32,137 nt of DNA from a virus. The notes beneath the pieces were generated by a model. It had not been told where the DNA came from, ran no database searches, and saw only the letters and a program-made list of their open reading frames with translations. The position numbers and the translations under genes were made by a program. Of the stretch, positions 1 to 32,137 are shown in pieces (position 1 is the stretch's first letter; the number at the start of each line of letters is the position of its first letter). The DNA is taken from positions 1 to 32,137 of IMG/VR virus record IMGVR_UViG_3300031999_000130; one strand, written 5' to 3'.

Positions 1-144
1 ATCCCGCAGCGAAACCCCCCGCGAATACCGCAGATCATCATTAGACACACAAAACATACTCAACGCCCTTGTAAACTGATTGCAGCGACCATCCTATCGA
101 CTCCCCCAGCGAATCCCATAGCGACTCCCCCAGCGAATTCCTCA
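1..144. repeat. Terminal redundancy, left copy
   Basis: Bases 1-144 match 31994-32137 with one substitution (C at 20 against A at 32013). This is expected of a circular or circularly permuted genome opened inside array A. The overlap lies in repetitive DNA, so circularity is likely rather than proven. In this copy the substitution changes a Leu codon of mini-gene A11 to Arg, which suggests a contig-end error. Confidence 0.8.
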
Positions 145-241
145 GCGAAAACCGCAGCGAAAACTCCAGCAAATCCCACAGAGAAGCCACCAGAAAATCC
201 CACAGCGAATTCCGCAGATCACGATTAGACACACAAAACAT
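41..241 (-). CDS. Mini-gene A10, xxSL tetrapeptide-repeat protein (66 aa)
   Basis: The protein starts MFCVSNRDL, carries xxSL-type units including WDFL, VASL, WDLL, EFSL, GESL and GWSL, and ends SVYKGVEYVLCV. The start is the ATG inside the tail of A9 (17-nt overlap). Its 3' part is identical over at least 37 nt to the end of mini-gene B4 in the other array, at 9235-9271. The WDFL-VASL-W string is shared with A1. Function unknown. Confidence 0.65.
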   Translation of the reverse strand: MFCVSNRDLRNSLWDFLVASLWDLLEFSLRFSLRNSLGESLWDSLGESIGWSLQSVYKGVEYVLCV

Positions 242-419
242 ACTCGACATCCTTGTAGACATTACGCAAACAACGCCCGATCGCATTCTCAACATAGTAA
301 TCCCACTTTCTAACATAAATGATTGCCATTTTCGGATCAAAAGCTATACCGATTCCTTCGTGTCCAAAAAGATAGGTCGTCATGGAATCATATAAAAACC
401 TATTAGACATACTAAACAT
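225..419 (-). CDS. Mini-gene A9 with a unique, non-repetitive core (64 aa)
   Basis: This array member keeps the standard ends (MFSMSN at the start, NVYKDVEYVLCV at the end) and the standard overlaps with its neighbours. The roughly 45 residues between them are not xxSL repeats: the core runs from about RFLYDSM through GIAFDPKMAIIYVRKWDYYV to GRCL. Codon use in the core is ordinary and mixed, unlike the near-fixed TCG/CTG codons of the repeats. The core looks like a small alpha/beta protein rich in aromatics. It could be the ancestral form from which repeats arose, or a captured core placed between standard ends. No family recognised. Confidence 0.65.
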   Translation of the reverse strand: MFSMSNRFLYDSMTTYLFGHEGIGIAFDPKMAIIYVRKWDYYVENAIGRCLRNVYKDVEYVLCV

Positions 420-579
420 ACTCAACCTCTTTGTAAACTGATTTCAGCGACTCCCACAGCGGCTCCCACAGCGATTCCCCAAGCGACTCCCACAGCGACT
501 CCCGCAGCGAAAACTCCAGCGAATACCACAGCAAATCCCGCAGCGAAAACTCCAGATCAAGATTAGACACACAAAACAT
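412..579 (-). CDS. Mini-gene A8, xxSL-repeat protein (55 aa)
   Basis: The protein begins MFCVSNLDL, continues with units EFSL, RDLL, WYSL, EFSL, RESL, WESL, GESL, WEPL, WESL, and ends SVYKEVEYV. The stop is a TAG created by the next gene's ATGTTTAG start, so the VLCV tail is missing. The overlap with A9 is only 8 nt. The WEPL-WESL pair recurs at the ends of B1 and B2. Confidence 0.65.
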   Translation of the reverse strand: MFCVSNLDLEFSLRDLLWYSLEFSLRESLWESLGESLWEPLWESLKSVYKEVEYV

Positions 580-679
580 ACTCGACCCCCTTGTATACGG
601 ATTTCAGCGAATCATTCAGCGCATCACACAGCGATTCCCACAGCGAATTCCGCAGCGCATCATTAGACACACAAAACAT
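563..679 (-). CDS. Mini-gene A7, shortest xxSL-repeat protein (38 aa)
   Basis: MFCVSNDAL is followed by only four units (RNSL, WESL, CDAL, NDSL), then KSVYKGVEYVLCV. It overlaps both A6 and A8 by 17 nt. It shows how little repeat is compatible with keeping the frame and the coupling signals. The NDSL-KSVYK ending is shared with A3. Confidence 0.6.
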   Translation of the reverse strand: MFCVSNDALRNSLWESLCDALNDSLKSVYKGVEYVLCV

Positions 680-839
680 ACTCGACCTCTTTGTAGACGG
701 ATTGCAGCGAATCCCGCAGCGAAGTCCGCAGCGAAGTCCGCAGCGAATACCGCAGCGCATCCCACGGCGAAAACTCCAGCGAAATCTCCAGCGAATACCG
801 CAGCGAATACCGCAGATTATAATTTGACACACAAAACAT
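663..839 (-). CDS. Mini-gene A6, xxSL-repeat protein (58 aa)
   Basis: Starts MFCVSNYNL and ends SVYKEVEYVLCV. It carries the rare Pro variant unit (EFSP followed by WDAL) and then YSL-RTSL-RTSL, a combination also found in B2 of the opposite array. That is good evidence of exchange between arrays. Function unknown. Confidence 0.65.
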   Translation of the reverse strand: MFCVSNYNLRYSLRYSLEISLEFSPWDALRYSLRTSLRTSLRDSLQSVYKEVEYVLCV

Positions 840-963
840 ACTCAACGTCCTTGTAGACTGATTTCAGCGAAATCCGCAGCGAATACCGCAGCGAAATCCA
901 CAGCGAATTCCGCAGTGCATCCCACAGCGAATACTGCAGCGCATCATTAGACACACAAAACAT
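817..963 (-). CDS. Mini-gene A5, xxSL-repeat protein (48 aa)
   Basis: MFCVSNDAL is followed by QYSL, WDAL, RNSL, WISL, RYSL, RISL and KSVYKDVEYVLCVKL. It is a near copy of A12 at 31786-31926; the shared DNA covers most of both genes. The stop is TAA two codons past the usual place, because the downstream gene has AAATTATAA at the junction. Confidence 0.65.
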   Translation of the reverse strand: MFCVSNDALQYSLWDALRNSLWISLRYSLRISLKSVYKDVEYVLCVKL

Positions 964-1147
964 ACTCAACCCCTTTGTAAACTGATTTCAGATAAATCCG
1001 AAGCGAATTCCACAGCGAATACCACATCAAATCCCACAGCGAATCCCGCAGCGAATCACTCAGAAAATCCCACAGCGAATTTCTCAGCGAATCCCGCAGC
1101 GAAACCCCCAGAGAATACCGCAGATCATCATTAGACACACAAAACAT
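947..1147 (-). CDS. Mini-gene A4, xxSL-repeat protein (66 aa)
   Basis: MFCVSNDDL, about ten to eleven units, then KSVYKGVEYVLCV. Compared with A11 it has an extra 60 nt (positions 1031-1090), exactly five 12-nt units, with near-identical DNA on both sides. This is direct evidence of unit-wise expansion or contraction with the frame kept. Confidence 0.65.
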   Translation of the reverse strand: MFCVSNDDLRYSLGVSLRDSLRNSLWDFLSDSLRDSLWDLMWYSLWNSLRIYLKSVYKGVEYVLCV

Positions 1148-1307
1148 ACTCAACTTCCTTGTATACGGATTTCAGCGAATCATTCAGCGCATCCCCCAGC
1201 GACTCCCACAGCGAATCCCGCAGAGAATCCTCCAGCGAATCCCGCAGCGAAGTACGCAGCGCATCCCACAGCGAATACCGCAGCGCATCATTTGACACAC
1301 AAAACAT
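1131..1307 (-). CDS. Mini-gene A3, xxSL-repeat protein (58 aa)
   Basis: MFCVSNDAL, then RYSL, WDAL, RTSL, RDSL, EDSL, RDSL, WESL, GDAL, NDSL, and KSVYKEVEYVLCV. The ATG at 1307 is preceded by an AAGG-type SD that lies inside the tail of A2. Its RDxLNDSL ending resembles A13. Confidence 0.65.
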   Translation of the reverse strand: MFCVSNDALRYSLWDALRTSLRDSLEDSLRDSLWESLGDALNDSLKSVYKEVEYVLCV

Positions 1308-1443
1308 ACTCAACGTCCTTGTATACCGATTGCAGCGAATCACTCAGCGACTCCCACAACAAATCCCACAGCGCATCCCGCAGCGAAAACTCCAGCGAAT
1401 ACCCCAGCGAATTCCTTAGCTGCCCATTAGACATGCTAAACAT
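1288..1443 (-). CDS. Mini-gene A2, xxSL-repeat protein (51 aa)
   Basis: MFSMSNGQL (variant start, as in A1 and A9), then RNSL, GYSL, EFSL, RDAL, WDLL, WESL, SDSL, and QSVYKDVEYVLCVK. It overlaps A1 by 8 nt, because ATGTTTAG supplies the A1 stop, and A3 by 20 nt. Function unknown. Confidence 0.6.
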   Translation of the reverse strand: MFSMSNGQLRNSLGYSLEFSLRDALWDLLWESLSDSLQSVYKDVEYVLCVK

Positions 1444-1603
1444 ACTCGACGTCCTTGTATACCGATTGCAGCGAACCCCTCAGCGCATCACACAGCGACT
1501 CCCGCAAATCACCCCTAAGCGACTTCCCCAGCAAATACCACAGCGAAGCAACCAGAAAATCCCACAGCAAATTTTCCAGATCACGATTAGACATGCTAAA
1601 CAT
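1436..1603 (-). CDS. Mini-gene A1, first member of array A (55 aa)
   Basis: The start at 1603 follows an exceptionally strong SD (GGGAGGAG, a few bases before the ATG), better than those inside the array. The protein is MFSMSNRDL, then units ENLL, WDFL, VASL, WYLL, GKSL, RGDL, RESL, CDAL, RGSL, and QSVYKDVEYV. The frame is open 57 nt further upstream, but the SD favours 1603. It overlaps the 58-aa gene at 1596-1772 by 8 nt, so array A is translationally coupled to the replication operon. Confidence 0.65.
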   Translation of the reverse strand: MFSMSNRDLENLLWDFLVASLWYLLGKSLRGDLRESLCDALRGSLQSVYKDVEYV

Positions 1604-1772
1604 ACTCCTCCCTTTTGAAGCTTTTAACGCCATGTACAAGTTCTGCCGACTCGCTATCAATGATGATCATAGAGTGCTGGATTTGGTTTGCTCGTAGCCA
1701 ATCCATTAATGGCCTACACATCGCGTCGAGTGTGTCTTCATTCCATAAAATTGGCCCCTTTGCATCGCTCAT
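1596..1772 (-). CDS. Small protein between replication genes and array A (58 aa)
   Basis: A 58-codon frame starts with an ATGA overlap on the stop of the helicase-loader-like gene and ends in the start of A1. The protein begins MSDAKGPILWNEDTL, is non-repetitive, and ends KREEYV, which echoes the VEYV end of array members because it also encodes the next gene's SD and ATG. Codon use is ordinary. No family recognised. Tight overlaps at both ends make it a credible gene. Confidence 0.65.
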   Translation of the reverse strand: MSDAKGPILWNEDTLDAMCRPLMDWLRANQIQHSMIIIDSESAELVHGVKSFKREEYV

Positions 1773-2353
1773 TGCCTGCCCCTTGCCAAGGCCAACTCTC
1801 TCCTGGCATTGTCGATCCCCTTGCGATAATCCATCGCACTCAGCCCATAGGGATTGTCTGGTGCCCAGTGCCGTATGGCAACCTCATCCATGCCGTTACG
1901 CATCCTAGCCAGAGTCCCCAGGTGGCAATGGATCTCTCCCCTGGATGGCTCCGCATCGAGTCTAGCCTGCTCCTCGACGAGTAATTTAGGCATGGCTGGA
2001 CCGCCTGGACGATGCCTGGAGACTCGATGAGCGGTCACGAGGCACCACGGACAATCATGCACCACGCCCGCTTTTGGTCTAGACCGCTCCTCCTGCTCCA
2101 CCATCACGGCCCGCAAAGAGCCCTTCCACGCCTTCAACAGGTCCGACACCTTCGGGATGTATCCAGACTCTGTACGATGGGCGGAAAAGCACCTTTCCAG
2201 CCAAATGGTGGGGATTTCCGCGCAATCAGTCGTAATCGTCTCCACCTCCAGAGCCAAAACATCCACTTTCGGGGCTGTGTGCAGGATCGCATAACATCTG
2301 TTGAGCTGTTCCAGCACAATTTTGTGACGTAATTCCGAGTCGTTTTCTAACAT
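1769..2353 (-). CDS. Probable helicase-loader-like replication protein (194 aa)
   Basis: Residues about 15-78 are helical and end in a pattern (IPTIWLERCF, then GYIPKVSDLLKAW) resembling the small phage helicase-loader/inhibitor fold (G39P type). In such systems this domain helps bring the replicative helicase to the origin. Next come a basic segment and a CPWC motif (C101, C104) that could bind zinc. It lies directly downstream of the probable initiator gene, the lambda O-then-P order. The start at 2353 follows AGGTGA. It overlaps the upstream gene by 128 nt, which is unusually long. The family call is by pattern only; the genomic position is the stronger argument. Confidence 0.5.
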   Translation of the reverse strand: MLENDSELRHKIVLEQLNRCYAILHTAPKVDVLALEVETITTDCAEIPTIWLERCFSAHRTESGYIPKVSDLLKAWKGSLRAVMVEQEERSRPKAGVVHDCPWCLVTAHRVSRHRPGGPAMPKLLVEEQARLDAEPSRGEIHCHLGTLARMRNGMDEVAIRHWAPDNPYGLSAMDYRKGIDNARRELALARGRQ

Positions 2354-2951
2354 CGTGATTCACCTTTTTTAGTTCATCCATAAAATCCGGCTTTCCTTGA
2401 GACCTGGTCTTGTTTGTCGAGATCCAATTGGCAGCGGCCGACCGCCACTTCTTCATTTTGTTCCTGCCTACTCTCCACCCGTTAGATTCGTAAAAGTTGA
2501 AGAACCGCTCGGCCTCTGCCTTTGTCGAGCCTTTCGATTCAAATTCAAAAATCAGCTCCACCATGTCGGGCTGGACAAATCTCGGATTTGTCCCATGTAT
2601 TACTGCCTTTTCTTCTGTATTTGTTGTGTTGCTTCTGATACTGATACTGTCCGGTATTCCTACGGACAGCGTACCCCGTCCTTGGTTGTCCTTGGTTGTC
2701 CTTGGTTGTCCGCCGGACAATTTTGCGCGGTTCTCACGCTCTTTCCGCTTCCGATCGGTTTCAGCTTCCCTGCATTCAACTGCCTCGCCTAGGATCTCAT
2801 CGGCGAGAGGGTTTACTCCGTGTTCGTTATCGCATAATGATTCCACTAGTGACAACAAAAAATCAGATCTTGCGGCCTGGGAGTCCAGCCTTGCTACATG
2901 CCTTGATAGGCGGTTGAAATCTAATCTCCCATAAAATATTGGCACGCTCAT
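2226..2951 (-). CDS. Probable replication initiator / replisome organiser (241 aa)
   Basis: The N-terminus (MSVPIFYGRLDF...) is followed by a charged linker (about residues 60-125). The C-terminal domain (about 125-178) contains FFNFYESNGWRVGRNKMKKW and ANWI, the signature end of many phage replisome-organiser proteins of the DnaD-like/O-like kind. These bind the phage origin and recruit host replication proteins. A helicase-loader-like gene follows and no polymerase or helicase is present, so the phage probably borrows the host replisome. Three tandem 10-bp repeats fall within codons 82-91. ATG at 2951 was chosen; an in-frame TTG lies 12 nt upstream. Confidence 0.6.
   Translation of the reverse strand: MSVPIFYGRLDFNRLSRHVARLDSQAARSDFLLSLVESLCDNEHGVNPLADEILGEAVECREAETDRKRKERENRAKLSGGQPRTTKDNQGRGTLSVGIPDSISIRSNTTNTEEKAVIHGTNPRFVQPDMVELIFEFESKGSTKAEAERFFNFYESNGWRVGRNKMKKWRSAAANWISTNKTRSQGKPDFMDELKKVNHDVRKRLGITSQNCAGTAQQMLCDPAHSPESGCFGSGGGDDYD
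2678..2710. repeat. Three tandem 10-bp repeats inside the initiator gene; candidate origin iterons
   Basis: CTTGGTTGTC occurs three times back to back at 2681-2710, with a partial GTC before it. One copy per helical turn suits cooperative protein binding. Because 10 is not a multiple of 3, the repeat is read in three frames, so it is not a protein repeat. This points to a DNA-level role, as with the iterons in lambda gene O. A short GTCC/GGAC inverted pair follows at 2708-2718. Confidence 0.5.
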
Positions 2952-2976
2952 ATCATATCCCAAACCTCAAAAACAA

Positions 2977-3041
2977 AAACCGCCACTCGTGGCACGGGCT
3001 GTTCGATGGCCCTTCCCTTTCGGGACACGAGTGGACGGTTT
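2977..3041 (-). ncRNA. Candidate structured RNA leader (three-way junction) before the initiator gene
   Basis: On the minus strand the flanks pair over 15 bp with one bulged base (3041-3026 with 2991-2977). Inside are two hairpins: UCCC-GAAA-GGGA with a GNRA-type loop, and GGGC with a nine-base loop closed by GCCC. After the closing stem comes GGUUUUUGUUUUUGAGG and then, about 10 nt later, the initiator start. It could be an attenuator or terminator, a regulatory leader or a protein-binding RNA. A 33-codon frame (3068-2967) crosses it but has no SD. Confidence 0.5.
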
Positions 3042-3104
3042 CAAAATTGCTGCGTGATGGTCGAACATTCGTGCAGCGTTGGGTAAATGTAATTTATTCT
3101 GCCA

Positions 3105-3536
3105 TTACTCACCACCTAAAAATTTGTCGATATATTCTCTAGCCTCTTCGAATGAGTATGCGACAACCATTCCGAGGTCAACCCATTCACACTGCTCGTG
3201 CGTGAGAACACCCTTCCCACGCTTTAGCTCCAGAATGAGGCATTTCGGATCAGGCCCCAGCCCTACGTATTTAAAAATTAGCAGATCAGGAACACCCTTC
3301 AAGTGCCGTGACGCTTCTCTTGCAACATGCGGCGGTGTATGACTGGTCTTGCTCCAGATAAACCGTTGAAGGCTCTTGGGGATGTGCACAAACTTCACAC
3401 TACGCAGGTTCAGGTAGTTTTCGACCGCCTGCTGGATTTGCTCTTCGGTCGGGCTGTTTAGCTCCTGAGATGCGGAATTAATCCTAGGGATGATGGTTTT
3501 TAGATCTGTCCAGGATATCGGATTTGATCGTCTCAT
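3105..3536 (-). CDS. VRR-NUC-type (PD-(D/E)XK) nuclease (143 aa)
   Basis: Residues 81-85 (GVPDL) and 103-105 (ELK) form the PD...ExK active site of the restriction-endonuclease-like fold. Q115 and W118 downstream, and E39 in the N-terminal helix, suit the VRR-NUC family, whose phage members are small stand-alone nucleases implicated in structure-specific cleavage or recombination. Length is typical. It starts with an ATGA overlap on the preceding gene and lies upstream of the replication pair. It probably processes replication or recombination intermediates; the exact substrate is unknown. Confidence 0.7.
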   Translation of the reverse strand: MRRSNPISWTDLKTIIPRINSASQELNSPTEEQIQQAVENYLNLRSVKFVHIPKSLQRFIWSKTSHTPPHVAREASRHLKGVPDLLIFKYVGLGPDPKCLILELKRGKGVLTHEQCEWVDLGMVVAYSFEEAREYIDKFLGGE

Positions 3537-3757
3537 TGGATGTCATTTTGTTTTGAAAAAGAATAGATAGTTAGGCGATCAAGAGAAACGGTATCAATGG
3601 AACCGTTTTCGAGCAACACTGCCGCTGAAAATTCCCGTATTGCTAGGCCACTATTACCCACAAAAGATGTCGTTCCGACATGCGTGATTGTCCCATTGGT
3701 AATCGTGAAAGCTCCGTCAATGCGTTTTCCGTAAGAACATTTTTTACCTATCAGCAT
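3533..3757 (-). CDS. Unknown small protein (74 aa)
   Basis: The protein alternates short beta-type stretches (GAFTITNGTITHVGTTSF, AAVLLENGSIDTVSLDRL), which suggests a small beta barrel or SH3-like fold; no family recognised. Its ATG overlaps the stop of the helix-turn-helix gene upstream (ATGCTGA), and its stop overlaps the nuclease start. It is therefore the second gene of the leftward operon. Confidence 0.65.
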   Translation of the reverse strand: MLIGKKCSYGKRIDGAFTITNGTITHVGTTSFVGNSGLAIREFSAAVLLENGSIDTVSLDRLTIYSFSKQNDIQ

Positions 3758-3945
3758 TTTACATCCTCAAAATTTGGTTTAATGTTTGCTCTTGCCTTGC
3801 GAACCCTGTAAACGGTTGAGATGCTTAGCCCCAGCTTTGCCGCAAACGCGCGCACCTCTTCGAGTGTCCCAAGATTCGCCTTCATGATCTTGTTCCTAAT
3901 CTTTTCGGTCACTTTGGGGCGCGCCATATTTGGATTTTTAGACAT
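3751..3945 (-). CDS. Small helix-turn-helix DNA-binding protein (64 aa), candidate repressor
   Basis: Residues about 25-50 (TLEEVRAFAAKLGLSISTVYRV) fit a helix-turn-helix of the resolvase/transposase kind; the rest is basic. The start at 3945 follows AGGAG at 5 nt; an open extension to 4011 would run through the operator and has no SD. As first gene of the leftward unit, facing a divergent operon across a perfect 14-bp inverted repeat, it is the natural candidate to bind that site and control both directions. No integrase accompanies it, so it need not be a lysogeny repressor. Confidence 0.65.
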   Translation of the reverse strand: MSKNPNMARPKVTEKIRNKIMKANLGTLEEVRAFAAKLGLSISTVYRVRKARANIKPNFEDVKC

Positions 3946-3981
3946 GATACTCCTATGTTGTTTTTGCGTTGAGAAAATAAT

Positions 3982-4020
3982 ATAAATAAATTGCACGCTA
4001 ATTGCATGCAATTTATTTAT
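3982..4020. promoter_or_regulatory. Operator-like 14-bp inverted repeat with overlapping divergent promoters
   Basis: ATAAATAAATTGCA (3982-3995) and its exact reverse complement (4007-4020) flank an 11-bp spacer. Symmetry creates a plus-strand promoter-like pair (TTGCAC 3991-3996, TATTTA 4014-4019, spacing 17) and a minus-strand pair (TTGCAT 4011-4006, TATTTA 3988-3983, spacing 17). These facing elements lie between the divergent starts at 3945 and 4058. The -10 matches are weak; the palindrome is the strong signal. Confidence 0.6.
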
Positions 4021-4057
4021 GTTTGTCGAATCAAAACAAAATCAAATAGGAGTACAT

Positions 4058-5269
4058 ATGTCAGATCAAATTGAGTCTACAGAGTTGGACGTCATAAAAA
4101 CAATTGCCGTCGAGTCGAAGGACGTCCTCACCATCACCAACGCGATCCAGGAGGCCAGTGTTAACGAGTCTCGGGCCGTCGTGATCAAGTCTTCTTTCAT
4201 GCCGATTTTTGAACAGCTACGAGATATCGAGTCTCAGGCCCGTGTAATCGTGGTGACTGATGCAGCACAGTTGGATGAGATGGAGACAGCGGAAAAGCTA
4301 CGACTAAAACTCGTCAAAATTCGCACAGGATCTGCACGCCTCAAGGATGATTTGAAGGAGGAAGGTTTGCGTGAGGGGCGTGCTATACAGGCCATCCACA
4401 ATGCGGCCGAAGCGATTTCTAAGGTCATCGAAAGGCATTGCAAAGAGCAGGCAACTTTTGCGGAGCGCGCTCAGGCCAGGCGCATTGAGGAGCGTGGAGA
4501 GAAGCGCATCAAGGAAATCTCAAAATATCTGCCGCTGCTGCCAGCACTCAACACCGCTGGCATGATGACCGCCATCAAAACAATGACCGACGAAAGTTTT
4601 GATTGGTGGCTCACGATGGGCGAGCAGCTGTTTGAGCTGGAGGAGCGCAAGAAACGCGATGCGGAAGCCGCAGAGGTGGCGCGTGCGGCTCAGTCCGCCA
4701 TTGATGAGGCCACAGCAGCAGCCAAGCGGGGTGAGGACCTGAAGGCCAAGGAACAAGCCGAAAAGGATCTTGCGGAGGCGCGAGAGGTTGCGCGTCTTGC
4801 AAAGATCGAGTCAGATGCAGAGATCAAGCGGGTTAAGGACGTCCAGGAAGCGGCAGAGAGGGAGGCCAAGCGTCTGCGAGATATCGCGGAAGCCGAGGCC
4901 CTGGAATCCGCCCGCGCGGCAAAGGCCATTGCTGACGCCGAGATAAAAGCCGCCAAGGACGCCCAGGAAGCGGCAGAGAGGGAGGCCAAGCGTGTCAAGG
5001 ATCAAGCCGAAGCGGGAGCTCGCGAGGTGGCCCGTCTTGCCCAGCTCGCCATTGATGAGGCCAATCGCATCAAGGCCGAACAAGACGAAGCCGACCGCGT
5101 CGCCAAGGCCGCCCCCGATGTGGAAAAATTGCTCGCGTGGTCTGTGGCCATCGAAATCCTGCAAGCCCCCGAGGTGTCGAGCCCCGAGGCGCAGGCGATT
5201 ATTGACGGGGTCCGCGGGTTGCTCGCTAAGACCGCTACATACATCCGCACCAAAACCAGCGCAATCTAA
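4058..5269 (+). CDS. Coiled-coil protein of the phage recombination region (403 aa)
   Basis: The N-terminal part has the pattern KLRLKLVKIRTGSARLKDDL (about 80-99) followed by GRAIQAIHNAAEAI. This resembles DUF1351-type phage proteins usually encoded beside single-strand annealing recombinases and ssDNA-binding proteins. From about residue 200 to 370 it is a long Ala/Glu/Lys-rich TolA-like coiled coil with an internal 40-residue duplication. The start at 4058 has a good SD (AGGAG, 5 nt); a start at 4019 would lie in the operator. First gene of the rightward early unit; partner of the ssDNA-binding-like protein that follows. Confidence 0.65.
   Translation: MSDQIESTELDVIKTIAVESKDVLTITNAIQEASVNESRAVVIKSSFMPIFEQLRDIESQARVIVVTDAAQLDEMETAEKLRLKLVKIRTGSARLKDDLKEEGLREGRAIQAIHNAAEAISKVIERHCKEQATFAERAQARRIEERGEKRIKEISKYLPLLPALNTAGMMTAIKTMTDESFDWWLTMGEQLFELEERKKRDAEAAEVARAAQSAIDEATAAAKRGEDLKAKEQAEKDLAEAREVARLAKIESDAEIKRVKDVQEAAEREAKRLRDIAEAEALESARAAKAIADAEIKAAKDAQEAAEREAKRVKDQAEAGAREVARLAQLAIDEANRIKAEQDEADRVAKAAPDVEKLLAWSVAIEILQAPEVSSPEAQAIIDGVRGLLAKTATYIRTKTSAI
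4836..4993 (+). repeat. Internal 120-nt duplication in the coiled-coil gene
   Basis: A stretch of about 38 nt at 4836-4873 recurs at 4956-4993 with one difference (T or C in the GACGTCC/GACGCCC codon). The offset is exactly 120 nt, or 40 codons. This shows recent tandem duplication of the coiled-coil repeat AQEAAEREAKR. Confidence 0.75.
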
Positions 5270-5280
5270 GGGGAATCAAG

Positions 5281-5916
5281 ATGCACTTCCGTAAAATATT
5301 GAATACAAAACATCTTGCCGCCGACGACTTTGTGGACAAGGAATACAACCCGATAGAGCGAACCCTGATAATTGCAGGAGTAAGCATGGAGCAAGTACCG
5401 ACAGGCAAGCAAACGAGGGCTTGTTTCCGATTCAATGACGTTCAAAAAACAGCCTTCCTTGCAAATGGCGAGATTCGAAAGATCGCTGCATGCCTGAAAA
5501 AGACCGACACGGATGACTGGATCGGCACTGCCTTGACCATTACCAGCGTACCCCGAAAATATGCAGGCCAGGATACTACTGGGATGTCGATCACAAAAAT
5601 CAATGGCAAGCCAGCGTTACCAGGTAACTGCCGGGAGATCACTAGCAAGGGGAGGCCAATGCAGACCCGCGATGATGTCGGTGATGACGGGGAAGGATCG
5701 ATCAAGGTCAGCGAGAGTACACATAGATTGGGCCTTGAGATCAAGGACCTTGGGATACCACGAGATATGTTTACCGAATGGGCCATGGAGCTTGGAATGT
5801 TAGATGTGAACGACCTAAGGTTGTTGAGCGATGCCGATGCGAAAAGCCTATTGGCGGACATGAAAAAGACTACTCAGCGCTTTGGGGCCTGGGTTGATAA
5901 CAGGGCCTGCGCATGA
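5281..5916 (+). CDS. Probable ssDNA-binding/recombination-associated protein (211 aa)
   Basis: The start MHFRKILNTKHLAADDF, the central TAFLANGEIRKIAACL, and the DDWIGTALTITSVPRKYAGQ segment (about residues 78-98) match a common small phage family found in replication/recombination clusters and often described as OB-fold-like, ssDNA-binding. The C-terminal third is helical (LSDADAKSLLADMKKTTQRF). It follows the coiled-coil protein by 11 nt with SD GGGGA, so the two are co-transcribed. Biochemical role is inferred from context. Confidence 0.5.
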   Translation: MHFRKILNTKHLAADDFVDKEYNPIERTLIIAGVSMEQVPTGKQTRACFRFNDVQKTAFLANGEIRKIAACLKKTDTDDWIGTALTITSVPRKYAGQDTTGMSITKINGKPALPGNCREITSKGRPMQTRDDVGDDGEGSIKVSESTHRLGLEIKDLGIPRDMFTEWAMELGMLDVNDLRLLSDADAKSLLADMKKTTQRFGAWVDNRACA

Positions 5917-6095
5917 CCCAGAGCTCCAGAGACGCATATGTACAATGCATTTGCGACCAATTCTCTCCAGCCGAGGCGGAGAGGTGGCGCGGGCCATGCG
6001 GCAGGTATAACCCTGATGACCCAGACTGTAGCGGGTGCCCGTATGAGATGTACAACAAGCAAGGAGTAGGCGAGAACACTTTTGGGAACACTTAA
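5913..6095 (+). CDS. Cys-rich small protein (60 aa)
   Basis: ATGA overlap with the previous gene. Five cysteines (CICDQF, GPCGRY, DCSGCPYEMY) with aromatic and Asp residues suggest a small metal-binding knuckle. Its last codons contain a GAACACTT direct repeat (6073-6080, 6085-6092). It closes the first rightward gene group just before a strong internal promoter. No family recognised. Confidence 0.6.
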   Translation: MTQSSRDAYVQCICDQFSPAEAERWRGPCGRYNPDDPDCSGCPYEMYNKQGVGENTFGNT

Positions 6096-6102
6096 CCGAC
6101 TA

Positions 6103-6136
6103 TACCATTGACATCCTCCGATGGTAGAGGTATATT
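6103..6136 (+). promoter_or_regulatory. Strong sigma70-type promoter with an overlapping inverted repeat
   Basis: TTGACA (6108-6113) and TATATT (6131-6136) are separated by exactly 17 bp. TACCAT (6103-6108) and ATGGTA (6121-6126) form an inverted repeat over the -35 and spacer, a plausible operator. It would drive the gene at 6181 and the rest of the rightward unit. Confidence 0.65.
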
Positions 6137-6180
6137 GTTAGGGTAGACAAGAGCAGAAACGAAAAACAAAGGAAATCAAA

Positions 6181-6405
6181 ATGAAACACGAAATCTTGTA
6201 CATCCATGAAAGCGACAAAGACACCATAAAGGTGATCAATGGATTCGCGATCAAGGACATGCTCAAGACTCTGGGGTTTAGTTTTGATCCGGACACCAAA
6301 GACTGGGTCGCGCCGCTCACTCAGGACATGCATAAGGCTCTACTCGCTAATGGACTAAAAATGAATCGCTTCGTTGACAAAACAAAAACAACCCGGAGTA
6401 TCTAA
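6181..6405 (+). CDS. Unknown small protein (74 aa)
   Basis: Starts MKHEILYIHES after SD AAGGAAA, 45 nt downstream of a consensus-like promoter. The protein is mixed alpha/beta (VINGFAIKDMLKTLGFSFDPDTKDWV), with no membrane segment or recognised family. The phrase LGFSFDPDTKDWVAPLTQD resembles the short nucleic-acid-associated domains (GF.FDP..K.W) in DNA-handling proteins, but this is only a resemblance. It is coupled to the next gene by a TAATG overlap. Confidence 0.7.
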   Translation: MKHEILYIHESDKDTIKVINGFAIKDMLKTLGFSFDPDTKDWVAPLTQDMHKALLANGLKMNRFVDKTKTTRSI

Positions 6406-6527
6406 TGACCGTCAAATTTTACAATGGCCGCAGGCTCGTCAAGACATTGCTTTGCTCAAGCGCTGCAAGCGCTATAAATGGTATGCAAATGTCGGAAATC
6501 GAGTGGACACGATACAAAATCGTCTAA
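6405..6527 (+). CDS. Unknown small protein (40 aa)
   Basis: The ATG overlaps the preceding stop (TAATG), with GGAG six bases upstream. The protein begins MTVKFYNGRRLVKTLL and ends EIEWTRYKIV. Too short to classify. The context (overlap plus good SD) supports translation better than the competing frame at 6374-6619. Confidence 0.55.
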   Translation: MTVKFYNGRRLVKTLLCSSAASAINGMQMSEIEWTRYKIV

Positions 6528-6575
6528 CCCCCAAACCCCACGAGAGAATCACCCCGGATCGTTACCGGGTGGGGT

Positions 6576-6594
6576 ATTACGTTACACACAAACA
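6576..6594 (+). repeat. 19-bp intergenic direct repeat, copy 1
   Basis: ATTACGTTACACACAAACA is identical at 6867-6885. Each copy follows a CGGGTG motif and precedes a gene start by 12-15 nt, so it may be a shared regulatory or mRNA-leader element. A CACCCCGG/CCGGGTG hairpin (about 6551-6573) lies just before this copy. Confidence 0.7.
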
Positions 6595-6606
6595 TACGAG
6601 TATAAT

Positions 6607-6867
6607 ATGGATGATATGATGGTAAAAATCGGCGATATCGTCACGACAGACAGTGATCTGATGGATGCATGGCATCAGCAAAATGACGCGGGAAACGGAT
6701 ATGCGATGGAGTTCGAGGATGTCGCTACGGCTGGAGAGGAAGAGCTTTCCGATGTGGTCAAGATCGATCCTACAGGGTGTATCGCGGGCAGGGATGGTGA
6801 CAGGATTATCGTCGTATGTGATTCATATGGTGCATGGGCCTGCGACGTGACAGACCTGATCGGGTGA
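6607..6867 (+). CDS. Unknown acidic small protein (86 aa)
   Basis: The ATG at 6607 begins MDDMMVKIGDIVTTDSDLMDAW; Met codons at 6616 and 6619 are alternatives. No clear SD is present, but TATAAT immediately precedes the ATG. The composition is acidic, with a beta-rich C-terminus (GDRIIVVCDSYGAWACDVTDLI), suggesting a small barrel. The frame is open upstream to 6478, but that part overlaps the preceding gene and the 19-bp repeat. Confidence 0.6.
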   Translation: MDDMMVKIGDIVTTDSDLMDAWHQQNDAGNGYAMEFEDVATAGEEELSDVVKIDPTGCIAGRDGDRIIVVCDSYGAWACDVTDLIG

Positions 6868-6885
6868 TTACGTTACACACAAACA
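6867..6885 (+). repeat. 19-bp intergenic direct repeat, copy 2
   Basis: Second exact copy of ATTACGTTACACACAAACA. It begins on the last base of the stop codon of the 86-aa gene and lies immediately before the AAAGGAG of the next gene. Confidence 0.7.
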
Positions 6886-6898
6886 AAAAAGGAGTTTT

Positions 6899-7177
6899 AT
6901 GCGATTCACATTCAAGACTACGTGCGAAAGATGGCACGAGACGTCATACGAGATAAAGCTAAGACGTAAAGTTGTGGGTGGATTCACATATTCTAGCGGT
7001 GTGTGGAAAATTAAGTTCATGGTCGTCAAGGCTGATCTTAATACCACAAACTGCCGTTGGATTTGGACAACGCTACGGCATAGTGCAAAAACTCTTGACG
7101 AGGCGAAGCTGTTTGTGAATGACAATATCACAGCGATCACATCTAAACTAACTTTATTCACTGGAGAACCATCATGA
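6899..7177 (+). CDS. Unknown basic small protein (92 aa)
   Basis: Strong SD (AAAAGGAG, 6 nt) before the ATG. The protein is basic and beta-rich (MRFTFKTTCERWHETSYEIKL, FTYSSGVWKIKFMVVKADL) with a helical end; no family recognised. The stop overlaps the next ATG (ATGA). It is the last ordinary gene before the membrane protein that opens array B. Confidence 0.65.
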   Translation: MRFTFKTTCERWHETSYEIKLRRKVVGGFTYSSGVWKIKFMVVKADLNTTNCRWIWTTLRHSAKTLDEAKLFVNDNITAITSKLTLFTGEPS

Positions 7178-7305
7178 GAATAATAGATTCAGTCCGTTTT
7201 GTTTCCTGTCACATCCAAATTAATAGAGTCCAGGCGTGCTATATGGCTCTAGGTGTGGCGTCGATTTGCCTTATGGGATACGTAACGTTAGTTGGATCTA
7301 ACTGA
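7174..7305 (+). CDS. Small one-helix membrane protein before array B (43 aa)
   Basis: Begins MRIIDSVRFVSCHIQINR and has one hydrophobic segment (CYMALGVASICLMGYVTLVG, about residues 22-41). ATGA overlap upstream and TGATG overlap with mini-gene B1, so array B starts coupled to a membrane protein. Holin-like or membrane-anchoring roles are possible but not shown. Confidence 0.6.
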   Translation: MRIIDSVRFVSCHIQINRVQACYMALGVASICLMGYVTLVGSN

Positions 7306-7511
7306 TGTTTATCGTGTCAAATGATGATCTGTGGTATTCGCTGCGGGAGCCGCTGGAGTATTCGCTGGAGAAGTCGCTGTGGTATTCGCTGAGAAATTCG
7401 CTGAGGAAGTCGCTGGGGGAGTTGATGTGGGAACCGCTGTGGGAGTCGCTTGGGGTTGCGCTGCAATCAGTTTACAAAGAGGTCGAATATGTTTTGTGTG
7501 TCAAATTATGA
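7305..7511 (+). CDS. Mini-gene B1, xxSL-repeat protein (68 aa)
   Basis: Variant start MFIVSNDDL, then WYSL, REPL, EYSL, EKSL, WYSL, RNSL, RKSL, GELM, WEPL, WESL, GVAL, and QSVYKEVEYVLCVKL. Start overlaps the membrane-protein stop (TGATG). The stop is TGA, two codons past the usual position because the next member reads CAAATTATGA at the junction. Confidence 0.65.
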   Translation: MFIVSNDDLWYSLREPLEYSLEKSLWYSLRNSLRKSLGELMWEPLWESLGVALQSVYKEVEYVLCVKL

Positions 7512-7692
7512 TCTGGGGAATTCGCTGCGGATTTCGCTGGAGGTTTCGCTGTGGGATTCGCTGGAGTCTTCGCCGTGGGATGCGCTGCAGTATTCGCTGA
7601 GGACTTCGCTGCGGACTTCGCTGTGGGAGCCGCTGTGGGAGTCGCTTGGGGTTGCGCTGCAATCAGCTTACAAATTCGTAGAGTACGTATAA
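7489..7692 (+). CDS. Mini-gene B2, xxSL-repeat protein (67 aa)
   Basis: MFCVSNYDL, then units including WDSL, the rare ESSP-WDAL, QYSL, RTSL, RTSL, WEPL, WESL, GVAL, and QSAYKFVEYV. It overlaps B1 by 23 nt. No mini-gene follows, and the VLCV tail is absent. This shows that the tail depends on the next gene's start signal. Confidence 0.65.
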   Translation: MFCVSNYDLGNSLRISLEVSLWDSLESSPWDALQYSLRTSLRTSLWEPLWESLGVALQSAYKFVEYV

Positions 7693-7730
7693 CATCAACC
7701 AAAAACCAAAAAAAACAGTTAAAGGAAAAT

Positions 7731-8927
7731 ATGAATAATCAAATCGTGTCAGATCAAGAAGCAAAAGAAATTGCAATCCGTATTGCCCAAGAGGCCTACG
7801 AGAGTGTTGCAAAGCGGCCAACGGACCAAGCAAAATTTATCGATGCATACAAGCGTGGATATGTTATGCGTTTTCCCGAGCTCAAAGACAAGATCGAAGG
7901 CGCGAAGTTCACGTTTGTCGACTCGTGGCTAAAGGCCAAGCCGATCCTCGATCTCCCCGAAAACACTCATCCAAAAGACGGGCCTGCAAAGGAACGGGAT
8001 GCGTGCTTTTTTATTCGTCTAGTTGCGAATAACATGACGGTCACCTCTGTCACTACAGAGACAGCAGGAAAAGAACTTAGCGCGATCCTCGTGAACCTAT
8101 GCTGCACCTCATACTTTGACCTCCCGAATGATGACGTGCTAGTAGTCAATAACCCGACTACGCACAAACTCATTGACAACAGTGAAGGCCGTAAGGTGCT
8201 TCATTGCACAGACGGCCCTGCACTAGCCTTTGGTGATGGAGCTTGCGCTTTCTATCTTTGGGGCATCCGAGTCACGAAGAAGATGGCTTGCGAACCAATG
8301 ACAGCCATTGAAATCATGTCTATAATCGATGTAGATCAGCGTCGTGTAGTCATTGCGCGACTAGGCATTGCGTCGATTACCGATGGTGCTGAGGTGATCG
8401 ACTCGGTCGACAACTATCAATTGCTCGACATCACAAAATGCATTAATGCACGAGCAAAGACCATTGTGCTTAAGATGCTCAATCCATCAATCAATCAGAT
8501 CCACGTCGAGGCTGTCGATAGCAAGTGCAAGACCGTCCAAGAGGCTATCAATTGGCGCGCAGATATGCCACCAGGAGAGGAATGGAACCCTCTGTACATC
8601 GATTCCATGCTTCGCGAAGGCGGGAACCCAAATCAGTTGCAGCAGGGCGACACCCTGAACTTCGTGATTGGCAAGATCAATCCATCAAAGATCGTTGAGA
8701 CTGTAGCGATGCCGATTGATTCGATTACTCGTCATATGCTGGTAAATTGCGAGATCAGTGATCACGTGGCTCCCGGGTTCGTTTGTTCGTATTCTACTGG
8801 TACGAGTGCATCTATAACCCATCCAGAGCACGAGACTACTCCTCTACCAGACAACGTGGAGATAGGCGTTAAGGTCGTCCGAGAGATCGACGTGATTACA
8901 GGGCTAACTCGCTCCGTTGTTGACTAA
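7731..8927 (+). CDS. DUF6745-like protein inserted within array B (398 aa)
   Basis: ATG at 7731 follows AAAGGAAA; the frame is open further upstream only because it runs through repeat units. Residues about 155-285 match the pattern of DUF6745 proteins: LHCTDGPALAFGDG, FYLWGIRV, then IDVDQRRVVIARLG and a TVQEAINW segment. Residues 302-307 (LQQGD) recall the (R/Q)QGD motif that often follows in this family. The biochemical function of DUF6745 is unknown. The N-terminal 150 residues are helical and unassigned. Codon use is ordinary, unlike the flanking repeats. A strong terminator follows directly. Likely a cargo gene of the array locus. Confidence 0.6.
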   Translation: MNNQIVSDQEAKEIAIRIAQEAYESVAKRPTDQAKFIDAYKRGYVMRFPELKDKIEGAKFTFVDSWLKAKPILDLPENTHPKDGPAKERDACFFIRLVANNMTVTSVTTETAGKELSAILVNLCCTSYFDLPNDDVLVVNNPTTHKLIDNSEGRKVLHCTDGPALAFGDGACAFYLWGIRVTKKMACEPMTAIEIMSIIDVDQRRVVIARLGIASITDGAEVIDSVDNYQLLDITKCINARAKTIVLKMLNPSINQIHVEAVDSKCKTVQEAINWRADMPPGEEWNPLYIDSMLREGGNPNQLQQGDTLNFVIGKINPSKIVETVAMPIDSITRHMLVNCEISDHVAPGFVCSYSTGTSASITHPEHETTPLPDNVEIGVKVVREIDVITGLTRSVVD

Positions 8928-8934
8928 ATTAACC

Positions 8935-8967
8935 TAGGGCTGTAATGCAACAGCCCTATTTTTTTTT
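8935..8967 (+). terminator. Rho-independent terminator after the DUF6745-like gene
   Basis: TAGGGCTGT (8935-8943) pairs perfectly with ACAGCCCTA (8950-8958) over a six-base loop, followed by nine T residues. Only eight bases separate the T run from the ATG of B3. Expression of the second block of array B and of the last rightward genes must therefore need read-through, antitermination or a promoter not visible here. Confidence 0.9.
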
Positions 8968-8975
8968 GAGTGCTT

Positions 8976-9140
8976 ATGTTTAGTGTGTCAAATGATGATC
9001 TGCGGTTTTCGCTGAGTGCTTCGCTGCGGAATTCGCTGGAGTATTCGCTGCGGGATGCGCTGTGGGAGTCGCTGTGCGATGCGCTGAGTGTTTCGCTGAA
9101 ATCCGTATACAAAGGGGTTGAGTATGTTTTGTGTGTCTAA
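8976..9140 (+). CDS. Mini-gene B3, xxSL-repeat protein after the terminator (54 aa)
   Basis: Variant start MFSVSNDDL, then RFSL, SASL, RNSL, EYSL, RDAL, WESL, CDAL, SVSL, and KSVYKGVEYVLCV. It has no overlapping upstream gene and only a GAG at 5 nt as SD, the weakest start in either array. Probably a re-founded first member after insertion of the gene and terminator before it. Confidence 0.6.
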   Translation: MFSVSNDDLRFSLSASLRNSLEYSLRDALWESLCDALSVSLKSVYKGVEYVLCV

Positions 9141-9300
9141 TGGGAGGCTGAGGGATTCTTTGTGGGTTTCGCTGCGGATTTCGCTGCGGATTTCGCTGGA
9201 GTTTTCGCTGTGGGATGCGCTGAGAAATTCGCTGCGGGAGTCGATAGGATGGTCGCTGCAATCAGTTTACAAAGGAGTAGAGTATGTTTTGTGTGTCTAA
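9124..9300 (+). CDS. Mini-gene B4, xxSL-repeat protein (58 aa)
   Basis: MFCVSNGRL, then RDSL, WVSL, RISL, RISL, EFSL, WDAL, RNSL, RESI, GWSL, and QSVYKGVEYVLCV. The end from the RESI/GWSL units is DNA-identical to the end of A10 on the other strand of the genome. Confidence 0.65.
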   Translation: MFCVSNGRLRDSLWVSLRISLRISLEFSLWDALRNSLRESIGWSLQSVYKGVEYVLCV

Positions 9301-9472
9301 TGATGATCTGCGGTATTCGCTGGGGGTTTCGCTGTGGGTTTCGCTGCGGGAATCTATGGGATGGTCGCTGTTGTATTCGCTGTGGTATTCGCTGCGGGAT
9401 TCGCTGTGGGAGTCGCTGAGTGTTTCGCTGCAATCAGTTTACAAAGGAGTCGAGTATGTTTTGTGTGTCTAA
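9284..9472 (+). CDS. Mini-gene B5, xxSL-repeat protein (62 aa)
   Basis: MFCVSNDDL, then RYSL, GVSL, WVSL, RESM, GWSL, LYSL, WYSL, RDSL, WESL, SVSL, and QSVYKGVEYVLCV. The SD (AAAGGAG) inside the tail of B4 is close to ideal at 7 nt from the ATG. Confidence 0.65.
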   Translation: MFCVSNDDLRYSLGVSLWVSLRESMGWSLLYSLWYSLRDSLWESLSVSLQSVYKGVEYVLCV

Positions 9473-9704
9473 TGGTGATCTGCGGGATTTGCTGGGGGAT
9501 GCGCTGGAGGTTTCGCTGTGGTATTCACTGCGGGATTCGCTGAGGACTTCGCTGCGGACTTCGCTGCGGACTTCGCTGCGGGATGCGCTGCGGGATGCGC
9601 TGCGGTATTCGCTGGAGTATTCTATGCGGTATTCGTTGTGGGAGTCGCTGGGGGATGCGCTGGAATCCGTCTACAAAGAGGTTGAGTATGTTTTGTGTGT
9701 CTAA
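9456..9704 (+). CDS. Mini-gene B6, longest xxSL-repeat protein (82 aa)
   Basis: MFCVSNGDL, then about 15 units including three consecutive RTSL and two consecutive RDAL, then ESVYKEVEYVLCV. Runs of identical units are the expected trace of replication slippage or unequal exchange. One unit ends in Met and one uses TTG for Leu; otherwise codons are fixed. Confidence 0.65.
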   Translation: MFCVSNGDLRDLLGDALEVSLWYSLRDSLRTSLRTSLRTSLRDALRDALRYSLEYSMRYSLWESLGDALESVYKEVEYVLCV

Positions 9705-9870
9705 TGGTGATCTGGAAAATTCGCTGCGGGATGCGCTGGAGAAGTCGCTGGGGGATGCGCTGGGGGAGTCGCTGGAGAAGTCGCTGTGGTATTCGCTGTG
9801 GGATTTGCTGTGGGAATCGATTCGGGAGTCGCTCAGAGACGTTTACAAATCCGTAGAATACCCATCATGA
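9688..9870 (+). CDS. Mini-gene B7, last member of array B (60 aa)
   Basis: MFCVSNGDL, then ENSL, RDAL, EKSL, GDAL, GESL, EKSL, WYSL, WDLL, WESI, RESL, and RDVYKSVEYPS. The tail is rewritten after VEY because the next gene is not an array member. Its stop overlaps the ATG of the small membrane protein (ATGA). Confidence 0.65.
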   Translation: MFCVSNGDLENSLRDALEKSLGDALGESLEKSLWYSLWDLLWESIRESLRDVYKSVEYPS

Positions 9871-9959
9871 AATACGCTCTTATAATCTGTTTCTTATACT
9901 TCGGTGCGCATGTGGCGCGCTGGAAGATTAACACACAACATAATGAGAGGATGAAATGA
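9867..9959 (+). CDS. Tiny membrane peptide after array B (30 aa)
   Basis: MKYALIICFLYFGAHVARW is an N-terminal hydrophobic segment (about residues 3-14), followed by a polar tail. ATGA overlaps at both ends: B7 upstream and the 88-aa gene downstream. It could be a short signal-anchor peptide. It parallels the small membrane protein that ends array A at 31330-31446. Confidence 0.55.
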   Translation: MKYALIICFLYFGAHVARWKINTQHNERMK

Positions 9960-10222
9960 TATACCACACACTAATGACCGCCATTGATGAGTACGAGAAA
10001 GCGAAGGAAAGGGTTATTGCTTGTACTCTCGCAACATTTCCAGCGTGTTCAACTGTTTATTTTTACGACAATGGCATGGATCTAGAAACGACTAAAGCTC
10101 TTGTTAGCTCAAAACAAGATTCAGTTGGATATCTGCGAGTATTCCACTCCATTGGACATATAATTAATACGTGCATCCCAATATCAGAAGTATACAAAGC
10201 ACCTCAATCAAGGTCTTTCTGA
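9956..10222 (+). CDS. Unknown small protein (88 aa)
   Basis: Begins MIYHTLMTAIDEYEKAKERVI, a likely amphipathic helix, followed by mixed sequence (TVYFYDNGMDLETTKALVSS). Start overlaps the previous stop (ATGA). No family recognised and no membrane segment. Confidence 0.65.
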   Translation: MIYHTLMTAIDEYEKAKERVIACTLATFPACSTVYFYDNGMDLETTKALVSSKQDSVGYLRVFHSIGHIINTCIPISEVYKAPQSRSF

Positions 10223-10260
10223 TGAACATCGAAGGCGCCCTACAGGAGAACAGTAAATGA
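10222..10260 (+). CDS. Possible 12-codon linking peptide
   Basis: MNIEGALQENSK begins on the last base of the 88-aa gene's stop and ends with an ATGA overlap on the next start. It would pass ribosomes on to the next gene. The AGGAG of the next gene lies inside it. It may be chance. Confidence 0.3.
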   Translation: MNIEGALQENSK

Positions 10261-10499
10261 GCAAAAAGAAAACATTCGCATCCTGCCCGCACTGTGGCGC
10301 CCTATGGGCTGCCTGTATAAGCGTAAGCGCGTCCGCCTATGTCGGTGATGACTGCGACGATATAATCCAATGCCATGGATGTAGTAATGTCCTAACACTG
10401 CATACATCGCTAACACCAGCCCTAAAGCCAGGGCAGGTGATGACCGAAAAGAAAAGAGCTTCGAACCTCAGAAACATAAACAAACGGTACGGGAAATGA
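10257..10499 (+). CDS. Zinc-ribbon protein (80 aa)
   Basis: Two Cys pairs (CPHCG near residue 10, CHGC near residue 42) frame a beta-type middle, a standard zinc-ribbon arrangement. The C-terminus is basic. AGGAG lies upstream, and the stop overlaps the next start. Probably a nucleic-acid-binding or adaptor protein; target unknown. Confidence 0.65.
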   Translation: MSKKKTFASCPHCGALWAACISVSASAYVGDDCDDIIQCHGCSNVLTLHTSLTPALKPGQVMTEKKRASNLRNINKRYGK

Positions 10500-10852
10500 G
10501 CAAGCCAGCACTACCGCCAGAGGAGCACGCCAAACTTGTCATGGCGCAAATCTACCAGGTCCCGCAATGGGAGATGATTGAAACCGCTAGCCTAGCAAGG
10601 ATAATCAACAAAAGCTCGTCAACGGTTGGAAACGCGTTTAGAACTTTAGGAATTGAAAGGGATTATAGCATAATAAAGAAAACGAATCGCGGGCTGTCTT
10701 TAACGGTGAAAGAGGTTGAAGCTAATGAAGGGGTGTCTTGTGCGCAATGCAAAGGAAGACGGCAGTGTGCAAACTGTTATTCAATAGAGCTTCGTGGAAG
10801 GCCTTTGCTAAAAGAGACCACTTGCTATTCAAACTTCTCAAGCCTGATATAG
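10496..10852 (+). CDS. HTH plus Cys4-knuckle protein, candidate late regulator (118 aa)
   Basis: Residues about 25-52 (MIETASLARIINKSSSTVGNAFRTLGI) look like a helix-turn-helix. C82, C85, C91 and C94 form a CxxC-x5-CxxC zinc knuckle. It is the last rightward gene, downstream of a strong terminator and next to the late operon, the position of late regulators such as Q in lambdoid phages. No Q family signature was identified, so this role is inferred from position and motif types. Its stop abuts that of the convergent endolysin gene with no gap. Confidence 0.5.
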   Translation: MSKPALPPEEHAKLVMAQIYQVPQWEMIETASLARIINKSSSTVGNAFRTLGIERDYSIIKKTNRGLSLTVKEVEANEGVSCAQCKGRRQCANCYSIELRGRPLLKETTCYSNFSSLI

Positions 10853-11179
10853 CTATTTCGGATCATATTCTATATGGATATGATCCGATTCTAGCACAAC
10901 ATCGAACTGCGGGCCAAGGACGTGCTTAAGATCTGCGACGATATGCGAGGCAATTTCCACATCCATTTTGCTAATGTCCCCGCTGTTTCCGTCCAGGTTC
11001 TTTATCCGCACATCAAATGCGCTTCCAGATCCATGTATAGATCCTTGACCATGCTTTCCGTCGCATACTGAGGTGATTGCGCATTCTTTCAGATAATGAC
11101 CGTACACCTCATGGCAGAGGCAAATAGCTAGGGATGTCTGCGGGGTAAGTTTTCGTAGGTCACAATTTGGGTTAATCAT
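10853..11179 (-). CDS. M15-type peptidase endolysin (108 aa)
   Basis: Residues 47-56 (SIHGSGSAFD) match the SxHxxGxAxD zinc-site motif, with H49 and D56 as ligands. Residues 97-102 (ESDHIH) supply the catalytic E97 and the third ligand H100. This is the D-Ala-D-Ala/L-Ala-D-Glu peptidase family (VanY/M15) used as endolysin by many phages to cut the peptide part of peptidoglycan. The protein is short for the family, and no signal peptide or cell-wall-binding domain is present, so a holin would be needed. Last gene of the late operon; ATGA overlap with the DUF1353-like gene. Confidence 0.8.
   Translation of the reverse strand: MINPNCDLRKLTPQTSLAICLCHEVYGHYLKECAITSVCDGKHGQGSIHGSGSAFDVRIKNLDGNSGDISKMDVEIASHIVADLKHVLGPQFDVVLESDHIHIEYDPK
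10859..10887. other. 10-bp perfect inverted repeat at the convergence point
   Basis: CGGATCATAT (10859-10868) and ATATGATCCG (10878-10887) with a nine-base spacer lie in the last codons of the endolysin gene, just past the end of the rightward unit. No T run follows on either strand. It may slow or end transcription from both sides, but is not a classic terminator. Confidence 0.5.
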
Positions 11180-11625
11180 TTTGCGCTCCAGGTGTATTTG
11201 ATCTTTCCCCGGTTAAGCTGGTACTGCTCGTCCACCTCGGACCAGTCGTAGGCCTTCCATTCGTGGGAGGTGATTTCAATCGCCACGCGCACCGCATAAA
11301 TGACCCTGTCTCCAGTGCCGATACCTTCAAGGCCTTTGCAGTAAAGGTCATTATCAAGGTCGGCACTGACGGTATCGGGATATCCCCCCGCATCATGGCC
11401 AAGAGCCAGCGCAGACTGTTCCTGTGTTCCATGGTTCGGCAAAATCAGATCACCAGCTGGACCACCGCTTCGGCCATCCCACATAAACCCCTTGTCGATA
11501 TCAAAACGGTGCACACCTTCGTTTGTGTGGTATGACAGACATACAGGAGCAACCAGCTCAACGAATCGACCAGACACGGGGGCCATTTCAATTCTGTGCG
11601 ACATTTCAAATTTGATTAGTTTCAA
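11176..11625 (-). CDS. DUF1353-like protein of the lysis region (149 aa)
   Basis: The segment FDIDKGFMWDGRSGG (about residues 41-55), followed by QSALALGHDAGGYPDTVSADL and a helical end with RVIYAVRVAIEI, matches the layout of DUF1353: a domain entry, a conserved HD-type motif, then DxxF/Y helices. DUF1353 genes are common beside phage lysis genes; their function is unknown. The likely start is TTG at 11625, with GAGGG seven bases upstream and overlapping the previous stop (TTGA). ATG at 11604 has no SD. Confidence 0.55.
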   Translation of the reverse strand: MKLIKFEMSHRIEMAPVSGRFVELVAPVCLSYHTNEGVHRFDIDKGFMWDGRSGGPAGDLILPNHGTQEQSALALGHDAGGYPDTVSADLDNDLYCKGLEGIGTGDRVIYAVRVAIEITSHEWKAYDWSEVDEQYQLNRGKIKYTWSAK

Positions 11626-11807
11626 TCTGGCACCCTCACATTATCAACGTGGAAAATCAGAATGCCGAGACTGCCGGCTTTTTTGCACATGACCGTTTCG
11701 TCATCGCGCCAACTGTAGATAGAAAATCCTGGATCCCAATTTTTGGAGGCATGTGGCCTAGTCTCGCAGTTACCGCGCTCGGGCTCAATGGGCTGGCGAT
11801 AGTTCAT
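11622..11807 (-). CDS. Unknown small protein of the lysis region (61 aa)
   Basis: Starts MNYRQPIEPERGNCETRP at an ATGA overlap with the membrane protein gene. The C-terminal half (GFSIYSWRDDETVMCKKAGSLGILIFHVDNVRV) is beta-type. No family recognised. The open frame extends upstream to 11876, but only the 11807 start fits the coupling seen in this operon. Confidence 0.6.
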   Translation of the reverse strand: MNYRQPIEPERGNCETRPHASKNWDPGFSIYSWRDDETVMCKKAGSLGILIFHVDNVRVPD

Positions 11808-12097
11808 CGTTGCAGCTTTGTTACGAGGACAAGAAATGCTTCTCTCTGTTTCCGCTGCTCTACCAGGAGAGTGCAAACGCTAGTCTCTATGCGTTCGATA
11901 GATTTAAGCGTGTTGACCCGATTGATCGAGTCAGTCGCGGTGTGCAGATCCAGTCTAGACGATACCGCGTAAACGTCTGATTTGTCTTGGCTGGTCGACT
12001 GCACGGAGTAGACCCCTGCTCCACCACCAACAAGGCCGATAATTGTTATCAAGCCTTTCCCTAGCTCAAGCCAATTAAACCCCGCCTTGGTGGTCAT
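11804..12097 (-). CDS. One-helix membrane protein with coiled-coil tail, candidate holin or spanin (97 aa)
   Basis: A single hydrophobic segment (GLITIIGLVGGGAGVYSV, about residues 14-31) is followed by a long polar helix with many charged residues (DSINRVNTLKSIERIETSV). This N-in anchor plus periplasmic or cytoplasmic coil is seen in inner-membrane spanins and some one-helix holins. It lies upstream of the endolysin in the same coupled block. No outer-membrane lipoprotein partner was found. Confidence 0.5.
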   Translation of the reverse strand: MTTKAGFNWLELGKGLITIIGLVGGGAGVYSVQSTSQDKSDVYAVSSRLDLHTATDSINRVNTLKSIERIETSVCTLLVEQRKQREAFLVLVTKLQR

Positions 12098-12498
12098 TTG
12101 CGGCCCCGGATGATGATTTTGATGGCGCGATCCGTCCCGGCTTCGGTGCTGTCTAGCTCATCGCCATCTTCGTCCTCGTCATCCATTTCCGCCTGCCCGT
12201 TTGGTATGCAGTCGGAATACTCAGTGAGCCACGGAACATCTGCCATGATGACCTTGCCTTCTTTTGTCGTGGCTCTTGCCGTCTGTTGTCCTGGCTGTAC
12301 ATCTTCCATCAAGGTTATCAACTGCTTGTTTGATCCGGTCGATAGACACGCCTGCGTGCCCTTCTTCCATGTCTTCTCTTGCTCTCCCATTCCTGCGGGG
12401 TTAGAGCATCCCATGAGGCTATTGATAGCCATTCCTACACCTTTCATAGCCATACGTCCTTGTGGAGGTAAAAACGATTCAACGTCATTTAGTTTCAT
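12094..12498 (-). CDS. Unknown late protein with acidic C-terminus (134 aa)
   Basis: Begins MKLNDVESFLPPQGRMAM; the centre (KQLITLMEDVQPGQQTARATTKEG) is followed by an acidic stretch with DDEDEDGDELD and a short basic end. No family recognised. Its stop overlaps the membrane-protein start (ATGA). Position between receptor-binding and lysis genes suggests a minor virion or assembly role, but nothing in the sequence proves it. Confidence 0.65.
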   Translation of the reverse strand: MKLNDVESFLPPQGRMAMKGVGMAINSLMGCSNPAGMGEQEKTWKKGTQACLSTGSNKQLITLMEDVQPGQQTARATTKEGKVIMADVPWLTEYSDCIPNGQAEMDDEDEDGDELDSTEAGTDRAIKIIIRGRK

Positions 12499-12517
12499 AA
12501 TTCAAATCTACCTTTTT

Positions 12518-12802
12518 TCAAATCAGGCTGTCGATCTGGCTTGCCTTGATTTGCGCGGTCCTATCCGCTTCCGCATGTTGTATGGTCTCCGCCTTGAGCT
12601 GGGCGTCGATATTCGCCTGCACTTCTGCCATGCGAATGGCATGCATCCGGTCAAAGAATGCCTCTAGATCCTCTCGTTCCTCTTGGTTGGATAAGAGGCA
12701 GGCCCAGACGGTTCTAGCCATCGTAGGGTATCCATTGCCGTCCCATTCGGTGTCGGTGTCGATGACGTATAAACGGTCGATAGTTTCAATTTTCTGGATC
12801 AT
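12518..12802 (-). CDS. Unknown protein after the tail fibre (94 aa), possible fibre chaperone
   Basis: The first half is beta-type (IETIDRLYVIDTDTEWDGNG). The second half is a long Ala/Glu/Gln-rich helix (about residues 45-90). Small proteins encoded just after phage fibres often assist fibre folding; this gene lies 8 nt after the fibre gene with a good SD (AAGGA). The role is positional inference only. Confidence 0.6.
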   Translation of the reverse strand: MIQKIETIDRLYVIDTDTEWDGNGYPTMARTVWACLLSNQEEREDLEAFFDRMHAIRMAEVQANIDAQLKAETIQHAEADRTAQIKASQIDSLI

Positions 12803-12810
12803 GGAATTCC

Positions 12811-15800
12811 TTATGTTAGAGTTGCGGTTTTTGTTACGCCATTAATTCTAATAAATAATCCGGCTGTGGTTGTCCACGTGGACCCATCCGTAGGTGTAGA
12901 GGGGGCAACTCCATGAGGGAGAATTAGCCCCTGGATGCTCGTTGTTGTTACGGGCATGGTCTGAGCAGCTGTAAATGTATTTGTACCATTCCTGACCGCA
13001 AGCTCGTATTGAACGCCCCACACATTTGCAATTTGTTTTTGGAAATAAATCTTGCTGTCTGCTGTTGACCCCGCAAAAATGTCCCATCCATAAGTATTTC
13101 CAAGCCCGGAACTAAAACCCATAGATACCCCTGACCACCAGTTAGCACCACCGGGAGAATTTGCGGGTGTCACAGATGATACAAATGGGCGGATGCCAAA
13201 GTTTGGAGCGTTGCGAGCTTTTAAATCTGTGAGTGAGGCACTAACCACTAAGCCAGTACCAGCAGTTGCAACCGTCAAATCCTTGTATGTGTTTATGGCT
13301 CCGGCTTTTGTCAGCAATAGCAATTCACCTGCGGCAGTGGTAAATGAATGGTTTCCTTGGATGCCATTTCCTGCCGCATAGGTTATTGTCCCGCCTGTTC
13401 CTGCACGATCATTTCCGCGCCATGTGATATATGAACCAGTAGATGGATCTGCGTTTGTCCCAGCTCCATTCACAGTAAGGGCTGCGGTGTGGGCGCCACT
13501 GGTGGTATTCGCTACTACATAATTATCCGCACTTCTGAGCGTTATTACACCTAGGGCGGACAAGTTTTGAACGGTCAGTAGTACATTAACCGCAACTCCA
13601 GTGGAGGCTATCGACATTATAGACGCCACACCACTAAACCACTCAGCTATGGTTCCAGCTATGGAGCTAACCCAATTGTTTGGCCCCGCAGTAAGAAGGG
13701 ATGCTTTTTTTACATCCAACTCCGCAAGTGCAGCCTGCGCGTTTGTAGCCAAAAGCGTAGCTGTCGGAACGGAGCTAACATTCGACGCAAGAACGGTTCC
13801 CGAAGATGCCGCGATTTGTACCGCCGATTGACCCCTGATGTCTACGGTCTGTACGAGTGCTGCGTATTTCACCAAGGCGGAGTAAGCGCCTCCTCCGGCA
13901 TGTTCTACGTAGTGGATCATCTTATATAATGGCCGAATTTCCTGATCTTGCAATGTCGGAAATACTGCGCGAATATCATCCCATTTTGCCGCCTGGGCGT
14001 TAATGAATGAAGCGTATTCAACATTAGATGAACGAACCTTTAATACCTCACCTGGGCGCGGGTCTCCAAAAGAATAGATGTAATTGACTATCCAAGATTT
14101 GTTCGTTACGCTGGTTCTGACTCCCGCAGTTGTGATGTACTCAGGAATGTTGGTTGAAGCGTTGAACGAGAATGGAAATCTGGTTGCGGCAAGCATTTTC
14201 AGAACACCGCCCGCATCGGTGTAACTCATCTTGAATCGTGCGGAATTTGAAAGAGTCAATGATACCGCTGAAATATTTCCAAGGTCTTGGGAGAACCTTG
14301 CTCCGCCTGTGTTGTTGGCGATGTTGACTTGTAGGTTTTCATCTAAAGTGCTTCCACTCGTGACCGATACTACAGTATTTCGACCATCAACATTAGGCGG
14401 TGATGTTGGCAGGCCTGACGTTGATGGGCTGACGTTCGTTATAAGGCTTAATCCGAGATTGTGCACAGTTCCGAAAGTGCGATGCTTCCATAGATGATCG
14501 GCTGCCGAAATGTCGTTCTTATGGTACTCTACGATTTCGGTTACGTTTCGTGCGTCTCCTGAGAGTGTTGGATCAATGTAGCATCGATGCAGCACGCATA
14601 CCGTACCAAACTCATCCCAAGGGGTCTGGGTAGCGACAAGAGCGCCGGCCATGTCTATGTGGATATACCACACTCCAGCCGTGTACGGAAAGTCTACAAA
14701 GATTGGGGTAGAAAATTCTCGCTTTACCGAGACCCCAGACCCATCAGTATAAAAGCAAAGTTTGTTAGATGAATCAATGGTTGATCCGTTCTTGACTGTG
14801 TTTATCGAGTACCTAGCCTGGGCACCTGTGCAGTCTAGATACACGTCGTTTTCAGTGAGATACTGTTCCTGACATACTCCATTGAATACAAGCTGTTTTA
14901 GGTCTAGCAATGTTTTTTGGTGCTCTCTCGTTGCCATCGTAACGAACGGCCCGTCATTAGGAATAGCTATAGTTGAGTCTACTCCCCTAAAACTAGCCAG
15001 GAGTTGAAGCACGTTATCTACGACTCTCCACCACATTTGAGTGAGGACTCCGCCAACTGCAACGATTAGCACTTGCTGAGCCACGCCACCTTGCGTGTTT
15101 TGTATGTTTGTCGAATTCGTTGACGCGCTTGTATATGTTTTTACCACATTCTGCGCCTGTGCTCCGGCAGTTTCAGACTGAGACAATATACCAGCTCTAG
15201 TATATACAATATCCCTAAAGCTTTTTGCGCCTAAAATATTTTCGTCACCTGTTTTATGCACAACATCTGCATCATTGGCCTTTAATGATATCTGAGTTCT
15301 CAATGATACGGTATTGAAAGTGATATCGTTCTTTGTGAGGGCCATGGAATCCGTTCCGTCACTAAGTTCTAGTGCTGGTTTTTCTTCCATATCGACCAAA
15401 AGCCTCGCCTCTCCCGATCCGTTTTGTAGTATGGCTCTTATACTCTCATAGCTTCCAATACCTCTACTATCTACGACGTCAACGGATAGTACGCCGTCAT
15501 TAATTCCGACTTGTATGCTATCTGTTTGGTTTTCTGGATCGACAACAATAAGAGGGCCCGTCATGGTGTCGCCAGACTTATGGACTACATCAGCATCATT
15601 GGCTTTAATGGCATACAAATCATCAATGGCGTCTTGTACTGTAGAATTATCATAACTAATATCTGTTGCATCTGCGATAATGCTAATGATATTAGGATAT
15701 GTATAAATGGTAGCGCCATTTTTATCTTTCAAAAGCAGGTCATATACTAGAGTGCTATCTAGTTTTATCCTTGCAAACCCAGATATATCAAGGATGTGAG

Positions 15801-15948
15801 GGTTTGCGGCCGTCGAACCGTCTAAGTTGTAGATCGTTTGCAGGTTAGTTGTTCCAACCGCATAAGCATAAAGCCTACCCTCTGATACAGGGTTATCATT
15901 TGAGTCACGAAACTGAGAGGACACCCAAGGGAGGAATATTTTAGACAT
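12811..15948 (-). CDS. Tail fibre / receptor-binding protein (1045 aa)
   Basis: The N-terminal about 70 residues contain SEGRLYAYAVGTT, TIYNLDGSTAANPHILD and GFARIKLD, a particle-binding domain widely used by podovirus fibres and spikes. Two related short repeats follow (ANDADVVHK at about residues 112 and 228), then long Ser/Thr/Asn/Gly-rich beta-type sequence typical of trimeric fibres. The C-terminus (about 960-1045) looks like a compact tip (GTNTFTAAQTMPVTTTSIQGLILP...DGSTWTTTAG). SD AGGTAACAC precedes ATG at 15948. It differs from the second receptor-binding protein upstream except for a similar N-terminal pattern. Confidence 0.75.
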   Translation of the reverse strand: MSKIFLPWVSSQFRDSNDNPVSEGRLYAYAVGTTNLQTIYNLDGSTAANPHILDISGFARIKLDSTLVYDLLLKDKNGATIYTYPNIISIIADATDISYDNSTVQDAIDDLYAIKANDADVVHKSGDTMTGPLIVVDPENQTDSIQVGINDGVLSVDVVDSRGIGSYESIRAILQNGSGEARLLVDMEEKPALELSDGTDSMALTKNDITFNTVSLRTQISLKANDADVVHKTGDENILGAKSFRDIVYTRAGILSQSETAGAQAQNVVKTYTSASTNSTNIQNTQGGVAQQVLIVAVGGVLTQMWWRVVDNVLQLLASFRGVDSTIAIPNDGPFVTMATREHQKTLLDLKQLVFNGVCQEQYLTENDVYLDCTGAQARYSINTVKNGSTIDSSNKLCFYTDGSGVSVKREFSTPIFVDFPYTAGVWYIHIDMAGALVATQTPWDEFGTVCVLHRCYIDPTLSGDARNVTEIVEYHKNDISAADHLWKHRTFGTVHNLGLSLITNVSPSTSGLPTSPPNVDGRNTVVSVTSGSTLDENLQVNIANNTGGARFSQDLGNISAVSLTLSNSARFKMSYTDAGGVLKMLAATRFPFSFNASTNIPEYITTAGVRTSVTNKSWIVNYIYSFGDPRPGEVLKVRSSNVEYASFINAQAAKWDDIRAVFPTLQDQEIRPLYKMIHYVEHAGGGAYSALVKYAALVQTVDIRGQSAVQIAASSGTVLASNVSSVPTATLLATNAQAALAELDVKKASLLTAGPNNWVSSIAGTIAEWFSGVASIMSIASTGVAVNVLLTVQNLSALGVITLRSADNYVVANTTSGAHTAALTVNGAGTNADPSTGSYITWRGNDRAGTGGTITYAAGNGIQGNHSFTTAAGELLLLTKAGAINTYKDLTVATAGTGLVVSASLTDLKARNAPNFGIRPFVSSVTPANSPGGANWWSGVSMGFSSGLGNTYGWDIFAGSTADSKIYFQKQIANVWGVQYELAVRNGTNTFTAAQTMPVTTTSIQGLILPHGVAPSTPTDGSTWTTTAGLFIRINGVTKTATLT

Positions 15949-15951
15949 GTG

Positions 15952-18420
15952 TTACCTGTATAATTCGAATGTAATTTGAACGGTTTGAGGGCTAGCCCCT
16001 GCACTTCCATCTCTAGCGACTGTAGTTAAGGTCATGCTTCCTGGCGTAGCTGAGTTTCCTTGGCCAGATAAGGCGCCAAGAAGACCAAATAGACCGCTTG
16101 TGAGTATGTCGCTGGATGTAATTATCTTATCTATAAAGATAAATACCCTTGAATCAATCAAGCTTACAAGGCCTATTGTTGTGGAGCCGATAACACTAAA
16201 GGTATACGCTGTATCAATAGTTCCTCTAGTTGTCTTTATCGATAGGCTCGCATTGGTGCTTCTGTTGTCACATATTAAAATCTTTGGATCATTTGCAAAT
16301 GTCCCTGACCCGGATAATATATAATCCATCCCAAACAATGACGCCGTATAAGATCCGGTAAATACATTATCTTTGAATATTACTCCATAAACTATGGTAC
16401 TCGCGGAGCTAGTCCACAGCCTCCATACTGGGTTTGCAGTTGATAACCCTCTAAATACGTTAGACGTGAATGTCATTGGATACATCACAGGTCCATCGTT
16501 TATTGAATAGACGCTGGTATTAATGGTGCACGCTGAAATGTCCGTAAGATATGCAAATCTGTTTATTTTCTCGGTTCCATATGCAGAATCTCCAATGGTG
16601 CACCCAACAAAATTAACAGCGGATGCGATCCAAATATCACCTCTGAAGATAGTCTTTGATGCCCTGATATAGCCCGTTGTACTTAGCGTTGTAGATGTGA
16701 TGCTTTTAGTTGTGCTCGATAGCAGGCATGACGTAAGATCAACAGTTGCACCGGAAATCACAGACATTAGATCTGTGGTGCTTATGAGTTTGCAATTGAC
16801 AAAGTTTGCGGAATCGACGATAATAAAAGAAGGGGTTCCGGATAGGCTAAGGTTTTCGATGGTGATTCCCTGGACTGCGTATACACCAGCAACCGACATC
16901 GCAAAATCTCGGCCATCAAGGGTTTTGCATAGAGAATTTTTTGCGCATGAAATAGCCCTGTATAATGCGTTTGAAGCTGTCATCGTCTCAGACAGAGCCC
17001 ACCAAAGCACATTCGTCTTGCCCTTCATTTTTACATTTGCAGATCCAGAAAATAAAGCGACATCTCCAGCCTGAACCGATCCTAGATATATGTCTGCGCT
17101 AGCCGTTATAACTCCCCCACCAGCAACCACAATCCAATCAGAAGCAAGCACCACCGCAGTTGATGCCGTTACATCTTTGTCAATTATTAACGCCGTTCCA
17201 GGGTTAAACATTATGTCTGCACGAAGAACGCTAGAGAAATCATATGATGATGAAAACCAAGACGCAAACACCTCTTTCATGTATGACAGATTTAAAATCA
17301 TTGGATCAGCAAAATAGATGCATCCATCTAAATTCTCGTTTTTGATCGAGTATGGCTTTAGAGTGAATCCGCTTCCAGATATGACAAGGAATCCAATAGG
17401 AGTAAATGAAAGCCGACACTTTTTTTCCCCGCCAGAGGTTACTAGCGTAGTGTCAATATTTTCATTTATTTCAAACGTGTAGTTATCGCTAACATCCAAA
17501 ATAAATCGATTGAAGCATACTTCATTAGATCCAAACCATATCGATTTTATCGGTGAAAAACTTATTCCACTAAATTTAAACCAGCACCCACCTATTGAGT
17601 GGATTGACTGTAGAGCGGTTGATATTTGAATATCATAATATGATGATATGTTAATCTTGTAATCCGTTGCTGCCGAATCATTGATAAATGTCACGCCGTT
17701 ATCAATCTTGATTGGAACCCGAATGGGTTGAGACAAAGCCCCGCTCACTGTGTAGACTCCGCGAGGGATATACATTGTCACGGGGTGGCCTGTCAAAGCG
17801 TTACACCATGATTCGCATTGAGCGATGGCGCCGTTGCAGTTCTGGCCCCCAGGGATAGCACCAAACTCCCGAACGTCCACTATTGTTGCAGGCATGTACA
17901 ACCAGCGGCCAGTTGCTGACACAGATGACGCGACAATGGTTCCCATGTTTTCCGAGTCAGCATTTAGAGCACTCCAGTAAAATGTGCGCGCCCCGCAATC
18001 GCCCGCAGCATAGTGCCCCGTTACGATTGCAGCGCCATACACCGCTGGGTCAAGAGCTTTCAGCCCTGCAATCGTGGGGACTGATGGGGTAGATTCAGAT
18101 GTTGGAGCCAAGGATAATCCTTGTAAGTCAAACTGATTATCTGGCGCCCAGTCTCCGGGCTCAGCCTCAAGAATGTTATCACCAATAAATCTGGATACAT
18201 CACAGGTGTAAACTCCATACCCCATAAAGATTTGATTCTCTGTCCTGCCATCTGCGCCAAGTATTTGCGGGTTCTCCGCCTCTACGATGAGGGCTGCATC
18301 TGTATAAATGATCTTTGGAGTAGTAGTGCCAACTTCGTAAAAATCAATCTTAGCGAAGCTCGCAGGATTGCCTAGGGAGTCAATGAATACGGGTTTTTGA
18401 TCTGTGAATGAAATAGACAT
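15952..18420 (-). CDS. Tailspike with beta-helix domain (822 aa)
   Basis: The N-terminus has FYEVGTTTPKIIYTDAAL and NPQILGADGR, a head-binding pattern comparable with the fibre downstream. A VDVREFGAIPGG motif (about residue 180) followed by about 500 residues of beta-type repeats is the hallmark of right-handed beta-helix tailspikes (pectate-lyase-like fold). These bind and often cleave surface polysaccharide. No catalytic residues can be named from sequence alone. Six or fewer of these trimers normally decorate a P22-like tail; here a long fibre accompanies it. Confidence 0.75.
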   Translation of the reverse strand: MSISFTDQKPVFIDSLGNPASFAKIDFYEVGTTTPKIIYTDAALIVEAENPQILGADGRTENQIFMGYGVYTCDVSRFIGDNILEAEPGDWAPDNQFDLQGLSLAPTSESTPSVPTIAGLKALDPAVYGAAIVTGHYAAGDCGARTFYWSALNADSENMGTIVASSVSATGRWLYMPATIVDVREFGAIPGGQNCNGAIAQCESWCNALTGHPVTMYIPRGVYTVSGALSQPIRVPIKIDNGVTFINDSAATDYKINISSYYDIQISTALQSIHSIGGCWFKFSGISFSPIKSIWFGSNEVCFNRFILDVSDNYTFEINENIDTTLVTSGGEKKCRLSFTPIGFLVISGSGFTLKPYSIKNENLDGCIYFADPMILNLSYMKEVFASWFSSSYDFSSVLRADIMFNPGTALIIDKDVTASTAVVLASDWIVVAGGGVITASADIYLGSVQAGDVALFSGSANVKMKGKTNVLWWALSETMTASNALYRAISCAKNSLCKTLDGRDFAMSVAGVYAVQGITIENLSLSGTPSFIIVDSANFVNCKLISTTDLMSVISGATVDLTSCLLSSTTKSITSTTLSTTGYIRASKTIFRGDIWIASAVNFVGCTIGDSAYGTEKINRFAYLTDISACTINTSVYSINDGPVMYPMTFTSNVFRGLSTANPVWRLWTSSASTIVYGVIFKDNVFTGSYTASLFGMDYILSGSGTFANDPKILICDNRSTNASLSIKTTRGTIDTAYTFSVIGSTTIGLVSLIDSRVFIFIDKIITSSDILTSGLFGLLGALSGQGNSATPGSMTLTTVARDGSAGASPQTVQITFELYR

Positions 18421-18432
18421 AGTGTCCTTTAC

Positions 18433-19845
18433 TTATGGTCTATAGTCGGAAGTTTTTCGTTTTCCATCTGTGAAGCTTGTCGACGCCTTTTGTCCTGCGA
18501 CTCTTCCAGTCGCTCCGATTACTGGCCTGTCAATTTGTGCGCGTCTCCCGACATCGTATAAAGCCTGTGCCCCGGCGGGAGTTTTTAATAATTTTGACAT
18601 TCCGTACCCAGCTGCGGCCCCTGGAATTCCGCCAATCGTTCCCCCTGCAATCATTGCCTGCGTTGATCCAAGAGGAATTACAACCTTTCCACGAGTAAGA
18701 TCAGAGGCGTTTTCTACTGGATGAAGTAGCGCCATTAGGGGGGCCATGTCTTTTGTTTTTTGAATAACTTCTGGTGCAATATTTTCTACATATTTCCCAA
18801 TCTGTTGAGCTATGATTGCCTTTGCTTTTTTCTTTGCACTCATTGTTTCGGGATCTGTAGAAAAAACTCTAGACGATGCACTAAGTCTTGACCGCTCTTT
18901 CATTGCATCTTCAACACTCTTCCAGGATCGGCCCCACTCGTCCCTATATTCTGCCCTAAGATCTATAATGGCTTTCTTTACAGCCCTAGCCTCTGATACA
19001 TCCAGAGCGCTTATAGCATCTAAAGCATTATTGAATACGCCATCAATTACATTTACCTTGCGATTTTTCCACTCAGGGATATTGGAGCGCTCTTTTGAAA
19101 TAGTGCCAAGCTTCTTTTCGATATTGCTTTCCATTCCTGAAATTTGTTCAGGAATCGTTCCACGCCTTGGAACTATATCACCCTGAGAAAGGGCCCAATC
19201 AAAATCAGGAGGGTTCGCGCCTTTCATTACCCCAGATTTAGGGACAACCACGGATTGCAAAACACTGGGCGCAATGGCTTGAGCGGTTTCTCCGGCCTTT
19301 TTTATCGCCCTACCAGCACCGTAAATCGCCATAGGAGAAGCCGCCGATAACCCAGACTCTATAAATGAGGGCCGATCTCCGCCAGCGATTCGCGCGGCTG
19401 TCGTTCCTGCACCAGAAATAGCGCCATATTTTAGCGCCTGCCTTGCTCCCATGCTTGCGGGGTTCATTCCTATAAGATTCAACGGCGTCTCGATTGCTGC
19501 TGAACCCAATATTTCACCCTGAGATCCCCCGCGCCTCGCCACATCGGACGCAATCGGATAAGCCAAGTCGGCTAGTCCTGTAAGAAATTGGTCTACACCA
19601 CCGCCAATCTGCTCGGGCTGCATTTCTGGGGATATAGACAGGCGCTGCGCCTTTTGCCCGAGTGATGCACCGGATGACCGAAGTAGTTCTATTTTTTGCT
19701 GTTTATTGCGTTCAAAGTCCTGCTCCGTTTGAATTTCTAATCCTTTCAAGTCCGCGAATTTTTTAAGCTCCTGCAACGTCTGATCATCATCAGCAAACGC
19801 CTCATTCCATCTACCGTTTTGGATATCGATTAGATAATATTTCAT
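18433..19845 (-). CDS. Probable ejection protein, gp16-like position (470 aa)
   Basis: Third of three consecutive genes in the place of P22 genes 7, 20 and 16, whose products leave the head with the DNA. Gly/Ala-rich segments (MAPLMALLHPV, AGGTIGGIPGAAAGYG) suggest membrane-inserting helices; the middle is helical and charged. The N-terminus (MKYYLIDIQNGRW) begins at an ATGA overlap. Assignment rests on order, size and composition, not on specific residues. Confidence 0.55.
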   Translation of the reverse strand: MKYYLIDIQNGRWNEAFADDDQTLQELKKFADLKGLEIQTEQDFERNKQQKIELLRSSGASLGQKAQRLSISPEMQPEQIGGGVDQFLTGLADLAYPIASDVARRGGSQGEILGSAAIETPLNLIGMNPASMGARQALKYGAISGAGTTAARIAGGDRPSFIESGLSAASPMAIYGAGRAIKKAGETAQAIAPSVLQSVVVPKSGVMKGANPPDFDWALSQGDIVPRRGTIPEQISGMESNIEKKLGTISKERSNIPEWKNRKVNVIDGVFNNALDAISALDVSEARAVKKAIIDLRAEYRDEWGRSWKSVEDAMKERSRLSASSRVFSTDPETMSAKKKAKAIIAQQIGKYVENIAPEVIQKTKDMAPLMALLHPVENASDLTRGKVVIPLGSTQAMIAGGTIGGIPGAAAGYGMSKLLKTPAGAQALYDVGRRAQIDRPVIGATGRVAGQKASTSFTDGKRKTSDYRP

Positions 19846-21209
19846 AAAGACCCTTTTTTACCTAAGATAAAATTACCGCCAACAGCTTTAGGATTTCCTT
19901 TGTTTTCTGACTGCGCGGAATGAATTATTTTTAGAGAATCAGGACTTTGACCGATTACAGCCCAAGACGGGATTCCCATTTGTTCCGCAACATAGGTTGC
20001 CCGATCAGATGCGGATTGAAGCTTTATTTGTGCAGCATCTTTCCAAATTCCTGCGAGCTTTTTCATTTCTGTGGCTTGCTCAGCTGTTAGGGTTAGTCCT
20101 GAATTTATCTGACCAACAAAATTCATGAATCGACCATAGGCACCGCTAGCTCCTGCAACGGCATCATACTCAGCTTCGCGAACTGTTGACGCTGGGTCTA
20201 GGGATCTCATGAATAAGAAAACAGAAGCGATTGCTTTGTACCCCTTCACGTCTCCAGTACCAAGCGTTAAGATTAATTTACCCGCTTCTGAAATTGAAGC
20301 TGATAGCGGTTTTGCTATAGACATGAAATTAGCTTCAATCGATTTGGCGGGAGCTTGGAGCCACGAAGGGAGACCCTTGGATACCGACGCTTCACCCTGC
20401 TTTACTGGCTGGGCCTGGCCAATGTTGTACTGGGCCTCCAGCCCTTGCGCCTGCTTAACTTGTGTCTCAATGGGCGCTTGTTTGACCTGTTCGGAGACAA
20501 GGCGCGTTTGCATTGGAGCTTGCTTGGTTTTTTCCTGTGACAAGGAAATCTCGTTACTCATTAGGTCGCCCTTCAAAATATCCTTTGATGCCATGGATTG
20601 AATTATTTCAGGCGTAACCATTTTCGGGTTTGGAACTTGGCTTAGTACATATCCGGGTTGCGAGTTGTACCACTGCTCGTAGTTTCCCGAGCGAAATGCA
20701 TTTAAAGCCGCTGCGGCGATGTCAGAAGGGCTAGTTTCCTTTCCTGGCTCCATTCCTTTAAGCCTTGCTTTCTCTAGCTCTGTAAGTCCCTGCATGCGTT
20801 CGCGTTCAAGCTGGCTGGCCTGACTCATTCCCGCCAAATCCTTTTGGGCTTCGATGCCCGTTCTTTGTGATTCAATCTCTCGGGCCTGGTCTTCATATCG
20901 CTTGGCCATCTCAGGATCAAATCGGAGAAGGAGCCGGGATAGTTTCAATGCTTTTTGAGCAGGGGAGAGCCCTTGAAAATCAGGGTCTCCAGGGTTGTTG
21001 AATTTCTGCACAAGCGCATTAACAGAGTCGATGCTTCCGGTCTTCTTGGCCTCTTCCTCTCTGGCCTGCATAGGTCCGCGAATGGCCCCTACAATTGCTT
21101 CTCCTGCGCGACCACCGCGCCCAGCCCAATCACTTGCGGCCTGTGATGCGATGGTTGGACGATAGAATCGATCTGGGTCATATGTTCCAATACCTCTTGT
21201 AAGATCCAT
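19842..21209 (-). CDS. Probable ejection protein, gp20-like position (455 aa)
   Basis: The start at 21209 (MDLTRGIGTYDPDRFYRP) overlaps the previous stop as TAATG and has GGAGG nine bases upstream. The open extension to 21251 lacks support. The protein is almost wholly helical, rich in Gln, Ala, Glu and Lys (EKTKQAPMQTRLVSEQVKQA), with no membrane segment, like P22 gp20. It is expected to be packaged in the head and delivered with the DNA. Confidence 0.6.
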   Translation of the reverse strand: MDLTRGIGTYDPDRFYRPTIASQAASDWAGRGGRAGEAIVGAIRGPMQAREEEAKKTGSIDSVNALVQKFNNPGDPDFQGLSPAQKALKLSRLLLRFDPEMAKRYEDQAREIESQRTGIEAQKDLAGMSQASQLERERMQGLTELEKARLKGMEPGKETSPSDIAAAALNAFRSGNYEQWYNSQPGYVLSQVPNPKMVTPEIIQSMASKDILKGDLMSNEISLSQEKTKQAPMQTRLVSEQVKQAPIETQVKQAQGLEAQYNIGQAQPVKQGEASVSKGLPSWLQAPAKSIEANFMSIAKPLSASISEAGKLILTLGTGDVKGYKAIASVFLFMRSLDPASTVREAEYDAVAGASGAYGRFMNFVGQINSGLTLTAEQATEMKKLAGIWKDAAQIKLQSASDRATYVAEQMGIPSWAVIGQSPDSLKIIHSAQSENKGNPKAVGGNFILGKKGSL

Positions 21210-22012
21210 TAGCCTTGACCTCCGCCAAGCCCCATAAGGAACCCAGACCATTTTGCAGAATCAGGACTCTGAAGCCCTGATCTCTGCGCTTGCAATTCGT
21301 TTATGCGCCCCTTGCTCTGAAGCTCAGCGGTATCAACGCCGCCTTGTAGTTCCTGTTGTCCGCTGAATAGATTTTGTCGTGTCTGCATTCCGGATTGCTT
21401 GGCCTGCATTCCGCCTTGCGCTGCTGATTGGTTTTGCTGAGCCTGTTGCAGGACGCGGTTAAATTTATCAGCCCATTGCTGGTATGTACTCGCCTTGTCT
21501 TGCATCGCCGCTGATCTTGCCTGGCCGTATTCATTTGCGATAATGTCGGCGCTGGCCCGCTGAATTCCGCGTCCAGTGGCCCCACTGAATAGCGATCCGC
21601 GATTAGCCGCCGAACCCTCAACCTGTCCACGGGCCCCCGATAGTATCGCCTCGATTTCGGGATTCATCATCTCTGCGGTCTTGGCCTTCAAGTCGTATTG
21701 AAATTCATCTTCGGGCGCTTGCACTTGGTACTTTCCCGCATCATACCCAGCCAGCGAATCAAGATATTCCTGCGTTGCGCCAGGTAGTCCCGCAAGAGCC
21801 CCGCCATACGCTTGCTGATATTCGCCTGTACGCTGCTGGCCTTTGAGAAGGATGTCGCGCAACATCTGCTCTTCTCCTGCCTGCGCGGATTCTAATCCCT
21901 TCTTTGTCGACTTGGTCTGGTAATACGATTGCATTCCAGTACCGATTCCACGATTTGTATCTTGTATGCCTTGAGCCAATAGGCCCCAAGGCCCTTCCGA
22001 TCCACCAGCCAT
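21209..22012 (-). CDS. Probable DNA-transfer (ejection) protein, gp7-like (267 aa)
   Basis: Gly/Gln/Ala-rich helical protein. The central motif NRGSLFSGATGRGIQR (about residues 138-153) followed by an Ala-rich helix is typical of gp7-type ejection proteins in podoviruses. N- and C-termini are Gly-rich (MAGGSEGPWGLL, MGLGGGQG). TAATG overlaps with the genes on both sides. First of the three-gene ejection set. Confidence 0.65.
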   Translation of the reverse strand: MAGGSEGPWGLLAQGIQDTNRGIGTGMQSYYQTKSTKKGLESAQAGEEQMLRDILLKGQQRTGEYQQAYGGALAGLPGATQEYLDSLAGYDAGKYQVQAPEDEFQYDLKAKTAEMMNPEIEAILSGARGQVEGSAANRGSLFSGATGRGIQRASADIIANEYGQARSAAMQDKASTYQQWADKFNRVLQQAQQNQSAAQGGMQAKQSGMQTRQNLFSGQQELQGGVDTAELQSKGRINELQAQRSGLQSPDSAKWSGFLMGLGGGQG

Positions 22013-22386
22013 TATTTACCTACTCGGTTAAAAAAAGATTCGATAATACTTGCATTAGATAATACTAATGTAACTGATGAGCCTTGAACATATTGGACTC
22101 TAGTGGTGTTCGCCACAATATCACTGATATGTAATATAGCTCCATCACAGGCGAAAGGAAAGGCAATCGCCTTTGATCCCGATGTTACTTGGATGCGGAA
22201 ATCAAAAAAGTACCCGTATTTGAACCAATACCCATCCCCACTACATCCACCATCAAAAGAGCCCTGCCCATGCTGGCCCTGTAGCGCATTTACCACGCTG
22301 GTCCATGCAGCTTGAAATACACTTGGCTTTGTGAGTGCAAGCGTGATCTCGGTGATCCTGGTCGGGATCTTTTGTGTGCCCGCCAT
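22012..22386 (-). CDS. Unknown virion-region protein (124 aa)
   Basis: Begins MAGTQKIPTRITEITLAL; beta-rich after residue 40 (FDFRIQVTSG, AILHISDIVAN, VTLVLSNAS), suggesting a compact beta-sandwich. It occupies the slot between the gp10-like hub gene and the ejection genes, where P22 has its tail needle (gp26), but it is not a coiled coil and is half that length. It may be a plug, decoration or alternative needle protein. Confidence 0.6.
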   Translation of the reverse strand: MAGTQKIPTRITEITLALTKPSVFQAAWTSVVNALQGQHGQGSFDGGCSGDGYWFKYGYFFDFRIQVTSGSKAIAFPFACDGAILHISDIVANTTRVQYVQGSSVTLVLSNASIIESFFNRVGK

Positions 22387-23894
22387 CAGGTGCGCCCACA
22401 AGGGCTAATTGTAAGCCTTGCTTGGTAGATCGTGCAAGGAGTTGGGTCAGAGTATTGGATCTTAATTACGAGGCTCCTAGCGGTTCCCATGGCGTTTAGT
22501 TTTACAAGTCTACGGTAATCGCCCTGCTTGCCTATTGATATCTGCCGCCATGGTCCATAGGTGTATCCGCCGTCTCTCGAGAGCGAGACAAGCATTTTTG
22601 GGTCGCTTCCTTGTCCCTGGAGTAATCCGGTTTTACCAACCTCCATATCTATCACCAGCTCCCTGATCAAAAATGAGTCAAGTTTTTGGTATAGTACAGG
22701 AGACACGCGGGTCCTTACAATTTGCCTGCCATCGTATTCGGTGTATTTGCTTCCGTCAAGTATGCAAAGTGAGTTGTCTATGAGAGATCCGAAATACGTT
22801 TTTCCATAGGCTCGTGAAGCAAAGACGGGGCGCCAAGAGGAGTCAACACCTGTGGATAATTCGCGGGTAGATCTGTTATGCCAAAGACCTGTACCTACCT
22901 CATAAACAAATGTGACCTTTGATAGTTTGAATGTGAGGATGTAATATACCTCTCCAACATCCTGATAGCAGTATCCTATTGCAAGATCCTTGTCGGCAAA
23001 TCCGGCTATCTGGCTTTCTATGCCTTCGTGGCTGATCCTGGACACCGATTGGTCAGACCCCATAAAGACTGCGTTGTCTCCAACATCTGAGGAGCCTAGG
23101 AAAAATATCTTGTCCGATATCGTAGCCACAGAATAACGCGCCCTCGTCCCGATCTGAGAGCCTGATCCGCCAACAAGTGCAAATGGGTCCGGGTCAATTC
23201 CAGTACCTCGCCAAATCTCATAAGATCTAGGACCAAATACCCATATGTTTCCACCTAAATTAGCAAGTGCTGATATTGAATCTGCGTTTTGTTCGGCAGA
23301 GTAAAAACTATCGGCCTGGATAATGCTAGAGGCTAGGTCAGAATAAAACCACTGGTTAGAATTGCCTGAGTTGATGATGATTCTCTGTCCTGAAAAGCAA
23401 ATATGGGTCGGCTTGATTGGGTCGCTCGTGCCTGGAATAACGGGCAGGGCCACCGCCGACATTGTGACGGCGCTATCATCCTGGGTTAGTAGGGTGCGCC
23501 AAATGCTGGTTCCGTCAACCACAAAGGCCTCGAATCCATTGTCTGTCATGCCTACAGGGTCGGAGCTAGAATTGATTATTCCAATCCTCTTGATTGTGTT
23601 GTCTGCATTAACCCGAAACAATGCATTTCCAAAAACTGTGTAGAGCTTAGATTCAAAACCCGGGGCGTATCCAGAGCTAGAGTAATACGTTCCTCTGCAC
23701 CCATTACCAGCGGAAGGCAGGGGATTACATTGAAGAGTTGAACCAGGTATTGGAACCATTCTTCGCTGAGTCTTCGAGTCCTTGTCGTCGCTTCCAGTTA
23801 CACACCAATTCGTAGTCTTCTGAGAGCTAAAGCCCTTGTCTTCCAGCTCATAGGATTGGCCGATTAGATCAATGATCACGCTTTCTTCCGCCAT
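22386..23894 (-). CDS. P22 gp10-like tail hub / DNA stabilisation protein (502 aa)
   Basis: Contains the family phrases RGTYYSS, LYTVFGNALFRVN, ISALANLGGNIWVFGPRSYEIW and FFLGSSDVGDNAVFM, and is close in length to P22 gp10 (472). The protein forms the tail hub that closes the portal after packaging and carries the spikes. The start at 23894 (MAEESVIID) overlaps the preceding stop as ATGA. Confidence 0.85.
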   Translation of the reverse strand: MAEESVIIDLIGQSYELEDKGFSSQKTTNWCVTGSDDKDSKTQRRMVPIPGSTLQCNPLPSAGNGCRGTYYSSSGYAPGFESKLYTVFGNALFRVNADNTIKRIGIINSSSDPVGMTDNGFEAFVVDGTSIWRTLLTQDDSAVTMSAVALPVIPGTSDPIKPTHICFSGQRIIINSGNSNQWFYSDLASSIIQADSFYSAEQNADSISALANLGGNIWVFGPRSYEIWRGTGIDPDPFALVGGSGSQIGTRARYSVATISDKIFFLGSSDVGDNAVFMGSDQSVSRISHEGIESQIAGFADKDLAIGYCYQDVGEVYYILTFKLSKVTFVYEVGTGLWHNRSTRELSTGVDSSWRPVFASRAYGKTYFGSLIDNSLCILDGSKYTEYDGRQIVRTRVSPVLYQKLDSFLIRELVIDMEVGKTGLLQGQGSDPKMLVSLSRDGGYTYGPWRQISIGKQGDYRRLVKLNAMGTARSLVIKIQYSDPTPCTIYQARLTISPCGRT

Positions 23895-24592
23895 CAATTT
23901 ATCCCGGTCAAAATATTGTTTCTTACGCGGCGACGGTTATCGTAAAATGGCGCTTGATTTCTGCTATGCAACAGCTCAAGCCGGCTCTTGCACTCGTTGT
24001 AGATTGTATCACAGCTAGCAACAACGTCAACAGGCATCATTTTGCGTTGGGCAATTTCACGAGCAAGGGCATATTTGATTAGCTTATTGTATTCAAGTGG
24101 AATCTGAATTTTGGAGTCAATCGTAACCTGTGGTATCTCTTCGTTATACACAACGGTAATCACTGACCCGGGCTGAGGCGCTATATCAAATGAGATTATC
24201 CCGTCTGGGTATCGAGCGTTATAAGAAAATCCACAAGGAATTCCTGACGCGCCAGGCACCTTCTGACCAGCCAAAAACGCGACGGAATATTGGTTAACTG
24301 GAACTAGTGTGCAAGATGAATTCGACTGGTAGTAGATCTTGTTTATGAATACCGGCCTGTCTGTAACCATTGCGCCAGTAGGGCCAATGAGATAATCAAA
24401 GGCAATTGACGGAATGTTATGTGTAAATGTTTTTACACTAAAAGGGAATAGCTGGTCAACATTCAGCTGAGAAAGAATCTCATTTATGGTTGTCACACCT
24501 AGATTAGCTTCTGAGCCTTCCAAAGATGTGTTGTCATCTAGGACCCCGGCGCATTGAAACGCTTCTTGAATAATTGCGCGAATATTTATCAT
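23894..24592 (-). CDS. P22 gp4-like head-tail adaptor (232 aa)
   Basis: The helical N-terminus (MINIRAIIQEAFQCAGVLDD...LGVTTINEILSQLN) and later EYNKLIKYALAREIAQ helix are laid out as in gp4-type tail accessory proteins, which add to the portal after packaging. A beta-rich middle (about residues 80-160) makes it longer than P22 gp4 (166 aa). It lies between coat and gp10, the P22 order. Confidence 0.7.
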   Translation of the reverse strand: MINIRAIIQEAFQCAGVLDDNTSLEGSEANLGVTTINEILSQLNVDQLFPFSVKTFTHNIPSIAFDYLIGPTGAMVTDRPVFINKIYYQSNSSCTLVPVNQYSVAFLAGQKVPGASGIPCGFSYNARYPDGIISFDIAPQPGSVITVVYNEEIPQVTIDSKIQIPLEYNKLIKYALAREIAQRKMMPVDVVASCDTIYNECKSRLELLHSRNQAPFYDNRRRVRNNILTGIN

Positions 24593-24613
24593 GGTGGACC
24601 CTGGAAAGAGAAA

Positions 24614-24641
24614 CCCCGAGGCGCATTTCTACGCCCCAGGG
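24614..24641 (-). terminator. Partial terminator after the coat gene
   Basis: On the minus strand, CCCTGGGGCG (24641-24632) pairs with CGCCTCGGGG (24623-24614) with two G-T wobbles and an eight-base loop. TTTCTCTTT follows. Such a leaky site would raise coat mRNA relative to downstream genes. Confidence 0.6.
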
Positions 24642-24650
24642 TAATGTTGA

Positions 24651-25868
24651 TTAGGACACTAAGACGTCAATACGATGAACCCAATTGGAGCGAGCGAGGC
24701 CAAAGCCTGCAATCGTATCCCAACGGATGATATCAGTACCCGCGTTGATGTCCCCGCCAGCCTGACAAAGGAAGGTAATTCCGCTTGGGTTGCGAGCGGA
24801 CTTTTGGATGGTGTTGGAGAGTGGACGAACGGGGAAGGATGCGAAGATAAACGCGGCCTTTGCCCAAGCGAATCCGCGCAGGTAAGTAGATGAATTTGCG
24901 TGTGAGAATGTAACCGCCGTGGTCGCTGCGAGTGTGGACGTCGAGACGTTCTTTTTTGGACCAGTGAAATATACACCCTTGACCGTAACGACGAACTCGT
25001 TAGAGCTAGCGGTGGATAGTTCCTGTGCGATGAACTGATACTTGGACCCGATCGCCTTTTCGTAAATGTCGCAGGCAAACACATTGGCCAAGGTGAACGC
25101 CTCGCCAGCCGCGATAGTACCAGTCATCGTCGCTGTCCCGCCCGCCACCTCAAGAACCAAGGAGGTTGATCCATTTACGGTTACAGCGGTTTTGAGTCGT
25201 ACCGCAGTACCAGCACCCAGAGTGCGAGAGCCAGAGGTGAACGAGCTGATGTCTGGAGTCTCATACCACTCCGCACCACGAAACTTTCCAAGGCCACCAT
25301 TAAGAAAGTTGTTTGAAAGCTGCGCGCTCGGGTTAAACATGGTGAGACCGGAGTTCTGAATCTGGGTAGCGAGATCTGTCCCAAGGCCACCACACAACAT
25401 TCCAAATGCACGTGCACCCTTAATGATTCCGATGGCCTTTCCAATGTCGGCATATGCAGCGGTGCCAGAACCAAGAACGGTCATGGTGTCTGCGCCCAAA
25501 AGCATCTTGTTGCAGGCAATGGTTTGAACTTCGGAAGCCATCTGTGCCCCATAAGGAACGGCAACTTGGTCGTCAAAGCTCTCCATCTCAAGTGTTTGTT
25601 CAACGGTTTCCAGGGACACCGATTTGTTGTACTGAATGAGAGTGATGGGGACAGTGTCTTCCACGATGCTGCCCGGAGTGGTGGCTGGGCCAGTAGCCAA
25701 CGCGCTGCCAACGCTTGGCAATGAAAGGTTGATAGTCATCCCGCTGTTTGGTTTGTAGCTCTTATTGAGCACAGTAGAACCATTCATGAGAATTTGACAA
25801 TTGCGCTCGTATTCCACCGCAAATGGTACAACGATGTCGCTAGTTTTGATCGTATTGCTTACTGGCAT
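24651..25868 (-). CDS. Major capsid (coat) protein, P22 gp5-like (405 aa)
   Basis: An HK97-fold type coat protein is expected from its place directly after the scaffold. The sequence has the P22-type layout: N-terminal arm (MPVSNTIKTSDIVVPFAVEY), a long central Gly/Thr/Ser-rich beta domain, and a C-terminal RWDTIAGFGLARSNWVHRIDV segment that fits gp5-like coats (P22: 430 aa). SD GGGAG is 8 nt from the ATG. It is followed by a partial terminator. Confidence 0.85.
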   Translation of the reverse strand: MPVSNTIKTSDIVVPFAVEYERNCQILMNGSTVLNKSYKPNSGMTINLSLPSVGSALATGPATTPGSIVEDTVPITLIQYNKSVSLETVEQTLEMESFDDQVAVPYGAQMASEVQTIACNKMLLGADTMTVLGSGTAAYADIGKAIGIIKGARAFGMLCGGLGTDLATQIQNSGLTMFNPSAQLSNNFLNGGLGKFRGAEWYETPDISSFTSGSRTLGAGTAVRLKTAVTVNGSTSLVLEVAGGTATMTGTIAAGEAFTLANVFACDIYEKAIGSKYQFIAQELSTASSNEFVVTVKGVYFTGPKKNVSTSTLAATTAVTFSHANSSTYLRGFAWAKAAFIFASFPVRPLSNTIQKSARNPSGITFLCQAGGDINAGTDIIRWDTIAGFGLARSNWVHRIDVLVS

Positions 25869-25885
25869 TTGATCGACTCCCGGAG

Positions 25886-26773
25886 CTATCTAGCTCCATA
25901 TTTTCGTTTGTTGTATGCCAAGGCCTCATCCTCTGTAGAGCGAGTCCCAGACACATGACCACCAATCCCGCCAACCTGTCCAATCGGAGCAGGGGCGGAG
26001 CTGGCAGTTTGTTTGCTTTTCTTTGCTGAGTCAATTCGCTTGAGATATTTCTCAACGTCGAGAAGTCGTTGTGCGGCAACAATAGCAGGCATGCGGTTAA
26101 GCTCTGCAACAATATCAGGACGCTTAAGCAGCTCAGAAACGATTCTAGGACCCATTTCGGAATGAGTTACTACATCGTGTATGTGCTGGCTAAACTGTTC
26201 TCCATCGTATGTTTTGGACAAGAGCGATAGCTCCTCAATGTCATAAGCGGACATAGTACGCTGCACCTTTTCGGCCCATGACTTTCGGAATTCATCATCC
26301 TCATTTTTTGCCATTTCTTGCTTCTGCGATTGTTCGCGCTCTTCAAGCCTTCTCTTTTCGAGAATGGAATCAACGCGTTTATTTGCGCGGTGATCATCCC
26401 ATTCGTCTTCTGTGAGAAAGTTCTCGCGTTTTAACTCTGGCCCAGCAGGCTTTTTCTCTGTCATGGCCCTGATTTCCGCTAGCTCCTCCTGTGTTGTGCG
26501 CAATTGTTTTGTGAGAGAGCGTATGCGTCTATCGTAGCCACTGTTAGATTCGCCTGGCTGTTGTTTCGTGCTTGACGATTGCGCGACAGTTTCGGGCTTT
26601 GGGCTTTCAACTGGTTTTGCGTCTACAACTTTTTCGGGCTCAGAGTCAATCGCACCACCAGACCCTCCCAGGTCCATTGGCTGATTTGATTCTGGAGTCC
26701 GATAGGCTGCGTACTTATCAGCTTTCTGGGAGTCGGTAGGCTGATCAACACCGTTTTGTACATGGTCGCTCAT
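25886..26773 (-). CDS. Scaffolding protein, P22 gp8-like (295 aa)
   Basis: Acidic, Gln/Ser-rich and unstructured at the start, helical in the middle (RRIRSLTKQLRTTQEEL, KRRLEEREQSQKQEMA), with a short basic C-terminal segment (NKRKYGAR) that would contact the coat, as in P22 gp8 (303 aa). The start at 26773 (MSDHVQNG) has GGAGGA four bases away, better than the upstream ATG at 26791. It is expected to shape the procapsid and then leave. Confidence 0.8.
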   Translation of the reverse strand: MSDHVQNGVDQPTDSQKADKYAAYRTPESNQPMDLGGSGGAIDSEPEKVVDAKPVESPKPETVAQSSSTKQQPGESNSGYDRRIRSLTKQLRTTQEELAEIRAMTEKKPAGPELKRENFLTEDEWDDHRANKRVDSILEKRRLEEREQSQKQEMAKNEDDEFRKSWAEKVQRTMSAYDIEELSLLSKTYDGEQFSQHIHDVVTHSEMGPRIVSELLKRPDIVAELNRMPAIVAAQRLLDVEKYLKRIDSAKKSKQTASSAPAPIGQVGGIGGHVSGTRSTEDEALAYNKRKYGAR

Positions 26774-26812
26774 GGCGTCCTCCACAGACATTTTCTAGGC
26801 CTGTTAGCTAGT

Positions 26813-28855
26813 TTAAGGTAAAGCATTTTTTTGACCTCCAACCGATGTGTAATCAGGCTTAACGCCTTGCACGACAACGGTTTCAGGTCTGGTTAGAATT
26901 TCTTTTGTTAGATCGGCCTGCAAGGATCTGGTTTGTGCTTCGGCATCTGCAAGGATCTTTGCTTGAGTTTCATTCGCCTTTCCTTGGAGCTTCATTGCCT
27001 CAACTTCAAGGCGATTTTCATTATTCATTTGGGTGGTTAGAACAGCGCGCTTCGTGTCCTCAACGGAATTAGCCAGCTCACCCTGTAACTGTTGGATGTA
27101 GATATTTGCCTGGTCGATAACCAGCTGTTGGGCCTGGATCGCAGACTCTGCGGCCTGCATAGCGGCTTGGGCTTCCGGCGGGATCTCGTTGTTTCCTGCG
27201 CCAAGAACGCGATTTGCTATGACATCAAGCTTTGCCGCGATAGCTTCGGACCCCTGAAACTCTGAGTTGCGAGCGATGTCCGGAGCGAGAATAGCCGAAG
27301 TTTCTGGGCCAAGCATTCCGCCAAGGGCCACTAGGCCATTCACATTTTCTTTGCGCTGCGACGCCATCATGGGGCCGCTGTCAACATCAATATCCACCTT
27401 GCTCAGAGACAACCCGAGATCGGATAGATTAATCACGCGCTTAGATATTCCGTCCTTGTTCGACACGGTTAGCTCTCTCTCTGTGTCGTTTACCAAGATT
27501 GCGGCCTCAAGCACGCATCTACCGACCTGCTTAATGCTTTCCTTAGCGTTCAACATGTACTGGTAGTTATTCTGCTCCACAGTCTTTGTACGGGTTAACA
27601 CAGCCTCGGCGGTTTCGTTCGATGAAATGCCAGCAGCGACCCCACCAATTGGGATTCCAAGAATGTCAGATGCAAGATCCTTGAATCCGGTTAGAGCCGC
27701 GGCATTGACGGAAATGTCAGGGCTGCCATTCATTTCGAAAGGAGGGGGAATGTCGTTTCCCTTGTCGTCTTTGTGGTTAAATAGCATCAACGGATTTCGA
27801 TACTTATTTGAGCGCTCCCATAGATCAATGTACGGCATGACACCGGCGGCGGCCGCAACCTTTGTAGGCTTTGGTGCGTTGACCATCTGCTCGATTAGAT
27901 CGTTAGCAGCGTAATTTATCATCTGAAATGAGGACTTTCCCCAGTAGATAAAACCAGCAGCGTCTAAACCATTTTCGGTATCAATGCGCTCTCCATAAAA
28001 TGGAATGACAGGGATAAAAGACAGGGGATACTCAGTGCTAGAAATAACATGGTTGCCGCAAATCTTATGGATGATCACATAAGGTTTGCTAGCCATTCGG
28101 CTTTTCGCGCTCTTCGACTTCAGGCCCTCGGACTCTGGGACCATCTTTCCGTCTACGGCATACAAGCGCTCTTTTTTGTTCTTACGCTCGTAGAATGTGA
28201 CCATGGCCACGGTGTCTTTTGGCTCTTTCCAGGTGGTATCACCAAGGATACAAGCGCTGTTGGATGCGTCTTTTACCGACTCGCCATAGTCCTCTATGGC
28301 CTTTTTTTCTGGTATGTACTCAAGCACTGCAACTTTGTTTGCATCCGAACCATTGGACTTTATCGAGAAGCGATCAAACACCACATTCTTTGGGTTTACG
28401 ATGGCTTCAATCTTTACGACCTGATCAAAATTATCGTTGTTGGAGTAGTCAGTAGTGACAGCGGCATACCCTAAGCCGCACTTGACTTGGCGGTCAACAG
28501 CGAGCCCGTAAGCTGCTAGCCCATCGGAGTCAACTTCTATACCCCTGATGATTCCGGTAGCGGTCTCGGCAGCTTCCTTGACGTCGCTTGTCTTAGCATT
28601 GACCACGATTCCAAACGGAGCCACAAGAAATTTATTAATCTGTGAGTTGCAATAGTTTCGAGACACCGGAAAGGTCAGACTAGAGCGCCCAGAGCCCCTT
28701 GTCTCTTCGTCAGCCGCGACCATTTGAGCGCCACCAGCATAGAGCAATTCGGCACACATGCGTTCAATTCCAGGCGCTTTGACTGCGTTAGTTGAGCGTA
28801 CAAATTCCTTTAGGTCTGCAATGATTTGGGCCGAATCTATTTCTTTCTCTGCCAT
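26813..28855 (-). CDS. Portal protein, P22 gp1-like (680 aa)
   Basis: Large size, mixed N-terminal domain (MAEKEIDSAQIIADL...), conserved mid-portal phrases (PFYGERIDTENG, FKDLASDILGIPIGGVAAG, SNETAEAVLTRTKTVEQNN) and a long C-terminal helical tail from about residue 560 (QAAMQAAESAIQAQQLVIDQ), as in the P22 portal barrel. The dodecamer forms the DNA channel at one vertex. ATG at 28855 follows GGGTGA; an in-frame TTG nine bases upstream is possible. Confidence 0.85.
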   Translation of the reverse strand: MAEKEIDSAQIIADLKEFVRSTNAVKAPGIERMCAELLYAGGAQMVAADEETRGSGRSSLTFPVSRNYCNSQINKFLVAPFGIVVNAKTSDVKEAAETATGIIRGIEVDSDGLAAYGLAVDRQVKCGLGYAAVTTDYSNNDNFDQVVKIEAIVNPKNVVFDRFSIKSNGSDANKVAVLEYIPEKKAIEDYGESVKDASNSACILGDTTWKEPKDTVAMVTFYERKNKKERLYAVDGKMVPESEGLKSKSAKSRMASKPYVIIHKICGNHVISSTEYPLSFIPVIPFYGERIDTENGLDAAGFIYWGKSSFQMINYAANDLIEQMVNAPKPTKVAAAAGVMPYIDLWERSNKYRNPLMLFNHKDDKGNDIPPPFEMNGSPDISVNAAALTGFKDLASDILGIPIGGVAAGISSNETAEAVLTRTKTVEQNNYQYMLNAKESIKQVGRCVLEAAILVNDTERELTVSNKDGISKRVINLSDLGLSLSKVDIDVDSGPMMASQRKENVNGLVALGGMLGPETSAILAPDIARNSEFQGSEAIAAKLDVIANRVLGAGNNEIPPEAQAAMQAAESAIQAQQLVIDQANIYIQQLQGELANSVEDTKRAVLTTQMNNENRLEVEAMKLQGKANETQAKILADAEAQTRSLQADLTKEILTRPETVVVQGVKPDYTSVGGQKNALP

Positions 28856-28894
28856 GTCACCCAATTGATTAGCGATTCATAATATTTGAATATA

Positions 28895-30181
28895 CTAATT
28901 TTTGAATGTACCAGCACGCATTAATCTTTTCATGGCTTCGATTTGCCGGGAGTCCTGGATTATTCGGGAGTCTTTTATGATGATGTCCCCAGCGCAATAG
29001 CAGGCCAGCGCCACCGCATCGGCCATGTCTGGAGAGCGGCCAATCTTTTTTTTGATCTCGTCTTTTGGGTCCATGGCCTGTCGATTTTTGGAATCTGGGT
29101 GCCATGTGGACGCTGTTAACTCCTCAATCAAATCAGAATCGTTCGGAATGGTGCCGCCAAGCTTGCAATAATCGTTAGCCCTGCCATAGATCTCAGTTCG
29201 TTTGTTTGAGTACCCAGGATCTTCGCTGGCTGACGAGAAGTTAATCCCCTCAACATCTACCCCGCAGGATTTTAGAGCGTCAGGAACCCACGCGCCATGG
29301 CCTGTGGAATCGACATTGATTAGCTCCGGCTTGTATTTCTCTATTCTAGTCCGCAACTCTTCCACCAGTGTGGGCAAATCCATGGCGTCGAATTTCACGA
29401 TCTCCAAAAACTTCTTTCCACGCCTAACCGCTATGACGGTCTTATCTCCTCCTGATCGCGCAATGTCAACACCGATAACAGTTTTCCAGTTGTCATAGAT
29501 CTGGATTCCCATATCCAGATTGTACACCTGTATCATTCGCATAGCCGATTCATTCAGGTATTTCCCAAGCCAGACATAGCGGTACATATCGGGCCGGTTG
29601 GCTTTCATATGATTCGCCTGGTCTATGAGTTTCTGCGATGCAAAAGGGTTCTGAAGGTATGTGTTATGCGTTACCCAGGAGTTTGGTGGAGGAGGGTTCT
29701 CGACAAAGATCTGGGCAGGGGCGCACGACGGTGAGTAGGTATTGCCAGTTAGCCAGATCTGCGAATCCGTCTCTCGTATCGTAGGATCTAGGATATCCCA
29801 AGACCTCATAGCCATTGATTCGCACTCCTCAATCCATGCTATGTGATATCCCGTCAGAGACTTGAGAGACAGCGGGTTGCGGGCCATGCCTCGGAAGATT
29901 TTATGGGCTCCCGTTACAATGTTTTCTATGTAAGTGTCGGTCGATTTGAATCGATGCGAAAGCCCTTCGAGCCTTATTATATCCTCTGTCTGAGCCTTTG
30001 AGCTCTCAGAGATGGAGTTCTGAAACTCTCGCAGCCCGACGACTTTAAGCCCTGGTACGTTGTCCATGAAGTACACGATGGCTTGTGCCGCAGACACCGA
30101 GCGCGCCGCAGCACGGCCACCAAGGGCGCACTTGTAATCAAAGGGCTGGTAGAATCCCTTGAACTGCTCAAGCCTCTCCAT
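28895..30181 (-). CDS. terL: Terminase large subunit (428 aa)
   Basis: Packaging motor ATPase and headful nuclease. Residues 21-28 (GGRAAARS) occupy the Walker A site; IAWIEE (114-119) is Walker B with its catalytic Glu. The nuclease half has D239 in GVDIARSGGDKTV, D291 in INVDSTGHG, and a third Asp near 396 in SPDMADAVAL. The Walker A lacks the classic Lys-Ser/Thr, with Arg at that place, as in some terminases with a deviant P-loop. It overlaps TerS by 14 nt. Confidence 0.9.
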   Translation of the reverse strand: MERLEQFKGFYQPFDYKCALGGRAAARSVSAAQAIVYFMDNVPGLKVVGLREFQNSISESSKAQTEDIIRLEGLSHRFKSTDTYIENIVTGAHKIFRGMARNPLSLKSLTGYHIAWIEECESMAMRSWDILDPTIRETDSQIWLTGNTYSPSCAPAQIFVENPPPPNSWVTHNTYLQNPFASQKLIDQANHMKANRPDMYRYVWLGKYLNESAMRMIQVYNLDMGIQIYDNWKTVIGVDIARSGGDKTVIAVRRGKKFLEIVKFDAMDLPTLVEELRTRIEKYKPELINVDSTGHGAWVPDALKSCGVDVEGINFSSASEDPGYSNKRTEIYGRANDYCKLGGTIPNDSDLIEELTASTWHPDSKNRQAMDPKDEIKKKIGRSPDMADAVALACYCAGDIIIKDSRIIQDSRQIEAMKRLMRAGTFKN

Positions 30182-30569
30182 CGTCGTCTTTGGGGATCAT
30201 GGCAGAGCGAAACGTGATTGGCCCAGAGGACTGATGAACATTGCCCTCGATCTCGATAGACTGCGAGGTCTTTTCGTGCTGGCCGTGGTGAACCCCCAGG
30301 AGCCATTTGGTTGCACTGACGTTAGCCCCAGAGGTTAGGCCTTTTTGGTGCCCTAGCATGTTTTTCTCAAGGTGGAAAATCATCTTGGCTTTGATGAGCG
30401 GTAACGCCTCTTTCCACTCTGGATGCGATATACACCAGGCCCCAGAGGATGCTATGGTTGATCCTGCCACGTTGAATGTAGCCGCAATCATATTCAGGGT
30501 ATACTCCCCAGTCTCAGCCAGTTCTAGGGCCTTGGGGATATGGTAATCAGGGTCAAATCGTGTAACCAT
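30168..30569 (-). CDS. terS: Terminase small subunit (133 aa)
   Basis: N-terminal helix-turn-helix-like segment (ALELAETGEYTLNMIAATFNV, about residues 14-34) and an HPEWKEALPLIKAKM helix typical of phage small terminases, which recognise the packaging site and regulate TerL. It lies immediately before terL with a 14-nt overlap. First gene of the late operon. Confidence 0.75.
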   Translation of the reverse strand: MVTRFDPDYHIPKALELAETGEYTLNMIAATFNVAGSTIASSGAWCISHPEWKEALPLIKAKMIFHLEKNMLGHQKGLTSGANVSATKWLLGVHHGQHEKTSQSIEIEGNVHQSSGPITFRSAMIPKDDDGEA

Positions 30570-30651
30570 TTTCTTCCACCTCTTGCGCTTGGGTTGTGCG
30601 GTTAATTAGCAAATACTAATACTTATATTAAGAATATAGATTATTCAATGC
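30570..30651 (-). promoter_or_regulatory. AT-rich leader ahead of the late operon
   Basis: This gap between the ASCH-like gene terminator and terS contains TTGAAT (30648-30643) and TATAAG (30627-30622) on the minus strand with a short 15-bp spacer, a weak promoter candidate for late transcription. An AGAGGTGG sequence near terS serves as SD. Confidence 0.25.
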
Positions 30652-30687
30652 AAAAAAAAGCCCCCATTTCTGAGGACTTTTTGGGCT
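30652..30687 (-). terminator. Weak terminator between the leftward early unit and terS
   Basis: On the minus strand, AGCCC (30687-30683) pairs with GGGCT (30663-30659) across a 19-base loop, followed by a run of eight T residues. The short stem makes it inefficient, so early leftward transcripts may continue into the late genes. Confidence 0.45.
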
Positions 30688-30701
30688 AGATGGATTTAAA
30701 T

Positions 30702-31145
30702 TCACTCAACCACCTCTACATAATATTTTTCCATCCAAACTCCATTGATATTTTCAGCCTTGAACTTAACGATCTCCGTCGTTATACGAGACTCGCAACG
30801 AAGCATTCTTCCGGGCGAATACCATATTTTACGGTTAGGTTTGCCGTGAAAATATAACTCACCGTCTGCCTTGTATACTCGATCTGACCCTAGGTATGTA
30901 TATGACTCTTTAACCCACAGGCGATCACCAGGGGCGCCTAGAGGCGGCATGCGGTAATAAGTCTCGCTTCCATCCAGGAACATTACAGAACCAGGCTTGT
31001 GCGCTTTGTGTGTTGATGAAGACACATAGCCCTCAATCTCCCAATTAGGGTTGGCGCATTTAAACGGTATTAGAATCGTTTTTAGGCTCCCGTCAAGTAG
31101 CCCTCGAATCTCTTCGGTAGTACATACTAGGCTTCGCTCTCTCAT
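30702..31145 (-). CDS. ASCH/PUA-like phage protein (147 aa)
   Basis: Begins MRERSLVCTTEEIRGLLDG. PPLGAPGDRLWVKESY (about residues 74-89) and RITTEIVKFKAENING are the two signature blocks of a common small phage ASCH-like protein (PGDRLWVRETW ... SRITLEIT). The ASCH fold binds RNA or nucleotides; the phage role is unknown. GGAG is 8 nt from the ATG at 31145, which overlaps the previous stop (ATGA). Confidence 0.7.
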   Translation of the reverse strand: MRERSLVCTTEEIRGLLDGSLKTILIPFKCANPNWEIEGYVSSSTHKAHKPGSVMFLDGSETYYRMPPLGAPGDRLWVKESYTYLGSDRVYKADGELYFHGKPNRKIWYSPGRMLRCESRITTEIVKFKAENINGVWMEKYYVEVVE

Positions 31146-31330
31146 ATTTTTATCTCCAATGTTTTCACCCGAACAAATCCGCACCATCGGCACCGCTGCC
31201 CAAGCATCAAAATAGACGGGCTACGCTTTGGATGGTGTTGTACGCAACCGTCGCAAGCCTTCCCATTCCGCAGGCGATTCTCTTTTTTATCGTCACGCAG
31301 TGCGTTGTAAATGTCTGCCATATCACCCAT
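31142..31330 (-). CDS. Small zinc-knuckle protein (62 aa)
   Basis: CDGC near residue 27 and CRWC near residue 48, with an HHPKRSPS loop between, form a likely Cys4 (or Cys3His) zinc site. Basic overall. Start overlaps the membrane-protein stop (TAATG). Possible nucleic-acid binding. Confidence 0.65.
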   Translation of the reverse strand: MGDMADIYNALRDDKKENRLRNGKACDGCVQHHPKRSPSILMLGQRCRWCGFVRVKTLEIKI

Positions 31331-31446
31331 TATAATCCTCTCTTTCTTTTATCAATCTTTGCCGCTACTGCCATGACGATTGCAGCCACGGAAAAGCCAA
31401 TCACACACCCGATTGGCGCGTATACAAAGACCAGTGCGTCAAACAT
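31330..31446 (-). CDS. Small one-helix membrane protein after array A (38 aa)
   Basis: MFDALVFVYAPIGCVIGF continues into VAAIVMAVAA, giving one strong membrane segment (about residues 4-29), then a basic KIDKRKRGL tail. It overlaps A14 by 8 nt: the ATGTTTGA supplies the A14 stop, just as array members do for each other. It parallels the small membrane proteins at both ends of array B. Confidence 0.6.
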   Translation of the reverse strand: MFDALVFVYAPIGCVIGFSVAAIVMAVAAKIDKRKRGL

Positions 31447-31606
31447 ACTCGACATCCTTGTAAGCCGATTGAAGCAAATCCCACAGCGAAACCCCCATCG
31501 AATCCCGAAGCGCTTCCCACAGCGAACCCCTCAGCGAATGCAGCAGCGCCCCCCACAGCGAATTCCACATCGAATTCCACAGATCATCATTTGACACACA
31601 AAACAT
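31439..31606 (-). CDS. Mini-gene A14, last member of array A (55 aa)
   Basis: MFCVSNDDL, then WNSM, WNSL, WGAL, LHSL, RGSL, WEAL, RDSM, GVSL, WDLL, and QSAYKDVEYV. The stop TGA lies in ATGTTTGA of the membrane-protein gene, so the VLCV tail is absent. Confidence 0.65.
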   Translation of the reverse strand: MFCVSNDDLWNSMWNSLWGALLHSLRGSLWEALRDSMGVSLWDLLQSAYKDVEYV

Positions 31607-31802
31607 ACTCGACCTCTTTGTAGACGGATTGCAGTGAATCATTCAGCGCATCCCGCAGCGAATCCCCCAGCGACTCCCGCAGCGAAGTCCGCGGCGCATC
31701 CCACAGCGAAAACTCCAGCGCATCCCACAGCGAAAACTCCAGCGAAATCCGCAGCGAAACCCACAGCGCATCCCTCAGCTTCCCATTATACACACAAAAC
31801 AT
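31587..31802 (-). CDS. Mini-gene A13, xxSL-repeat protein (71 aa)
   Basis: Variant start MFCVYNGKL; repeated EFSL-WDA units, one with Pro (WDAP), then RTSL, RESL, GDSL, RDAL, NDSL, and QSVYKEVEYVLCVK. Shares its NDSL end with A3 and A7. Confidence 0.65.
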   Translation of the reverse strand: MFCVYNGKLRDALWVSLRISLEFSLWDALEFSLWDAPRTSLRESLGDSLRDALNDSLQSVYKEVEYVLCVK

Positions 31803-31926
31803 ACTCGACTCCTTTGTAAACTGATTGCAGCGAAATCCGCAGCGAATACCGCAGCGAAATCCACAGCGAATTCCGCAGTGCATCCCACAGCGAATACTGC
31901 AGCGCATCATTTGACACACAAAACAT
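31786..31926 (-). CDS. Mini-gene A12, xxSL-repeat protein (46 aa)
   Basis: MFCVSNDAL, QYSL, WDAL, RNSL, WISL, RYSL, RISL, then QSVYKGVEYVLCV. Near copy of A5, but with the GVEYVLCV ending and a different stop context, so the 3' junction was exchanged. Confidence 0.65.
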   Translation of the reverse strand: MFCVSNDALQYSLWDALRNSLWISLRYSLRISLQSVYKGVEYVLCV

Positions 31927-32050
31927 ATTCAACCCCTTTGTAAACTGATTTCAGAGAAATCCGAAGCGAATTCCACAGCGAATACCACATCAAATCCCGC
32001 AGCGAAACCCCCAGCGAATACCGCAGATCATCATTAGACACACAAAACAT
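31907..32050 (-). CDS. Mini-gene A11, xxSL-repeat protein (47 aa), complete copy
   Basis: MFCVSNDDL, RYSL, GVSL, RDLM, WYSL, WNSL, RISL, then KSVYKGVEYVLCVK. Equivalent to A4 minus 60 nt (five units). The first 57 bases of the window hold the truncated duplicate of its start, with one Leu-to-Arg difference. Confidence 0.65.
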   Translation of the reverse strand: MFCVSNDDLRYSLGVSLRDLMWYSLWNSLRISLKSVYKGVEYVLCVK

Positions 32051-32137
32051 ACTCAACGCCCTTGTAAACTGATTGCAGCGACCATCCTATCGACTCCCCC
32101 AGCGAATCCCATAGCGACTCCCCCAGCGAATTCCTCA
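31994..32137. repeat. Terminal redundancy, right copy
   Basis: Partner of bases 1-144. The base at 32013 (A) restores the usual TCG-CTG unit, so this copy is more likely to be the correct sequence. Confidence 0.8.

Follow-up and report, generated by a model that had tools for sequence, protein, structure and literature searches.

Fourteen short, overlapping reading frames built on a four-residue repeat lie at the two ends of a viral contig, and the questions raised by this locus are whether they encode proteins, to which known proteins they are related and what the repeats might be for. The window (the whole stretch of DNA analysed, 32,137 nucleotides, IMGVR_UViG_3300031999_000130) is the record of a P22-like podovirus, in which the portal protein was matched in Pfam (E 1.7e-73) and the coat, scaffold and terminase proteins in PHROGs. 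It holds 21 overlapping mini-genes, here called cassettes, with 14 in array A and 7 in a second array, B. Twenty of the 21 bear repeats; the exception is the cassette at 225-419 (A13x).

Layout of the two arrays

Translation from each ATGTTT start of array A gave 14 overlapping frames on the minus strand, ten within 41-1603 and four within 31439-32050, in agreement with the original prediction of fourteen consecutive overlapping frames on one strand. The last 144 bases of the contig repeat the first 144 with one mismatch and the frames are continuous over this junction, so that array A is a single chain of 14; the number of copies there calls for caution, as short-read assembly may collapse or break such repeats. 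The chain begins with A5 (1436-1603, 55 aa), which is preceded by GGGAGGAG and ends in VEYV, and runs through A6 (1288-1443, 51 aa), A7 (1131-1307, 58 aa), A8 (947-1147, 66 aa), A9 (817-963, 48 aa), A10 (663-839, 58 aa), A11 (563-679, 38 aa, the shortest, with 4 full tetrads), A12 (412-579, 55 aa, again ending in VEYV), A13x (64 aa, with the constant ends but a middle without repeats) and A14 (41-241, 66 aa). Over the contig ends A14 meets A15 (31907-32050, 47 aa), which is followed by A16 (31786-31926, 46 aa), A17 (31587-31802, 71 aa) and, as the last member, A18 (31439-31606, 55 aa, ending in VEYV). The tail of A18 keeps an AAGGA and runs into a small gene of another kind (MFDALVFVYAP...), which starts at about 31446.

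Several details of the predicted architecture required adjustment. Overlaps expected to span 8-20 nt measured 8, 17, 20 or 23 nt, and the repeat number in array A, put at about 4 to 11 units, was counted as 4-12 full tetrads per cassette. The constant ends of the proposed shared form were found, except that A5, A12 and A18 stop at VEYV instead of VEYVLCV, and its repeat middle does not hold for A13x.

Array B comprises seven frames on the plus strand, opposite to array A, at 7305-7692 and 8976-9870, and its two halves are separated by a plus-strand gene for a DUF6745-like protein at 7731-8927 (398 aa, without an internal repeat array). B1 (7305-7511, 68 aa) and B2 (7489-7692, 67 aa) precede this gene; B3 (8976-9140, 54 aa), B4 (9124-9300, 58 aa), B5 (9284-9472, 62 aa), B6 (9456-9704, 82 aa, the longest cassette, with 15 full tetrads) and B7 (9688-9870, 60 aa, the last of the chain) follow it. 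Repeat number aside, A8 is 97% identical to A15 and A9 is 95% identical to A16, marking A8-A9 and A15-A16 as a recent block copy. Arrays A and B also share close sequences despite their inverted orientation. To judge from these sequences, the cassettes recombine.

Coding capacity and translational coupling

With a 12-nt unit, an open frame is by itself weak proof of coding. The arrays could be a selfish or neutral minisatellite, the unit growing by slippage and recombination and harmless proteins arising as a by-product, given that the unit is a multiple of three and that the linker carries a start codon and a Shine-Dalgarno (SD) sequence; we regard this as an unlikely alternative. It would account for the large differences in repeat number, the recent block duplication, the shared sequence at two loci in opposite orientation and the frequency with which contigs end inside arrays. 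It fits less well with the absence of stop codons: the 183 units have none, against 17.1 predicted by shuffling bases inside each of the 12 columns (none of 5000 shuffles was stop-free), and stops are missing in the sense frame alone (0 in 1165 codons, compared with 19-57 in the five other frames). Nor would a minisatellite be expected to hold perfect tetrad phase. The core of every repeat cassette is 4n+3 residues long (20/20), with no frameshift and no partial unit, and phase was equally perfect in 7/7 cassettes tested from a second virus, G001, described below. The original prediction that all frames are intact was therefore upheld.

In the VYKxVEYV tails that precede a cassette, an SD-like stretch (AAAGGAG, AAGGAC or AAAGAGG) comes first and is followed by the ATG with which the next gene starts. 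For starts that follow another cassette, anti-SD energies were -4.6 to -11.2 kcal/mol; random 20-mers gave a median of -1.5 kcal/mol, with the 5% quantile at -5.9 kcal/mol. Sequence and energies thus both bear out the proposal that the SD and ATG of each gene are embedded in the tail of its predecessor. The tails that close the two halves of array B, with no further cassette directly after them, have lost the SD (YKFVEYV in B2, just before the DUF6745-like gene, and YKSVEYPS in B7) and have energies of -1.7 and +0.2, a loss that also argues against a minisatellite. These data support the conclusion that the region encodes proteins as a chain of translationally coupled mini-genes, of which SVYKGVEYVLCV is an example of a predicted peptide. 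Such a chain would offer a compact route to a growing multigene family, with one constant tail serving as C-terminus, ribosome binding site and next start.

Relationship to DUF6745-family phage proteins

The cassettes gave only chance-level matches to Pfam and PHROGs, and a tblastn search of phage records with one cassette gave no match. An exact search of IMG/VR for the constant linker found no occurrence, and scans of IMG/VR found no relatives of the window's terminase, DUF6745-like protein or cassettes. When IMG/VR was scanned at the DNA level for TCGCTGNNG units, SLxx arrays came up within long proteins bearing DUF6745 (PF20530 E 1e-39 in L023 and 6.5e-29 in L066). A repeat that had been thought to belong to no described family therefore occurs as an internal repeat of DUF6745-family phage proteins. 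In the family search 326 relatives were found, of which the best 80 were kept. The array is internal to the DUF6745 gene in 82 of 91 loci (about 90% of the IMG/VR loci found in this analysis), is made of SL, SV, QL, QV or NL tetrads and lies just N-terminal of the core, in most members between the N-terminal domain and the core.

The cassettes resemble these internal arrays in having a 12-nt in-frame unit with residues 1 and 2 fixed, W/R/G/E at residue 3 and variation at codon positions 1-2, the tetrad in both being a small or polar residue, Leu or Val, W/R/G/E and then D/A/S/N/Y. They differ in their placement, since the phage proteins hold the array inside a single long gene, whereas the window holds 21 separate overlapping genes with constant ends of their own. 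The shared unit supports the view that the cassettes are a free-standing form of the DUF6745 SLxx/SVxx/QLxx/QVxx array. For the polycistronic free-standing form itself we found no precedent.

The protein encoded at 7731-8927 matched a phage-family profile built without the window (E 1.7e-21, 72 bits, core positions 57-209). Its matches to PF20530 (19.7 bits in one search and 20.6 bits, E 3.4e-6, in another) lie under the Pfam curated cut-off of 27 bits, and for this reason we term it a distant DUF6745-like relative and not a member. Taken jointly, coding by the arrays and their link to DUF6745 appear very probable on this sequence evidence. The middle of A13x bears a weak likeness to the first segment of the DUF6745 core and might be a fragment of it, but this is suggestive only: comparison with the DUF6745 segment 3' of the array in other phages gave an hhalign E of 0.017 at a probability of 2.7% (shuffle p 0.04), and the DUF6745-family profile did not pick up A13x.

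Separation of the array from the DUF6745 gene is seen in other viruses as well. Free-standing arrays were present in 4 of the 9 loci classed as array-free, compared with 2 of the 82 with an internal array, these two being low-complexity look-alikes (Fisher p 6e-4). One of the nine, L151, is truncated at the end of its contig, and two more, L183 and L202, do carry arrays, which the detector overlooked; the real contrast is therefore probably stronger. That free-standing arrays adjoin array-free DUF6745 genes is a further point against a minisatellite. In G001 (IMGVR_UViG_3300036766_000512), a DUF6745 gene without an array (PF20530 E 1.1e-57) is preceded by two cassettes and followed by at least six, all on one strand. 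As in the window, each start overlaps the preceding stop and an SD is embedded in the tail (GGGAGG); unlike the window, the overlaps are 4-nt GTGA, the GC content is 0.68 and the constant ends, VIPLGKPL and REDLTP, are unrelated to MFCVSN and VYKxVEYVLCV. No stops occur in 96 units of G001, where 3.6 are expected (P 0.015). L150 (GC 0.40) combines an array-free DUF6745 gene with a pair of MKNNRNQV mini-genes made of QV tetrads, and the ATG of the second lies inside the TNEK-stop tail of the first. A separate RV array lies 5' of the DUF6745 gene in L149, and in L145 a separate SL gene immediately follows an array-free DUF6745 gene.

L145 also has diverged small SL-like genes (4532-4750, 7268-7444, 7441-7629, 7557-7769, 8537-8800 and 8801-8989), with stretches such as PLMDSLHQSL and PLRDSLIRSL. 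They are maybe an old, diversified mini-gene family around the DUF6745 gene. Contigs end in or at arrays in L138, L139, L142, L149, L151, L152 and others, as they do in the window and G001, and assemblies therefore probably undercount arrays.

Unit variation, predicted structure and possible function

Counting from Leu, the second codon of the window's units is CGG, TGG, GGG, AGG or GAG in 156 of 183 cases, with an almost free first base and a nearly fixed third. Across 72 viral arrays mean entropy was 1.49 bits at base 7 and 1.03 bits at base 11, and at most 0.41 bits elsewhere. In 1569 units of these arrays the third codon reads NGG, giving W, R or G, and variation at base 11 (GAC/GCC/GGC) gives D, A or G, whatever the fixed residues. 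Residue classes at positions 3 and 4 that are common to 72 arrays of differing base composition are not readily explained by a minisatellite. Targeted mutation may be the source of the unit variation. A diversity-generating retroelement is argued against by the pattern of bases, in which other adenines of the unit (as in CAG) stay fixed and only two fixed sites vary.

An analogous array of 12-bp, four-residue units had already been described in gp54 of mycobacteriophage Tweety (PMC2884959), which also contradicts the original view that no known family has such a repeat. In Tweety gp54, Che8 gp57 and PMC gp51 the 12-bp unit is present in 15-48 copies; positions 9 and 12 of the gp54-type unit are invariant and positions 7, 8, 10 and 11 vary to give G/W/Q and S/Y (PMC2884959). 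Change in gp54 is non-synonymous with little synonymous change, which its authors considered consistent with selection for variation (PMC2884959). Two reviews describe Tweety mutants that escape the Phrann and MichelleMyBell prophage defences as having a changed number of tetrapeptide repeats, and present gp54 as a counter-defence protein tuned by repeat number (PMC9262239, PMC8549241). The cassettes share with gp54 the 12-bp unit, in which two residues vary through their first and second codon positions and the third positions are quiet. In gp54, however, the first two residues of the unit are Ala-Ala and the array belongs to a single gene. We considered gp54 as a DUF6745 member and rejected it, as it had no match in Pfam and was not hit by profiles made from the N-terminal region and the core of DUF6745; the cassettes have no domains like the N- and C-terminal domains of gp54. 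Since gp54 shares the repeat design and not the DUF6745 domains, the functional link is one of analogy only.

Two other repeat systems bear comparison. Variable region 2 of Bordetella phage BMP-1 bbp36 shows repeat-number variation in a non-essential phage gene, as summarised in a paper that cites the work (PMC2884959). Its unit, unlike that of the cassettes, is 24 bp, and we set it beside them by description only. The TAEL repeats of type I restriction HsdS subunits (EcoR124 type) also have a 12-bp unit and a four-residue helical repeat whose number alters specificity, but they are present in only two or three copies, are not hypervariable and belong to a different protein.

AlphaFold2, run on cassette B6 with 19 others, predicted for B6 one unbroken helix over residues 6-81 (mean pLDDT 90.6), in line with the helix first proposed, although AlphaFold2 is prone to calling low-complexity repeats helical. 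The specific kinds of helix that had been suggested fared less well. A mean Eisenberg hydrophobicity of about 0 does not favour a membrane helix, and with cassette net charges of -7 to +2 a soluble rod fits better; the strict four-residue period, and a hydrophobic moment greater at 90 than at 100 degrees, speak against a coiled coil of the heptad type. In a model of the intact DUF6745 protein L140, confidence was good for the N-terminal domain and the core and low for the array (pLDDT 33-50), a second caution about the predicted helix. A Foldseek search of the PDB with the DUF6745 model gave no match (best E 0.7), VIA-align, applied to the same candidates, reached a Z of no more than 3.7, and with these two methods we found no solved fold for the core.

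Tentatively, and largely by analogy, we read the cassettes as a coupled, expandable repertoire of helical rods that partners the DUF6745-like protein, with counter-defence as the most likely role. In the window and a few other viruses the array stands outside the DUF6745 protein, with a start and tail of its own; in the window and G001 it has also multiplied. The neighbouring gene still codes for the DUF6745-like protein. A cassette would fold as a single helical rod, whose tetrads pair a constant Leu and Ser/Ala with two variable residues, and rods of many lengths and surfaces could arise as 12-nt units or entire cassettes are gained, lost and exchanged. Working with or on the DUF6745-like protein, these might counter host or prophage defences through a binding surface that can be adjusted, and counter-defence may be changed through repeat number much as in Tweety gp54.

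A quite different role would be that of a structural spacer or ruler, in which the length of a helical linker sets the distance between domains and the free cassettes act as assembly or scaffold rods. The array's internal position between N-terminal domain and core in most DUF6745 members and the predicted helix both suit such a role, as does the idea, published for Tweety, that the repeats set the juxtaposition of the two end domains of gp54 (PMC9262239). Free-standing rods cannot set the juxtaposition of two end domains, so that this published idea counts against a repertoire of rods. Free-standing copies connect nothing, however, and a spacer does not require strong variation of two residues per unit; we therefore consider the spacer quite improbable. 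The free-standing form is hard to fit to it, and for this reason a binding surface acting in trans is favoured.

A function of the DNA itself, as a recombination hot spot, a packaging or replication site or a G-run structure, seems very improbable: the coding strand is G-rich with a GGG run in many units and a strong GC skew, and the arrays lie near replication-type genes, but the units differ among viruses (TCGCTG, CAGGTC, RV and NL types) while the protein pattern is constant, and the reading frame, the phase and the two separate loci in opposite orientation do not fit. Chi-like sites and G runs were considered and discarded, as the motifs are not common to arrays of different viruses.

If the cassettes are a repertoire of rods, some phages may have turned the hypervariable repeat of a counter-defence-type protein into an expandable library, deploying per infection many separately translated rods that differ in length and surface, work in trans with a DUF6745-like protein and meet many host or prophage defences at once, an extension that we think unlikely on present grounds. 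Were it true, the stand-alone arrays would be proof that binding resides in the repeat, which would then be more than a spacer. The stand-alone repeat thus makes this a system that can tell a spacer model from a binding-surface model, and it would join DUF6745, a widespread hypervariable 12-nt phage repeat and one studied analogue that is a tunable counter-defence protein.

Regarding the wider distribution of DUF6745, the domain was found in 6 of 198 host genomes, all of one phylum, with no array detected in the loci examined, and no paper that names it was found in the open-access literature searched. No defence or counter-defence genes were identified adjoining the DUF6745/array loci, a point against a counter-defence role; their recurrent neighbours, judged by eye, are recombination- and replication-like genes. 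A small protein with QGDV...GE(A/T)TGHHH...H(Q/E)EH...PG motifs, cupin-like by eye, is absent from the window and occurs in 48 of 93 DUF6745 loci; in at least 28 of 84 it is the direct neighbour of the gene for DUF6745. Examples lie at 4204-4590 in L145, 1196-1582 in L149, 5611-6057 in L150 and 686-1030 in L151, and three had no Pfam match. The DUF6745 gene at 4863-5942 in L215 has an in-frame stop 3' of the array and is probably broken or carries a sequencing error. In a Mycobacterium abscessus prophage, the DUF6745 protein encoded at 3188-4633 of L134 (prophiGD102-1 gp38) contains about 47 QL tetrads.
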